From: a virus
Strand: one strand, 5' to 3'
Length of the DNA: 48,140 bases
IMG/VR virus record: IMGVR_UViG_3300035180_001575
Location: 1 to 48,140 of that record
Below the pieces are notes generated by a model. It did no database searches and had not been told where the DNA came from. It saw nothing but the letters and a program-made list of their open reading frames with translations. Positions within the stretch are counted from its first letter, which is position 1, and each line of letters begins with the position of its first letter. Positions 1-48,140 of this stretch are shown in pieces. The translations under genes were made by a program, and so were the position numbers.

Positions 1-2
1 GC

Positions 3-338
3 CACAATATTGACTATTTAGCAGGGCAAGTGTCCCGGCTGTGCCAAACCGCGCCAGTAACAAATGTTGATGCTTTCGAGGTGACGGTACAGTCCTTGCA
101 GATCAAAGCACAGGACAAAGATTTCTATCGTTATATAAAAGGACAAAGCCGGGCAAAGATGTTGGAAGACCCCTACCGCCCGCCTGCCCTGCTAGGGGAC
201 TGGAAGGCTGCACAGGGGCTACCAATGCCCACCGGGCCAACGGTGCAGCATGCGCCCGCCCAGCCCCTACAGCATGCCCAACCGTGGGCTGTGGCACCTA
301 CAAGCACGCCGCAGAAGTACGCGCCGCCGTGGGCTTAA
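3..338 (+). CDS. Hypothetical protein, C-terminal part only
   Basis: The reading frame is open to the left edge of the window, so only about the last 111 residues are present; the GTG at 30 need not be the true start. The visible part has a mixed charged segment followed by a Pro/Ala/Gln-rich tail of about 50 residues ending in PPWA. Such tails occur in phage DNA-binding proteins, but no domain is recognised and no function is assigned. It lies on the same strand as the modification and replication genes that follow. Confidence 0.6.
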   Translation, partial: HNIDYLAGQVSRLCQTAPVTNVDAFEVTVQSLQIKAQDKDFYRYIKGQSRAKMLEDPYRPPALLGDWKAAQGLPMPTGPTVQHAPAQPLQHAQPWAVAPTSTPQKYAPPWA

Positions 339-466
339 CTGTTGCTCCGACACAACAAAAATAAATTTGGTCTGACCCTATTATTTTCTGCAAAATCCTA
401 CTAACATTGCGTTGCCTTTAACCAATAAGTGCATATTTTTGTAGACCAACCAACCAGGAGTATTTC

Positions 467-1165
467 ATGACACAAGCAAACCAACCCACAGAAGCCGAAG
501 TTAAAGCCGCTGCCGCTGCCGCTGCGAAAGCAGAAAAAGATGCAAAGGCTGCTGCTGCTAAGGCACAGAAGGAAACCGCTGCTGCTGCTGCCAAAGCCGA
601 AAAAGAAGCAAAGGCTATTGCCGTTGCTGCTGAAAAGGCTGCTAAAGCTGCTGCTAAAGCCGAAGCCGACAAAATCAAGGCTGCCGAAGTTGCTGCTAAG
701 GCCGCTGCCGATAAGGCTGCTGCTGAAGAAGCTGGCAAGGCAGAAAAAGAAGCTGCAAAAGCTGCCAAGGAAAAAGCATTGGCCGACAAAAAGGCTGAGC
801 GCGAAGCTAAGGCAAAAGCTGCCATTGATGCAAAAGCAGCTAAGGCTGCCGAGAAGCTGGCAAATAAGATGCCCGAGCAAAATGGCATTCGCCGCCCCGG
901 CCCGAATGGCAAGTGCGGTCGTGCATGGGCACTGATGGACGAAATGTCCCGCAAATTGGGAGGCCCTGTTGCCATTGCCGACCTGCTGGTGGAATCTGAC
1001 AAGGCCGGCCTGAATCCTGCCATGACACGTTCCAACTATGCCGTGTGGCGCAAGTTCAACGCTGTGGTCGGTCGTGTGGTTCCTGTTGCAAAGCAACAGG
1101 CTGCCGCTGCTGCCGCTGCTGCTGCCGCTGCTGCCGCTGCTGCTGCCGCTGCTCAGACTGCGTAA
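467..1165 (+). CDS. Ala/Lys-rich DNA-binding-like protein
   Basis: 232 residues. Residues 1 to about 140 are almost entirely Ala, Lys and Glu in a histone-H1-like, helix-forming repeat. A compact domain of about 70 residues follows (NKMPEQNGIRRPGPNGKCGR, then a WALMDEM segment and SNYAVWRKF). The protein ends in a run of about 20 alanines coded by GCT/GCC triplets. The start is supported by an AGGAG ribosome site 10 bases upstream. The basic repeat suggests nucleic-acid or nucleoid binding; the small domain resembles a conserved phage domain of unknown function. A terminator follows at 1249. The low-complexity DNA gives long antisense frames that are not genes. Confidence 0.8.
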   Translation: MTQANQPTEAEVKAAAAAAAKAEKDAKAAAAKAQKETAAAAAKAEKEAKAIAVAAEKAAKAAAKAEADKIKAAEVAAKAAADKAAAEEAGKAEKEAAKAAKEKALADKKAEREAKAKAAIDAKAAKAAEKLANKMPEQNGIRRPGPNGKCGRAWALMDEMSRKLGGPVAIADLLVESDKAGLNPAMTRSNYAVWRKFNAVVGRVVPVAKQQAAAAAAAAAAAAAAAAAAQTA

Positions 1166-1248
1166 GAATTTTTGGGGTGCAAGTCTATAGCGCTTGCATT
1201 AAACGTTGCGATACCTGTCCGCACGCCCTAATTCATCTCGTAATCCAG

Positions 1249-1275
1249 AAAAGGGGCATTTCGCCCCCTTTTTTT
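1249..1275 (+). terminator. Rho-independent terminator
   Basis: A short GC stem (GGGGC pairing with GCCCC, loop ATTTC) is followed by a run of seven T. It lies 84 bases after the Ala/Lys-rich gene and just before queE, so it separates that gene from the modification operon. Confidence 0.7.
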
Positions 1276-1289
1276 AACTCTCCGAGCAT

Positions 1290-1994
1290 ATGAACATAAA
1301 CATACAACCCATTGAAAAACGAGTTGGCGGCGACGGTTTTACACTTGACGTTCATTCCATCTTTTACACCATTCAGGGAGAAGGCCCGCACACAGGTCGG
1401 CCTGCTGTATTTCTTCGCCTAGCTGGTTGCAACCTGCAATGTCCCGGCTGCGATACAGAGTACACAGAAGGGCGCGAAACCCTTAGCATCCAAGAGATTA
1501 CCGCACGCATTGAGCGAAGCTACTCTCACATAGCCTTCTGGCACACTCCCATGATTGTAATTACGGGTGGGGAACCTTTTCGCCAGAACATTGCAGAACT
1601 TTGCAAGAACCTTACGCGGTACTACCACGTTCAAATTGAAACCAATGGGACACTCGGAATCGAAGACCCAACGGCATTTCGTAATGTGGATATTGTGTGC
1701 AGTCCGAAATCTGGTAAAATCCACTACAGCATACTATCTTCTGCCAACTGGTATAAGTATGTGCTTCACCACGAAAGCGTGTCGGAAGCGGATGGCCTGC
1801 CTATACTGGCGCTTGACCACAGTGCTAGCCCACAAGTCTGCCGCCCGCCAGTGGGTGCCCCAGTCTACTTGCAGCCTATGGATTGTAAGAACGATCGTAT
1901 TAATCGGCTGAATATGGAGGCTGTTCTTAAAAGCTGCCTCAAGTATGGCTACATCTTGCAAATTCAAACACACAAAATTATTGGAATCGAATAA
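1290..1994 (+). CDS. queE: 7-carboxy-7-deazaguanine synthase (radical SAM)
   Basis: QueE converts 6-carboxytetrahydropterin to 7-carboxy-7-deazaguanine, the radical SAM step of preQ0 synthesis. The 234-aa protein shows the family signature TIQGEG (27-32), the iron-sulfur cysteines C47, C51 and C54 in CNLQCPGC (CX3CX2C), the SAM-binding ITGGEP (91-96), ETNGT (about 117-121) and CSPKSGK. Length is normal for the family. The gene ends in TAATG, its stop overlapping the queD start by one base, so the two are translationally coupled. The ribosome site ahead of ATG 1290 is weak, but this start gives the usual short N-terminus. Confidence 0.95.
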   Translation: MNINIQPIEKRVGGDGFTLDVHSIFYTIQGEGPHTGRPAVFLRLAGCNLQCPGCDTEYTEGRETLSIQEITARIERSYSHIAFWHTPMIVITGGEPFRQNIAELCKNLTRYYHVQIETNGTLGIEDPTAFRNVDIVCSPKSGKIHYSILSSANWYKYVLHHESVSEADGLPILALDHSASPQVCRPPVGAPVYLQPMDCKNDRINRLNMEAVLKSCLKYGYILQIQTHKIIGIE

Positions 1995-2452
1995 TGTTTA
2001 TATCTACAAAAGAGTACGGACATGAGCTCGGCCTGTCTGCCTGTTTTCGCCAGTGGCGTGCAGAAAGCCATTGCCGCCTATTGCACGGATACGCACTTGC
2101 TGTCAAACTTACCTTTGGCGCAGTGGAATTGGATGTGCGTAACTGGGTGGTGGACTTTGGTAGCCTAAAATCCTTGAAACAAATTTTGCAAGATACGTTT
2201 GATCATACCCTGTTGGTGGCGGAGGACGACCCGTGGCTGCATAAGCTAAAAGAACTTGAAATCTATGGGCTGGCGCGGGTTGTAGTTGTCCCTGCTTGCG
2301 GTTGCGAAAAGTTTGCAGAAATGATCTTTGAAGTCACCGAAATATGGCTAAAGGACAATGGGTACATTCCCCGTGTCAAACTAATTGCTGTGGAAGTAAA
2401 AGAACATGGTGCTAACTCGGCTATTAAACTTGCAGAAGGAGCACAGCTATGA
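1994..2452 (+). CDS. queD: 6-carboxytetrahydropterin synthase, variant metal site
   Basis: QueD family (6-pyruvoyl-tetrahydropterin synthase fold), converting dihydroneopterin triphosphate to 6-carboxytetrahydropterin. The 152-aa sequence keeps the catalytic cysteine and one zinc histidine in HCRLLHGY (C27, H31), the DH pair (D70, H71) and a glutamate in GCEKFAE (E105). Two of the three usual zinc histidines are changed: the FxAAH position is Phe18 and the usual HGH is HGY (Tyr33). His26, next to the catalytic cysteine, could substitute. Position between queE and folE, with overlaps on both sides, leaves little doubt of its pathway; the altered site may mean a divergent active site. Confidence 0.88.
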   Translation: MFISTKEYGHELGLSACFRQWRAESHCRLLHGYALAVKLTFGAVELDVRNWVVDFGSLKSLKQILQDTFDHTLLVAEDDPWLHKLKELEIYGLARVVVVPACGCEKFAEMIFEVTEIWLKDNGYIPRVKLIAVEVKEHGANSAIKLAEGAQL

Positions 2453-3045
2453 ACGAAGCATACAAAGACTTGCCAGAAGAAGCCCGTGCAGCCATCAAGC
2501 AAGAAGTTATTTACGACTTGCTTGCAGAAGTAATTGGGCAAGATCCGAAACGCGAAGGTTTGTCCGAAACTCCTGCCCGTGTGGTCAAGGCTTGGGAATT
2601 CTGGACAAGTGGCTATGCACTCAAAGCAGAAGACATTCTTAAAGTATTTGAGGATGGCGCGGATGGCTATAACGAAATGATTGTTCGTAAAAACATACCA
2701 ATCTATTCGCACTGTGAGCATCACCTTGCAGCCATTATTGGTCGCTGCACAATTGCCTATATCCCTAACGGAAAAATCGTAGGGTTGTCCAAAATGGACC
2801 GTCTTGCAGATATGTTTGCCCGCAGACTACAGGTGCAAGAACGTATGACCACACAAATTGCGGATGCCATGTATTCGATTCTAACTCCCTTGGGTGTTGG
2901 TGTGTGGATAAGCGCAAGACACCTTTGCGTAGAATCCCGAGGTGTTAATAACCAAGACTCCGAGACTGTTACCTGTGCTTTGCGTGGTGTATTTCAAGAC
3001 CGACCAGAAACACGTTCTGAGTTTTTATCTCTCGCAAGGAGCTAG
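2449..3045 (+). CDS. folE: GTP cyclohydrolase I
   Basis: FolE opens GTP to dihydroneopterin triphosphate, the first step of the preQ0 pathway. The 198-aa protein has the family core: HCEHHL (zinc ligands C89 and H92), the conserved GLSKMDRL segment, FARRLQVQER and ARHLCVESRG (H158, third zinc ligand C160). The length is near that of bacterial FolE. The ATG overlaps the queD stop by four bases (ATGA). The phage thus supplies its own entry enzyme rather than relying on host folate synthesis. Confidence 0.96.
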   Translation: MNEAYKDLPEEARAAIKQEVIYDLLAEVIGQDPKREGLSETPARVVKAWEFWTSGYALKAEDILKVFEDGADGYNEMIVRKNIPIYSHCEHHLAAIIGRCTIAYIPNGKIVGLSKMDRLADMFARRLQVQERMTTQIADAMYSILTPLGVGVWISARHLCVESRGVNNQDSETVTCALRGVFQDRPETRSEFLSLARS

Positions 3046-3046
3046 T

Positions 3047-3491
3047 ATGTTAGCAGGATCTGTTAAACCAATGTCTGAAAAACTTAAAAAGTACAAACTT
3101 GATGAGAAAACTGGTTGTTGGCTTTGGACAGGTTCTGTTGACAAAAACGGCTATGGGCGCATGCGCGAATCTGATCACGGTGTAGTTTGGTCTGAGCGTG
3201 CGCCTAGAGCAAGTTATTGAGAATTTAAAGGGCCAATTGAAAATTGTTTAATGGTTCTACATACTTGCAATACACCTGCTTGCATTAACCCCGAGCAATT
3301 ATATCTAGGCAATAGTAGACAAAATGGCACGGATATGGTTGCTGCGGGGAAATGCAGGAAAGTTTAAAGCAACAGGAAACAAGAATGGTATGTTTGGCCG
3401 AACAGGAGCTTTAAACCCTATGTTCGGTAAGAAACATTCTCTAGAAGCCATTGCTAAAATGTCCCAACCGAAACCAAGGCGTATAGCCTAA
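3047..3491 (+). pseudogene. Broken HNH endonuclease with NUMOD3 repeats
   Basis: An ATG one base after the folE stop opens a frame reading CWLWTGSVDKNGYGRMR, a typical start of an HNH homing endonuclease. TGA at 3218-3220 interrupts it. The same frame continues at once with EFKGPIENCLMVLHTC and NTPACINPEQLYLGN, the HNH core with its Cys pair, then stops again at about 3366. Shifting by one base from 3363 gives GNKNGMFGRTG and NPMFGKKHSLEAIAKM, NUMOD3-type DNA-binding repeats, ending at 3491. At least one nonsense change and one frameshift have therefore inactivated it. It sits in the folE-queC gap, as a free-standing homing endonuclease would. Confidence 0.85.
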
Positions 3492-3586
3492 AATAACCCG
3501 TGGCGGTGCTACCCCTAGCCCGCCGCGTTTTGGCCTGCTGTAGCCCCGGCTAGTAGGCTGCATACCCACAATTTATAGGTGCAACA

Positions 3587-4321
3587 ATGCAAAAAGTATT
3601 ACTCTCCTCCGGTGGTATGGATTCTTGGCTTCTGGCCCACGAGCCAGAACTTGCTGGTGCAATCCACTTGTTTGTCGACATTGGACAAAAGTACACCAGC
3701 AAAGAACGTACCGCATCTGCGGACCTTGCGTTTGAGCTGGGTGCAACTTGGGAACGTGTGCAAGGTCCCAACCTCGGCCAGTACGAGCACAGCACGGGAA
3801 TTATTCCTTTCCGCAATGCGCAGATGCTTTTGTTGGCTGGTCTGTACGGAGAGGAAATTTACTTCGGCGTTATTGCCGATGAAATTAATAGCGATAAAAG
3901 CCCCGAGTTTGTGCAAGCCATTCAGGACACCATGAATATTAGCCACAGGGCACAGTATTGGACGCATGGGAAGAACTACAAGATACTTACGCCATTTCGC
4001 CAGTACACAAAGAGCGAATTGGTACGGCGTTTCCTAGCGAATGGCGGAAGCCTTGACCGATTGCTTACATCGGTATCCTGCTACGATGCGGGAGACCAAC
4101 ACTGTGGTCGTTGCCCCAGTTGTTTCAAGCGCTGGGTTGCATTGGTAAATGCTACCAACCAAGATAACTGGGAGCAGTGGGGCTTTGTGCAACATCCCTA
4201 CACTTGGAAGTCGCGTGGAGAGTGGTACACAAAGATGAAGGATTACAGCGAAGAACGCGCCGGGGAAATTTTTGGTGCCTTTGTTACTGCTGGCGAAATG
4301 CTTACGCTTAAAAAGAAATGA
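3587..4321 (+). CDS. queC: 7-cyano-7-deazaguanine (preQ0) synthase
   Basis: QueC uses ATP and ammonia to turn 7-carboxy-7-deazaguanine into preQ0. The 244-aa protein starts with the PP-loop SGGMDS (8-13) and carries the zinc cysteines C165, C173, C176 and C179 in CYDAGDQHCGRCPSC. No N-terminal glutamine amidotransferase domain is fused, unlike the Gat-QueC of archaeosine-making phages, so the expected product is preQ0 itself. The stop overlaps the dpdA start by four bases. ATG 3587 is chosen because the P-loop follows almost at once. The gene is cut off from folE by the dead HNH element. Confidence 0.95.
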   Translation: MQKVLLSSGGMDSWLLAHEPELAGAIHLFVDIGQKYTSKERTASADLAFELGATWERVQGPNLGQYEHSTGIIPFRNAQMLLLAGLYGEEIYFGVIADEINSDKSPEFVQAIQDTMNISHRAQYWTHGKNYKILTPFRQYTKSELVRRFLANGGSLDRLLTSVSCYDAGDQHCGRCPSCFKRWVALVNATNQDNWEQWGFVQHPYTWKSRGEWYTKMKDYSEERAGEIFGAFVTAGEMLTLKKK

Positions 4322-5250
4322 ATCTTTTCCTTGCCGCTGTCTATACCAATAACTATTGCGATGGGCAACCGCGCAATGCCGAACTAAACGAACGCGAAAA
4401 AGAAATTTTCCGTGGGATACCAAACATACTCGAAAGTTACCATTATGTTGAAAAGCAACAATATGTTGATGCAATGCGTGCTAATGGTGCCAAAGTTTTT
4501 CTTGATTCTGGTGCTTTCTCTGCTAAGTCTCTTGGGGTTAATATCGATATTAATAATTATTGCGACTACATCAAGCGCAATGCTGATATTATCCGTGTCG
4601 AGGATGGTGTACTCATGGCATCGGTACTTGACGGAATTGGCGACCCATTAAAAACTTGGCAGAACCAACTCTACATGGAGTCTCAAGGTGCAACCCCTTT
4701 ACCCTGTTTCCACTTTGGCGAAGACGAAAGGTATCTCGAATGGTATATTGAGCGATACCCATATATCACAATCGGAGGCATGGTTCGTACTAAAGCCGAA
4801 GATGTTATGCAATGGCTTGACCGTATATGGAACAGGTACTTGGTAGATGGAGCAGGTCGGCCAAAAGTTAAAGCCCATGCATTCGGAGTTACCACAATAT
4901 CTCTCATGGAACGGTACCCGTGGCATAGTGTTGACAGTTCCTCCTGGATTCAAGCGACGGCTTTTGGAAGTATTTACACATCAGAATATGGCCCCATTTG
5001 CGTGTCAGATCAATCTCCAAGCAGGCAAGACATGGGACGGCACTTTAGCACCTATTCTGAGATTGAAAAGCACCAGCTTTACAAACTTCTGGAAGCAAAA
5101 GGGTTCAGCTACGAGCGTTTATCCAAAGTATATCAAAGCCGCGCAGGGTACAATGCGTTAGGCTATATTGAGCTGGGCAATTTATTAAACGAACACTTTA
5201 TGAAAGCTGACGGTATGTTAGATGTTTCCAAAGTGCAACAATTATTTTAA
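4318..5250 (+). CDS. dpdA: DNA 7-deazaguanine transglycosylase (phage DpdA)
   Basis: A 310-aa protein of the phage DpdA group, distantly related to tRNA-guanine transglycosylase, which swaps guanine in DNA for a 7-deazaguanine base. Seen in the sequence: FLDSGAFSAK (D63) matching the DSGxF motif of the family, VLDGIGDP (104-110), IGGMV (152-156), HAFG (187-190) and VDSSSW (D206), a TIM-barrel-like series of strand-end motifs. D63 and D206 are the likely catalytic pair (inference). It directly overlaps queC, so the precursor enzymes and the inserting enzyme are made together. The assignment rests on motifs plus context. Confidence 0.9.
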   Translation: MNLFLAAVYTNNYCDGQPRNAELNEREKEIFRGIPNILESYHYVEKQQYVDAMRANGAKVFLDSGAFSAKSLGVNIDINNYCDYIKRNADIIRVEDGVLMASVLDGIGDPLKTWQNQLYMESQGATPLPCFHFGEDERYLEWYIERYPYITIGGMVRTKAEDVMQWLDRIWNRYLVDGAGRPKVKAHAFGVTTISLMERYPWHSVDSSSWIQATAFGSIYTSEYGPICVSDQSPSRQDMGRHFSTYSEIEKHQLYKLLEAKGFSYERLSKVYQSRAGYNALGYIELGNLLNEHFMKADGMLDVSKVQQLF

Positions 5251-5251
5251 T

Positions 5252-5836
5252 ATGAACATACCCGATTTTAAACACAGTAACAGTAAGTGGGCAAAAACTG
5301 CGGTTGTCGAAGGAAAACAATACCAGACAAAATCTTGCGAAGTGTGGATGAAGATAAAATTTCGCTGCAATAGCCAAGCCTGTCATTCCCGGCAACCTGC
5401 TTATATTGGTTGCACAATGTCTCAAGAGTTTGAGGATTTCCAGTTCTTTGCAGAGTGGTGTCAAACACAAATTGGTTACGGCTTGCCGAATTACCAATTG
5501 GACAAAGATCTTTTAAAAGAAGGGAACACTATTTATTGTAAGGAATTTGTAGGTTTTATTCCACAAAGCCTTAACAAGTTCTTCGAAGTTAAAAATAAAG
5601 TTTTACCTTACGGAGTATTCCCATGCGCAAATAGTGATAACTACCAAGCAGTTATCACAGTTGACGGTAAAAAGAAGTACCTTGGCGTTTACAAATCTAT
5701 TTTGGATGCTTTTACAATTACTAGAGTGCATAAAGAAGCCGAAGCAAAGAAATGGGCACAACGGTTAAAGGACGGCGAATTTGTTATCGACCCACGTTAT
5801 ATCGAACGTATGAAAACTTGGAGTGTGCCATGTTAA
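5252..5836 (+). CDS. HNH/AP2-type homing endonuclease
   Basis: 194 residues from the ATG one base after the dpdA stop. The middle part (YQLDKDLLKEGNTIY, FIPQSLNKFF) matches the C-terminal half of phage HNH endonucleases, and the C-terminal part (YQAVITVDGKKKYLGVYKS) is an AP2-like DNA-binding domain. The classic His-Asn-His residues are not all evident, so activity is uncertain. Several Cys residues (positions near 45 and 55) could bind zinc. It is wedged between dpdA and the clamp gene, overlapping the latter by seven bases, and is most likely a mobile passenger rather than part of base modification. Confidence 0.8.
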   Translation: MNIPDFKHSNSKWAKTAVVEGKQYQTKSCEVWMKIKFRCNSQACHSRQPAYIGCTMSQEFEDFQFFAEWCQTQIGYGLPNYQLDKDLLKEGNTIYCKEFVGFIPQSLNKFFEVKNKVLPYGVFPCANSDNYQAVITVDGKKKYLGVYKSILDAFTITRVHKEAEAKKWAQRLKDGEFVIDPRYIERMKTWSVPC

Positions 5837-6783
5837 CATCTTTGAAGTTTTGTGCAGGTTCCGTTGCGAAAAAAGATTTCGTGATCGATTTAAAACATTT
5901 TGCAATAGAGAACGGGCGCATTCGTGGCTTCAACGGTGTACTTGCCCTTAGCACGCCCATACCCTTTGATATCGATTGCAATCCAAATGCGGAGCAGCTT
6001 ATAAAGGCTGTGTCTAAGTGCAACGACACAATCCAGTTGAGTCTTACCAAAGCAGGCCGCTTGTCTGTTAAGTCCGGTGTATTCAAAGCCTTTATCGACT
6101 GCGTGCAGGGTGAAACAAATCATGTGGAACCGGAGGGAGAGTTTGTAAACTTTGATGGGGAGTTACTTCTCAAAGGCATACAGGCATGCGCAGCGTTTAT
6201 TGGAAGCGATGCTAGCCGTCCGTGGGCGAATGGTGTGCTTATCAAGGGGCAAAGTATTTTTGCCACAAATAACGTTATGTTGGTGGAATACTACTTGGGT
6301 TCCGATTTCCCAATTACCGTCAACATTCCCAAAGCGGCTGTAAGGGAGATGCAGCGCATAAACGAGGCACCCATTACAGCGCAGGTAACGGAAAGAAGTA
6401 TTACGTTCCACTACACTGGTGACCGCTGGTTGCGAACACAGCTTTATGCAACGGAGTGGCCCGACCTGTCTAAGGTGCTAAACCGTCCGTCCGAACAGGT
6501 CCCCTTAGACGAGCGTATTTTCGAAGGCTTGGAATCTGTTAAAGCCTTTGTGGATAAAATGGGTACGATATTTTTAACACCAGAGGAAATGCGCACGCAC
6601 GCCGATGAGCAAGAGGGCGCAGGGTTTGCATTGGAGGGGTTTGGGTTTGAGGGTAAATACAATATTGAGATGTTAAACCTGCTAAAGGACACGGCAACCA
6701 CAATAGATTGGAGTACCTACCCCGGCCCCTGCATGTTCCAAGGCGATCGTATTCGCGGTGCGATAATTGGCATGCGTAAATAA
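5830..6783 (+). CDS. DNA polymerase sliding clamp, DnaN-like
   Basis: 317 residues from ATG 5830 (an ATG in the end of the endonuclease gene; the longer frame from 5752 would overlap it deeply and is not used). The repeated beta-strand pattern, the segment FASDASRPWANGVLIKG-like region around 110-125, and the C-terminal end resemble a shortened bacterial beta clamp, which would encircle DNA and tether the polymerase. Its place next to a DNA polymerase gene supports this. Sequence similarity to DnaN is weak by eye, so a different replication accessory protein cannot be excluded. Confidence 0.65.
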   Translation: MLTSLKFCAGSVAKKDFVIDLKHFAIENGRIRGFNGVLALSTPIPFDIDCNPNAEQLIKAVSKCNDTIQLSLTKAGRLSVKSGVFKAFIDCVQGETNHVEPEGEFVNFDGELLLKGIQACAAFIGSDASRPWANGVLIKGQSIFATNNVMLVEYYLGSDFPITVNIPKAAVREMQRINEAPITAQVTERSITFHYTGDRWLRTQLYATEWPDLSKVLNRPSEQVPLDERIFEGLESVKAFVDKMGTIFLTPEEMRTHADEQEGAGFALEGFGFEGKYNIEMLNLLKDTATTIDWSTYPGPCMFQGDRIRGAIIGMRK

Positions 6784-6795
6784 TCCCAGTACAAT
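6767..6795 (+). promoter_or_regulatory. Predicted sigma70-like promoter for the DNA polymerase gene
   Basis: TTGGCA (6767-6772) and TACAAT (6790-6795) are separated by 17 bases and lie 54 bases before the polymerase ATG, overlapping the end of the clamp gene. Five of six -35 bases and five of six -10 bases fit consensus. Confidence 0.5.
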
Positions 6796-6849
6796 AGCCT
6801 ACCGCTGGGGGCACGGTTAACTGCCTTACTTCTATTCTGGTAAATACAC

Positions 6850-8853
6850 ATGGCAATTCGCGCAGATTCTATTGGGCTGTTTTGGGAAGACGAAGTTAAG
6901 GTCAAGGCCCCACCAGTAGAAAAGATTAAGCGCACTCCGCCAGAACGTGTTTGGGAGAACCCCGACTACTTACCAGACCTAGAAATTGCCAAGCTGTTTA
7001 AGCCTGTGTTCTACGAAGAACACGAGTTGGCACAAATATCCGAACCGCTGGTATTTGACTCCGAGATTTATCCAAACTATGTGCTGCTAGCCTTCCGCGG
7101 AATAGACTCTAAAAAGTCCGTGTACTTTGAGATAGACAACAAGCCTTGCGGGCGCACTGCGCATCTGCCAAAGCTAAAATGGCTTTTGGAACACAAGTGC
7201 ATTATTAACTTCAATGGCCGCAAGTTCGACTTTGTTATTGCCGCCTTAGTTCTACACGGCTGTACAACGGAACAACTGTGGGATGCAACAGCTATGCTTA
7301 TCGAGCAAGGTGCGCGACCACAAGATGTTCTTGGAAAATACAAGTGTCCTAGACTGGGTAAAATAAACCAAATAGATTTGATAGACCTAACCGCCCTAAG
7401 CCCCGGCTTGAAGGTGTGTGCGGGTAGGCTGCACGCGAAGCGCATGCAGGACCTCCCGTTTGTACCCGGTAGGGCATTGACGGAAGACCAAATAGCTATT
7501 TTGTTCATGTACTGCTTTAATGACTTGGATAATACAGAGTTGCTATACCGTAGTCTGTTGGAACAGATTGCGGTGCGAGAAGATACGGGTAAGCGCTATA
7601 AGCTAGACCTGCGTAGCCACTCTGACCCACAAATGGCAGAGGCTATTATTTCCAGCGAACTAAAACGCATCACTGGTGCAAAGTTCTTCCGTCCAACCGC
7701 CCTACTTCCCGGGACGTGGTACAGATACCAAGTACCAAATTTTATCCAGTTCCAAACCCCAATGCTTAATGCGGTGTTGGAGAACGTTAGGAATGCTATA
7801 TTCCGTGTGTCGGAAGCAGATGGCAATATTATTATGCCAGAGGAATTAGCGGCAGGGACGGTCGACATAGCAGATGGTAAGTACCAGATGGGTATTGGTG
7901 GGTTGCACAGTACAGAAAGTTCTGTGTGCCATGTTGCAGACGAAAACTACTTTATTGCGGATACAGATGTTACCTCTTACTATCCGACACTAATTCTAAA
8001 CGCTGGCATCGCCCCAACCAATCTGGGTCGGGACTTCTTGAAAGTTTACAATAGCATTGTGAAAGAGCGTATTGCGGCGAAGCATGCTGGCAATAATGTG
8101 GTAGCAGATTGCTTAAAGATTGTGGTTAACGGAACATTTGGCAAGTTAGGCAGTAAGTATTCCATCATGTACGCGCCTAACTTAATGCTACAGGTAACCC
8201 TGACCGGGCAGCTTTCTTTGCTTATGCTTATTGAGGCATTTGAACTGGCAGGCATACAGGTTATATCGGCCAACACTGACGGCATTGTGGTCAAGTGCCT
8301 GCGTAGCAAGGAAGCCCTATTTAACGCGATAGTAAAAGGCTGGGAGCAGCATACCGGGTTCGGTACAGAGGAAGTTCGTTACAAGGGTGTGTACAGCCGG
8401 GACGTGAACAATTACTTTGCTGTGTACGAAAAACCACAGAAGAAAAAGCAGTTCAAGTTAAAAGGCGTTTACAGCGAGACGAACCCAAAGAAGAACGCTG
8501 TAAATGAAGTATGCATTGATGCTGCTACTGCCTTCATGGCGAATGGTACGCCTATTACGACCACAATACGCGAATGCCACCATCTGCGTAAGTTCACCAC
8601 CATGCGCCGGGTTAAGGGCGGAGGGGTAAAAGACGGGCAGTACCTTGGGAAGATAATTCGCTGGTACTACAGCACGGAGGCACAGGGGGAGATTGTGTCT
8701 GCTACAAGCGGTAATAAGGTAGCTAGAAGTGAGAATGGCAAGCCTTGTATGGACTTGCCGGATGAGTTGCCAACAGACATCGACTATGCTTGGTACGAGG
8801 CCGAGACGTACAAAATATTGAAAGAGATTGGTTACGCTAGTAGGCCGCTGTAG
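6850..8853 (+). CDS. Family B DNA polymerase with proofreading exonuclease
   Basis: 667 residues. Exonuclease motifs: FDSEIY (D70, E72), NFNGRKFDF (N122, D127) and YCFNDLD (Y221, D225). Polymerase motifs: A, DVTSYYP (373-379); B, KIVVNGTFGKLG (K423, N427, G431); C, ANTDGIV (D477), where the usual DTDS is NTDG. GIGGLHS (348-354) fits the linker between the two activities. The length is short for the family, and the neighbouring clamp-like gene argues against protein priming. It would replicate the phage genome, and has to accept 7-deazaguanine-containing template if the modification cassette is active. A predicted promoter precedes it. Confidence 0.92.
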   Translation: MAIRADSIGLFWEDEVKVKAPPVEKIKRTPPERVWENPDYLPDLEIAKLFKPVFYEEHELAQISEPLVFDSEIYPNYVLLAFRGIDSKKSVYFEIDNKPCGRTAHLPKLKWLLEHKCIINFNGRKFDFVIAALVLHGCTTEQLWDATAMLIEQGARPQDVLGKYKCPRLGKINQIDLIDLTALSPGLKVCAGRLHAKRMQDLPFVPGRALTEDQIAILFMYCFNDLDNTELLYRSLLEQIAVREDTGKRYKLDLRSHSDPQMAEAIISSELKRITGAKFFRPTALLPGTWYRYQVPNFIQFQTPMLNAVLENVRNAIFRVSEADGNIIMPEELAAGTVDIADGKYQMGIGGLHSTESSVCHVADENYFIADTDVTSYYPTLILNAGIAPTNLGRDFLKVYNSIVKERIAAKHAGNNVVADCLKIVVNGTFGKLGSKYSIMYAPNLMLQVTLTGQLSLLMLIEAFELAGIQVISANTDGIVVKCLRSKEALFNAIVKGWEQHTGFGTEEVRYKGVYSRDVNNYFAVYEKPQKKKQFKLKGVYSETNPKKNAVNEVCIDAATAFMANGTPITTTIRECHHLRKFTTMRRVKGGGVKDGQYLGKIIRWYYSTEAQGEIVSATSGNKVARSENGKPCMDLPDELPTDIDYAWYEAETYKILKEIGYASRPL

Positions 8854-8941
8854 CCGCTTAGGGCCTTTGGTAAGGGGTAGCCCCACCCCGGCAAAATAGG
8901 CGGCTTGGTGCCCCATTTTGCTGCCCTGCCGCCCTACTGCA
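8854..8941. terminator. Structured gap between convergent transcripts
   Basis: This 88-base gap separates the plus-strand polymerase gene from the end of the minus-strand late operon. GGCAAAATAGG (8890-8900) and the later CCCCATTTTGCT form an imperfect hairpin, and GGGGT/ACCCC lies before it. A bidirectional terminator is expected here; no clean U-tract is visible, so the call is weak. Confidence 0.35.
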
Positions 8942-9388
8942 CTATTTAACAGGCCATGCGTCCGTTAAGGTTTGGACGTCGTTGGCGTGTCGATCAGCTT
9001 TTTCCGCCACCCCTGTATATCGCTCTGTGCATTGGTTGAGTACGTCACTGAGGGTAGCGGCTCGCTTAATGCAGGCTTCGGCGGAAAGACCTGCGAGTTG
9101 TCGCTGGGACTCTTCAAGCTCCACCCGCAGCCGCTCACGCTCGTCACGAGCAAGGCTAATAGCAATACGCAAATCGCGATCACGAACCTTCGCAGCATTC
9201 TGCGCTTCAATAACCGTATCTGCACGGCGAATAGACGTCGCGGCATTATCTCTAACTTCAACCAGTTTCTGTTCTGCATTGTCTTTCTCCTGTGAATCTC
9301 GGTGCCAGCCTTGTGCCGTCCAGCCTGAAAAGAATGCACCTGCCAATAGGGCAATAGTTCCAAGAATGTTATAAGGGAATGGAATCAT
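8942..9388 (-). CDS. i-spanin (Rz-like inner membrane lysis protein)
   Basis: 148 residues: one N-terminal membrane segment (residues about 8-24) followed by a long charged coiled coil rich in Arg, Glu and Asp, the layout of Rz. Together with the embedded Rz1-like lipoprotein it would fuse inner and outer membranes at the last step of lysis. It is the last gene of the minus-strand late operon, and its start overlaps the end of the small membrane protein gene by four bases. Assignment rests on topology and the embedded partner. Confidence 0.85.
   Translation of the reverse strand: MIPFPYNILGTIALLAGAFFSGWTAQGWHRDSQEKDNAEQKLVEVRDNAATSIRRADTVIEAQNAAKVRDRDLRIAISLARDERERLRVELEESQRQLAGLSAEACIKRAATLSDVLNQCTERYTGVAEKADRHANDVQTLTDAWPVK
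8965..9198 (-). CDS. o-spanin (Rz1-like lipoprotein) nested in the Rz frame
   Basis: 77 residues read in another frame wholly inside the i-spanin gene. MLRRFVIAICVLLLALLVTS is a signal peptide and VSGC gives the lipobox with lipid-bearing Cys24. The mature part has Pro residues (FPPKPALSEPLP) as usual for Rz1. ATG 9198 is chosen because the longer upstream frame lacks a membrane signal. Outer-membrane partner of the i-spanin. Confidence 0.85.
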   Translation of the reverse strand: MLRRFVIAICVLLLALLVTSVSGCGWSLKSPSDNSQVFPPKPALSEPLPSVTYSTNAQSDIQGWRKKLIDTPTTSKP

Positions 9389-9633
9389 TGTGGCCCCGCC
9401 TTTTCCAACTTTTTATCTTGGAAATCTTTCACCGTGGCCATTGTTTTATCGTAGGCAGCATGACCAACCGCATAGCCGCCATAAACCAGCCAAGTGTTAA
9501 TATCGAAACCATTTTTCCAGGTATTAATAGACACAAACACTGCCAGTAAAAAGTGAAAGGTAGATGCCGATAACTTAGTTAGCGACATGCTTCCATCTTT
9601 ACTTTTGATTAAATCAAGTGGACTCATGGACAA
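9385..9633 (-). CDS. Small membrane protein, holin candidate
   Basis: 82 residues with two likely membrane segments, about 19-37 (LTKLSASTFHFLLAVFVSI) and 47-60 (WLVYGGYAVGHAAY), and a charged C-terminus (KDFQDKKLEKAGPQ). Size, topology and position directly upstream of the spanins fit a holin that times lysis by opening the inner membrane. No family motif proves it, and the two membrane proteins at 11024 and 11407 are rival candidates. Confidence 0.6.
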   Translation of the reverse strand: MSMSPLDLIKSKDGSMSLTKLSASTFHFLLAVFVSINTWKNGFDINTWLVYGGYAVGHAAYDKTMATVKDFQDKKLEKAGPQ

Positions 9634-10004
9634 CCTTTCCCCATTGCATGACCGCCGTAAACACGTCGTTCAAAACGGTCTTTAGAAAACTCACCTGCTG
9701 TACTTTTAATCTGATCGGGTAACCATTGCATATTCCAAACAGCATCTGCACCACCACAGGCGCGAGGGATAACATGGTCAATTGCCCATCCTGGACAAGA
9801 TCCTGCATGCAATCCAGTGGAAGGACAAGCCCATTGCTTCTTGAATGCATTAAGTACGGCTACAGATCTTGTAGCCTCGCCTGCTGCATTCCTGGTTACC
9901 ACACCTAGATACCGAATATCTTTTGTAGCGTCAGGAACCTGTGCCCAGATAGAAGAAATGGGTAGAACAAGAAGCAGTGCAAACTTTAGGGAACTTTTGA
10001 GCAT
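9624..10004 (-). CDS. Secreted HNH-family nuclease
   Basis: 126 residues from ATG 10004. Residues 1-21 are a signal peptide ending SIWA, followed by an HNH-like domain: WACPSTG, CPGWAIDHVIP, ACGGADAVWNMQWLP. The DH pair and the Asn of NMQW are the expected catalytic residues, and paired Cys suggest a metal site or disulfides. This family recurs in phage lysis cassettes. Export implies action in the periplasm or outside the cell; degradation of DNA there is inference. It overlaps the secreted Cys-rich gene upstream by 19 bases and the membrane protein gene downstream by ten. Confidence 0.8.
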   Translation of the reverse strand: MLKSSLKFALLLVLPISSIWAQVPDATKDIRYLGVVTRNAAGEATRSVAVLNAFKKQWACPSTGLHAGSCPGWAIDHVIPRACGGADAVWNMQWLPDQIKSTAGEFSKDRFERRVYGGHAMGKGCP

Positions 10005-10606
10005 AGGGTGACCACACCTGTAATACCAAACTCCGCGCGAATGTCTCCATTGGTTGCGGGGGCGCTTGGTTTGGATACGTCGCATAAAGCCCCTACGGTG
10101 GCGCGTGTAACTTCCTTGGTTCCCAGAACGCCGTTGACCAGCGCAAAGGCTGGACGAGACGTGTATGTACCATTGGCCTTCACACTCCAAACTACAGCCT
10201 TAAACCCTGTGGTCCAAGTGGCCCAATTGTCTGAAACCCACTTGAACCGCTCAGCGCACAAATCCTTCGCGGCCTGATCTGGTGGTGCATCGCAGGTCCA
10301 CTTAACGTTGCCTACCCATTGGGACTGCGCTTCAGTACGCGGGGACGTTGCAGCGATGACCTTCAGTACGGACATGCCGAAGGCACTTGGGCTGCATGTG
10401 GAGTGACTACACGAGAGACCATCGACATAAACACCATTCCCAAGAGGCTTTGTGCACAGTACCGCAATGTGCCTGCCTAGGGTTAAGTAGTCGTACTGAA
10501 AGCCAACCGGGCTACAGGTAGAAATAGGCGGTAGTATCTCCGCCCTGCTGTAGTTAACGCCGAGGCAGAGTAGTGCCAATACAATGGCATAAATTCTAAT
10601 TTTCAT
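9986..10606 (-). CDS. Secreted cysteine-rich protein of unknown function
   Basis: 206 residues from ATG 10606, which overlaps the upstream stop by four bases (ATGA). MKIRIYAIVLALLCLGVNYS followed by RA is a signal peptide. The mature protein has about nine cysteines, several in short pairs (STCSPVGF, SCSHSTCSPS), pointing to a disulfide-bonded periplasmic or outer-surface protein. Nothing in it is recognised. A longer frame to 10741 lacks a signal and would overlap the upstream gene, so it is not used. It lies in the lysis cassette, next to a secreted nuclease. Confidence 0.75.
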   Translation of the reverse strand: MKIRIYAIVLALLCLGVNYSRAEILPPISTCSPVGFQYDYLTLGRHIAVLCTKPLGNGVYVDGLSCSHSTCSPSAFGMSVLKVIAATSPRTEAQSQWVGNVKWTCDAPPDQAAKDLCAERFKWVSDNWATWTTGFKAVVWSVKANGTYTSRPAFALVNGVLGTKEVTRATVGALCDVSKPSAPATNGDIRAEFGITGVVTLCSKVP

Positions 10607-11013
10607 GCTATATTCTTTATGGTAATCCAGATTTCTTCGCCCTGTCCAATGGCATCCTGTATGTCGGCAAATAGCCCTGCAAACGCGACTGCGGAACGGG
10701 TAATGGTATCTCCGTGTCGTTCCATTCCCACCAAGATACATCCGTGAGTGTCTGCGGCTGTATTTCCTGGGTGGATACGGATGCCCTCGAAATTAGGTAC
10801 GTTAAGCAGCAAAGGCAGGTCACGCTGAAAGCGATTACTGAAAGTGACAACAATACGATACCGACCATAAGGTATGGCAGTCTCTCCATAAACTTTCTCC
10901 CCATCAGGACGAACTATATCTTCAAGCGTATAGCACTTTTCTACTTCGTTAGCATATAGCTTGCCAATTGTACAAACTGCACCACACACGGCACGAACAA
11001 GTTCTATTTCCAT
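10603..11013 (-). CDS. DUF5675-family protein, endolysin candidate
   Basis: 136 residues with the features of DUF5675: TAIPYGRYRI, VPNFEGIRIHPGN (H81) and DTHGCILVG (H90, G91, C92). The H..GC pattern resembles the active site of L,D-transpeptidase-like folds acting on peptidoglycan. No other lysozyme, amidase or transglycosylase is visible in the lysis cassette, so this is the best endolysin candidate in the window (inference). It lacks a signal peptide and so would depend on a holin for access to the wall. Confidence 0.7.
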   Translation of the reverse strand: MEIELVRAVCGAVCTIGKLYANEVEKCYTLEDIVRPDGEKVYGETAIPYGRYRIVVTFSNRFQRDLPLLLNVPNFEGIRIHPGNTAADTHGCILVGMERHGDTITRSAVAFAGLFADIQDAIGQGEEIWITIKNIA

Positions 11014-11023
11014 AGTTATTCCT

Positions 11024-11410
11024 TTAAATAGTTTCTGACTCGTTATCTGTTTTAATCAGATCGTTAAGTTCTGCTTGCATAAACTCCGGAATTGGTGTCC
11101 CATGCTGGCGCATAAGCCCGACAAACTGGCGCACTAGCATCTCCGTGCGCGTCAACTTAGTTTGCTGGCGATGCAGCTTAATATCCATTTCGTTAAACGC
11201 ATGCCGTAGCAGGCTATTGTCAACCTGTACAGCTTCAATCTGTTTCCGCAAACTTTCGTAGTTTGCAGTAGTAGCTGCGGCACTTGCCTGATTGTTAGCT
11301 TCGTTCTTCCAAAATGTCATCATTTTTTGAACAAAGTAAGCAGCCCCAGCAAGTACGCCAGTTCCACCAAGAACTTGTTCCGAAATATCCCATTGCGTAG
11401 GAGGAATCAT
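11024..11410 (-). CDS. Membrane-anchored coiled-coil protein
   Basis: 128 residues. One hydrophobic segment near residues 13-28 (LGGTGVLAGAAYFVQ) is followed by a long helical, charged region (about 40-100) that looks like a coiled coil, then an acidic tail. Possible lysis or accessory membrane protein; no family recognised. Overlaps the four-segment membrane protein gene upstream by four bases. Confidence 0.7.
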   Translation of the reverse strand: MIPPTQWDISEQVLGGTGVLAGAAYFVQKMMTFWKNEANNQASAAATTANYESLRKQIEAVQVDNSLLRHAFNEMDIKLHRQQTKLTRTEMLVRQFVGLMRQHGTPIPEFMQAELNDLIKTDNESETI

Positions 11411-11799
11411 TTTTTAGCCTCTGCTATGTTAGCCGCACCAACCCAAACCTCAACAAGAACAAGAACAAACATAGTTAGGTCTGCGCTTCCAATAGAGCGG
11501 ATAGGGTTATCCATAAAACTTAGCAAGGTGAATAACCACAAGTAGACGCCAAGCAGCATGGTGAAGTAGGCCAGCAAACGCTTGTGGTCGTTTAGAGCAA
11601 GATATACTTTTGCGCAACTATAGATAAAAAATGCTAGGCCCCAAACAGAGGCGGGGGCATGGCGAAGCATTGAGTTGTAGGCACCTCCCGTGGAGTCTGC
11701 AAACCACAAACCGAATGCAAATAAGAAGCCTGTAATAGAAAGAAGTATTCTTAAACCAAATACATCAGCAAGAAACAATTTTTTAACAGAGTTAGTCAT
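11407..11799 (-). CDS. Four-segment membrane protein, possible holin
   Basis: 130 residues with about four hydrophobic stretches (near 14-33, 48-68, 74-94 and 103-122) and short loops, ending in a polar tail. Multi-span proteins of this size in a lysis region are sometimes holins or antiholins, but no sequence motif supports that. Four-base overlaps with the genes on both sides place it firmly in the operon. Confidence 0.7.
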   Translation of the reverse strand: MTNSVKKLFLADVFGLRILLSITGFLFAFGLWFADSTGGAYNSMLRHAPASVWGLAFFIYSCAKVYLALNDHKRLLAYFTMLLGVYLWLFTLLSFMDNPIRSIGSADLTMFVLVLVEVWVGAANIAEAKK

Positions 11800-12047
11800 T
11801 GTTGATCCTCTGGTAAGTTAAACTTCGCATTGTTATAAGCCCATTCGCAGTGATTTGACTTGTGCCACTTAAAGAGCCAGTCTATAGCTGGACGAAACTT
11901 GCCATAAAACATCCCTCTTTCTTCTGCCCGCCATGCTGCACTACTAAAGGATTCGTAAGGATACGAACCACCCAGAGTAGCCAAGGTGAATAGAAAACAG
12001 TCTGCTGCAAAGATGATATTAACAAGACGTGCTAACATATTCCGCAA
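11796..12047 (-). CDS. Small conserved phage protein
   Basis: 83 residues. The N-terminus is hydrophobic (LARLVNIIFAADCFLFTLAT) and is followed by YESFSSAAWRAEERGMFYGK and a segment with WLFKWHKSNHCEWAYNNAK. I recall similar short proteins in phage lysis or tail-end regions, but their role is not known. It overlaps the downstream membrane protein by four bases. Confidence 0.7.
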   Translation of the reverse strand: MRNMLARLVNIIFAADCFLFTLATLGGSYPYESFSSAAWRAEERGMFYGKFRPAIDWLFKWHKSNHCEWAYNNAKFNLPEDQQ

Positions 12048-12093
12048 TTTTAACGGAAAAGGGCCACGTCTAGCTAATTATTTCTTTGAGAAA

Positions 12094-12552
12094 CTAACTG
12101 GATATCTTATTTAAAAAGTTTACGCATGGCACTAGGGCACCAAACGACAGCACCACCCTCTCTCCACCCTTAATAGGCGTCGAAGCGTGTACATATTTAC
12201 TAGCCATACAAAGCCATGCAGACCCTTCGTTAACATTCAACTCTACCCCAGCAATAACTGGGTTTCCCCCGAAATCCGGTTTGCGAGCCATAATATTTAC
12301 TCTAACATGTTCCATTCCAAATGGGGCTTCGTCGATGTGTGGGTGCACATAGGCTCCTGCTAAGTAATGGTTCCCGATAAACGTACCAAACATAGGTTCT
12401 GGCTGCGCTCCCTGAAGGCTAAATAAGTCCATCACCTCTTGCCACTGCGGGTGGACTAGATGGGACTTATACCTTCGGCCGTACCCGTTGGGTGTTGCCA
12501 ATCCCCAGTTTACCTCTGGGACAACAATGGGGAATGGCAGAGTTATTGGCAT
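12094..12552 (-). CDS. 2-oxoglutarate/Fe(II) oxygenase-like protein
   Basis: 152 residues. HPHIDEAPFG, VRVNIMARKP, GGNPVIAG, SAWLCMASKYVHASTP and GGERVVLSFG form the order expected of a double-stranded beta-helix oxygenase: an HxD-like pair, a distal His (in YVHAST) and an Arg that could bind 2-oxoglutarate. Substrate unknown. ATG 12552 is used; a GTG six bases upstream is possible. It stands after the tail-fibre genes, so modification of a fibre or of a host target are both open; this is inference. Confidence 0.65.
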   Translation of the reverse strand: MPITLPFPIVVPEVNWGLATPNGYGRRYKSHLVHPQWQEVMDLFSLQGAQPEPMFGTFIGNHYLAGAYVHPHIDEAPFGMEHVRVNIMARKPDFGGNPVIAGVELNVNEGSAWLCMASKYVHASTPIKGGERVVLSFGALVPCVNFLNKISS

Positions 12553-12566
12553 AAACACAACAGTAG

Positions 12567-13007
12567 TTATGCCTTAACCTTTGACGCAAAAATAAACAGA
12601 TCGTCGAGCTGCGTTTCTGTTAAGCCAAGCATCTGAGCAAGGGCTAAGACGGTTGGAGACTTCCTACGAAATTCCTGCGCATCCTGCCAAGCAAGTTTGG
12701 ATAGTACGGGGGTGTCCGCAAGTGCCATATAGGTATCAATTGTCTGCAAATAACCAGCTTGGTATAGAGCAACGCGGGCTTGAAATCTTGAAACCGACTC
12801 TGGCACGGCAGGTCCGGTAGGCTCAGGAGGTGCAGGAGGTGGATTTGGATCTGCAAAGCCGGACTGGGCGCTGTATACCCATCCCATTAAAGGTATGGCG
12901 TTATCCGGAACCAGTACAGCCGTGTGGCCGGGGAAACTCTCCGCAGAATCCCCAACCACAAGATTGATAACTACAGATTGTTCGTTAAGAAGTGCAAATG
13001 TACTCAT
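12567..13007 (-). CDS. Tail fibre assembly-like protein
   Basis: 146 residues: an N-terminal sheet domain, a Pro-rich linker (FADPNPPPAPPEPTGPAVPE) and a helical C-terminal domain with VSRFQARVALYQAG, SPTVLALAQMLGLT and LDDLFIFA. That C-terminal pattern is common in short proteins encoded beside phage tail fibres. Overlaps the cupin gene upstream by four bases. Confidence 0.7.
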   Translation of the reverse strand: MSTFALLNEQSVVINLVVGDSAESFPGHTAVLVPDNAIPLMGWVYSAQSGFADPNPPPAPPEPTGPAVPESVSRFQARVALYQAGYLQTIDTYMALADTPVLSKLAWQDAQEFRRKSPTVLALAQMLGLTETQLDDLFIFASKVKA

Positions 13008-13360
13008 GTTATTAAAGACCTTGAAAAGTCCTCCGGGTTAGCCCCTGCGGGAATGCAGGCGGGATCAATAATGTCGTTAAGCCCACTGCCCCAGCGCAGA
13101 GCGTGAATACAGTAGGCCACTGTATTGTCCTCGAGCGCTACCAGTTCGTGCACTTTATCCTTATGGATAAAAATCATTTTGGGTGCTTTGAACTCCGAGG
13201 TTTGCCCCTCAATAGTTACTCGCAGGCTTCCGCTTGCAAGTAGGGTCATGTGGTCAAACTGGTGGGTATGTCCAAGCTCCGTATCTCCCGCCTTCAGAAA
13301 GTGCATCTGACGAGAGAAAATATTTGCAATGCTGCTAATTTCAATTTGCGGCTGTTCCAT
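13004..13360 (-). CDS. Cupin-domain protein
   Basis: 118 residues with a cupin core: GDTELGHTHQFDHMTLLASG supplies the first motif (H31, H33 and the later D/H in place of Glu), and the second half contains KMIFIHKDKVHEL. Cupins bind a metal and act as enzymes or sugar/small-molecule binders. Encoded between the distal fibre and the fibre assembly gene, it may act on the fibre or on host surface; function not determinable from sequence. Confidence 0.75.
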   Translation of the reverse strand: MEQPQIEISSIANIFSRQMHFLKAGDTELGHTHQFDHMTLLASGSLRVTIEGQTSEFKAPKMIFIHKDKVHELVALEDNTVAYCIHALRWGSGLNDIIDPACIPAGANPEDFSRSLIT

Positions 13361-13369
13361 CTGTGGCCT

Positions 13370-14329
13370 CTATGCGTATTCGTAAACAGTAACCATCCCA
13401 GAGCCACCAGCTCCACCTGCTTGTGCGGCATAACTGGTATAGCCGTAACCAGCAGTCCCTCCATACCCTCCGTACCCGCCGTTTCCACCTTGACCGGAGT
13501 TTGTCTGACCGGCAACACCTGTACTTTGGGAGGGGTTTTGTCCACCCATAAAGCCATAGCCTACGCTTCCGGGTTGCGGTGTAAAACCACCTGTTCCTGT
13601 TGTTCCCTGACCTGCGGTAAGAACCGAGCCAAAAGATGTGGTTCCACCACTTGCTCCAATAGTCACAGTTTGCGTAACCACATTGGTGGTAAATAACCTT
13701 CTAAGTGCTCCAGATATTCCTCCTGCACCAGAGGCTCCGTAGCTTCCGGAGGCATAAGTCGGGGTAGCCCCCGTTGCCCCCGGAGCACCGGGACCAAGGC
13801 ACTCGACCAGAATTCGAGATACCCCTGCTGTCGGGGTGTAGGTAAAGCTTCCAGATCCTGTGAATACCTGAACGTTTAGGAGTGCGCCAGCCGGAGCCGT
13901 TTTACCAACAGAGCGAAAATTACTGCCATCGCAAAGAATGACAAGGGATTGTCCTCCGGCCAGAGATACCGTTGTGCTGCCGTCAAGCGTCTCTGTTCCG
14001 TTCGGGTCCACCGTAATGGCGCCGGAGCCTGAGTTGCGCACAGAGAACGCGAAGCCATCCCCCAGCGTATTTGCCGCAGTAAGGGCTAGAGTGAACGTAC
14101 CGCTTAGATCGAAATGAGTACCTCGGTCTGAAGCAATTACCGTGTAGCCCGCAGTCTTAGTGACCACCTTGTTATATGGAGCGCCCATTGCCTGCAAAGC
14201 TGGGGATTGTCCTCCAGTAGTTCCAAGGAGGCCTGAAAGAAAATCTCTTAAGCCTGTAATTGCTATCTTAAAGGCACCTTCGCTTACGGAACCAGACGTA
14301 AAGTCTGAGCTTGGGGGTAGTGCTGCCAT
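13370..14329 (-). CDS. Tail fibre or tip protein with Gly-rich end
   Basis: 319 residues. The N-terminal part ends near VVTKTAGYTVIASDRGTHFD, a motif that starts many phage fibre beta-domains, and continues with FTLALTAANTLGDGFAFSV. The last 110 residues are glycine-rich (GGQNPSQSTGVAGQTN, GGNGGYGGYGGTAGYG) and end GMVTVYEYA. The Gly-rich domain with a terminal GxVxVxEY strand is typical of receptor-binding fibre tips. It directly follows the J-like tip protein with no gap. Confidence 0.8.
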   Translation of the reverse strand: MAALPPSSDFTSGSVSEGAFKIAITGLRDFLSGLLGTTGGQSPALQAMGAPYNKVVTKTAGYTVIASDRGTHFDLSGTFTLALTAANTLGDGFAFSVRNSGSGAITVDPNGTETLDGSTTVSLAGGQSLVILCDGSNFRSVGKTAPAGALLNVQVFTGSGSFTYTPTAGVSRILVECLGPGAPGATGATPTYASGSYGASGAGGISGALRRLFTTNVVTQTVTIGASGGTTSFGSVLTAGQGTTGTGGFTPQPGSVGYGFMGGQNPSQSTGVAGQTNSGQGGNGGYGGYGGTAGYGYTSYAAQAGGAGGSGMVTVYEYA

Positions 14330-17300
14330 TTAGTATCTCCACATAAGAGTTGTGTCTATTGCATTCCACATAAGGGTTGTGTCGTTAGCTGCCCACATAT
14401 AGTCAGCTGTTCCGCCATAAAGGATTTGAGTCCATGGCCCACGAGCAATACCAACTGCTGCCACACGCAGGATTGTAGCATTTCCGTATAACGCTGTGGC
14501 GGTATAGTTGGAGGTAGTTGTTTCGCCTGTTCTAGTCCACGAAATACCATCATAAGATTGTTCAATTAAATAGTGGTCAGCCCAAGGACTTGGCGTCCAT
14601 GTCATCAACATGGCTGCTGCATCATTTGGCATTGAACGAGCAAGTAAACCTAACACCAGAGGCATATTTGTGTAGCCAGCCAGTTGAGAGGTTACTTGCG
14701 TTGGAGTTAGTTGACCACTTTCAGCAGTATGAACATTATCGTCTTCATTTACACAAAGAATAGTTGACGTATTAATACTATCCGGTTTAACCGAAAGTAC
14801 CCTAGCCCTTTGACGCCAAGTTTCAGCCCAGCCAAACATAAAATGTGTCCGCTCTTCTGCTCCACCTGTATAAATTGTAAATCCTGGAGCAGTTGTGCAG
14901 ACAAGTTTATCGGGTGTTCCGCCAAGAGTTACCAAGTAGGGACCATCTATAGAGCCATCCCGCTTGCGTAGACCAAGATAGTGAGGACCTGAGCCCCAAG
15001 TAACTACTTCGTTTGTAGTATAAACATAGCCAGATGCACTTGCCCCAGTGGTTACAATATAGTCCTTTGCAACAGAACCTGCCTCCAATTGGGCACCCCA
15101 AACATAAATTCCCTTTGATATATCGCCTGTATAGGACGCTAAAATATAGGATGCCCATGTTGGTGTTGCACTATTTGAGGCAGCAACAATTGCGTCAACT
15201 CTTCCTGACGTGTTAGTTGCTGTAACAGATACTCTATACCAACCATTGCCAACATTAGTTACAGAATAACTTGGGCTAACTGGAGAACCTGCAGAGCGAA
15301 TGTCTAGTACATTTCCGGTTACTAAATCGATTAAAATTGAGTAGCGATTGGTAATAGTATCTGTTGCAATTTGTATAGAGGCCCATTGACGTTCTGCCTG
15401 TTTAACATAAAACGAAGCAGTGAATGGACCAGCAGATTGAGTTGATCCTTGGTAATGGTAATGCCCAAGTGTTGAGGTAGTCTCAATAATTTTGTCTGCA
15501 GTAGTTAAACCATCTGGTGCAACTGTAGCATTGGCACTCAATGTACTGGTTCCCTCTGGTAACCATGCGGAATTATCAAACTGCTCCGAATAGGTTAGCA
15601 GGTTTGTTACGGAACCGCTGTAGCCAGTTATTTCCCCGCTCTGCCCCCACCCCGGCATGTCGTGCTGGATGGCGATCAGGTCTCCGAACGATGGAATAAA
15701 TCCCTCCATCTCGGTCTTAAACGTGATTAGCCTACGGCGATAACGATTAGAGGCTGCTTGGTACATACCTTCGCGAAATGCTTGATCTCGTCCCGTTACA
15801 CCGAATAATTCAATTTTTGCCGGTGTAGCAGCAACAGACGTTGGGAGTTTTGCACGAACAGTTGCCTGTGCCCATCTACCAGAATCGAAGTATTTAACAT
15901 CTACCGCATCTGCTGTCTCTGGGGTAGGCATCAAATATTGGATGCTAAAAGAACCCTGTACAATGTTGCGGGTACTGAACATAGCCACAGGAATTGTCAA
16001 TGCTTGATCTCTCATTACTCGAAGCACACCACCTTGTAAAAATGGTTTTGTACGAACAGCACCGGCTATCTTTGTTATTACTTCCCAGAAATTTAAGAAG
16101 TTGTCGAAGCGACCATCAAAACTATCACTGCGACCAGTACAAGTTGTATTCAGGGTAAGAAGGCTGGCTAAATCGATTTGAGAATCGGTCATTCCTATTT
16201 GCTTGCAAACATATGCCATAGCCCAAGAAGGACTCCTTGTGGCTGTATTTGCACTCCAGGTTGAACCGTTCCAGATTGGAAGTTTTCTGGTAACAATAAC
16301 ATTAACTTTTCGGCTTGCAAGAGACGATAAGTTATTACTAGCTTTCATTCGGATAGCAAGTAAAGTAGTATCCCCAAACAGTGCAACTTCTGGTAGGTAA
16401 GATCTTAAACCTGCCCACACTATATTATGGCCGTAAGATGATCCTGTTTGTTCAGAATCTGTTCTACGAACTCTAACCTCGTAACGTCCCGCTGCAACAG
16501 GATATCTTTCGCTATAACGTTGAGGAGTGGTAGTTCCGCCCGTATAAGTTTTGGCAAAGAGTGTGGCCCATACCCCCGCACTTCCGGCCAATGGAACACC
16601 AATAGTATCTACACCTCTATACTCTACCAAGGTAGAAATACTCATATTACTAAGTGCGCCTGTACTAAGATTCATTGAGTATATACCTTTTGGCATAACC
16701 CAATCAAATCCTAAAAAGTTAGCCTGAGTTGTTCCAGGGTTAGTAATAAACCCTCCAACCCAATCTCCCATAGTCACATTTCCGCTTCCTGTATAACTGG
16801 GGGCAGTAAATGTCAAAGTATTAGCATCTGGAGCCGTGGCTACTGTATATGTTCCAGAGGTTGCGCCACCAGAGGTAATGTTAAGATAAAGTATTGCGCC
16901 AGAAGACTTTCCGTGACCCGTAAGGGTAACCGTAAGAACGGTACCGGCTTGAGAATATGTGGCAGACCAACATGCAAGGGACTGTCCGGATACTTCTACA
17001 CTAGCCAGTACATTAGCCGGAAATAGGGTAGGGGATTCCGTTGGCTCAACCTTTTGAATTGTAATCTCTTCAAAATTTCCAGTAGGTGTAAAACTATTAC
17101 CCGTGGCAATAATGGTATCTTCGATACGAACAGACTCAAAGTCGTAGTAGCCTCTGCCAACACAAAGGAGTTGATATAGGTATTGTTCGTTTCCTGCATA
17201 CTCTGTGTAAGGCTGTGCAGCAAAGTCCGGGTAAGCAATGTGCCTGCCAAAATGCTCCGGGATAGCAGCGTCCAGCCGCGCCATGTTGCCCTGTGCCTGT

Positions 17301-17779
17301 AGGCTGTAGGTAGGGCTAGGTGTGGACAAACTAGCCGTTTGTAGGGCACTTGTAGCGGCTTTTGGGGGTGGAATAATGGCATTAACTAGGGCCATACCAA
17401 CCATTGACGCACCTGCGGTCCACGCTGCTGCACTTCCCCCTAATACGCCTGCCCCGAATATCCCAGGACCCATAAATGCACCAATTTCCGGTGCAAATAC
17501 AAGCACAGCCAGAGTAAGAATAGTTCGCATTGGATCGGAACCACCCCCATCCCCTCCACCTCCACCCTGTGGTAAGGCACGAACATCAATAAAGGCAACA
17601 GATTGGAAATCGTTAGGAACTAAATCCCAATTAGCCCGAAGTATTGGCTTTCCGTCTACAAACACAAGATACGGAAGTTCCCAAAGTGGGTCAAGCTGTT
17701 TTAAACTCAAACCACTATATTCCTCTATCCTGCGGCTATTTGGGGATAGAATATTTTCAAGATAAACAACAGTAGTCAT
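14330..17779 (-). CDS. Tip attachment protein J-like
   Basis: 1149 residues. The N-terminus matches the J family (VYLENILSPNSRRIEEY, PLWELPYLVFVDGKPILR), with an internal Gly/Ala membrane-like segment near 110-160. A typical phage-baseplate region follows. Around residues 730-890 a jelly-roll-like carbohydrate-binding module appears to be inserted (NLLTYSEQFDNSAWL, GHYHYQGSTQSAGPFTASF, YIVTTGA). The C-terminus has a fibronectin-like segment (SPWADHYLIEQSYDGISWT). J sits at the tail tip and contacts the receptor. Start overlaps the NlpC/P60 gene stop by four bases. Confidence 0.88.
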   Translation of the reverse strand: MTTVVYLENILSPNSRRIEEYSGLSLKQLDPLWELPYLVFVDGKPILRANWDLVPNDFQSVAFIDVRALPQGGGGGDGGGSDPMRTILTLAVLVFAPEIGAFMGPGIFGAGVLGGSAAAWTAGASMVGMALVNAIIPPPKAATSALQTASLSTPSPTYSLQAQGNMARLDAAIPEHFGRHIAYPDFAAQPYTEYAGNEQYLYQLLCVGRGYYDFESVRIEDTIIATGNSFTPTGNFEEITIQKVEPTESPTLFPANVLASVEVSGQSLACWSATYSQAGTVLTVTLTGHGKSSGAILYLNITSGGATSGTYTVATAPDANTLTFTAPSYTGSGNVTMGDWVGGFITNPGTTQANFLGFDWVMPKGIYSMNLSTGALSNMSISTLVEYRGVDTIGVPLAGSAGVWATLFAKTYTGGTTTPQRYSERYPVAAGRYEVRVRRTDSEQTGSSYGHNIVWAGLRSYLPEVALFGDTTLLAIRMKASNNLSSLASRKVNVIVTRKLPIWNGSTWSANTATRSPSWAMAYVCKQIGMTDSQIDLASLLTLNTTCTGRSDSFDGRFDNFLNFWEVITKIAGAVRTKPFLQGGVLRVMRDQALTIPVAMFSTRNIVQGSFSIQYLMPTPETADAVDVKYFDSGRWAQATVRAKLPTSVAATPAKIELFGVTGRDQAFREGMYQAASNRYRRRLITFKTEMEGFIPSFGDLIAIQHDMPGWGQSGEITGYSGSVTNLLTYSEQFDNSAWLPEGTSTLSANATVAPDGLTTADKIIETTSTLGHYHYQGSTQSAGPFTASFYVKQAERQWASIQIATDTITNRYSILIDLVTGNVLDIRSAGSPVSPSYSVTNVGNGWYRVSVTATNTSGRVDAIVAASNSATPTWASYILASYTGDISKGIYVWGAQLEAGSVAKDYIVTTGASASGYVYTTNEVVTWGSGPHYLGLRKRDGSIDGPYLVTLGGTPDKLVCTTAPGFTIYTGGAEERTHFMFGWAETWRQRARVLSVKPDSINTSTILCVNEDDNVHTAESGQLTPTQVTSQLAGYTNMPLVLGLLARSMPNDAAAMLMTWTPSPWADHYLIEQSYDGISWTRTGETTTSNYTATALYGNATILRVAAVGIARGPWTQILYGGTADYMWAANDTTLMWNAIDTTLMWRY

Positions 17780-18165
17780 TGGCGCAACTCGAAAAATTCA
17801 CGGCGGCCAAATCCGCTAACTGGCCAAGAACTATCTGATGTAAATATTACACCAGCACCTTTAACGCAATGTAATACACCACCACCATCTATATCTAACC
17901 AAGTACCAATGTGCATGGGACGTCGAATAATTACAGCACAACCCTGTTTTGGCGCATCTAATTTTGTCCAACGTTTACGTTCTGGATGGTCTCCAAATAG
18001 ATGTGCAAGAGAAATAGGATCTTCGTAGTTAGTTGCAATAATACTAGGAACAGCAATCCCGAAATGTTCTTTTTGAATATTTCGAAAAAATCCCATACAA
18101 TCGTAACTATTTGGACCTTGCGCACCAGCCTCCCAAGGAATACCAATATAGTTAACAAAAGTCAT
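17776..18165 (-). CDS. NlpC/P60-like tail assembly peptidase
   Basis: 129 residues. YDCMGFF (C23) and MHIGTWLDIDGGGVLHC (H85) give the Cys-His core of the NlpC/P60 fold found in lambda gpK-like tail proteins. It would cleave peptidoglycan peptide bonds during tail assembly or DNA entry. Four-base overlaps join it to the DUF1833 gene before and the J gene after, the usual order in siphoviruses. Confidence 0.82.
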   Translation of the reverse strand: MTFVNYIGIPWEAGAQGPNSYDCMGFFRNIQKEHFGIAVPSIIATNYEDPISLAHLFGDHPERKRWTKLDAPKQGCAVIIRRPMHIGTWLDIDGGGVLHCVKGAGVIFTSDSSWPVSGFGRREFFELRQ

Positions 18166-18683
18166 AGCAATCCCGGAAATACTTCGGAGCTATACTCTTT
18201 AGTTGGAAATCGTTTATTCATTAGATTTGCAAAGGAGGCCACGGCTGTAACCTTATACAAATCGGCAGTAACCGACATAATTGTTAAACTTAATGGTGGA
18301 TTATTTTGAGGGCTGCTTAAATCGGAACTTAAAAATTCACGATAAATAACACTAACCATGTCGGTTGTTGAAAGGGATGCCTCTATGTTAGCCACAATAG
18401 AACGGTCTACATTATCTAACGAGATGGTAACCTGCGGAATGCCATCTGGAGAAATATCTGGACGCGTGAAGTCAAAATTGAATCCTACAAACGTCACGGC
18501 TGTGCTAGGATTTCTAGGAGCAGTTGCCTCAAGTGTGGCTACAAGATCTGCAAAGTCTCTTACAATACGGATTGGGGATGTAAACGCAGGATGGTATAGC
18601 TCTAATGTGTGGTAAATGACCACATTAGAGGGTGCAGCCGCATACGCTTCTTTAATTGCTTGAGTTAAAGTGGTGTCCGGCAT
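18162..18683 (-). CDS. DUF1833-type minor tail protein
   Basis: 173 residues from ATG 18683, an ATG that overlaps the upstream stop; the longer frame to 18716 would run into the upstream gene. The sequence shows YHTLELYHPAF, FDFTRPDISPDGIP and ISLDNVDRSI, as in DUF1833 proteins encoded between the tape measure and NlpC genes of siphoviruses. Part of the tail tip. Confidence 0.78.
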   Translation of the reverse strand: MPDTTLTQAIKEAYAAAPSNVVIYHTLELYHPAFTSPIRIVRDFADLVATLEATAPRNPSTAVTFVGFNFDFTRPDISPDGIPQVTISLDNVDRSIVANIEASLSTTDMVSVIYREFLSSDLSSPQNNPPLSLTIMSVTADLYKVTAVASFANLMNKRFPTKEYSSEVFPGLL

Positions 18684-19042
18684 TATCGAATTTCCAGTCT
18701 TGCTGTAACCGTCCAACTATTTGTATTTCGATAAACAGCTTTATGGGCACCGACAAATTTAGCGGTAACACTGGTCAACCCTCCGCCACCAACGGGTAGA
18801 TTAATTGAAAACCAACTAGCACCCCCTGCCGCACCTGTTGAGGAATTATCTACCCATGCACGAAATATTGTATATTGGCTATCGGACATTTGCCAAGAAA
18901 CACTTGCCTTATCGTTTTGCGCAGTTGTGCGTCTACGTGTACGGCTAGCACCAGATTCCATTTGCGTAGAAATTGTCTGATCCACTGGCTCAAGCGAATA
19001 ATCCCATGTGGGATTAGGTAAGGTTGTGGGCCAGCTAGACAT
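18683..19042 (-). CDS. Minor tail protein
   Basis: 119 residues: SSWPTTLPNPTWDYSLEP at the start, a polar middle and SWTVTARLEIR at the end. Size and place directly after the tape measure fit the small distal tail protein (lambda gpM-like position). The stop overlaps the DUF1833 start by one base. Confidence 0.75.
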   Translation of the reverse strand: MSSWPTTLPNPTWDYSLEPVDQTISTQMESGASRTRRRTTAQNDKASVSWQMSDSQYTIFRAWVDNSSTGAAGGASWFSINLPVGGGGLTSVTAKFVGAHKAVYRNTNSWTVTARLEIR

Positions 19043-22000
19043 TAATAGGCTCCGGCTACTCGGTTAAGACCATAGGTTTGAGACATAGCACTTGGTACAG
19101 AACCAGATCCTTTGGAAATATCTCCAGCAATAGAGTTTTTAACTTTTTCCACAAATACATCCAGTACATCTGTTCCGTTTTCGGTACGGCGATTTTGTGT
19201 TCCGCCATTACCGGGAGATTCGATAATATTGACAGTTACTGTGTTCCCACCGCCTCCGCTGGATTGTACACCCAATTTTCCGTTCGCGCCACGAGTAAGC
19301 GGCATAACAGCTTCCGGTCCAGCCTCCCCTGCAATGGCTTGTGAAAAACCACCTCCGCTAGCAAACATAAACGGAGTTGTTCTGGTTAGAACACTATTGT
19401 GAAATGCACCGCCATCGGCAAATCCCTGTACACCAGATGAAGTAAACGCATTACCGTTGGCGTTGAATAGAGAGGCAAGCCAAGACCCGCCACCCATCAT
19501 GGCAGAGGACATGCCTTTCATCATACTTTGGCGAACTTCAATACGAATCAAATCGCTAATAATACTATCGGCTAAACTTTTAAAATCTAATTTGCCAGTC
19601 TTTACAAAGTTAACCATTATGTCTTCCATACCTTGAAATGCTTTATCGAACATTTTTTCGGTATCCTTAGCCACATTATTAATACCATCTAGGTAGTTCT
19701 TGTAAGACTCTTTTGCACCATTGTTCCAGTCTTTATTTATGCGTGCAAGAATTTCTCTGGTACGCTTGTAGCTTGCAACTTCGTCGTCGAAAGACTTTGT
19801 AGCAATAGCTAAACGTTCGTTTGCCCACTGCTTACCACGAATAACACCCTCGCGTTCAATAGTATCTTTCTCTTTTTGACGACGTGTCTCGATACCATCC
19901 AGTACAGCCATATCTGAACGCCCAGCAGAACCAATACCAACACCTGCAATTTTAGATGCAGCAAGATGTTCTACTGTGGCTATATGATCTTTAGCAGCAA
20001 CATTTGCAGCTTTTAATAGTTCGTTATTCTTAGCAATGCGTTCGCCCTCACGCTCGCTCTCTTTATTAGAACGTTCTTTAGCAGCCGCAGCAGCTTTATT
20101 GATTTCTACTTGGTTTTGAGCCAAATCTCGACGCTCTTTTTCAGCTCCAACATTTGCGGTCAGTTTGTTATACTCTTCAACCGTTATGTTATGAGTTTTC
20201 AAAGCAGCATCAAGTTTAACCAACTCCTCAGACTGAAAGCGTTCTGCAGCAGTTTGCTTCTTACCACTTTCGGTCATGTCGTCTGTAGCATTGGAAAACT
20301 TAAGAATATCGTTAACCAACTTTTCGTAGGTGTCAAGATGTTCTTTTGGCTTCTTACTGATTTCCAACTTGTCGTAAGCTGCAATTAAATCGTCTACTTC
20401 TTTTTTTGCTTTTTCTGCAACTTCGGGTGTTGTTGTAGGAGATGCAAGAATTTTAGCAAGGTTTTCCTCTGCCGCAGCTTTCTTAGTTTCGTAAATACCA
20501 ATTTTATCGGCCTTAACTTTAATAGCCTCTGCATGATTCTTTTCCAAAGCCAAGTTTGCTTCGGTTTGTTTACGAGAACGTTCGCCTTGCTCATATGCAG
20601 CATTTCCAATAATAATTGCTTGTCGTTTCAGTTCGGTAACTTTTTCTTCCTGTGCAGAAATTTGTTCGGGTGTTATTTGGAAATTGCGCTGGTAATCCTT
20701 GTTATGGTAACTATCTAATTTTGTTTGTTCCGTTTTTAATAAATCTGTTGGAGAAGCGTCTTTTCCCCAACCCATAACAGCATCTTTAGCACCACCAATA
20801 GCGTGCTTAATTCTATTCCAAGCACTTTCAATATTTCCAAGGTTAGCTTCCATTTCTGCAGTACGACCTTTTAGTGCGTTTGCAAATGCTTGGGTTGCTA
20901 AAGTAGAGGCTTCTTTTTGACGGCCCTCGGATTCCAAAGCCTGGATGTTTGCAAGTACAGCCGTACTTAGGAAATGGTATTCCCCATCTAGTTTAACGGT
21001 AGCACGGCTAATTTCGTCGGAATAGCGAGAATGTGCTGTTGCCTGTACCTGTAGGGATTCAAACTGAGATACCAGCTTACCAACACCCTTCTCCCCCATC
21101 CCTGTTGCATGTTCTATACCCACAATGGCGGTACCAACCATTGCAATCTCATCTCTAGTCATCTTACCGCTAGATGCTAACTGCGTCATTATGTCCTTGG
21201 CTACTGCTATGCTGCCATGTGCGCCCGCCGCAGCATGGGCCATATCGTTCAATCCAGAAGCAGTAGTTCCCGCATAATTGCCAGTCATAATTAAAGCATC
21301 GGCCATTGCCTTTTGCTCAAGTATGCCCTTAACCATAAAATAGGACAATGCTACACCAACGGCAACAGTGCCCATGATGGCAAGGCCCAGTCCGCTCATT
21401 GCTAGAGCAGAAAGGTCGGAGTATTCCGCAAACACCATCATGGTTGCGGGTATGCGACTAAAACGTCCCTGCACCATTTCGTGCGCCAATACAACTGCTT
21501 CGGTTCGCACCCGGCTAGTATTCAACCGTATATTTTCAAACTTCTCAGCAAGTGTTTCGGTTTCTTTAATTGCTCCGGTAAGAGATGCGGAGCCAAACTT
21601 ATTGGCAATGGTACTATCGCTAACCCCAGCCGCCTTGTAGGTAGCAATTTCGGCTTTGATGCGAATTTGTTCGTCTCGAGATTTCAACGCCCAAGCAATT
21701 TCAGACATCGCTTGACGCTCTGCTGCTGTTGCCGCATCGTCTGCTGTCCGTTTATTAGCTGCTGCAATTTGTTGGGCAGTCTTATTAGCTTCTTTAACTT
21801 TATCGTTTTCTTCCTTGATGTACATTGCTGCTGCACGCGCAGTAGCATCTTGTGCATCAAGTATGGATTTGTGACGTGCATCTGCAATAGCTTGCTCAGA
21901 AGCCTTTGCCTTAGCCACAATATTGTCGTAATACTTTTGACGGGAATCCAGCTCGGTCTGTCTTGCCGCTTCCGCATCGGAGGCTTCCTTTGCCCGTACA

Positions 22001-22395
22001 CGATTTAAATTTTGAATGTCTTTGGCAAGGTCTTGCAAATAACCCTGCTCATTACGATGTTCTTGAGATAGCTCTTTTGCACTGCTGGTTGCAAGCCTAT
22101 CCATTTCTTCCAGTTCTTTAAGTAGCTGAATCTGGTAAAGAATTTGCTCGTTTGCACCCATTGCAATTGCCGAGTATTCGTACTGGGCAGACTTTGCACC
22201 TTGGTAAGAAATGATAGAACGGGTAATTTGTGCCGAGAGTGCCTCCGTTGCAGAAGCGACTTTACCTGCGGCTTTTACCCGTTCTTCGTCTGTTTGAACT
22301 ACTTCCGCAGCAGCATCGCGGAACTCTTCCATTTTTGCAATGGCAGCATCGGCACCTTCCGAAACGTATATAATCCCAAGTTCCGCAAGATCCAT
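19042..22395 (-). CDS. Tape measure protein
   Basis: 1117 residues from ATG 22395, which has a GGGG ribosome site eight bases upstream; a TTG at 22407 is less likely. Long helical stretches rich in Ala, Glu and Lys occupy residues 1-300 and 560-900. A hydrophobic region near 335-365 (AMSGLGLAIMGTVAVGVALS) may insert into the host membrane during DNA entry. The C-terminal part is Gly-rich with GEAGPEAVMPLTRGANGKLG, a recurring motif at the end of tape measure proteins. It sets tail length. Confidence 0.92.
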   Translation of the reverse strand: MDLAELGIIYVSEGADAAIAKMEEFRDAAAEVVQTDEERVKAAGKVASATEALSAQITRSIISYQGAKSAQYEYSAIAMGANEQILYQIQLLKELEEMDRLATSSAKELSQEHRNEQGYLQDLAKDIQNLNRVRAKEASDAEAARQTELDSRQKYYDNIVAKAKASEQAIADARHKSILDAQDATARAAAMYIKEENDKVKEANKTAQQIAAANKRTADDAATAAERQAMSEIAWALKSRDEQIRIKAEIATYKAAGVSDSTIANKFGSASLTGAIKETETLAEKFENIRLNTSRVRTEAVVLAHEMVQGRFSRIPATMMVFAEYSDLSALAMSGLGLAIMGTVAVGVALSYFMVKGILEQKAMADALIMTGNYAGTTASGLNDMAHAAAGAHGSIAVAKDIMTQLASSGKMTRDEIAMVGTAIVGIEHATGMGEKGVGKLVSQFESLQVQATAHSRYSDEISRATVKLDGEYHFLSTAVLANIQALESEGRQKEASTLATQAFANALKGRTAEMEANLGNIESAWNRIKHAIGGAKDAVMGWGKDASPTDLLKTEQTKLDSYHNKDYQRNFQITPEQISAQEEKVTELKRQAIIIGNAAYEQGERSRKQTEANLALEKNHAEAIKVKADKIGIYETKKAAAEENLAKILASPTTTPEVAEKAKKEVDDLIAAYDKLEISKKPKEHLDTYEKLVNDILKFSNATDDMTESGKKQTAAERFQSEELVKLDAALKTHNITVEEYNKLTANVGAEKERRDLAQNQVEINKAAAAAKERSNKESEREGERIAKNNELLKAANVAAKDHIATVEHLAASKIAGVGIGSAGRSDMAVLDGIETRRQKEKDTIEREGVIRGKQWANERLAIATKSFDDEVASYKRTREILARINKDWNNGAKESYKNYLDGINNVAKDTEKMFDKAFQGMEDIMVNFVKTGKLDFKSLADSIISDLIRIEVRQSMMKGMSSAMMGGGSWLASLFNANGNAFTSSGVQGFADGGAFHNSVLTRTTPFMFASGGGFSQAIAGEAGPEAVMPLTRGANGKLGVQSSGGGGNTVTVNIIESPGNGGTQNRRTENGTDVLDVFVEKVKNSIAGDISKGSGSVPSAMSQTYGLNRVAGAY

Positions 22396-22409
22396 TATGT
22401 ACCCCAATG

Positions 22410-23206
22410 CTATTTCTTACTAGATGACTTCCGCTGCTGTTGTTCAGCACGAAACCCAATGTAGGCCGAATCAAGCGCCATTATACACCGAATTTCAAAC
22501 GGAGTAACGTTTATTTTCAATAACGTCGACCAGTTATATATCTCGGTATATGAGATGTGCCCTTCCTCCATTGCTACAGGTCGGGTTTTATGTAACTCTA
22601 ACCACCAATCCCAAATATAAGATAGCTCTGGTGGAATTGGTGGTACATTCAACTGATCTGGCATTACACCAGACTGTTTCCAGTAGTTATTAAGATGGGT
22701 TTCTAATGTTAGCCCATCGTCCGTTGGCTCTGAAAGTTCTAACCTTCCTTTGACAGCGGCTAATAGCGTTGCTATTAGCCCTTCAAAAAATTTGCTTCGG
22801 ACTCCAGTGCCACAGTAATTTTATCGCGCCATGTGGGCATACGACTTAGCATGGCCGGAACCATTGCCTTGTCAAATGGGGCTGGCATACCTTGCTTCTC
22901 AAAGCCAAACCAGTTCTTGACCACAGAAGATGCCAAAGCAATCTCATTTGCTTCAATCATTTTGGCAATAATACCGGCACCTTCGTCCGTGCTGGTATCC
23001 AAAGCAGTTTTGCGCTTTGCCGCACGCTTGAGTCCATCAATGCGTACAAGACGGGCTGCATCCTGATACTCTGTACTGTTCTTGCTTGCAATGAAGAAGC
23101 CACACTTGTCGTTTCCTTCTGCGTCCTGCACGACACCAACTTTAAAGAGAACTTCTTCTGCGGTGCCAGTCAACTGATCCAAATCGAAACCTACTGCTTG
23201 TGTCAT
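22410..23206 (-). CDS. Tail assembly chaperone gpGT fusion (-1 frameshift product)
   Basis: The gpG frame (23206-22775) shifts -1 at AAATTTT (plus-strand 22787-22793) into a second frame that stays open to 22410. The new frame reads FFEGLIATLLAAVKGRLEL, then on through MPDQLNVPPIPPELSYIWDW to RKSSSKK. An ATG at 22664 lies inside the fused frame, but it need not be used. Lambda-like phages make such a G-GT pair and need both in a fixed ratio to load tape measure protein. The tape measure follows at once downstream, as expected. Confidence 0.85.
22759..22793 (-). promoter_or_regulatory. Programmed -1 frameshift site with stimulatory hairpin
   Basis: On the minus strand the heptamer AAATTTT (X XXY YYZ in the gpG frame, codons AAT TTT) is followed five bases later by GGCTAATAGC-AAC-GCTATTAGCC, a perfect 10-bp hairpin with a three-base loop. 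The gpG stop TAA is inside the stem. This is the standard layout for a siphovirus chaperone slip. Confidence 0.85.
22775..23206 (-). CDS. Tail assembly chaperone gpG-like
   Basis: 143 residues; the zero-frame product of the chaperone pair. It contains a conserved acidic-aromatic pattern (FDLDQLTGTAEEVLFKVG) and ends SEANFLKG just past the slippery site. The stop codon lies in the stem of the downstream hairpin. Position between tail tube and tape measure fits gpG. Two hairpins lie between it and the tail tube gene and may lower its expression. Confidence 0.85.
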   Translation of the reverse strand: MTQAVGFDLDQLTGTAEEVLFKVGVVQDAEGNDKCGFFIASKNSTEYQDAARLVRIDGLKRAAKRKTALDTSTDEGAGIIAKMIEANEIALASSVVKNWFGFEKQGMPAPFDKAMVPAMLSRMPTWRDKITVALESEANFLKG

Positions 23207-23229
23207 AATTGTCTTTCTATTTACTTACT

Positions 23230-23293
23230 AAAAAACCCCACGGTGTTACCCGTGGGGAAGAGACACAGGGGAGCCAGAAGTTCTCCCCTGTGA
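23230..23293 (-). terminator. Tandem hairpins after the tail tube gene
   Basis: In transcription order, CACAGGGGAG pairs with CTCCCCTGTG (10 bp, plus-strand 23265-23293). A second stem CCCCACGG/CCGTGGGG with a six-base loop (plus-strand 23236-23259) follows and ends in TTTTTT. The second is a good rho-independent terminator. Since tail genes continue downstream, it probably attenuates rather than stops transcription, so that tail tube mRNA exceeds chaperone mRNA. Confidence 0.7.
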
Positions 23294-23296
23294 GGG

Positions 23297-24514
23297 TTAG
23301 GCCAACGAATCTTGGATTGTGATAATCGTTTGATCGTTTGCCAATGCTGCTCCGCCTGCTGCATTGATTTGTGCAGTAAAGGGATAGGTACGAATAATGG
23401 CCTTTTCGCCATCATCTAGTGCCGCGTCTGTCAGTTTAATAGCCGACAAATTGAAGGACATGAAGTCTGCAATGTTGGTAGTATCCGCAGCCATCACCGC
23501 CACAAGGGAGGTAATGGTTTCAGTGTCGTACAAATCGCGCAAAGTTGTACTGTCGAACAGGGCTGTGAATTGGCCTGTAACTTCGATACGTCCGCGAGCC
23601 ATGTCTGGCGCATAGTTGCTTCCAACCACTGGGCCTTCTGGAGCCAATGCAGTTTTGACAGTAAGGCTGATGCCTGTTACAACCTGATTTTTTGTACCGT
23701 TTACCAACAGCACACCACGGACAGCAGTAAGCACTGGGCTTGTGGTGGCAGAGGATGGGGATGTCAAAGCCTGTGCAACACCGGCAGTACGAACACCCAA
23801 ACCGGCAGCAGTTAACTTGACAGTTGCATTTCCAGAAGCAGGCAAACCAATGTCCATTTGACCAATGCGAATATCGGGATACAATTCGCTCTTGGACAAA
23901 TCTGCATACCATTCTTCAATGGTAAACAGGGTATCTGTATGACCAGTTAGTGGAACCAATGCCTTCTTACCAACCACCGTAACGGTACTGGATGCAATTG
24001 GGCCTTCTGCAATCAGCACAGTTCCATTCAGCGTTACGCAGGTAATAACCGTTGCTGTCACCGCCGTAACAATGCAGTTATTGTCACGGTTTACAGGATT
24101 GGCAAAGGTGCCAGCAGTAATGCGAATCACGTCGCCAACTTTAATACCAGCCGCAAGGTAATCGCCGGAACCACGGGTAATGGTGAAGGGGCCAGCGCCA
24201 GCAATGGTAAGCGACAATGTGGTCAGTGCTGCCGTTGCGGTAAACACTTTGCGAAGCAGACCAGCAATTAATGCCGAATAGGTTCCAGGAGACAGCAAAC
24301 CATCAAAGTTCCAAGAACTGGAAGCTGTACCCAGATTAACACCTGTGGATTGTTGGTGTTGAACAATTTCGTCGTTGGTGTACGACGCACGATTGATTTC
24401 TGCAATGGAGGTCTTGCGACGCAAGATTTGTCCACCCGCGCCAATTGCGGGGGTTCCCAAAGAAACCTGAGCCTTATAGGCCGTGATTTTATTGATGCCT
24501 TGTGCGACTGTCAT
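23297..24514 (-). CDS. Major tail tube protein
   Basis: 405 residues, beta-rich, with few charged helices. The N-terminus (AQGINKITAYKAQVSLGTPA, then RRKTSIAEINRASYTNDEI) and the C-terminal half (DIRIGQMDIGLPASGNATV) match tail tube proteins of siphoviruses. A Gly/Thr-rich insert near 115-200 (GIKVGDVIRITAGTF) looks like an extra beta domain exposed on the tail surface. Position after the terminator gene and before the chaperones supports the call. Confidence 0.85.
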   Translation of the reverse strand: MTVAQGINKITAYKAQVSLGTPAIGAGGQILRRKTSIAEINRASYTNDEIVQHQQSTGVNLGTASSSWNFDGLLSPGTYSALIAGLLRKVFTATAALTTLSLTIAGAGPFTITRGSGDYLAAGIKVGDVIRITAGTFANPVNRDNNCIVTAVTATVITCVTLNGTVLIAEGPIASSTVTVVGKKALVPLTGHTDTLFTIEEWYADLSKSELYPDIRIGQMDIGLPASGNATVKLTAAGLGVRTAGVAQALTSPSSATTSPVLTAVRGVLLVNGTKNQVVTGISLTVKTALAPEGPVVGSNYAPDMARGRIEVTGQFTALFDSTTLRDLYDTETITSLVAVMAADTTNIADFMSFNLSAIKLTDAALDDGEKAIIRTYPFTAQINAAGGAALANDQTIITIQDSLA

Positions 24515-24552
24515 AATGATGTCCTTTTAAAAATCCGCAGAGCGGAGGTGAG

Positions 24553-25200
24553 TTACGCGTAAATATCCGACCTATACCAAATTTTCACCGGCAACTGAAT
24601 GTCGTCCGATGAACCCTGTAAATACCCAAATTCTGGTGTATCGGAAATAATTACCTTTACTCCAGCATTTACTAGGGTGGTGCCCTTTTTAAAGAAGCTT
24701 CGAATTAACTCAGCTCTTGCCATTGCAGCACCAACTCCAATACCCACAGGATAAACCAAAGTCACCTGGAACACCCCATGCTCCCGATAGAAGCCACCAC
24801 CTTGCGTTGGCTCGTCTGGCTTAAATGTTGTCATAAATATCAATTGATAGGGCATTCCCTGTACCACTTGATACGATGTATTCTGGTATGCCGTCAAGTT
24901 TCCCAAAACGCTACCGCCAGTCCCCGGGATTGTAACAGCTAGCGGGGCTTTTGTGGCACTATTTTGTAAATTAAAGGTTGTGGGCGAAAGTACGATAACG
25001 AGGTATGTGCCTGCAAGGCTCGGTGTGCCCCCGGTGTAGCCCGGGAGGGTTACAGGCATGCCTGTAACAAGCCCGTGGGGGCCTGTTGTGCTAAATAGGG
25101 CAGGGCTACCCACACCAACGGTAAACGGCACGGCTGGTAGTATTGGTGGCACTGTGGCAAGCTGTGCCTCAAGTGCCGCGCGAATTAAAACCATGCTCAT
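24553..25200 (-). CDS. Tail terminator protein with inserted beta domain
   Basis: 215 residues. The ends match small tail terminator proteins (MVLIRAALEAQLA at the start; GVFQVTLVYPVGIG, LIRSFFKKGTTL, IQLPVKIWYRSD at the end). Residues about 27-100 form an insert with FSTTGPHGLVTGMPVTLPGY and AGTYLVIV, similar in pattern to an insert in the J protein. The family normally runs to about 130-150 residues, so the insert accounts for the extra length. It would cap the tail tube at the head end. Confidence 0.75.
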   Translation of the reverse strand: MSMVLIRAALEAQLATVPPILPAVPFTVGVGSPALFSTTGPHGLVTGMPVTLPGYTGGTPSLAGTYLVIVLSPTTFNLQNSATKAPLAVTIPGTGGSVLGNLTAYQNTSYQVVQGMPYQLIFMTTFKPDEPTQGGGFYREHGVFQVTLVYPVGIGVGAAMARAELIRSFFKKGTTLVNAGVKVIISDTPEFGYLQGSSDDIQLPVKIWYRSDIYA

Positions 25201-25691
25201 CTTACACGCCCACCTTCTGATTTGATTTGCTCTGCAACTTTTGCAACCATCTGACTATACTCACCCCGTACTCGAGTTAAAGTATGAGCAGGCATTTGTG
25301 TAGAGTGTCCATCTTCCAGCTCACGCGCATAAGGAACGTTATTAACAAGATAGAACTTATATCCACGACTTGCAGCCGCAGGAATGCGACCAATATTTTC
25401 TCCAACAGTGTTAACACCGGAAGGATCTATTTTACCTTCTAGCCATCCCACAGGTCGCTGGTTTACACCAAGTTGCCAATTACCCCGAAACTGTCCGCCC
25501 ACATAACCTTCGCTTAATGCCTTAGCCCGGTTCTTTGGTGACCACAACATAACATCGCCAACTGGGCTAACTTCGTCTAACCTTACAATCATTGCCGCCA
25601 ATGTTTCGTAGGTTACGCGATTCATACTTCGTGTAATTCCCTCAATACGCTTATTGAAGTAAAAAGCAACGGCCCCGTTGTCTATGCTCAT
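25197..25691 (-). CDS. Head-tail connector, HK97 gp10-like
   Basis: 164 residues from ATG 25691, overlapping the upstream stop by four bases (a TTG at 25703 is less likely). VTYETLAAMIVRLDEVSPV, GQFRGNWQLGVN, VPYARELEDGHSTQMPAHTL and VRVEQ-like end are typical of the HK97 gp10 neck/tail-completion family. It lies between two connector genes. Confidence 0.8.
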   Translation of the reverse strand: MSIDNGAVAFYFNKRIEGITRSMNRVTYETLAAMIVRLDEVSPVGDVMLWSPKNRAKALSEGYVGGQFRGNWQLGVNQRPVGWLEGKIDPSGVNTVGENIGRIPAAASRGYKFYLVNNVPYARELEDGHSTQMPAHTLTRVRGEYSQMVAKVAEQIKSEGGRVR

Positions 25692-26053
25692 CGCTGTGCC
25701 CAAATATCGTAAAGAACACGGGTACCGGCTGGGTTTACAACTTTGACAACATAGGCTTTATAAATAGTGTTGTCAATAAACAACAGATCCCCTGTGTTGA
25801 TAATTTGTGTCGCAGCCACTAAAATCCGTTTGTCTGTTCGACTTGTTTGCAGGTACTGATCGGAAGAGTCTCCAAAATTTCGATAGTCGTAGTCAAGTAA
25901 TAGTCCAACGGTTGTAAACGTGGAAGAGTTCTGTGTAGCTATACCAGTTGCAGAATCTTCTACACCACTTTCAAAATTAGTAACAATAACCTGCTGACCG
26001 AACTCCGTAAGCATTTCGGTAGTGGTAGAAGCAAGTTCGTTGTATAAACTCAT
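25688..26053 (-). CDS. Head-tail connector or stopper protein
   Basis: 121 residues with a beta-barrel-like pattern: GQQVIVTNFESGVED, TGIATQNSSTFTTVGLLLD, RILVAATQIINTGDLLFIDN and AYVVKVVNPAGTRVLYDIW. This fits the stopper that seals the connector after DNA packaging. Its start shares one base with the upstream stop. Confidence 0.7.
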   Translation of the reverse strand: MSLYNELASTTTEMLTEFGQQVIVTNFESGVEDSATGIATQNSSTFTTVGLLLDYDYRNFGDSSDQYLQTSRTDKRILVAATQIINTGDLLFIDNTIYKAYVVKVVNPAGTRVLYDIWAQR

Positions 26054-26565
26054 TACACTCTCCGCAGTTTAACCATTGTATTAGAACCAGACTGCAAAAA
26101 AGGAGCCAGCATATTGGCAGCAGATAAATATCTTTTTCCCTGAGGAGAATTTGAGTCGTACACAATTTTTAGAGGTCCAACCTGTTTACTAACAATATTT
26201 TGAGTTGCATCGGGATTAAGATTCCCAGATGCGGCTGCAAATGCTAGTTCGCAGTTAGCCTGTTGAATTACAATTGGAACAACATCCGGCATGACCACAT
26301 TAAACACGCCAAGGTCAGGGAGTTGGACGTTATAGCGTGGCCAATCAAGTGCTTGGGATGCATTGACACGGCTACCCTTCCACTGCAAACGATACATCTG
26401 GCACATGAACGTTGCGGCTCGGCGCAATGCCTGTTCTTTTTCTGTGTCCTGTAACGTCGCCCAAAGCGTATTTCCTGAACTAGCATGATACAGATCGCAA
26501 AAGGCAACAGTAGCGTATGCCTCGGATGCTGCGCTTGCTGTACCAGTTTCAACAATAAGAGACAT
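26053..26565 (-). CDS. Head completion / DnaT-like domain protein
   Basis: 170 residues. ETGTASAASEAYATVAFCD, LWATLQDTEKEQALRRAATF, QWKGSRVNASQALDWPRY and KVGPLKIVYDS-like segments match the family often labelled DnaT-like ssDNA-binding protein in phage genomes, which in this position acts as the head-tail adaptor. The structural role is preferred here on context. Confidence 0.75.
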   Translation of the reverse strand: MSLIVETGTASAASEAYATVAFCDLYHASSGNTLWATLQDTEKEQALRRAATFMCQMYRLQWKGSRVNASQALDWPRYNVQLPDLGVFNVVMPDVVPIVIQQANCELAFAAASGNLNPDATQNIVSKQVGPLKIVYDSNSPQGKRYLSAANMLAPFLQSGSNTMVKLRRV

Positions 26566-26630
26566 GATGTTATACCTTCTGCAGGAATGCTATGTTATAC
26601 CATAAAGAACATTTATTGTCCATGTTTTTA

Positions 26631-28469
26631 TTATTTGGACAACGGATAGGTTTGACTTAATCCTTCTAGCGGATAAGAACGTGTTCCAAATATTGGGTAG
26701 ATTTGAGTTTTACCAGCAAGGTAATATTGTTCGTTTGGACGGGTATCTGCATAAGACGCAAAGTCTACAGCAAATGCAATTTCTGTAATTGCTGCATACC
26801 AAACTGCACGACTGCTAGAGGTGTCTACGGCTGTAAGTGTTTCCACTACGGATACACCAAAAGCAAACAAATAATTAGAAGTATCGTTAGCCGAACCTAT
26901 TTCGTTAATAGTAGAGCTATAAGACGCATATCTAGAAGATGTTTCCGTAGCACTTGCCACTTCCATAATAAAAGAGGTAGTAACCCAAGAACCTGTAGCA
27001 ACATCTAGTGCTGCACTGGTTTCGGTAAGAGCTGCTGTGGCATTCCATTGCACAGTTTCAGTGTCCGTAGCATTAGCTGTTTCCCCAGCAACACCCACCA
27101 CAATACGGGCAGCAGCCCCGGAATCCGCCCCAGCAGCCACCTCCGTCACAGTGCTAGCCTGTACCAGTGCAACGGTGCTAGAATCGCTTGTAGCCCCGCT
27201 ATCCGTTTGGCTTGCGGTAAATGTGGCTATAACAGTTGCACTATCGCTAAGAGTAGAAGTCTCCGTAATAGACACAGGATAAGTTGCAGACCCAATGTCC
27301 CCAGTTGCTGCATCTGACGCAGCGGACGTTTCTGTTACCGAGCTTACAAAGATTGCATTTGCTGTTGTTGTATTGTCAGCACTTCCAGCCTCTGCAATAA
27401 CCACATTAAACTGGGCTATTGCAGTTTGGGTAGAGTTGCCTGTGGCGATTTCTGTTATTGTGCTGGTAAAGGTAACCTGAGTAGTTGCACTATCCGCACC
27501 AGTACCCAGCTCCGTTATGCTAGCCACAACACTAAGCAGCGCACTTCCAACATCCGTTGCACTGGCGGTTTCTGTTATGGACACCGGATATGTAGTAGAA
27601 CCAATGTTAACGGAGCCATCGTTTATTTCACCAGCACTAGCCGCATCAGTTTGTGCAGCGGCAAAATTAACCTGTGCGGTTGTCGTGTTATTAGCACTGC
27701 CAGACTCTGCAATGGAACTTTGGAAGGCAACCTGTGTGGTAGCTATATCAACACCGTTTGCAGCTTCTATTTGAGCAGCTTGGAAACTAGATTGAACACC
27801 TACAACGTCGCTTGCCGCAGCGGTTTCTGTTATCGATACAGGGTACGTGGTAGAACCAACAGTAGTGGAACCATCTGAGGCATCCGAAGCAGAAGCAGCA
27901 TCTGTTACCGTATCCGCAAACGTTGCAATTGCACTAATAGTATCGGCACCTACACCCGCCTCTGTCACAGTGCCGGGCATGGTAGCTTGCGCCGTAATAG
28001 TTTCAGCGCCAGCCGCAGCTTCTGTTCTAGTTGCGGTACCTGTGTTAACGGCACTAGAAGTTTCCCCAGCCGTTGCAGCTTCCGTTATATCAGCACCTTT
28101 AACCAGTACCGCATCGGAAGTATTATTTGCAGTAGCAGCTTCTGTAACTTCCGAAACTGTTGCCAGCACTTTGGTAATTGCGTCTGCCGCACTAGCAGCT
28201 TCCACAATGACCACATTAGAGGTGCTGTTGGCAAAAGCAGTATCGGAGGCAGCAGCGGCTTCTGATACTGTTACCGTATAGGTTCCTGTACTTACAAATG
28301 TTGCTACCCGCAAGTCTTCGTCGAACCAGCCAAGCGCCTGCGCAGTCTTATCAAACCATCCAGCCTGGACTGCGGTTTCGTCAAAGGTGCCAAGGAGGTC
28401 TATTGTTGGTGAGGCGGAAACATCGGCCTGTGTCTGCGCCCCGCCAGATAGAAGCGGCCCGAAAAACAT
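26631..28469 (-). CDS. Repeat-rich structural (fibre-like) protein
   Basis: 612 residues. From about residue 60 to 570 the protein is a run of roughly 20-residue repeats of the form S/T-x-TE-xx-A-x-A-x-D-xxx-A-x-x-x-F, with the longer block STTYPVSITETAAASD recurring four times. The repeats are rich in Thr, Ala, Ser, Asp and Glu and nearly free of Lys, Cys and Pro. They suggest an extended beta-solenoid or fibre. The N-terminus has a short WFDKTAQALGWFDEDL duplication; the C-terminus (YYLAGKTQIYPIFGTRSYPL) is compact. It lies among head and connector genes, so it could be a head fibre or neck whisker. Confidence 0.75.
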   Translation of the reverse strand: MFFGPLLSGGAQTQADVSASPTIDLLGTFDETAVQAGWFDKTAQALGWFDEDLRVATFVSTGTYTVTVSEAAAASDTAFANSTSNVVIVEAASAADAITKVLATVSEVTEAATANNTSDAVLVKGADITEAATAGETSSAVNTGTATRTEAAAGAETITAQATMPGTVTEAGVGADTISAIATFADTVTDAASASDASDGSTTVGSTTYPVSITETAAASDVVGVQSSFQAAQIEAANGVDIATTQVAFQSSIAESGSANNTTTAQVNFAAAQTDAASAGEINDGSVNIGSTTYPVSITETASATDVGSALLSVVASITELGTGADSATTQVTFTSTITEIATGNSTQTAIAQFNVVIAEAGSADNTTTANAIFVSSVTETSAASDAATGDIGSATYPVSITETSTLSDSATVIATFTASQTDSGATSDSSTVALVQASTVTEVAAGADSGAAARIVVGVAGETANATDTETVQWNATAALTETSAALDVATGSWVTTSFIMEVASATETSSRYASYSSTINEIGSANDTSNYLFAFGVSVVETLTAVDTSSSRAVWYAAITEIAFAVDFASYADTRPNEQYYLAGKTQIYPIFGTRSYPLEGLSQTYPLSK

Positions 28470-28816
28470 TACGCCACCTTACGAATGCTGAATTCTATCG
28501 CCCGGTCAGTGCCGCCCAGCTTGGTCAGCGTCATATCCCAGCCGTTCATCAGGAGCAGGCTTGGGGTGACGTAGACGGGCTCGGCCTGCACACCTGAGAT
28601 CGTGATGTCTTGCACCAGTCGCTGTGTACCCGCCGCTTGTACCTTCTCTTTGATCTGCAGCTTATACGACTCTGTAGCTGTGAGCGTGGACAGGTCAAGA
28701 AACAGTTGGTAGATGCCAGCCACTGCAATAGATGCGAGCGTAGTGGTGCCGTTGGGCAGGCTGAACTCAGTCGTGCCGATGGTTGCGCTGCCACCGTATG
28801 CTTGTGTGATAGCCAT
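28469..28816 (-). CDS. Small structural protein
   Basis: 115 residues, beta-rich: QAYGGSATIGTTEFSLPNG, IYQLFLDLSTLTATESYKLQ, and a C-terminal GTDRAIEFSIRKVA. Its stop overlaps the start of the repeat protein. Likely a virion component of the head or of the fibre group; no family recognised. Confidence 0.7.
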   Translation of the reverse strand: MAITQAYGGSATIGTTEFSLPNGTTTLASIAVAGIYQLFLDLSTLTATESYKLQIKEKVQAAGTQRLVQDITISGVQAEPVYVTPSLLLMNGWDMTLTKLGGTDRAIEFSIRKVA

Positions 28817-29758
28817 TTAGTCTGCGCTCCAGTAGGTGAATCGGACGTAACCGTCGCCGCCTGCGCCGCCTGCGGCGTTTCCACCCCCTCCACCGCCGCC
28901 AGCTCCATACCCAGTAGCAGCGCCGCCTGCACTATTACCGTTGCCCCCCGCCCCGTATAAGCCGAACATACTCATCCCCCCGTGGCCGCCTGCACCAAAC
29001 GAAACAGTGGTGTTCGTTGTCCCCGATGGGTTAGCCGAACGTCCCGCGTTGAATGACCAACATTCAGAAAATCCGTTGTAGCTTGCCGCATTCCCGCCTG
29101 CAACCGTAGGTGTTGTGCTGGCGTTTCCACCAGAGCATCCCGCCTGGCAGAAAATATTTGCCAGTGTTCCTGTTGGGGTGTAGGGAAATAAAGCAGAACC
29201 TGATGAAGCCCCCACCGCGTTATTCACGGGAGCCGGTGCGGACACAGGCCCACCAGCCGACCCACGAACCCAGTTGTTCCCGCCGTAAGCGAATCCGCCT
29301 GACCCGCTTGTCGTTGCGCTAAAGGCAGCAATTCCTCCTGCAAGGCAGAGGCCGTCTGCGGACGGTGTTGAAGAGAACGCGAATTTTGAGCCGGATGGAA
29401 GCCCAGAAATAAGTGTAAATCCGCCTGACGTCCCCGGATTACCAGCAGTACCAGCACTGCCGCCTGCACCAACAGTGATGGTCAGGGCTGTGCTTCTTAC
29501 AACGGTTAAATTTGTGTCATACATGCACAATCCGCCGCCGCCGCCACCACCGCCTGCGTTAGCGGCGGTGGTATTCCACCCACCACCACCACCAGCACCA
29601 GCGCCACAACCATCAAGTGCAAGCGTAGCCACCCCGTCAGGAACAGTCCAGTTCCAAGGCCCGTTAACCGAGGTTGCATCAACGATACCGTCTGTGACGA
29701 TACCTGTGCCGCGGATGAACTCGACAACATGCTGTTGTAAACGTGCGCCGCCGATCAT
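28817..29758 (-). CDS. Glycine-rich fibre-like protein
   Basis: 313 residues. After a short N-terminal part (WNWTVPDGVATLALDGCGAG) the chain is very Gly-rich with runs of six or more Gly, and it ends with GYVRFTYWSAD. This resembles the C-terminal domain of the tail fibre at 13370. It lies directly before the fibre-assembly-like gene at 29755 in transcription order reversed, with a four-base overlap. Likely a head or neck fibre, by position. Confidence 0.7.
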   Translation of the reverse strand: MIGGARLQQHVVEFIRGTGIVTDGIVDATSVNGPWNWTVPDGVATLALDGCGAGAGGGGGWNTTAANAGGGGGGGGLCMYDTNLTVVRSTALTITVGAGGSAGTAGNPGTSGGFTLISGLPSGSKFAFSSTPSADGLCLAGGIAAFSATTSGSGGFAYGGNNWVRGSAGGPVSAPAPVNNAVGASSGSALFPYTPTGTLANIFCQAGCSGGNASTTPTVAGGNAASYNGFSECWSFNAGRSANPSGTTNTTVSFGAGGHGGMSMFGLYGAGGNGNSAGGAATGYGAGGGGGGGNAAGGAGGDGYVRFTYWSAD

Positions 29759-30204
29759 GGTACGTACCTCTCTTTGTCCTGGACTGGTTCATCCAAAATC
29801 ACCGCAGCACGGCCAGCTCCAATCAGCCCATATGCCTCTATCATCTCTACACCTCCCCGAGTAGTCGGGTCGGAAAGGTCAATGAACGAAGCTGCATCAA
29901 TCTTCTTCTGCTGCCGACGCATAGCTGCTGCCTGCACTGTTGCGCCTTGGCTTGCAAGGTCAATACCAATCGCCTCCTCGTCGGTAAACCGTGTCAGAAA
30001 TGCGTACTGGGTGATGCGGCAATCCTCTACCTTGACCACTGGAGTTGGCGCAGTAAACACGCCGCTCACATAGGTGTAGCCGGGGCCAACACTAGCCGTC
30101 TGTTCCATGCAGATGTGGGCAGGGTAGAACTGTTGTGCGCGTTCCACCGAGTCTGCACTGATGCAATTTTCAACAATACCATCTTTGATGAGTAGGACGT
30201 TCAT
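29755..30204 (-). CDS. Fibre assembly-like protein
   Basis: 149 residues. N-terminal LLIKDGIVENCISADS and GPGYTYVSGVFTAP, then ITQYAFLTRFTDEEAIGIDL and a helical end with IDLSDPTTRGGVEMIEAYGL. This pattern is widespread beside phage fibres and overlaps in style with the protein at 12567. It sits between two fibre-like genes of the head region. Confidence 0.7.
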   Translation of the reverse strand: MNVLLIKDGIVENCISADSVERAQQFYPAHICMEQTASVGPGYTYVSGVFTAPTPVVKVEDCRITQYAFLTRFTDEEAIGIDLASQGATVQAAAMRRQQKKIDAASFIDLSDPTTRGGVEMIEAYGLIGAGRAAVILDEPVQDKERYVP

Positions 30205-31392
30205 TTACGCACTCGCAATGGTGAATTGAATTTCGGGTAAGCCCGTGGCGGTGCTGTCAGCGTTGACCATCACGTCAATCGCAGAGTCGCCGAACACTTG
30301 GTTCATGCCGGTCTTGGTAAGGTCATGGGTGTCACCATCGTTGGCAATACGCACCCGGCCTGACCACAATGGGCGCAGCACCAGCACGTTGAAGTTGCCC
30401 GCGGTCATGGCGGTTCCGCCGTTGGTAACAATGACCGATTCGATGGTTCGCACCCCGGAGTCGCCCGCCTGCAATGCCAGCATGAAGCGCTTGCCCAATG
30501 TAAGCGCGGCAACAGCTTGTGCAGCGCTGATGATGGAGGTGCGGCCTGCGGTGCCTGCTTGGTTGGTGTAGGTAACCTGCACCTGCCACGCGGTTCCGGT
30601 GACGAAGGCGGTGGTTACCTCGATCCAGATTTGCGTGTTGGTGAAGTCTGTTCCGCCCGGCACCCGGCTGGAGTAGCTGGGCTGTGCGCTCAATGTAGTT
30701 GTTCCTGCGGTGAAGGCATAAGCTCCAGCCTTGAATAGCACATCGCTTACTCGCATACGGCACAGCACAGTGTTGGCAAAGTCTACCCGCGCAAGGTAGC
30801 CGGTTCCGCTGGCAAAGTTGATTAGCGGGAAGCCTGCGGTGGCATCGGTAGGAACAACACCGTTGGCTGTTGAGGTGCCAGCCAGTGTGCCCGAGCCGGG
30901 GGAGCCTGCCAGATCAAAAATGCTGAACCAGTTTAGCGCCACGCTGGTGCGCGATGCGGTGCGGACAAACGGAAAATCCTGTTTGAGCGCGTTCACAAAT
31001 GTGGACAACGGGGAGGACGACACCATAACAATAGCGCCCGAGGCATCGAACTTGTTCCAGCCATCGGTGTCGTTATACTCCAGTGTTTCACCAGACTGCA
31101 AGGTCGTACCCATCAGCTCGACGGCGTTGGTGCCATCGGTATGCCGAACGATTACTCCCACGCTGGAGGCGGCGCTGATGTTGGTAATGGTGACATTCTT
31201 GACGTTGCGGGTGGTGCTGACCGGGACGGTGCCCGACACGCCAGTGGTGGTGGCCGTGACGATTTTAGCGTTGGCGCGTCCGGGGGTGACCGTAGTTCCA
31301 CTCAGGTCGACCCAGGAGGTGTGCACATCCAGCGCCACAGCCTGCGCGGTAATGACCTGGATGGCGTCATAGGTGGAATTAAGAAGTATCAT
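30205..31392 (-). CDS. Large structural protein of the head/fibre group
   Basis: 395 residues with a beta-rich, Thr/Ser/Ala-rich composition. The N-terminal third (TSWVDLSGTTVTPGR, NVTITNISAASSVGVIVRH) looks like a small capsid-binding beta domain; the rest (YLARVDFANTVLCRMRVSD, QVFGDSAIDVMVNADST) is jelly-roll-like. No family is recognised. Gene order after the coat and decoration genes suggests a capsid-attached protein. The hairpin at 31414 lies in its leader. Confidence 0.65.
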   Translation of the reverse strand: MILLNSTYDAIQVITAQAVALDVHTSWVDLSGTTVTPGRANAKIVTATTTGVSGTVPVSTTRNVKNVTITNISAASSVGVIVRHTDGTNAVELMGTTLQSGETLEYNDTDGWNKFDASGAIVMVSSSPLSTFVNALKQDFPFVRTASRTSVALNWFSIFDLAGSPGSGTLAGTSTANGVVPTDATAGFPLINFASGTGYLARVDFANTVLCRMRVSDVLFKAGAYAFTAGTTTLSAQPSYSSRVPGGTDFTNTQIWIEVTTAFVTGTAWQVQVTYTNQAGTAGRTSIISAAQAVAALTLGKRFMLALQAGDSGVRTIESVIVTNGGTAMTAGNFNVLVLRPLWSGRVRIANDGDTHDLTKTGMNQVFGDSAIDVMVNADSTATGLPEIQFTIASA

Positions 31393-31413
31393 AAAAAGAT
31401 TCTAAATATTTTG

Positions 31414-31435
31414 CCACCCCATATTTCAGGGGTGG
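31414..31435 (-). terminator. Hairpin between structural genes
   Basis: CCACCCC (31414-31420) pairs with GGGGTGG (31429-31435) across an eight-base loop in the gap between the genes at 31442 and 30205. No U-run follows on the minus strand, so it may be an RNA processing or attenuation element rather than a true terminator. Confidence 0.35.
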
Positions 31436-31441
31436 GCTTAT

Positions 31442-31630
31442 TTACTCAGCAGGAACAGCTTCAATTTGAGTTGCATCGAAGTAGCGAGTGCGTGTTTCGC
31501 CTGCGTCTTGGAATTCGACACAAACTTGCAGTGCACCAGTTTCCTGGTCGGCATGAAAGCCAGCCACATTGCCCACAATAGGGGCTGGGAGGATTTGGCG
31601 AACTTGGTCGCCTTTTTTGAAGTTGGACAT
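31442..31630 (-). CDS. Small SH3/KOW-like protein
   Basis: 62 residues: FKKGDQVRQILPAPIVGNVA, then QVCVEFQDAGETRTRYFDATQIEAV. The strand pattern is that of a small SH3-like barrel, as seen in KOW or YodC-type proteins. No role is evident. It lies one base after the gene at 31632 in transcription order. Confidence 0.65.
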   Translation of the reverse strand: MSNFKKGDQVRQILPAPIVGNVAGFHADQETGALQVCVEFQDAGETRTRYFDATQIEAVPAE

Positions 31631-31631
31631 G

Positions 31632-32201
31632 TTAGATGCTCGCTGTGTAAGTAACGTTCAACACGTCTGTGGAAGCAACAGTCTTATTACCGCCAGAGAA
31701 GTCGCCCGCACTGTAAAGTGTTCCAGTGGTGTTATCCACAGTAGCAGAACCAGCAAGGGTAAGGAAGCAGCCAGCAACGGTTCCACCAGAGGTGAATGTA
31801 AAACTGACAGCAGCACTAACGGCTTTGGATTTGCCACTGGCAGTAGACCATGCGGGGGTCTTGCGACTTCCCGAATAGGCTGGCGCATTTGCCAATCCAA
31901 CTTCCAACCATGCGCCGTGAGAGGCTTGCGTGTCGCCAATAACGGCAGTACCAACACCCTTCAGGCCCATCACCACGGATGCAGTGTAAGCAGAACCTGC
32001 CAACACAGTATCCAGTGCAAAGTTGCCGCCAACTGTGGTTACCAAATTTTCGATAACGTCTATCCACTTGACATTGCCGTCTTTGTCGTACAGCGTTGCT
32101 GTGTAGAAGCCACCAGCATGAGCAGCTTCGTTCACAGCGCTCGTTTTGCAAAGAGCGACTTGTTGCGCGTCAGAAGCGTTCAGTGCTTCAGAATGTTTCA
32201 T
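31632..32201 (-). CDS. Putative capsid decoration protein
   Basis: 189 residues, Ala/Thr/Ser-rich and beta-rich: GGFYTATLYDKDGNVKWIDV, ENLVTTVGGNFALDTVLAG and ASTDVLNVTYTASI at the end. Its position two genes after the coat protein suggests a capsid surface or decoration protein. No family recognised by eye. Confidence 0.6.
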   Translation of the reverse strand: MKHSEALNASDAQQVALCKTSAVNEAAHAGGFYTATLYDKDGNVKWIDVIENLVTTVGGNFALDTVLAGSAYTASVVMGLKGVGTAVIGDTQASHGAWLEVGLANAPAYSGSRKTPAWSTASGKSKAVSAAVSFTFTSGGTVAGCFLTLAGSATVDNTTGTLYSAGDFSGGNKTVASTDVLNVTYTASI

Positions 32202-32211
32202 GTGATTTCCT

Positions 32212-32427
32212 TTAGGTTGCAGTCCAAGGTGCTACCACCTTGGGAGCAGTAGAAACTTCTGCGACAACGGGGTCGACAGGGATTTCCACCACTGGGGTTT
32301 CGGGGATATCGCACAGGATCATAGTATCAGCATCGAAATCGCTTTCGTTAATGATAACAACACCAGTGGGATTGTCTTCGGTTGATTCACCTTTGATGGC
32401 AACCGTGGCACAAGAATGTGGACCCAT
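32212..32427 (-). CDS. Small hypothetical protein of the head module
   Basis: 71 residues, acidic, with Pro/Val-rich C-terminal half (IPETPVVEIPVDPVVAEVS). Lies between the coat terminator hairpin and the decoration gene. Unknown function; could be a head accessory protein. Confidence 0.6.
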   Translation of the reverse strand: MGPHSCATVAIKGESTEDNPTGVVIINESDFDADTMILCDIPETPVVEIPVDPVVAEVSTAPKVVAPWTAT

Positions 32428-32452
32428 AAATTTCTCCGTTCAATGTTGGTGT

Positions 32453-32485
32453 AAGAAAGCGGGCAGCACCTTTCGATGCGCCCGC
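32453..32485 (-). terminator. Hairpin terminator or attenuator after the coat gene
   Basis: On the minus strand GCGGGC-GCATC pairs with GGTGC-GCCCGC (one bulged base, GAAA-type loop), followed by TTTCTT. It lies 20 bases after the coat gene, where partial termination would keep coat mRNA more abundant than the downstream genes. Confidence 0.65.
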
Positions 32486-32504
32486 CTTCGCTACGGGCCG
32501 ATGC

Positions 32505-33650
32505 TTATCCCAGCAGGATTGCTCCGTGAGCAGATTTAATGCCCTTCACGCCCCAAACTGCGGACACTTCGTATTGCATTTGGCGATACTGAGCGTACAT
32601 GGCAACTTCGAAGCTAATGCCGGAACGTGGGTCGGTAATCATCTGGCGGTCCACAGCCAAGTCACCGCCGTCTGGCAGAGCAGGAGTGCGGGTTGCCAAA
32701 ACAATGGACGAACCACTGAAGGCTAGATTACCAGTGTAGCTTGCGCCAATGGTCATTGCTACAGCAGATGCGGCAATTGGCTGGCGCAGGCCAGGAGCAG
32801 CCAAACTGATGGTTCCTGGAGCAGCGACGCCAGTTGCGACCACATACTTGTTTGTGTCTCCAGCGAAGGTCACGATGTCACCAGCCAGCACAGTTCCAGA
32901 ACCAGTAATCAGGGTGATATCGGTTGCTCCAACTGCATAGCCAGCGGTGTTGCTGGTGTAAGCAGTTCCGGTACCTTTGGTGTTGAAACCAACAGCAGCC
33001 GATTCGTGCAAGCTAAAACCGTGAATGTCCAGCAATTGACCTTCGCGCATACCGAGGGTAGAACCGGCTTCGTTTGCTTTGGTTAGTTGAGCCAAAGTAC
33101 GGATAGCGGCACCAGAAGTAGTGTCGATAACCAAGCAGCGATCAGCCTGAGGAGCACCATTGTCATCCAGAATCTTGCGAATCTGTGCAGGGTCGCCCAA
33201 TGTGGATGCGAAAGGTGTGGTGCCAGCGGTACCGTAGGCACGAGATGCACCCAAGCGGGCAGCAGCTACAACGTCGGCTTCCATTTCGTTCACCAAAGTG
33301 CGGATGGCCTGAGTCATTTGCGCATTTTTGACGTTGGCAGTGCCAGAACCATTGTTGTTCAAACCCAAAGTCTGTTCACCATTCCAACGGAAAGGAACTC
33401 GGCGGGCCTTGGTGATGGTCAGCTGCACGTTGCCAATGTTTTGGTCGCCATCATCGGGAGGTGTAACACCGGGGGTGATGTTGGTGGCGGTTGCAGTGGG
33501 CGTCACAAACGATGTAACCAGTTGGCCCATCGCAGCGCGTTCCACATTGGAGTCGCGGGAAACGCAAGGGATAGCGCCAACCAGTTCGCGGGATACGATA
33601 TCCAGGGATTCGTACAGCGAGGGAATGAGGCCAGTAAGAGTATTTGCCAT
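32505..33650 (-). CDS. Major capsid protein, P22 coat-like
   Basis: 381 residues. MANTLTGLIPSLYESLDIVS and SRELVGAIPCVSRDSN match the start of P22 gp5-like coat proteins; FVTPTATATNITPG, KARRVPFRWNGEQ and GISFEVAMYAQYRQMQYEV near the C-terminus are further family features. A Gly/Thr-rich insert about residues 225-305 (GSGTVLAGDIVTFAGDTNKY) would be an insertion domain. It forms the HK97-fold shell. A terminator-like hairpin follows. Confidence 0.92.
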   Translation of the reverse strand: MANTLTGLIPSLYESLDIVSRELVGAIPCVSRDSNVERAAMGQLVTSFVTPTATATNITPGVTPPDDGDQNIGNVQLTITKARRVPFRWNGEQTLGLNNNGSGTANVKNAQMTQAIRTLVNEMEADVVAAARLGASRAYGTAGTTPFASTLGDPAQIRKILDDNGAPQADRCLVIDTTSGAAIRTLAQLTKANEAGSTLGMREGQLLDIHGFSLHESAAVGFNTKGTGTAYTSNTAGYAVGATDITLITGSGTVLAGDIVTFAGDTNKYVVATGVAAPGTISLAAPGLRQPIAASAVAMTIGASYTGNLAFSGSSIVLATRTPALPDGGDLAVDRQMITDPRSGISFEVAMYAQYRQMQYEVSAVWGVKGIKSAHGAILLG

Positions 33651-33681
33651 TTTGAAGTTTTCCTAAAGTAAAGTATTGAAA

Positions 33682-34512
33682 TTAATCTACAATACGCGTA
33701 CCAGAGCGAGCCACATTGGCTTTCTGGATTGGAGTCAGCGTATCAAATTCGCCGCGTTTCATGGTTTTGCCAGTGCCGGAACCGGAGCCTTGAGCCCCGT
33801 TTGAGCCACTGCCAGAAGTGCTGGCAGGAAACCAATGAGGTTTCAGTTCCCGCTGCATCTCCATCCACTCGGCTGGGCTAAATGGTGTTTTGCCATCTTT
33901 GCCCAATTCAGGACGACCCTCGGCGTCCAGTTTCACTGCATTGCCCTTGGCATCAAGACTGAAAAGCTGGCGTGCCTGCAAAAGTGCGTCTTCCACAGCA
34001 CCCTTATGCAAATCGCTGGTAACCGCACGAATTTGGTTGTCCAGAACCGCACCCTTATAAGCGTCCGCACGCTGGCGCTCTGCCAGTGTTTGTGCGCGTT
34101 CTGCTTCAACTTCCGCGGCATGCGAAGTGCGCATACGCTCGGTGTACTTGTCAATCACAACGGCCTTCTTGCCTTCGGAGAACAATTTCAAGTCCTCATC
34201 GTGATCCATTTGTTCGAGCAGCGTTTTTGCGCGCTCGGGGTCAAGTCCATTAAAAGCGGTCAGGCGAGTCTGATACTCTTTGTTTTTGCCCAACAGTTCG
34301 TCGTTCTTCTTTTTGAGGCCAGCAACAGCCGCCTCGACCTGTTCTGCTACAAGTTCTGCAACAGTCTTGCCACTGGCAGGAGGTGTTCCACCAGCCGGAG
34401 GTGTTCCACCAGCCGGGGGCGTGCCACCAGTAGGAGGAGTAGCATCACCCTCTCGAACTGAGAGCATGGTAGCGGCAAGCATGGCAGGAAGAAGAAACAA
34501 TTTAGCTTTCAT
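33682..34512 (-). CDS. Capsid scaffold protein
   Basis: 276 residues. The mid part is a long charged helix (VAGLKKKNDELLGKNKEYQ, then ERMRTSHAAEVEAERAQTLAER), and the C-terminus is polar and basic (GKTMKRGEFDTLTPIQKANV), as in scaffolds that bind coat. Near the N-terminus a TPPAGG motif repeats three times. MKAKLFLLPAMLAATMLSV resembles a signal peptide, unusual for a scaffold. SD AGGGGA precedes the ATG. Position directly upstream of the coat gene supports the call. Confidence 0.82.
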   Translation of the reverse strand: MKAKLFLLPAMLAATMLSVREGDATPPTGGTPPAGGTPPAGGTPPASGKTVAELVAEQVEAAVAGLKKKNDELLGKNKEYQTRLTAFNGLDPERAKTLLEQMDHDEDLKLFSEGKKAVVIDKYTERMRTSHAAEVEAERAQTLAERQRADAYKGAVLDNQIRAVTSDLHKGAVEDALLQARQLFSLDAKGNAVKLDAEGRPELGKDGKTPFSPAEWMEMQRELKPHWFPASTSGSGSNGAQGSGSGTGKTMKRGEFDTLTPIQKANVARSGTRIVD

Positions 34513-34588
34513 TTGGAAATCCCCTAAGGATGGTTAATATGCAGCTTTGCTGCGGAGTTGAGCCGAACGTAATCCGGCTATGGGTGGT

Positions 34589-34617
34589 ACTTTAACAGAA
34601 TAATTTACGCTTTGCAA
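34589..34617 (-). promoter_or_regulatory. Possible promoter for scaffold and coat genes
   Basis: On the minus strand TTGCAA (34612-34617) and TAAAGT (34589-34594) are 17 bases apart, in the 128-base gap between portal and scaffold genes. A modest match to sigma70; an internal late promoter that boosts the capsid genes is plausible. Confidence 0.35.
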
Positions 34618-34640
34618 TAAATTTTCCCTCTTTGCGAAAA

Positions 34641-36164
34641 TTATTTTGGTGGAGTTTGCATTTGACGCTGTGTCGGGTTAGCACCGGAGCTTCCGGGCAG
34701 TGTAGTTTCCTGCCCACCCGTGGTGTTAGTTTGGTTCACCTTTGTTCCCCCGGGAATTTGCGGCTTGTGTTCATCCATCTTTGCCAACTCCAGCGCAACC
34801 GTTTGGTCAATATCAATAACCTCGCCCCGCTGCAAGTTGTCAAACAAAGTTTGATAGTTAATAGCACCGTTCTGCCATGCCGCAACCAGTGCGGTAAGGT
34901 TGAGGGCCGACATGGGCATTGGGAAGAAGTCTTTGTTGAGGCGGAACTTAGCTTCTACGTCCGTACCAGCAAATTTAGAGAAGGTAGTGAGTGCCCGCTC
35001 AATACCAATGGATGCTGCTTGGGAGATGGAAGCTAGCATGCTTTGCTCCCCGCCCATGTGTATAGCTGCACCGCCTTGGCTGTCCCCTGTAGCCGTCTTG
35101 TTTTCTAACATCCGTGCACCCAAAACAATCATTTGGGTTTCTTTTCTGGTAAGATTTGCTTCCAGCGCCTTCAGCCCCTGCCCGGTAAACTCCAAATAGG
35201 ATGCCTTAGCATCTGGCCGTGGGAACACCCAAGCTGTCATACTGCCAATAGAAAATGATTGGCCTTCTTTTTCAGGTGTATATCCGCTAATCACTGGCGT
35301 TGGCAAGCCGGTGAAATGGCACCCGTGTTCGTAATCTGCGTTGGTACGGTAATGGGACAAGTTGATGTCTACCAAGTCTACCAATGGCGGCTCGTCTGGT
35401 TCAATGTCTACGCAGTCCGTGCCAACCACATAAAATGGAATAGCTGTAAGGTACTTGCCTTTAATTTGTGGGTACGCGGTAGATATGAGGACATCTTCGT
35501 CCTTCTCATTTACCTTAAACACCCGAACGCGGTACACCAATTCCGTCATGCCCTTTTTGGTAGGCAGTTGGAATAGATCCAAAACGCGATACTGAGTAGT
35601 CTCCACAATATCGAACTCGTTTGCGCCAGCAATGTCCATTTCTTCTGACAGTACAACCATGGAAAGGACGCTGGCATTATTGACCACGCTCTTACGCCAA
35701 TTAATAATGCTCTCCGTGCAATACTGTTTCAGTATAGGACGCAAACCAAGGCGAGTGGAATCTGCCTGCGTTGTGGTTATCGGATCGATTGTCGGAAAGT
35801 CAACAAAAATGCCAACTCGGCCAACGGTAAGGCATTCCTCAATTACTTCCAGGCAGAACATGTGGAGGTTTTGCCCATCCAACGTAACATCCTCCAACAG
35901 CTTTTCCACCGCTGGTGCAACCTCCACTATGGAGGGCTTACGGAACAGCATACCCTGCAAGCCGCTAATAGTGCGCCATGTGGCGTTGTAGAAGCTAGCA
36001 CGCTTCTTATACGCTTCGTATTCTTTATTTGTCTGGTCTGCCAATATTGGCAAATACTCAGGCCCTGCTTCATGAACTGCATCTTGGCCGTCCGCTGCAT
36101 CTCGGCAGCGTTTCCAAACAGAAGACATCTCCCGGTATTCTTCGTGTGTATTCTTCACGCCCAT
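34641..36164 (-). CDS. Portal protein (DUF4055 type)
   Basis: 507 residues. The N-terminal half shows WKRCRDAADGQDAVHEAG, YLPILADQTNKEYEAYKKRA and YNATWRTISGLQGMLFRKP, the signature of DUF4055 portals. The middle has DTISGEEM-like strand regions, and the C-terminus carries QLLGEQSM-like helices and an Asn/Gln/Gly-rich tail. It forms the dodecameric gate for DNA. ATG 36164 overlaps nothing but lies two bases after the endonuclease stop; its ribosome site is in the end of that gene. Confidence 0.9.
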   Translation of the reverse strand: MGVKNTHEEYREMSSVWKRCRDAADGQDAVHEAGPEYLPILADQTNKEYEAYKKRASFYNATWRTISGLQGMLFRKPSIVEVAPAVEKLLEDVTLDGQNLHMFCLEVIEECLTVGRVGIFVDFPTIDPITTTQADSTRLGLRPILKQYCTESIINWRKSVVNNASVLSMVVLSEEMDIAGANEFDIVETTQYRVLDLFQLPTKKGMTELVYRVRVFKVNEKDEDVLISTAYPQIKGKYLTAIPFYVVGTDCVDIEPDEPPLVDLVDINLSHYRTNADYEHGCHFTGLPTPVISGYTPEKEGQSFSIGSMTAWVFPRPDAKASYLEFTGQGLKALEANLTRKETQMIVLGARMLENKTATGDSQGGAAIHMGGEQSMLASISQAASIGIERALTTFSKFAGTDVEAKFRLNKDFFPMPMSALNLTALVAAWQNGAINYQTLFDNLQRGEVIDIDQTVALELAKMDEHKPQIPGGTKVNQTNTTGGQETTLPGSSGANPTQRQMQTPPK

Positions 36165-36166
36165 GA

Positions 36167-36907
36167 TTAAGCTCCTGAAATTTGTAATTTAGTTGCAACA
36201 AAATTTTCCAAGTCTACAAAAGACAAAATGTCTATAGCTTCTTTTTGAAACCCTGGAATTGTTTGAGAAAGAATTGGAAATGAATAGGGCACAAGTTGCT
36301 CAATAGCTAAAGCTCTGTGTCCACTCATTTCAAACTTAACACATTTGTTAAGAACATAACCGCTGCGCGATAAATTCTTTTTGTGTGTTGATAAACGGCG
36401 TTCCATTTGATTAGTTATACCATAACCTGTAAAAGATTCGCCAGCTTTTTCTGCTGCCAAAATATAAAAGGTTGCAGGTAATTCTCTTTTGAATCCCGAT
36501 GTTGCGCAATTGGGACAGCCATTACCGCCCATAGGTTTGATAAAATTAACAATAGTAGAAGAGTTCCAAGTGTGGCTACACACAAGACACTCTAATTGAA
36601 TTTTGGAAGAGCTGTTTACTTGCCCTGTTACAAACCCTAAAAACTTGCAAAATTTTTCCTCCGCAATTCTGGATATTTTTACGGCATACTGCGCAGGTGT
36701 CCATTTGCGGCAAGACCCACATCCGCAAGGAAATTGAAACTTCTCAAGTCGGTCTTTAGTTGTTGTAAAAATTCCGTTGCCAAAAAGCTCGGTATCCTTT
36801 GCACAGGTGTGACAAAATACTTTATAAGTAATTAACCCAGCATCCCTGTTAGAAGATATAACTTCCAACTGCAACGCTAGGCCAAATCTGGTTCCGGGTT
36901 TAAGCAT
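36167..36907 (-). CDS. GIY-YIG-like homing endonuclease with zinc-binding modules
   Basis: 246 residues from ATG 36907, one base after the terL stop. Four CxxC-like groups (C32/C35, C61-C66, C107/C110, C131/C134) precede a GIY-YIG-like segment: ATFYILAAEKAGESF, then GYGITNQMERRLSTHKKN. In the core the usual GIY and YIG are FYI and YGI, with Arg171 and His175 in their expected places. It is probably a free-standing homing endonuclease placed between terL and portal. It ends in the residues ISGA, the same last four as TerL. Catalytic competence is uncertain. Confidence 0.78.
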   Translation of the reverse strand: MLKPGTRFGLALQLEVISSNRDAGLITYKVFCHTCAKDTELFGNGIFTTTKDRLEKFQFPCGCGSCRKWTPAQYAVKISRIAEEKFCKFLGFVTGQVNSSSKIQLECLVCSHTWNSSTIVNFIKPMGGNGCPNCATSGFKRELPATFYILAAEKAGESFTGYGITNQMERRLSTHKKNLSRSGYVLNKCVKFEMSGHRALAIEQLVPYSFPILSQTIPGFQKEAIDILSFVDLENFVATKLQISGA

Positions 36908-36908
36908 A

Positions 36909-39359
36909 TTAGGCACCGCTAATCTTAACTCTGTGTACGGTATGGTCCGCGGATAATACCATGTAACGGCAGTCATCAGCAATGTGATCTTCAGCATCGG
37001 TATTAACGTCATCGGGGTCCCGTGTATCGCGTGCAATACTTGGGACAGTGCGAATAAAGTCGCGGCAGGTGTTGAACACGTAGAAACCCGGCTTGTCTTC
37101 GGCCTTGGCAACTGCATCCATTCTATCGCGCATCAATTCCCAGCCATTCTTACGGCTCCCGGGACGCTTATCCGCTGGTATCCAAAATACACCTTCTACT
37201 TCCATATTTTGTCCAATGGAGGCTTCGTCTGTTACCGCATAAATAGCGCTATCCGCAGGCCCCGGCTGCACACGGTTTTGGATACGCATTTGTGTTTCGC
37301 GTATCAGTATTCCTTGTGCTACAACCTTGGCAGGCATGCGCAAACCTTCGTTTGCACGCCCGTCGCTACCATACCACTCTCCTATGCGGAACAGAGTTTT
37401 ACGTGGGAAGGAAATTTTACGCCCGTCTTTCAGCGTTGCATCCGTACCATCGCTTACAGCCCACCAGCCAACGCTGAAAGGTTTAGAACTACCCCAGTCA
37501 AAACTTCTGGTAACGCGCCAGCTGAACGGAATTTCGAACGGCTCGATAACATGCTTCGTGGCATCCCACAAATCGTCAAACATGCCGCCGCTGGTAATGT
37601 CCCAGCTACCTTCTAGCCAAGCCTTACGCTTGTTCTCATCTGTAATCGACTCCAGCGTCTTAATGTACTCTTCGCCTAAGTACGGGTTTTCCTTCACACT
37701 TCCAAACAAAGCACAACGCTGGTTGCCTTCTTTATCTTTGATAATTTTACCGTAAGGTGCTGGGTCAATGAAATAATTTTTGACCCAAGCATGGCCGACG
37801 CCATAGGGGTTCGTGCTACTGCGTATAAGCCGGGGCAAGTGTGGTAGGCGTGCGGTGCCTTGGAAACTGCTACGATTGCAAGATTTCATGGATTCATAGC
37901 ATGCAATGCTGGGCCAACTTGTCAACTCTTCCCATCCTATAAATGGATACTCGTGTCCGTGGTAGCTCCAGTAATCTTCTTCATTCTCAAACGCCCGCAG
38001 CAACAATTCTTCCCCCGTAGGCCAAACCCACTTCAAGGAGGACGAACCTGCAAGGAATCTTGGCTGCTGTGCACTCTTATTGAACCAGCGTTTGGACTTG
38101 GCTATAATGTCGTCCAAGTGCTTATAGTTGCGCCGAAAAATGATGCCACGAAAGTAATCACCATAGCCACGACCACAATACTGAGCAAACGACATCAGCA
38201 TGGCATCCGTGTTGTGTGTGACAACAAAATCGTTTGTTACAAACAAACCATCTGGATGCGCAATTTTAATGCACACAGTTTCTTCTGGTTCTTGTTCTTC
38301 AATGCTACACATCTTGTTTGTAAGATGTTTGTGCATGTACGGTTTAATGCGGTCTATTTTGCGTTTTAAACGAAACGGGCTAAATTTTCCTGCTGTTTGA
38401 ATATAAACGTTGTAGGCACGCTGATGGGCAATGCCAGTTTCTAATCCGTAGTTGCCAGACAGACTACTTGTTAGCGTTGCCTTAGCACCAAGAGAGCGGG
38501 CTAGGTACTGCACGTCCTTTGCCAGTTGTTCGCTAACACTGCAAAATGTAACATAGCCTTTTTTATCAATTGTTCCGTCTGTGTCCATTAAACCTTGCAA
38601 CACAGCAAGACGCACTTCTGGAGAATTATTTAAATAAACGGTTGGCACAAACTTTGTATGAGAACGAGTTTCCTTTAAACCTAATTCAACAACTTGATCC
38701 CGAATTTCTTGTGTTGGGATAAAACAACGCAAGCCGCTGCGAGGATCTGGAGAAACTTCGTAAATTCCGTTGGCGAGAACGTACTGTGCAAGTTCTTCGT
38801 CAACTGTGCAATAACCCATACGCTGCGCAAACGTGCCATCTCCAAGCATTAGGCCCAGAAGGTAAGCGTTCATTGGCACGTAACTTTCGGCCATAGGCAT
38901 TTCTAATCTAGCAAGAGTAGGAATTGTAATTCTTTTCCAACCAGTATTAAAATGCTCTAATAATACAAGCATTTGCACGTTCTTAAACGTCCCGGCTGGT
39001 ATACGGCTATTGTCTGCAATATGCACGTTCCAAATGTGCTGATCGTCGCAACGTGCCACGGCACCATCTGCAAAAGTAATTTTGAAGACGCGTCGTTTGC
39101 CTTGCGGGAACACGCCGATAATAGGTGAAACTGTTCCGTCAGGGCAGCTAACCAAGTCCCCAACTCTAAGTTCGCCAATAGGACGCGGGCCGCTTGTTGT
39201 ATAAACGGTCTCGCTTAATGGCAATCCCTTTCCTGGACCGCGTGTTCCTGCAAAGCAGACTTCTCGGACCGGGGACGAAAGAAATAAACTCTGACTTCCT
39301 GGTAGGGCCTTCCAAATAGCATACTGCTTTGGAGCTGTGGGAGGGGTACCGAAGAGCAT
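36909..39359 (-). CDS. terL: Terminase large subunit precursor carrying an intein
   Basis: 816 residues as coded, 477 after removal of the 339-residue intein. TerL cuts concatemers and drives DNA into the procapsid. The host Walker A motif GTRGPGKT is interrupted between Lys44 and Thr384, so the ATPase cannot work unless spliced. After the intein come FIGWEELTSWP (Walker B with the catalytic Glu), SSTNPYGVGHAWVK, and the C-terminal nuclease with SFDWGSSKPFSV and EDHIADDCRYMVL. The start overlaps the terS stop (TAATG). The ORF ends KISGA, three bases before the endonuclease gene's ATG. Confidence 0.93.
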   Translation of the reverse strand: MLFGTPPTAPKQYAIWKALPGSQSLFLSSPVREVCFAGTRGPGKGLPLSETVYTTSGPRPIGELRVGDLVSCPDGTVSPIIGVFPQGKRRVFKITFADGAVARCDDQHIWNVHIADNSRIPAGTFKNVQMLVLLEHFNTGWKRITIPTLARLEMPMAESYVPMNAYLLGLMLGDGTFAQRMGYCTVDEELAQYVLANGIYEVSPDPRSGLRCFIPTQEIRDQVVELGLKETRSHTKFVPTVYLNNSPEVRLAVLQGLMDTDGTIDKKGYVTFCSVSEQLAKDVQYLARSLGAKATLTSSLSGNYGLETGIAHQRAYNVYIQTAGKFSPFRLKRKIDRIKPYMHKHLTNKMCSIEEQEPEETVCIKIAHPDGLFVTNDFVVTHNTDAMLMSFAQYCGRGYGDYFRGIIFRRNYKHLDDIIAKSKRWFNKSAQQPRFLAGSSSLKWVWPTGEELLLRAFENEEDYWSYHGHEYPFIGWEELTSWPSIACYESMKSCNRSSFQGTARLPHLPRLIRSSTNPYGVGHAWVKNYFIDPAPYGKIIKDKEGNQRCALFGSVKENPYLGEEYIKTLESITDENKRKAWLEGSWDITSGGMFDDLWDATKHVIEPFEIPFSWRVTRSFDWGSSKPFSVGWWAVSDGTDATLKDGRKISFPRKTLFRIGEWYGSDGRANEGLRMPAKVVAQGILIRETQMRIQNRVQPGPADSAIYAVTDEASIGQNMEVEGVFWIPADKRPGSRKNGWELMRDRMDAVAKAEDKPGFYVFNTCRDFIRTVPSIARDTRDPDDVNTDAEDHIADDCRYMVLSADHTVHRVKISGA
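38211..39227 (-). mobile_element. Class 3-like intein with LAGLIDADG endonuclease
   Basis: 339 residues, spanning precursor positions 45-383. Block A is GLPLSETVYTTSG, with Gly where Cys or Ser should be the first nucleophile. Block B has DDQHIW (His63, Trp66, intein numbering). The C-terminal blocks read TVCIKIAHPDGLFV (Cys319) and FVVTHN followed by Thr (Thr337, His338, Asn339). Trp/Cys/Thr in these places is the hallmark of class 3 inteins, which start splicing from the block F cysteine. LLGLMLGDG and LQGLMDTDG (intein about 123-131 and 210-218) are the two LAGLIDADG motifs of a homing endonuclease. Confidence 0.9.
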
Positions 39360-39895
39360 TAAGCAACGGCTTTCAACTGGGGTGGACTAGATGGTTTAAT
39401 AAGTTCTGCCTGCTGGGCCTCTGCCTGCGCTGCCCACTCCTCCGCCGTCACCATCCCCGGCACCACAAACACGCCGCTTCCAAGCAGTTGTCCATCTGCA
39501 CCAGTAAGTTCGGTTTTGGTTTGCTTTGGTGCATCCATGCCGTAAAAGGCACTTAGCTTGGAAAGTGCAGCAACGCGAGCAGCTTGGCTACTACCCGCCC
39601 CCATATTCTTCGCCTCCTTCCACAGCGCAGTAACAATCATGCGTTTCTGAACATCAATGTCCAAATTGTCAGTGCTACCACCCTCGGCCTCACGAATTTT
39701 CGTAAGGACGTAAGGCTCTGTCATGAAGCGTACAGAAAAATCCTTTGCGTAGGCCGGTGCGTAGCCAATACGGATAGCGGCCTTATACTGGTCGTAGTCT
39801 GTCAGGTATTCCGTCACAAATCGATCACGCAGCTCCATTTCCGAGGCCGTAAGCGCCGGAGCAAAGCTAGATTGATTATTTTCGAGGGGTTCCAT
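39359..39895 (-). CDS. terS: Terminase small subunit
   Basis: 178 residues. The N-terminal region has an HTH-like helical pattern (LTASEMELRDRFVTEYL, then DQYKAAIRIGYAPAYAKD and EPYVLTKIREAE) typical of TerS DNA-recognition. The middle is helical and the C-terminus is flexible, rich in Ala, Gln and Pro. It selects phage DNA for packaging and stimulates TerL. It stands directly before terL with an overlapping stop/start. Confidence 0.85.
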   Translation of the reverse strand: MEPLENNQSSFAPALTASEMELRDRFVTEYLTDYDQYKAAIRIGYAPAYAKDFSVRFMTEPYVLTKIREAEGGSTDNLDIDVQKRMIVTALWKEAKNMGAGSSQAARVAALSKLSAFYGMDAPKQTKTELTGADGQLLGSGVFVVPGMVTAEEWAAQAEAQQAELIKPSSPPQLKAVA

Positions 39896-39897
39896 AA

Positions 39898-40449
39898 CTA
39901 TATCCCGTGATTTGCAAACTGCTCATGGGCGTTTGTTCTTGCAATTGCAATAGCTGCAGAGGCATCGTTTATGTTGTTAAAATGCCCAATCCGGATACGC
40001 TTTCCATTAACTCCAATTTTTGCAAGCCACTTACCCTTATCCAAACTAACACCCTTTATACCGGAAGTGTTATTTGACGCAATACTTCTATTTTCGCTAT
40101 TATTTGTGGATGTTGCAAGACGAAGATTTGAAATCTTGTTGTTTAGCGTGTTAGTGTCTTGGTGATCAACCTCTTTGTCCTTAGGGATAGCACCATTATG
40201 CATTGTCCAAATAACGCGGTGAGCATACAGCTTTATTTTCTTCCCGCAGTATGTCAGATTAATTTTTACATATTTTGTGTCAACTGTTCCTGCAATCTTT
40301 CCTGTAAACGTTACTAAAAATTTTTCGTAACTTTGCAAAGACTGAAAATGGTGCAACGGACGTTCCTTCCAAACCAAAGTGCCATCCGCGCAGAAAATGA
40401 AACATTCGTTCAAATACTGCTGTGGTGGTAAAGGCTTTGCATTAAGCAT
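39898..40449 (-). CDS. HNH homing endonuclease with AP2-like domain
   Basis: 183 residues. An N-terminal module is followed by the HNH core HRVIWTMHNGAIPKDKEVDH, then NTLNNKISNLRLATSTNNSEN, and by a C-terminal AP2-like domain (SGIKGVSLDKGKWLAKIGVN, IRIGHFNNINDASAAI). The HNH residues are all visible, so it is likely active. It lies between the late promoter at 40487 and terS, two bases before the terS ATG. Free-standing HNH endonucleases commonly sit in intergenic sites of this kind. Confidence 0.9.
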   Translation of the reverse strand: MLNAKPLPPQQYLNECFIFCADGTLVWKERPLHHFQSLQSYEKFLVTFTGKIAGTVDTKYVKINLTYCGKKIKLYAHRVIWTMHNGAIPKDKEVDHQDTNTLNNKISNLRLATSTNNSENRSIASNNTSGIKGVSLDKGKWLAKIGVNGKRIRIGHFNNINDASAAIAIARTNAHEQFANHGI

Positions 40450-40486
40450 GGTTGCAGAATCCGCGGATGGTTGGAAAGTTGTGCGG

Positions 40487-40516
40487 ATTATATACAGGTT
40501 TTCGCTGTCCTCGCAA
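40487..40516 (-). promoter_or_regulatory. Strong sigma70-like promoter for the late operon
   Basis: On the minus strand TTGCGA (40511-40516) and a perfect TATAAT (40487-40492) are 18 bases apart, 38 bases before the endonuclease ATG and right after the terminator at 40537. It would drive the endonuclease, terminase and the late genes leftward. Confidence 0.7.
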
Positions 40517-40536
40517 ATTAGTTTTGTTTTAGGCGT

Positions 40537-40569
40537 TTAAAAGCCCCAGGAGCAGGGCTAGCTGGGGCT
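40537..40569 (-). terminator. Rho-independent terminator of the small-gene operon
   Basis: On the minus strand AGCCCCAG and CTGGGGCT form an 8-bp stem around a 12-base loop, followed by TTTTAAA. It follows the gene at 40582 and precedes the late promoter, separating the two leftward operons. Confidence 0.75.
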
Positions 40570-40581
40570 GTGGGGCACATA

Positions 40582-40824
40582 TTAGTGCTGGGTGGGCAGT
40601 TGCCCTAGGTAAGGGGCCTTTGTGCGCTGTAGGGCCGCTATTTCCTTAGCTTCAACTTGAGAAATGTTTAGGCGGGACACAATCTCGTAGTATTTAATTT
40701 GTTTGGGTGGAGTTCTGCCAAAAAGTTTATAAAGCCATAGCTTCCATTTCCGTTTATCGGGAATAGTTACAGAAACTTGATCCCCTGCTTCTAAAAAGCA
40801 AGGTGCAACAGTAAAAATTATCAT
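40582..40824 (-). CDS. Small hypothetical protein
   Basis: 80 residues: a beta-rich start (FLEAGDQVSVTIPDKRKWKL) and a helical, charged C-terminal half. The gene is the last of the leftward operon before the terminator. Unknown; ATG 40824 follows the upstream gene's stop by 12 bases. Confidence 0.65.
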   Translation of the reverse strand: MIIFTVAPCFLEAGDQVSVTIPDKRKWKLWLYKLFGRTPPKQIKYYEIVSRLNISQVEAKEIAALQRTKAPYLGQLPTQH

Positions 40825-40836
40825 TTTATGCTCACT

Positions 40837-41106
40837 TCAAAATGGTATGTCAAAGTCTGGGCAATAATAGTTAATTATCATGGGAATGTACTGGGCAAGT
40901 TGCTCCTGTGTCACCGGGGGCTGTTGCTTTGCCAACTTCCACAGTTCGTACACAGCTTGCCCCATTTTAAGGCTGTCCTGCTGGGCTGTAGTAAGTGCAC
41001 GCTTTTGGAACTGTTCCATACGACGCAAAGGAAGTAATTGGGCTTCGTAATCCGCACGCATTTTGCCCAAATATTCGTTAACTTGGTTGATTTCGTCTTG
41101 TGTCAT
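40837..41106 (-). CDS. Small hypothetical protein, helical
   Basis: 89 residues, largely alpha-helical (INQVNEYLGKMRADYEAQLL, TTAQQDSLKMGQAVYELWKL), ending in a hydrophobic, acidic segment (MIINYYCPDFDIPF). No domain recognised. In operon order between the P-loop-like protein and the gene at 40582. Confidence 0.7.
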   Translation of the reverse strand: MTQDEINQVNEYLGKMRADYEAQLLPLRRMEQFQKRALTTAQQDSLKMGQAVYELWKLAKQQPPVTQEQLAQYIPMIINYYCPDFDIPF

Positions 41107-41130
41107 CTCTCACCCTCGTTAGCGCTTGCA

Positions 41131-41406
41131 CTAGGTAGTTGTAGAAAATCGGTTGTTACGGTTCAACTCCGGATACGCATGGTCCAGCACAATCGCCGTG
41201 TACCTCATTCCCTGCCAACGCATGCTAGTAACCCAATTAGGGGCTACAAGCTGGATGTCTGACCTATTTATCTTGCGTGTCAGGTTCTGCGTATAATACA
41301 TACTGGCTCGATTGGGGCAGATGAAGACGCCATTAAGTGGCATAGCCTCTAACTGGCGCGTGGTGCGCCCTGTGCCACGGTTTGGGTCTATAGTGTATGG
41401 TTTCAT
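41131..41406 (-). CDS. Small P-loop-like protein
   Basis: 91 residues from ATG 41406, overlapping the VRR-NUC stop by four bases (the longer frame to 41436 would lie in that gene). RGTGRTTRQLEAMP (10-23) is a degenerate Walker A, and AIVLDHAYPEL near the end looks like a Walker B. It resembles short phage proteins with a truncated ATPase pattern. Nucleotide binding is inference. Confidence 0.7.
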   Translation of the reverse strand: MKPYTIDPNRGTGRTTRQLEAMPLNGVFICPNRASMYYTQNLTRKINRSDIQLVAPNWVTSMRWQGMRYTAIVLDHAYPELNRNNRFSTTT

Positions 41407-41795
41407 ACCCCCAACTCCCTCTGTCCCACATACCACTCCACAGCGCTTTTAGCCTTATCCCAGCTATCGCACATTGTATAAAGGTAGCCTTGCTCGGTTA
41501 GGAAAGCCCCAAACTCTTTTTGTTCAGTAGATTCCTTTCCCTTCGGCTTCTTCATTTCAATATAAAATCCATGGTAGCCCTGTTTAGCAAAAGGGAGGCA
41601 AATATCGGAAATACCGCTCTTAACACCTTCTGATTTAAGCCGATTAGCAGTAATTGGGTCACGTTTACCACCGTTTGGAATGGCATACATCCACCGTAGC
41701 TCTGGGAACTTGGGTATTAGTGTAGCCACATGAATGAACAACGCAACCTGATGCGCATGTTCAGTTCCACTTTTAGCGTAGTCTGCTGGGTTCAT
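41403..41795 (-). CDS. VRR-NUC domain nuclease
   Basis: 130 residues of the VRR-NUC branch of PD-(D/E)XK nucleases. YAIPNGGKRDPITANRLKSEG precedes KSGISDICLPFA (D64) and FYIEMKKPKGKESTEQKEFG (E80, K82). Phage versions are thought to act as structure-specific nucleases, for example resolving branched DNA before packaging. It overlaps the downstream P-loop-like gene by four bases. Confidence 0.88.
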   Translation of the reverse strand: MNPADYAKSGTEHAHQVALFIHVATLIPKFPELRWMYAIPNGGKRDPITANRLKSEGVKSGISDICLPFAKQGYHGFYIEMKKPKGKESTEQKEFGAFLTEQGYLYTMCDSWDKAKSAVEWYVGQRELGV

Positions 41796-41799
41796 AGAA

Positions 41800-42207
41800 T
41801 TAGTGTGGTAAAGGTTGGCAAATTAACACAACAGCACCCACTATAGCGGCTAGGGTGCAGAAAATGTAGTAGAAAGGATCAGATTGCATGGTTTCCTGCT
41901 TTCTAAGTAGTTCTCGTTGCTCCCAATCCGCCTTAAACTGGTCCATAACCTGTTGGGAACCCGTGCCAACGGCACCGTTCGGACTTTTAAGTGGCTCCCG
42001 CCACACTATTTCAACCTTTCCATATATCACATGGGTATTCACCATGTTATTCACCACCTTTAGTGGCATGGACATGATCTGTAATTCGCCCAACTCCGTA
42101 TCTACGTGCACAATACGGTCAATTTTGGTTCCGTCGCAGGTAATGTGGTCAATAAATATAGCCACAGGATGGTAATCCGGATGGGTTGTGTTGGAAGAAA
42201 GTTTCAT
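41800..42207 (-). CDS. Hypothetical protein with C-terminal membrane segment
   Basis: 135 residues. The N-terminal part is beta-rich with FIDHITCDGTKIDRIVHVDT and TELGELQIMSMPL; a charged helix (FKADWEQRELLRKQETM) leads to one hydrophobic stretch (YYIFCTLAAIVGAVVLICQP), presumably a tail anchor. No family recognised. Confidence 0.7.
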   Translation of the reverse strand: MKLSSNTTHPDYHPVAIFIDHITCDGTKIDRIVHVDTELGELQIMSMPLKVVNNMVNTHVIYGKVEIVWREPLKSPNGAVGTGSQQVMDQFKADWEQRELLRKQETMQSDPFYYIFCTLAAIVGAVVLICQPLPH

Positions 42208-42370
42208 AATGGTTTCTTGTTAGCGGGTTGTTCGATATGCATCGCGCCAATCTCCAACACTGCACGGTGACGGCAAGCGCGGCGGATGCTTCGTAGATGG
42301 AAAGGAGCGCAGAAATGGTCTGGTACACCTTATTAATCTCCTCCTGCTCCCACGGCTCAAGTAAGGACAC
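42149..42370 (-). CDS. Possible small gene
   Basis: 73 residues, helical at first (EPWEQEEINKVYQTISALLS, YEASAALAVTVQCWR), overlapping the next gene by 59 bases. Without it, 42208-42405 would be empty inside a compact operon. There is no supporting motif, so the call is weak. Confidence 0.35.
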   Translation of the reverse strand: MSLLEPWEQEEINKVYQTISALLSIYEASAALAVTVQCWRLARCISNNPLTRNHYETFFQHNPSGLPSCGYIY

Positions 42371-42405
42371 TTGGTTGTGCCAGTTTTGAAGGGCGTGGGG
42401 TTGGA

Positions 42406-42630
42406 TCAGACATCTGATTTACTTTTCAAGAAACCCATTGGTTTTAAAAACCCTGCCCGTATTTTGGCCTGTGTTTGTGCAGTCGCCTGCACATAGGAGG
42501 CGCTAGGGCGGAGTGCGATAATTTCCAGCAAACCGCTGATGATTTCTCGGTGTTGGGCTGGTGTGTGTAGGACGTCTGGATTTTTAATGCAGAAGTCTGC
42601 GTCGATAAGTTTTTGTACAAGGCGTGTCAT
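42406..42630 (-). CDS. Small hypothetical protein
   Basis: 74 residues, helical and basic at the C-terminus (TQAKIRAGFLKPMGFLKSKS). Stands in the leftward operon after the gene at 42686. No family recognised. Confidence 0.6.
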   Translation of the reverse strand: MTRLVQKLIDADFCIKNPDVLHTPAQHREIISGLLEIIALRPSASYVQATAQTQAKIRAGFLKPMGFLKSKSDV

Positions 42631-42685
42631 AATGTAGTAGTTCGATAGTTGAAGATGGCAATTTTTCCGGATTTTTTTGGTTGGC

Positions 42686-42937
42686 CTATTTGGTTCTCCA
42701 GATTCTTAAAATATCCCCTACTTTACGCTGAGTAAATGTGTAGCCTATGTCCCGTGCCAAGTTGCCAGAAACACCTGTACGGCTGTAAGGGATGTCAATA
42801 CAGTCTCCTACTTCTAGATCTTTTGCAGCTTGATAGAGTTCGACGTTAGGAGCTGATCGTGCTTTAGGGATGGGAATCCCTTTATTAACCACAATTACAA
42901 TGCTCTTTTGTGGCTTACCGAGTTTATAAATGGTCAT
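42686..42937 (-). CDS. Small hypothetical protein with SpoVT/Arc-like end
   Basis: 83 residues. A beta-strand start (KSIVIVVNKGIPIPKARS) is followed by ELYQAAKDLEVGDCIDIPYS and a basic end (GDILRIWRTK). The LEVGDxIxI motif is frequent in small phage or regulator-like proteins and could bind nucleic acid; that is a weak inference. Confidence 0.65.
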   Translation of the reverse strand: MTIYKLGKPQKSIVIVVNKGIPIPKARSAPNVELYQAAKDLEVGDCIDIPYSRTGVSGNLARDIGYTFTQRKVGDILRIWRTK

Positions 42938-42938
42938 A

Positions 42939-43214
42939 CTAGTGGATGGTAAGGGTGGCTTCCGACGTTAGCTCCGCCCATGCCAAGTAATGCTCACCTA
43001 GCGTGTGGTCCGCTGGGTATGGGGCAATGAGGGTTAGGCCGGTGATGGTAAGGAGGTTGTAGAGCTTGCTGGCGTGGGAGGGTGCAGGCTCATCGTCCGT
43101 GTACCATGTGAGGTTGCTGAAGTTATGAATGTAGTCTGCGGCCTGTACCTGTTCTTGGGGCTGGTTAGGTGTCGTATCGTCTGTATGTGTGGGCGGGACA
43201 ATAGTGCGGTGCAT
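42939..43214 (-). CDS. Small hypothetical protein, first gene of the leftward operon
   Basis: 91 residues from ATG 43214; the frame is open up to 43400, but the upstream part is low-complexity and lies over the regulatory region. The protein has an acidic-polar N-terminus (DDTTPNQPQEQVQ) and a helical middle (AADYIHNFSNLTW). No ribosome site is evident. A TACAAT on the minus strand at 43244-43249 lies just upstream. Confidence 0.55.
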   Translation of the reverse strand: MHRTIVPPTHTDDTTPNQPQEQVQAADYIHNFSNLTWYTDDEPAPSHASKLYNLLTITGLTLIAPYPADHTLGEHYLAWAELTSEATLTIH

Positions 43215-43339
43215 GATGTTGGTGGGTTGGTTGCGTTGGGTGTATTGTAGTATGGTGTGGGGGCTGATGGTTAAAAGAATGTAGATAGTTCGAGATTGGG
43301 ATTTGATCGGGGTGGGGCTGGGGCGTCCCGTCCCGTAGT

Positions 43340-43359
43340 GTGTTGCGATAACGCAACAC
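43340..43359. repeat. Perfect inverted repeat, possible operator
   Basis: GTGTTGCG and CGCAACAC are separated by four bases (ATAA). Such a 20-base dyad in front of an operon suits the binding site of a dimeric repressor or forms a small hairpin. A CTTATAAG palindrome follows at once. Confidence 0.55.
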
Positions 43360-43421
43360 TTATAAGCAGTGGCTTGGCGCACGCTACTGGTGCACATCAT
43401 GACGTCTTGTAGGGCTTGTAT

Positions 43422-43470
43422 GGCACCTAGGCGCGTCGCAGTATGCCACCCTATACAGTAGGTGCCTAAA
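43422..43470. repeat. Direct repeat, copy 1
   Basis: GGCACCTAGGCG, then GCGTCGCA, a CCACCCTATAC-like part and TAGGTGC. A diverged copy lies at 44315-44376, so the pair brackets the gene at 43628 and its terminator. Confidence 0.55.
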
Positions 43471-43627
43471 ACACTACAGTGCGCCTAGGAGGCCAAAACA
43501 AGGAGAATTGTAACAGTGCACAAATATCGCTTGTATCATGCGACGCAGTCACCTACATTTAACTCATGTGCTGCAAACGCAGTGCAAACGGGACCCCTCC
43601 CGGTGTTCACAGGGGAAAGGAAAAATC

Positions 43628-44155
43628 ATGGCTAAATCTACAGTGTCTACAAAAAGCAACACCTCCGCTTCTAAAGCAAAGTCCGTGCAATTGCATGCAC
43701 CAGATGCAATTGCAAACCCGTTCAAGCAGGCTTTGCAACAAATCGCCGCACGCGGTACCAAAACGGCAACTGAAGCATCCAAGGCAGTGGACAAAGCAAC
43801 TCACGTGCCAAGTGTAGGCAATATCGCCCCCGTGGGCGTCGCTACCCGAAATGCAGGCAAAGCCACCACAATCCCGGGCTTCAAGTTAGTAGGCACTAAC
43901 GGCCGGAAACAACCTCTTGCCTCTAGCGTTACAGCGCAAATCTGGCTCGCTGCTCTTTCCCACCAGTTAAGCAATAACGGTGCCATGCCCACTCAGGCAC
44001 ACATCAAACTCGCATGTCCCACGGTAAATCCTACCTCTTGCGGTCTCGGCCTCACCCAGTACAAAGCCTATACGGGACAATGTAAGGGTATGCCAGCTTT
44101 GACCCTCGAACAGCTCCAAGGCATGGCAGAGGCTGACCCAGCTCCCGCCAAGTAA
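43628..44155 (+). CDS. Hypothetical Thr/Ala/Lys-rich protein
   Basis: 175 residues from ATG 43628, supported by a GGGGAAAGGA ribosome site; the longer frame to 43538 has none. The N-terminal half is low-complexity and basic (KSTVSTKSNTSASKAKS). The C-terminal half (SVTAQIWLAALSHQLSNNGA, VNPTSCGLGLTQYKAYTGQ) is compact and may be a small DNA-binding domain. It is comparable in plan, not in sequence, to the protein at 467. A terminator follows at once, so it is a single-gene unit and probably well expressed. Confidence 0.8.
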   Translation: MAKSTVSTKSNTSASKAKSVQLHAPDAIANPFKQALQQIAARGTKTATEASKAVDKATHVPSVGNIAPVGVATRNAGKATTIPGFKLVGTNGRKQPLASSVTAQIWLAALSHQLSNNGAMPTQAHIKLACPTVNPTSCGLGLTQYKAYTGQCKGMPALTLEQLQGMAEADPAPAK

Positions 44156-44180
44156 AAAAAGGGGGAAACCCCTCCAACCC

Positions 44181-44208
44181 TAGGGACACTCCGGTGTCCC
44201 TATTTTTT
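44181..44208 (+). terminator. Rho-independent terminator
   Basis: TAGGGACAC and GTGTCCCTA form a 9-bp stem with a TCCG tetraloop, followed by TTTTTT. It lies 26 bases after the gene at 43628. Confidence 0.85.
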
Positions 44209-44314
44209 GAAATTTTTTTGACGCCATCTGCCAGATTGGCACGCGTCTTGCTTTCGTTTCGACAAGAATACCCTTAAACCTAGGGTAAACCCGGTCCCGC
44301 CACAATGGGTCATG

Positions 44315-44376
44315 CAGGCACCTAGGCGGCTCCATACGCGTCGCAAAACGCTACCCTGTACCCTAGTATGCAACCC
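44315..44376. repeat. Direct repeat, copy 2
   Basis: GGCACCTAGGCGG, then ACGCGTCGCA, ACCCTGTAC and TAGTATGC match the order of copy 1 at 43422, with some bases changed and a nine-base gap near the start. The spacing between copies is about 895 bases. Confidence 0.5.
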
Positions 44377-44407
44377 ATGCTCCAGCGCGCTACAGGCCCA
44401 TTAAACA

Positions 44408-44505
44408 AAGATAGATAAACCCTATTAACCGTATCAGGCCGATAGTTTCTAGCTATCTCCTCCGGCCGATAGGAATTTCCACTCGATAAGATAACCCTGA
44501 TAGCA
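44408..44505. repeat. GATA-rich iteron-like cluster
   Basis: Seven or so GATA-type words in 98 bases: AAGATAGATAAACCCTATTA, GGCCGATAG twice, AGCTATCTC (the reverse) and CGATAAGATAACCCTGATAG. The first and last of these share AGATA, AACCCT. Repeated words of this kind occur at origins and at regulator sites; the sequence cannot tell which. Confidence 0.4.
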
Positions 44506-44819
44506 TTGTGGAAACGTCGAAAGATTGCCAATTAAGTAAAAACTCGACTAAGCGCCAAAATTTTTGCCGCAACTGTCCCCCGCGATCCCTCCGCCAAAAC
44601 AGACCGTATTAATCTTCTATAGATTTATTCTGAAAGACATTCTGAAACGCTCCACTCAAATCTGGAATCCGGCAGATTGCACCGGCCACCAAATCAAACC
44701 CCAAAATTTACCAACACGTCTAACGTCAACAAAATTTCCTTACCTATTCGCAAACTATCGCCATACACTAGCGTTACTGCACCACCGCAGCAACCGAACT
44801 AGATTAATGGAGTAAGAAC

Positions 44820-45437
44820 ATGAACATACGTTTGCCGTACCAAGACCCCACGAGTGAGCGCCTGCTGTTAGTAGTTCTGGAAGATGCCCAGTAACCGCAC
44901 AGTGACTACCGCCATATCCGTGCCACCGTTGTTCGCCGTGCTGTACCGCACAAACTAAACCCCAACATCGTGGGATGTGTGGAAGAGTACAACGACGCTC
45001 CTGCTGAACGCTGCACTGGGTACCGTGTTGCTAGCTATGTAAAGCAGGCACGACAAGACATTTACGTTGACGACATGCAATTGCGGGGGCAAATCGACGC
45101 GATGCCCAAACCAATGCGTGACGGCAGGCCATATGGAAATAAAATCGTTTTCAAGCCCTACCAAGTTCAAATGGATTCTGCAAAATCCATATTTGAATTT
45201 TTTCGAAAAATGAAAATTTTCAAAACCAAGTTTAATTTGAATCGCAGCGGCGACGACTTCTACGTGGAACTTAACCACCTTGCGCAGTTCCTAAAGCTAA
45301 CCCGCGTGTTGTTCTACAAACCCGGTGTGCGGCACAGCAGTCTCGAAGAAGCCAACAACTTCTTCGAGTGCGACATTGCGCTGTGTGAAGAGCGTATCAA
45401 CGAGATACTTGCACCTTTCCTGCAGATTGCGGCTTAG
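44820..45437 (+). pseudogene. Phage gene split by an in-frame TAA
   Basis: ATG 44820 has a GGAGTAAG ribosome site, and the frame (MNIRLPYQDPTSERLLLVVL, then EDAQ) stops at TAA 44892-44894. The same frame continues without another stop to 45437 (PHSDYRHIRATVVRRAVPHK, then VGCVEEYNDAPAE and FFRKMKIFKTKFNLNRSGDD). The full frame would give 205 residues. A GTG at 44970 could start the second part, but no ribosome site is seen there. A nonsense mutation, readthrough or base-calling error are all possible. Function not recognised. Confidence 0.65.
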
Positions 45438-45547
45438 GCCACAACGTCGATTCTTACTAGTAACTTGGGCGACGATTAAACTGAAAGAACCAGAAAGGAA
45501 CCTCCGAAGGATGCCGTAGGCACTCGGAGGGAGTACCTTAAATTTCT

Positions 45548-45576
45548 TTGTACATCTTGTTAACATGCGTTACAAT
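45548..45576 (+). promoter_or_regulatory. Predicted promoter
   Basis: TTGTAC (45548-45553) and TACAAT (45571-45576) with a 17-base spacer, 41 bases before the gene at 45617. A hairpin CCTCCGA/TCGGAGG lies upstream (45501-45530). Confidence 0.5.
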
Positions 45577-45616
45577 TAAGGTACTGCGCACCCAGCAGAA
45601 ACACTAAAGGATTGAG

Positions 45617-45850
45617 ATGACCACATTCACAGCAGCCACCAAACGCCGCATCTTGGCGAACGCACATGCCCGTTACTTTAGCGCAGCAGGCCAAGGCTTC
45701 GAGGAGGACCTGAAGTTGGGCGGGGCTATTGCGCAGAACGACAGCGTGGTAACTATTTCCCGGGACAGCACAACGCTAATTGTTACTACGGTTCTTGGAG
45801 AACACTTCGAGCTGGACGCTTACGGAAACACACTTCGTGGAGAAGCATAA
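45617..45850 (+). CDS. Small hypothetical protein
   Basis: 77 residues, helix at the start (TTFTAATKRRILANAHARYF) and a beta-rich C-terminal half (VVTISRDSTTLIVTTVLGEH). AAGGA precedes the ATG by about seven bases. The stop overlaps an 18-codon frame (45850-45906) by one base. No family recognised. Confidence 0.75.
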   Translation: MTTFTAATKRRILANAHARYFSAAGQGFEEDLKLGGAIAQNDSVVTISRDSTTLIVTTVLGEHFELDAYGNTLRGEA

Positions 45851-45880
45851 TGCACACCATTAGCAGCAACAAAATTCACT

Positions 45881-46072
45881 ATGAGGACCCAGCCTGTGCA
45901 ATATAAAATCTCCCTCTGCTTCGTACGCATGGCCCTCCGCCCTGCCGATCACCCCAACATGCTAGTCAGTGCGATTAGCAGTAAGTACGCCCCTGTACTT
46001 AATTCTGATGGAACGTTGCTCTACGGCGGCTGTTCCATACTTTCTACCAGCAACCGATGGAGTACCGTATGA
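45881..46072 (+). CDS. Small hypothetical protein
   Basis: 63 residues: MRTQPVQYKISLCFVRMA, ADHPNMLVSAISSKYAPVL, ending SNRWSTV. No ribosome site is visible, but its stop overlaps the next gene's start (ATGA), so it is probably translated by coupling. A tiny frame starting at the previous stop (45850) runs into it in another register; a frameshifted start of this gene is possible. Unknown function. Confidence 0.5.
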   Translation: MRTQPVQYKISLCFVRMALRPADHPNMLVSAISSKYAPVLNSDGTLLYGGCSILSTSNRWSTV

Positions 46073-46374
46073 CCGGCTTTATGACACAGAAAGACAGCAA
46101 TGTGCTTACCGCGCAACTTCAAGCAGAGTCCAAAGCGGCTTCCACCAAGCACAGACCAATCCACCAGATTGCCCAGGACATTTGCCACTCTTGGACTAAT
46201 GTTAACTATGCAGCCAAGCCTTACCTCCAAGCAATGCACTCTCTTAGCAGCATAGAGGGTAACTACTTCGAAGACTCCGGTCGAAGCATTGTTAGCTACT
46301 TCCTTGCGAATGCCAATACGTTTCGTGGGGAAGATGCACGGAGGTTGAAGGCGGAGCTTAAAGCGTTGCTTTAA
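46069..46374 (+). CDS. Conserved phage hypothetical protein
   Basis: 101 residues from ATG 46069, an ATGA overlap with the gene before. Conserved-looking core: IHQIAQDICHSWTNVNYAAK, PYLQAMHSLSSIEGNY, and DSGRSIVSYFLANANTFRGE followed by DARRLKAELKALL. Proteins with the same FLANAxTxRGEDARRxKAEL end occur widely in phages of proteobacteria; their role is unknown to me. A longer frame from 46057 is possible but has no ribosome site. Confidence 0.8.
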   Translation: MTGFMTQKDSNVLTAQLQAESKAASTKHRPIHQIAQDICHSWTNVNYAAKPYLQAMHSLSSIEGNYFEDSGRSIVSYFLANANTFRGEDARRLKAELKALL

Positions 46375-46595
46375 TACATCTAGAATGCGTTTATAGGCCC
46401 CATGCGGGCCTGTTTGCACTTGGGGCACTTACCCCACCTAACCACATTATCAGGGCCTTGGCGGGGCCGTTTAAGCGGCCTCAAATGGGCCTATTTTGGC
46501 GGGCCTATTTGGCAGGCAAAAAGTGGTAGATGTTTGCTTTTGATGCAAACTGCGTCCTATAGACCAAATAAATTAGTTAACGAGTGTTTTTTGGA

Positions 46596-46618
46596 TGCGC
46601 TATAGATTTTATAGCGCA
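46596..46618. repeat. Perfect inverted repeat
   Basis: TGCGCTATA and TATAGCGCA, nine bases each, around GATTT. Not followed by a T-run on either strand, so more like a binding site or a structured RNA element than a terminator. Confidence 0.5.
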
Positions 46619-46795
46619 AAATTAGTTGCTAAATTAACAGGGGTCATTTCCCGATAGTTTTTTTCGTCTATAGGATTTGAAATATTAGTATTAATTGTTG
46701 TTCCCGATGCTAACGGGATACCAAAGAGACTACTACTAGGTAAATATATAGAAAATTAGTAAATTAGTTGCATTAATGCTCTGAAAAGTAGAGGA

Positions 46796-46841
46796 TAGGG
46801 TGGAGGGACCCTCGATTTAACGATTTTTGACACCCACCCTA
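46796..46841. repeat. Inverted repeat with inner palindrome
   Basis: TAGGGTGG (46796-46803) and CCACCCTA (46834-46841) are exact reverse complements 30 bases apart; an AGGGACCCT palindrome (46804-46812) lies inside. Direct CACCCACCC copies follow at 46831, 46865 and 46896. Confidence 0.5.
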
Positions 46842-46860
46842 GACTCTCGCAACAATTTTC

Positions 46861-46891
46861 TTTACACCCACCCCCATTCATAGCATAAAAT
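46861..46891 (+). promoter_or_regulatory. Possible promoter
   Basis: TTTACA (46861-46866) and TAAAAT (46886-46891), spacer 19 bases. Upstream of the gene at 46988. The spacing is longer than usual, so the call is tentative. Confidence 0.3.
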
Positions 46892-46987
46892 GGTACCACC
46901 CACCCTGTCCTCCCCTGTTTACGTACGCAAAACTGCTAATGTTACTAATGCTGGAAACCGTTACATCAACCAACCCATAACTTCGCC

Positions 46988-47488
46988 ATGTCTACATACC
47001 CTCACACCCAAATCCTCAGCGCCACAAAACACGCCCCTTTATTCGTCCCCAAATTCCCCATGTTCTTCGGCAGCTACCTCCCTCACATCTTTTGGCACGA
47101 AACAACCAAACGTAAACTTCACAACGAAGTAATATACGGCGCCTCTTGGAATCCCAAAACAATGTCCTGGAACCAGCCCAAGCTAAAAAGCGAACCCGGC
47201 CAAACCATCTGCCTCCTATTCCTCGACAGCGACCCCAACAGCTACAACAACGGCCTCCCCGTCATTGCCTCAATCAAACTAACCGAAACAACAACTCTTC
47301 CCGAAATTTTCGAATTTGCCAGCAACCCCAACCACAAATTCGACGGCACCCAAAAAGCGCTCCTCATGAAGGCCCTCCTGGACCGCACCACCTCAGCCTC
47401 CTCCGAATACCAGTACCTCAATAAACTGTGGTCATACCACGCAGACGTCACCATTGATGCCTCTCACTCCCTTCCCTCGCACCCATAA
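46988..47488 (+). CDS. Hypothetical protein
   Basis: 166 residues. Several aromatic-rich parts (KFPMFFGSYLPHIFWHE), then VIYGASWNPKTMSWNQP and GQTICLLFLDSDPN. C-rich codons differ from the left arm. No ribosome site precedes ATG 46988. No family recognised. The following 95 bases contain TTTACA (47494) and TACAAT (47519), a tentative promoter for the next gene. Confidence 0.65.
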   Translation: MSTYPHTQILSATKHAPLFVPKFPMFFGSYLPHIFWHETTKRKLHNEVIYGASWNPKTMSWNQPKLKSEPGQTICLLFLDSDPNSYNNGLPVIASIKLTETTTLPEIFEFASNPNHKFDGTQKALLMKALLDRTTSASSEYQYLNKLWSYHADVTIDASHSLPSHP

Positions 47489-47493
47489 ATATC

Positions 47494-47524
47494 TTTACAC
47501 CTTCCGCCCCCATCCCTTTACAAT
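47494..47524 (+). promoter_or_regulatory. Possible promoter
   Basis: TTTACA (47494-47499), GCCCCCA in the spacer and TACAAT (47519-47524), followed by ACA; spacer 19 bases. The GCCCCCA plus TACAATACA pair recurs on the minus strand around 43244-43274. Confidence 0.35.
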
Positions 47525-47583
47525 ACAGGCACCAGCCCACACAACCAATAGATGCTGGCAACACTAAAGTTTGAAAGGCCACC

Positions 47584-47826
47584 ATGTCCGTCACCACCAA
47601 AGCCCAAGTCGAAGCCTTTATGGCCGAAATTGTCTTAAAGAATCCAACAGCGGTTTTTGACGAAAGCACTTACGGCTACTTACGTCTAAAAGAACCACGC
47701 CCCAATAATCTCTTCTACCAGCGCGTTGCCACCTCCTACTTCCGCGCCACTTCCAAACGCCACAACCTTTACTTCGACGGCTACGACGAATATGGTTTCC
47801 CATGTTTTCTCCACGAGGTCGATTAA
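47584..47826 (+). CDS. Small hypothetical protein
   Basis: 80 residues with AAAGG ribosome site nine bases upstream. MSVTTKAQVEAFMAEIVL and FDESTYGYLRLKEPRPNN are followed by an aromatic-rich end (FYQRVATSYFRATSKRHN, FDGYDEYGFPCFLHEVD). No family recognised. The gene at 47828 follows after one base. Confidence 0.75.
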   Translation: MSVTTKAQVEAFMAEIVLKNPTAVFDESTYGYLRLKEPRPNNLFYQRVATSYFRATSKRHNLYFDGYDEYGFPCFLHEVD

Positions 47827-47827
47827 C

Positions 47828-48088
47828 ATGCACCACACCCCGCAAGCCCTCATCTTCAAGTACGCCATTCGCTTTCCTAGCACAGATGTAGAACTTGCCC
47901 ACAAAGGCGTCATGGGCCTCTACTACCTCGGCCCATCCTACGTAGGCAAGAAGCGTATTCGCCACGACGACCGTGCCAACCAAGGCCCCAAACGGGATGC
48001 CTACACGTACACAGAAAAGCGTGCATACGAGCTTATTGAGAGCAACCGTTTGGTATTCGATGGCTGTGTGGTTGTACGGGTTTTGTAA
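47828..48088 (+). CDS. Small hypothetical protein
   Basis: 86 residues from ATG 47828, one base after the previous stop; the longer frame to 47726 overlaps the previous gene. FKYAIRFPSTDVELAHKGVM and LGPSYVGKKRIRHDDRANQG are followed by TYTEKRAYELIESNRLVFD. No family recognised. Confidence 0.75.
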   Translation: MHHTPQALIFKYAIRFPSTDVELAHKGVMGLYYLGPSYVGKKRIRHDDRANQGPKRDAYTYTEKRAYELIESNRLVFDGCVVVRVL

Positions 48089-48140
48089 TGCCGTGCAAGA
48101 AACTGGCTTAAAAATGGCCCAGGAACGCGCCAAACGGGGC

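Follow-up and report, generated by a model that had tools for sequence, protein, structure and literature searches.

Gene content of the locus

The window, i.e. the whole stretch of DNA analysed here, is a linear IMG/VR fragment of 48,140 bp (record IMGVR_UViG_3300035180_001575, positions 1 to 48,140), and because phages of this type have genomes of about 56-71 kb, part of the genome lies outside it. Profile matches identified all genes that a sequence-only reading had assigned to a 7-deazaguanine cassette at 1290-5250, namely QueE, QueD, FolE, a QueC-family protein (here 'QueCx') and DpdA, all on the plus strand. That gene set stands, while the order is corrected to QueE-QueD-FolE-(broken HNH)-QueC-DpdA and the match to QueC is weak and partial. 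The locus and its downstream neighbours comprise:

1290..1994, + strand: QueE-like radical SAM 7-carboxy-7-deazaguanine (CDG) synthase (phrog_2076, E = 2.5e-55; PF04055, E = 1.6e-6)
1994..2452, + strand: QueD-like 6-carboxytetrahydropterin synthase (PF01242, E = 2e-14; phrog_2389, E = 6e-42)
2449..3045, + strand: FolE, GTP cyclohydrolase I (PF01227, E = 8e-66; TIGR00063, 206 bits, cut-off 181.6)
3071..3490, + strand: relic of a gene for an HNH homing endonuclease, disrupted by a frameshift and by an in-frame stop codon (TGA at about 3218)
3587..4321, + strand: QueCx, divergent PF06508 ATP-dependent ligase (PF06508, E = 7e-18)
4318..5250, + strand: DpdA (DpdA1 type), DNA-guanine transglycosylase (phrog_887, E = 1e-77)
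5222..5836, + strand: HNH endonuclease, immediately 3' of DpdA and outside the pathway (phrog_953, E = 6e-42)
5827..6783, + strand: DNA polymerase processivity factor, sliding clamp (phrog_947, E = 3e-74)
6850..8853, + strand: DNA polymerase, family B-like (phrog_1252, E = 2.5e-192)

Overlaps of 1-4 nt join QueE to QueD, QueD to FolE and QueC to DpdA (the latter running 4 nt over the QueCx stop), and such tight overlaps fit a single operon. QueE has the CxxxCxxC motif (GCNLQCPGC) and is 53% identical to that of phage CAjan. The catalytic Cys/Asp-His/Glu of QueD are retained in the alignment, and two of its zinc-ligand columns differ (Phe in the first His column, and HGY for HGH), a variant common to 43 of 75 related QueDs. 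The altered zinc ligands are a counterpoint to the explanation favoured below.

DpdA is 58-64% identical to DpdAs of the CAjan/NP1 type and contains the motifs LDSGAF, LDG, CFHFGED, IGG and SVDSSSW; LDSGAF, SVDSSSW and CFHFGE are common to its relatives, and D63, D105 and H132 are identical in all 73 DpdAs associated with a canonical QueC. Judged by its TGT-like sequence, with two predicted catalytic Asp motifs and a conserved His, it is a DpdA1. Its residue 133 is Phe, as in CAjan and Rosebush-type phages, while the Gat-QueC phages 9g, NP1 and MiCath have Ala; this is suggestive of the inserted base, although one search pattern preselected F/Y at that position. Two other residues were rejected as base signatures: Lys70 is found in all three DpdA1s that accompany QueCx and in none of the 73 that accompany canonical QueC, yet Godines, a phage of the Rosebush genus, has it too; and Arg157 also occurs in 6 of the 73.

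Gene order and homologues agree with those of NP1 and CAjan, where the que genes and DpdA lie beside the clamp and polymerase (the Queuovirinae layout), and the polymerase is a syntenic neighbour of the cassette on both maps. The clamp, whose start was placed according to relatives, served as the marker of kinship among phages. A megablast search against phages gave no match for the window. On these gene similarities the window is from a bacterial virus and is Queuovirinae-like; genomes in that subfamily are about 56-63 kb long.

Phages of group 2 encode DpdA with FolE, QueD, QueE and QueC and no amidotransferase, and dPreQ0 was measured in two of them, CAjan and Rosebush (Hutinet 2019, PMC6884629). 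The window shares the four gene families and the absence of an amidotransferase, and deviates in the QueC active site and the QueD zinc site. Escherichia phage CAjan (Seuratvirus; dPreQ0, PMC6884629) resembles it in having FolE, QueD, QueE, a QueC-family protein and DpdA without an amidotransferase, a cassette adjoining the clamp and DNA polymerase, and a DpdA with F133 that is about 64% identical over 283 residues. However, CAjan has a canonical QueC (251 bits to PF06508) between QueE and QueD, whereas the window carries QueCx in the FolE-DpdA gap and has the QueD zinc-site variant and a cassette without a YhhQ gene. Phages 9g, NP1 and MiCath, of the same subfamily, have homologous QueE, FolE and DpdA with the same neighbours, and in NP1, too, a homing endonuclease separates FolE from DpdA; they differ in that their QueE and QueD flank a Gat-QueC fusion and their DpdA has Ala133, the window having no GATase domain.

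Amidotransferase and QueF

The 48-kb record contains no match to the glutamine amidotransferase profile GATase_7 (PF13537), which detected the controls NP1 and 9g, the latter a phage in which dG+ has been measured. A 60-aa probe from the Gat domain of NP1 failed to detect the 9g control; its negative was therefore dropped and PF13537 used instead. PF06508 is the only domain of QueCx, which is hence not a Gat-QueC fusion. Both QueF and QueF-L were sought with PF14489, and the sole match in the record lies inside FolE, a T-fold homologue. As QueF candidates, the PF14489 matches of the window and ten relatives were rejected as weak (19-27.7 bits, cut-off 27.3, narrowly passed in two relatives); in the relatives they occupy the FolE position.

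These results bear out the earlier claims that QueC has no fused amidotransferase and that QueF is missing. With neither present, archaeosine and preQ1 are not expected to be made, and the prediction against such bases is supported as well. The worry that Gat or QueF might be encoded in the missing segment is lessened, since three relatives that share this QueC type and have longer records (62, 64 and 60 kb) also lack GATase_7 and have no QueF match beyond the weak FolE-type one.

A remodelled QueC-family ligase

QueCx matches PF06508 only at HMM positions 87-208 and scores 42.9 bits with the NCBIfam QueC equivalog (cut-off 150.3), against 243.3 for CAjan and 164.9 for the relative L006 as controls. 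Several features of canonical QueC (E. coli; B. subtilis 3BL5; Cluster 1 of PMC13329287) are kept. The ATP loop SGGMDS (SGGxDS; residues 8-13) is found in all QueCx, save one with a terminal S to T change; the R-N motif reads IPFRN in the window, with Ile for Val as its first residue and R76 and N77 invariant; and the zinc site CY...CGRCPSC is complete (C165-Y166, C173, C176 and C179, with x7 spacing after the first Cys). D103 aligns with D133; in Cap9 and QueC this Asp recognises the Watson-Crick edge of the base, and a Tyr stacks on the base (PMC13279940).

Unlike canonical QueC, QueCx never has Tyr at position 35 (I, A or V in most; IGQKYTSKE in the window), has NSDKS in place of YPDC (aligned as N--SDKS, the column of the stacking Tyr being a gap), lacks the linker before the R-N motif and carries a C-terminal extension of about 50 aa, an extra helical part in the model. 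In E. coli QueC, either Y35A or Y131A abolishes preQ0 formation (PMC13329287); as neither Tyr is present in QueCx, nitrile formation by this protein is doubtful.

The AlphaFold model (pLDDT 90.5) resembles Cap9 (Z 18.2), QatC (Z 17.1) and QueC (Z 16.9), and the profile comparison also places Cap9 (E = 1e-14) ahead of QueC (E = 2.6e-5). Cap9 of type IV CBASS (9NTO) is thus the best match by profile and fold, and shares the compact core and the CDG-type Asp. However, Cap9 retains the Y-x-D-C substrate motif, replaced by SDKS in QueCx, and acts on a partner CD-NTase, while QueCx belongs to a DpdA operon. No CD-NTase with an N-terminal Gly, the mark of a Cap9 partner, adjoins QueCx, its neighbours being QueE, QueD, FolE, DpdA, HNH and the clamp. 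With the NCBIfam QatC equivalog it scores 22 bits, below the cut-off of 280.

Across phages, QueCx proteins are 41-55% identical to the window copy, with NSDKS, QYW and SCFKRW invariant (in longer form NSDKS, NISHR-QYW and SCFKRWVAL), and such strong conservation indicates selection. This speaks against a decaying cassette, in which QueCx and the HNH insertions would mark a degraded operon and the DNA would be unmodified. The broken HNH gene within the operon and the altered QueD zinc ligands are in line with decay, but none of the five pathway genes has lost its reading frame, their motifs are conserved and their overlaps tight, and dead homing endonucleases are common and without effect on adjoining genes. 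Decay therefore seems very unlikely.

Displacement of the canonical QueC

Canonical QueC is present in 73 of 80 related DpdA loci, always within the QueE-QueD gap. In the window phage and two others this gap has no canonical QueC, and QueCx is found in the FolE-DpdA gap instead; among the 80 loci it is confined to that position and never co-occurs with canonical QueC. At least seven uncultured phages possess QueCx, and a distant version lies beside DpdA in the cultured Bacteroides phage BS162P1. In the phylogenetic tree, a 100/100 branch separates QueCx, the BS162P1 protein and a fecal phage protein from E. coli, CAjan, Gat-QueC, CP220, mycophage, Cap9 and bacterial QueC. The BS162P1 protein (OP172706, L015 5995-6723) also has YPDC replaced (PDKDD), and its gene is directly followed by DpdA with QueE nearby; it differs in its long branch, 34% identity to the window QueCx over 187 residues and a divergent DpdA. 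A literature search found no report on DNA modification in BS162P1. A bacterial origin of QueCx was rejected, as matches in genome contigs are only 23-31% identical and those on the tree fall outside the QueCx clade.

The clamp and DpdA trees conflict. By its clamp the window joins the phages with canonical QueC (98/96), and a grouping with the QueCx phages L005 and L028 is rejected (AU p 0.004), whereas its DpdA tends towards L005/L028 (85/83) and falls outside the 100/99 clade of the canonical group. The relative L010, which carries canonical QueC, has an intact homologue of the broken HNH gene at the corresponding position (8735-9274). Assembly error as the cause of the broken gene was rejected, since the overlapping part of a second contig, L078, is identical in sequence, although L078 may not be an independent sample. 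The tree conflict, together with the intact HNH gene in a canonical-QueC relative, points to a later swap, in which the canonical QueC typical of these phages would have been lost and the divergent QueCx lineage would have taken its role. QueCx was probably acquired together with its DpdA, a joint transfer for which the DpdA tree gives modest support (85/83).

These data also bear on whether the cassette is an ordinary one, in which a fast-evolving canonical QueC would convert CDG to preQ0 and the DNA would contain dPreQ0, like that of CAjan and Rosebush. The four enzyme families with DpdA are those of group 2 (PMC6884629), QueCx retains the ATP loop, the R-N motif, the four zinc cysteines, the Tyr of the Cys-Tyr pair and the Asp133 equivalent, and DpdA has the F133 of dPreQ0 phages and a K70 that Godines shares. 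However, the different operon locus and the separate clade argue that QueCx is not one fast-evolving orthologue, Y35 and Y131 are missing although both are essential for preQ0 in E. coli QueC, and the 42.9 bits fall short of the 150.3 cut-off that CAjan QueC (243) exceeds. We give this reading slightly less than an even chance.

Proposed pathway and DNA base

We are fairly confident that the locus represents a Queuovirinae-type 7-deazaguanine operon in which QueCx has displaced QueC as the CDG-activating ligase. FolE, QueD and QueE would produce CDG from GTP, and we infer that the QueC-family ligase would use ATP to activate the CDG carboxylate and then amidate it. DpdA would swap the product for guanine in phage DNA after replication, and the modified base would probably shield the DNA from restriction enzymes; modified guanine in phage DNA is a known means of evading those of the host. 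A host QueC could provide preQ0 independently, which is a counterpoint to this explanation, as is the incompleteness of the genome.

The initial interpretation finds only partial support, since this QueC departs from the usual type. A 7-deazaguanine DNA-modification cassette is upheld, but not a 'complete GTP-to-preQ0 route', given the missing Y35 and Y131 and the altered QueD zinc columns. The predicted dPreQ0 agrees with F133 of DpdA, but the separate PF06508 clade leaves room for dADG or another CDG-derived base. Overall, preQ0 (dPreQ0) would be the likeliest DNA base, at roughly even chances, followed by the amide ADG (dADG), which appears rather unlikely.

For dADG, QueCx would halt after the first half-reaction (CDG and ammonia to ADG) and DpdA would insert the amide. 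Cap9 and, as proposed, QatC perform only this amide-forming half-reaction (PMC13279940), Cap9 is nearest to QueCx by profile and fold, YPDC is missing as in QatC, and dADG occurs in phages CP220 and MED16 (PMC8306585). However, the QueC of CP220 retains F-PDC and the Tyr at position 35; loss of YPDC is therefore no mark of a dADG maker, and CP220 was rejected as a model that yields a residue rule. The strictly conserved QYW loop could, moreover, provide a replacement aromatic. We regard dADG as a minority possibility.

QueCx might also accept another amine in place of ammonia, in a small molecule or protein, and couple CDG to it, as Cap9 links CDG to a protein N-terminus (PMC13279940). The outcome would be a base new to DNA or a protein conjugate, possibly tied to an anti-CBASS or anti-Qat function. 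The remodelled active site, the new invariant set and the additional C-terminal helical part are consistent with this, and the closest relative, Cap9, offers a precedent in the family for a change of amine (PMC13279940). No partner gene is found among the neighbours, however, and the one-for-one replacement of canonical QueC beside DpdA suggests a free-base role. Such coupling is improbable, also in the form in which QueCx would make up a functional class of its own within the QueC family, join CDG to another amine rather than form preQ0 or ADG, and so give these phages a 7-deazaguanine base new to DNA.

Implications for phage DNA modification

The cassette type is already known from CAjan and Rosebush, with dPreQ0. 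Gene-content rules predict phage bases, Gat indicating dG+, QueF dPreQ1 and neither of them dPreQ0. Our survey shows that 'QueC present' comprises more than one state, since a phage can take up a ligase without the residues that QueC uses for preQ0. QueC relatives are now known to couple CDG to proteins as part of the defence against phages. A phage-borne lineage that is encoded next to DpdA and has its pocket remodelled hence offers a direct test of nitrile versus amide versus conjugate, and BS162P1, a phage in culture whose genome holds a related gene, is available for LC-MS.

Cassette genes and their neighbours

At 48,140 bp, the window takes in the whole of a linear IMG/VR record. The family matches of its cassette genes, far above chance, together with the gene positions bear out the five genes and the interval 1290-5250 proposed by the sequence-only reading.

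Genes of the cassette
1290-1994, + strand: QueE, at the left end of the window
1994-2452, + strand: QueD
2449-3045, + strand: FolE
3071-3490, + strand: broken HNH gene
3587-4321, + strand: QueC-family gene (QueCx)
4318-5250, + strand: DpdA

Overlaps of 1-4 nt join QueE to QueD, QueD to FolE and QueC to DpdA, and HNH, clamp (DNA polymerase processivity factor) and DNA polymerase genes follow downstream of DpdA. Gene order and homology agree with the Queuovirinae phages CAjan and NP1, and no nucleotide-level match to the first 25 kb was found among 50,697 phage records.

Several variants were observed around these genes. QueD (1994-2452) has HGY for HGH and lacks the first zinc His; of 75 related QueDs, 43 carry this variant, which occurs with both QueC types, and those variants that were aligned retain the catalytic Cys, Asp-His and Glu. 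The protein encoded just 5' of QueE (467-1165) is rich in Ala and Lys and has a long tail of poly-Ala, and its conserved core (~70 aa) is found 5' of QueE in most relatives. In the phage records L030/L033, FolE appears to be in two pieces ~360 bp apart (6812-7792), possibly through an intron or insertion. An insertion or intein is likewise possible in the terminase gene of the window (36167-39359), where an 816-aa terminase-like ORF overlaps by ~200 bp an ORF matching endonuclease/HNH.

A separate QueC lineage

The QueC-family protein of the window belongs to a divergent type, QueCx. Its best tblastn matches among phages are fecal and Bacteroides phages (33-37%), with no Escherichia phage among the matches listed. 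The canonical QueCs of three related phages (L006, L007 and L010) score 173-176 bits across the full length of PF06508. The best stretch of the window type scores 46-66 bits and mostly covers the second half alone. Against the NCBIfam QueC equivalog the window protein reaches 42.9 bits versus a cut-off of 150.3 (CAjan, 243). Searches with the window-type query, and then with its alignment, recovered QueCx in phage records L005/L026, L027, L028, L029, L012/L013, L030/L033 and L031. In the QueC tree a 100/100 branch separates the QueCx proteins, the protein of the Bacteroides phage BS162P1 and a fecal phage protein from E. coli, CAjan, Gat-QueC, CP220, mycophage, Gordonia phage, Cap9 and bacterial sequences, although BS162P1, the fecal protein and Cap9 form long branches of unsure exact placement.

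The two types also differ in position. Among 80 loci drawn from IMG/VR with a DpdA alignment and typed by HMM, 72 carry canonical QueC (73 once CAjan is included, as for the residue counts), always as QueE-QueC-QueD-FolE-DpdA; three carry QueCx, five end before QueC, and none has both types. One QueCx locus comes from the window's phage itself, as another contig that ends before FolE, while the other two share the window's order, QueE-QueD-FolE-QueCx-DpdA. The 1-nt overlap between QueE and QueD in the window leaves no remnant of QueC between them. QueCx also accompanies far more divergent DpdA proteins (L012, L027, L029, L030 and L031), and a more distant relative lies immediately 5' of DpdA in the cultured BS162P1.

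Two further proteins were seen in these phages. In BS162P1 the match of the protein after DpdA (7671-8426) to the long DpdA family phrog_887 is limited to the C-terminal part of that family; this protein may represent a distinct domain of the DpdA proteins that modify DNA. The QueCx phage L028 (contig 3300049212_000062) encodes another, different PF06508-like PP-loop protein (211 aa; 7967-8602) between DpdA and the clamp gene.

History of the displacement

In the clamp tree the window groups with the canonical-QueC phages L006, L007 and L010, plus L008 and L009 (98/96); placing it with L005 and L028, which carry QueCx, is rejected (AU p = 0.004). The DpdA tree unites L006-L010 in a 100/99 clade that excludes the window; there the window joins L005 and L028 (85/83). 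The history of QueCx and DpdA therefore differs from that of the clamp gene, and with moderate support we infer that the two moved together as a block.

Directly 3' of FolE the window has an HNH gene broken by an in-frame TGA and a frameshift, and contig L078 reads identically across the part that it overlaps. An intact homologue occupies exactly the same site in L010 (8735-9274), and homing endonucleases lie just 5' of DpdA in NP1 and L009, which makes the FolE-DpdA junction a site of insertion. The ancestor of the window phage probably resembled L010.

Fold and active site

The AlphaFold2 model of QueCx (mean pLDDT 90.5) has Cap9 as its nearest solved structure (Z 18.2, rmsd 2.4, 174 residues), followed by QatC (Z 17.1) and QueC (Z 16.9 and 16.5), with other PP-loop enzymes at Z ~12 or less. 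The QueCx profile likewise favours Cap9 (E 1e-14) over QueC (2.6e-5). The modelled fold places QueCx among enzymes that use ATP to activate 7-carboxy-7-deazaguanine (CDG) or a similar acid, although a shared fold is not proof of function.

E. coli QueC needs Y35, R99, Y131 and Y189 for preQ0 formation (PMC13329287). In Cap9, Tyr115 stacks the base and Asp117 reads its Watson-Crick edge; B. subtilis QueC has the same pair, and QatC has two Thr at these positions (PMC13279940). In the alignment QueCx retains the ATP loop SGGMDS, the R-N pair, the zinc cysteines and the Tyr beside the first of them, and its D103 aligns with the base-reading Asp of Cap9 and QueC. The stacking Tyr is a gap (YPDC to SDKS), the Y35 position is mostly I, A or V, the linker preceding the R-N motif is absent, and E99, N101-S105, R121, Q123-W125 and SCFKRW are new invariant residues. 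From these kept and changed residues, QueCx is still expected to bind deazaguanine, in an altered pocket. Unlike QueCx, CP220, whose measured product is the CDG amide in DNA (dADG), has FPDC, and the other phage type with a measured product, that of the Rosebush-type and Gordonia phages, has Y-x-DC.

The CxxCxxC zinc cysteines are absent from 47/72 canonical-type phage QueCs, including L006, L007 and L010 (e.g. YDGQYPPIGHDHATLLRAKGF), and [YF]xDC is retained in 70/72; among uncultured Queuovirinae-like phages such a zinc-less lineage seems to be common.

Predicted DNA base

FolE, QueD and QueE would make CDG, QueCx would adenylate and then amidate it, and DpdA would exchange guanine in DNA for the product. 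In CAjan, loss of DpdA abolishes both modification and restriction protection (PMC6884629).

Archaeosine via Gat, or preQ1, is made unlikely by searches with PF13537 and PF14489, even though the window is incomplete. As the sequence-only reading had claimed for Gat and QueF, PF13537 (Gat) has no match in the window and PF14489 (QueF) matches FolE only, weakly. Nor does PF13537 match any of ten relatives, among them QueCx records 62, 64 and 60 kb long, and it detects the Gat domain in both positive controls, NP1 and 9g.

We give roughly even chances to dPreQ0, the base predicted earlier, in which case QueCx would proceed to the nitrile; QueCx substitutes for QueC one-for-one, and the window DpdA has Phe133 as in dPreQ0 phages. 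The loss of Y35 and Y131 and the closeness to Cap9 point instead to an amide: dADG is possible though unlikely, and use of another amine by QueCx is doubtful. That QueCx has no function seems very improbable.

DpdA residue 133 (window ~4714-4716), after a conserved His, is Phe/Tyr in QueC phages, whereas three Gat-QueC phages have Ala there and Dp-1 (dPreQ1) has Met. In this sample, partly selected on the motif, the residue may track the inserted base.

The presence of a 7-deazaguanine cassette in phage is a general finding known since 2019. What appears to be new, as far as the literature searched shows and with priority not certain, is a displaced QueC lineage consistently linked to DpdA in several phages.

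Follow-up and report, generated by a model that had tools for sequence, protein, structure and literature searches.

What is the insert that splits the Walker A motif of a phage large terminase (TerL), and does it look able to splice and to move? The window, a stretch of 48,140 nucleotides of viral DNA, contains a terL open reading frame of 816 amino acids (39359–36909, minus strand), located between terS (39359–39895) and the portal gene (34641–36164). Residues 45–383 of this frame form an in-frame insert of 339 residues, which begins with GLPLSETVY and ends with FVVTHN. The insert is flanked by GTRGPGK upstream and TDAMLMSF downstream, placing the break point between Walker A residues Lys44 and Thr45, and joining the flanks without it gives a computed TerL of 477 residues. 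The GC content of the insert is 44%, compared with 50% for the exteins. The C-extein matched Pfam Terminase_3 and Terminase_6N weakly and the PHROG terminase families clearly. A megablast search of window positions 33–48 kb against named phages returned no close relatives.

Terminase relatives from viral contigs carry an uninterrupted VCFAG(T/S)RGPGKTD(A/S)ML. The GxRGPGKTD site is free of an insert in L012, L014–L020, L022–L024 and L027, whose TerL proteins are 76–89% identical to the spliced TerL of the window (89% for L012 and 76–81% for the others). Because these relatives read through the site, what the insert splits is a conserved Walker A motif, between its Lys and Thr. Profile searches of the insert gave matches above the curated cut-offs to Pfam LAGLIDADG_3 (the PF14528/PF05204 pair with Hom_end; E = 4e-12) and to Hom_end (E = 5e-8), and its whole length matched PHROGs families of intein-bearing terminases (phrog_19299, residues 8–339, E = 2e-25). 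The best PDB sequence match was the gp41-1 intein (E = 6e-12). Relatives covering at least 80% of the insert length were found in 640 phage records, and relatives overall in 685. An initial sequence-only reading had placed an intein at exactly this position in the Walker A motif, with the same length and flanks, and the open reading frame, the empty relatives and the profile matches all agree with it. That the insert inside terL is genuine is thus confirmed, and chance is ruled out. In the intein-profile search proposed by that reading, the PHROG match to intein-bearing terminases was obtained, and the Pfam Hint_2 match fell below its cut-off; the evidence for the splicing domain therefore comes from alignment and structure and not from a curated HINT profile.

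Class 3 inteins have no nucleophile at position 1 and carry Trp at B:12, Cys at F:4 and Thr at G:5 (the WCT triplet), with Ser or Thr at +1 of the C-extein (PMC5222942). The first residue of the insert is Gly, not Cys, Ser or Thr; Trp66, Cys319 and Thr337 align to B:12, F:4 and G:5, precisely where the sequence-only reading had put them; and the +1 residue is Thr. His64 (B:10), the penultimate His338 and the terminal Asn339 are also present. Block B reads DxxH instead of TxxH (Asp61-Asp62-Gln63-His64); the block B Thr is generally absent from class 3 inteins, and Msm DnaBi1 likewise has DxxH (PMC6195587). A block comparison, another check proposed at the outset, aligned the class 3 residues with those of 43 relatives (mean column identity 36%): His64, Cys319, Thr337, His338 and Asn339 are invariant, as are Asp130 and Asp215 of the endonuclease, and Trp66 is conserved in at least 90% of the rows. 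Active-site residues that stay constant despite such strong divergence argue for a working class 3 active site. Collectively, all sequence features of class 3 are present, which supports assigning the insert to this class.

We then considered the predicted fold. An AlphaFold2 model built from the relatives' alignment reached a pLDDT of 93.3 and a pTM of 0.92. Its splicing domain superposes on the class 3 intein Msm DnaBi1 (6bs8) with a Z-score of 19.6 and a deviation of 1.6 Å over 123 of 125 residues, as expected for a HINT fold, and on MchDnaB1 with a Z-score of 18.7; 6bs8 and 6rix are both matched across the entire splicing domain. Over the whole chain, the best matches among solved structures are PI-SceI, the VMA intein of yeast (Z = 26.3 over 326 aligned residues, 3.7 Å), and archaeal VMA inteins that carry an endonuclease, and the middle part of the model matches the endonuclease I-DmoI. 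Consistent with these matches and with the Pfam hits, the LAGLIDADG motifs noticed from the sequence alone correspond to two LAGLIDADG helices with catalytic acidic residues Asp130 and Asp215, and the endonuclease looks intact. Sequence, alignment and structure prediction therefore all uphold the class 3 assignment first proposed. The coordinates of the features are collected in Table 1.

Table 1. Features of the intein-bearing terL gene, in window positions.
Feature	Position	Strand	Basis
TerL N-extein, residues 1–44, last residues Walker A GTRGPGK	39228..39359	-	ORF translation; alignment of intein-free relatives spans the junction
Intein, 339 aa, Gly1 to Asn339	38211..39227	-	Sequence, profile matches, relatives' alignment
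HINT splicing domain, N-terminal half (intein residues 1 to about 110), with blocks A and B	38898..39227	-	Alignment, model, structural fit to class 3 inteins
Block B His64 (B:10) and Trp66 (B:12)	39030..39038	-	Sequence and alignment; positions defined in PMC5222942
LAGLIDADG homing endonuclease domain, intein residues about 111–300	38328..38897	-	Pfam PF14528/PF05204; PI-SceI and I-DmoI structural matches
First LAGLIDADG motif, ending LGLMLGDG, Asp130	38835..38867	-	Asp130 invariant in 43 relatives
Second LAGLIDADG motif, LQGLMDTDG, Asp215	38574..38609	-	Asp215 invariant in 43 relatives
HINT splicing domain, C-terminal half, with blocks F and G	38211..38327	-	Alignment, model, superposition
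Cys319, block F:4, proposed initiating nucleophile	38271..38273	-	Invariant in 43 aligned relatives
Thr337 (G:5), His338, Asn339 and, as first C-extein residue (+1), the Walker A Thr	38208..38219	-	Sequence and alignment
TerL C-extein (433 aa) and stop codon	36909..38210	-	ORF; Terminase_3/Terminase_6N and PHROG terminase matches

By analogy with the class 3 inteins whose mechanism has been studied (PMC5222942, PMC7664689, PMC6195587), Cys319 would attack the Lys44–Gly1 peptide bond and give a branched intermediate at block F. The N-extein would then pass to Thr+1, the Walker A Thr of the mature TerL, after which cyclisation of Asn339 would free the intein and the Lys44–Thr45 peptide bond would be made. 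A class 2-like route would instead begin with a direct attack of the +1 Thr on the N-terminal junction, and Cys319 would not act first; it shares with class 3 the missing nucleophile at position 1 (PMC5222942). We regard it as highly improbable, since the insert has the full WCT triplet together with the block B DxxH, the triplet is constant in relatives at 28–40% identity, and three native class 3 inteins with the WCT signature did not splice once Cys F:4 was replaced (PMC5222942). Because Lys44 and Thr+1 supply the Lys and the Thr of the Walker A motif, unspliced TerL should be inactive: its P-loop would be incomplete, DNA packaging is not expected from this form, and splicing is accordingly expected to be required for packaging. 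The claim that insertion at Lys|Thr makes TerL depend on splicing holds as far as sequence, alignment and predicted structure show.

An intein could also have decayed, leaving a non-functional terminase; the class 3 pseudogene Arth_1007 of Arthrobacter, which lacks Cys F:4 and did not splice, is a precedent. Such decay is exceedingly improbable here: every catalytic residue is present, the frame is open, and the downstream terminase frame is intact and conserved. Compared with L010, its closest non-identical relative, the intein has a dN of 0.052 and a dS of 0.86 (dN/dS about 0.06), and the endonuclease part a dN of 0.025 and a dS of 0.73. With dN far below dS for the intein and for its endonuclease part, both are under purifying selection and the protein is maintained. 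Further against decay, L009, an assembly from another sample, is 100% identical from intein residue 8 through the C-extein.

How did the intein reach this gene? The inteins of the window and L010 are 91% identical in protein, with a synonymous difference of 0.51, whereas their C-exteins show 78% identity and a synonymous difference of 0.89 beyond the first 45 codons, and the neighbouring TerS and portal proteins are 58% and 53% identical. The TerL nearest to that of the window, from L012, is intein-free. On a TerL tree of 64 sequences, a quick tree with SH-aLRT support only, the six carriers of a TerL-site intein require six changes. On the intein tree, which was built from relatives retrieved with the window intein and contains no class 1 outgroup, five of the six inteins form one clade (support 100); the sixth, that of L026, has an identity of only 38%. 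Six changes on the TerL tree against one clade for five of the inteins favour repeated gain by homing over vertical descent. Inteins closer than their exteins and an empty nearest TerL are likewise signs of homing. Over the first 45 codons of the C-extein, DNA identity is 84% to L010 and 77–84% to intein-free relatives; because the latter are similarly close, a co-conversion tract beside the intein is indistinguishable from ordinary conservation. In the proposed cycle, the endonuclease would cut the Walker A codons of intein-free terL genes in co-infecting phages, and repair of the break would copy the intein in, making it a selfish element sheltered by an indispensable, strongly conserved site.

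Taken together, we think it very probable that a class 3 intein whose LAGLIDADG endonuclease looks intact occupies the Walker A motif of a tailed-phage TerL; splicing, homing and selfish behaviour are predicted for it. A further function, compatible with this assignment, would be redox control, in which Cys319 and a second cysteine switch splicing and so time packaging. In class 3 Msm DnaBi1, a disulfide at the catalytic Cys118 turns splicing off, and Cys48 matters there (PMC6195587); the window intein has the additional cysteines Cys28 and Cys60. The conservation of these two is not general but confined to the closest TerL-site inteins, and neither lies at the position of DnaBi1 Cys48; we judge such control very improbable.

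Other endonuclease genes lie nearby. A free-standing endonuclease-like gene occupies 36167–36907 (minus strand) between terL and the portal gene, with a CapR zinc domain, a match to the phrog_681 endonuclease family and a weak GIY-YIG match; the ATG at which it probably starts lies 1 nt beyond the stop codon of terL, and intein-free L012 has only a few bases at this place. A GIY-YIG match in L021 and L025 was discarded, being only a long open reading frame that overlaps terL in another frame. Just upstream of terS is an HNH endonuclease gene (39898–40449, minus strand; HNH_3 and AP2-like). The window thus holds three endonucleases, each from a different family, in a stretch of about 4.3 kb around terL. 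At 1290–5250 (plus strand) it also encodes a 7-deazaguanine (preQ0-type) cluster of a radical SAM protein, QueD/PTPS, GTP cyclohydrolase I, QueC and a queuine tRNA-ribosyltransferase-like protein, which suggests that the phage DNA is modified.

We examined 145 distinct full-length relatives, from loci fetched by similarity to the window intein, so that the counts are not a census. WCT is intact in 138 of them and Cys F:4 is present in 144; the +1 residue is Thr in 106 and Ser in 36; and 111 lie directly after GK with Ser or Thr at +1. Ala is the commonest first residue of these 111 (75 cases), and Gly accounts for 8. Gly1, first described as a residue other than Cys, Ser or Ala, stands as read, but Ala is no contrary sign, given its frequency among the relatives. 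Nor did Gly1 prove to mark anything unusual: it is a minority state, and class 3 membership is not tied to residue 1. The description of class 3 inteins as rare is out of date, as 1701 were catalogued in 2020, 82.5% of them with LAGLIDADG motifs (PMC7891396), and class 3 also accounts for nearly every relative found here. The tally shows that class 3 P-loop inteins are common in environmental phages. The concentration at GK sites (111/145) is observed; more speculatively, it might reflect a class 3 homing lineage specialised on Walker A, whose endonuclease would tolerate many unrelated GK(S/T) targets and jump between P-loop ATPases, with splicing possibly gating packaging here. We consider this unlikely, and cross-gene homing and packaging gating by such a lineage are speculation.

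The window intein is genuine, intact-looking and ordinary, one more case of a well-known and common kind, and it leaves the picture of intein classes unchanged. It is a clean, apparently active class 3 case, useful for a homing or splicing test: close relatives lack an intein at this site, and the empty and filled alleles form an unusually clear set. Insertion between Lys and Thr of a terminase P-loop is not new, having been described for mycobacteriophages (PMC5050341): their site TerL1-a lies between the invariant Lys and Thr, as does the window insert. The terminase insert of YassJohnny (Kostyavirus) resembles that of the window in protein function, Lys|Thr point, WCT, +1 Thr and endonuclease size, but is 32.6% identical, starts with Ala1 instead of Gly1 and belongs to another terminase lineage (ARKNGK|TELL); by its position, we infer that it is the published TerL1-a. 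Closest are TerL-site inteins of uncultivated phages, L010/L081 (91% identical), L082/L160 (63%), L011/L161 (58%) and L013/L064/L162 (52%), which share the GxRGPGK|TD site, Gly1 and WCT and form one clade, whereas their host phages differ and are interspersed with intein-free ones. Related terminases also carry different inteins at other sites (L066, 2535–3721; L074, 1593–2614; L075, 3789–4876; L076, about 6885–7483); those of L066, L074 and L075 lie in NP-H-G and HGH motifs, start with Cys, end in SGN before Ser and are apparently class 1. The terminase gene has been invaded at several conserved motifs among these relatives.

Beyond terminases, the DnaBi1 class 3 inteins of M. smegmatis, M. 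chimaera and M. leprae share WCT, the splicing-domain fold and a P-loop insertion, there before Ser. Unlike the window intein, they are mini-inteins without an endonuclease and reside in a helicase; Msm DnaBi1 has the same DxxH but Ala1 in place of Gly1 (PMC6195587). P-loop class 3 inteins of DnaB have already been spliced and crystallised (PMC5222942, PMC6195587). The gp41-1 intein (PDB 6qaz, 6riz) has the same C-terminal THN, whereas its natural form is class 1 (Cys1); 6riz, engineered to carry WCT, gave no productive splicing (PMC7664689). Many Streptomyces genomes (L163–L175 and others) carry a related class 3 P-loop intein, 33–37% identical to that of the window, inserted at GEVGSGK|T in a single conserved P-loop protein. 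The jumbo phages Klebsiella phage N1M2, Salmonella phage SA002 and Aeromonas phage AerS_266 have full-length P-loop class 3 LAGLIDADG relatives (33–36% identity) with WCT, inserted at GK|T in N1M2 and SA002 as in the window; these differ in residing in other P-loop proteins or terminase lineages and in having Ala or another residue at position 1.
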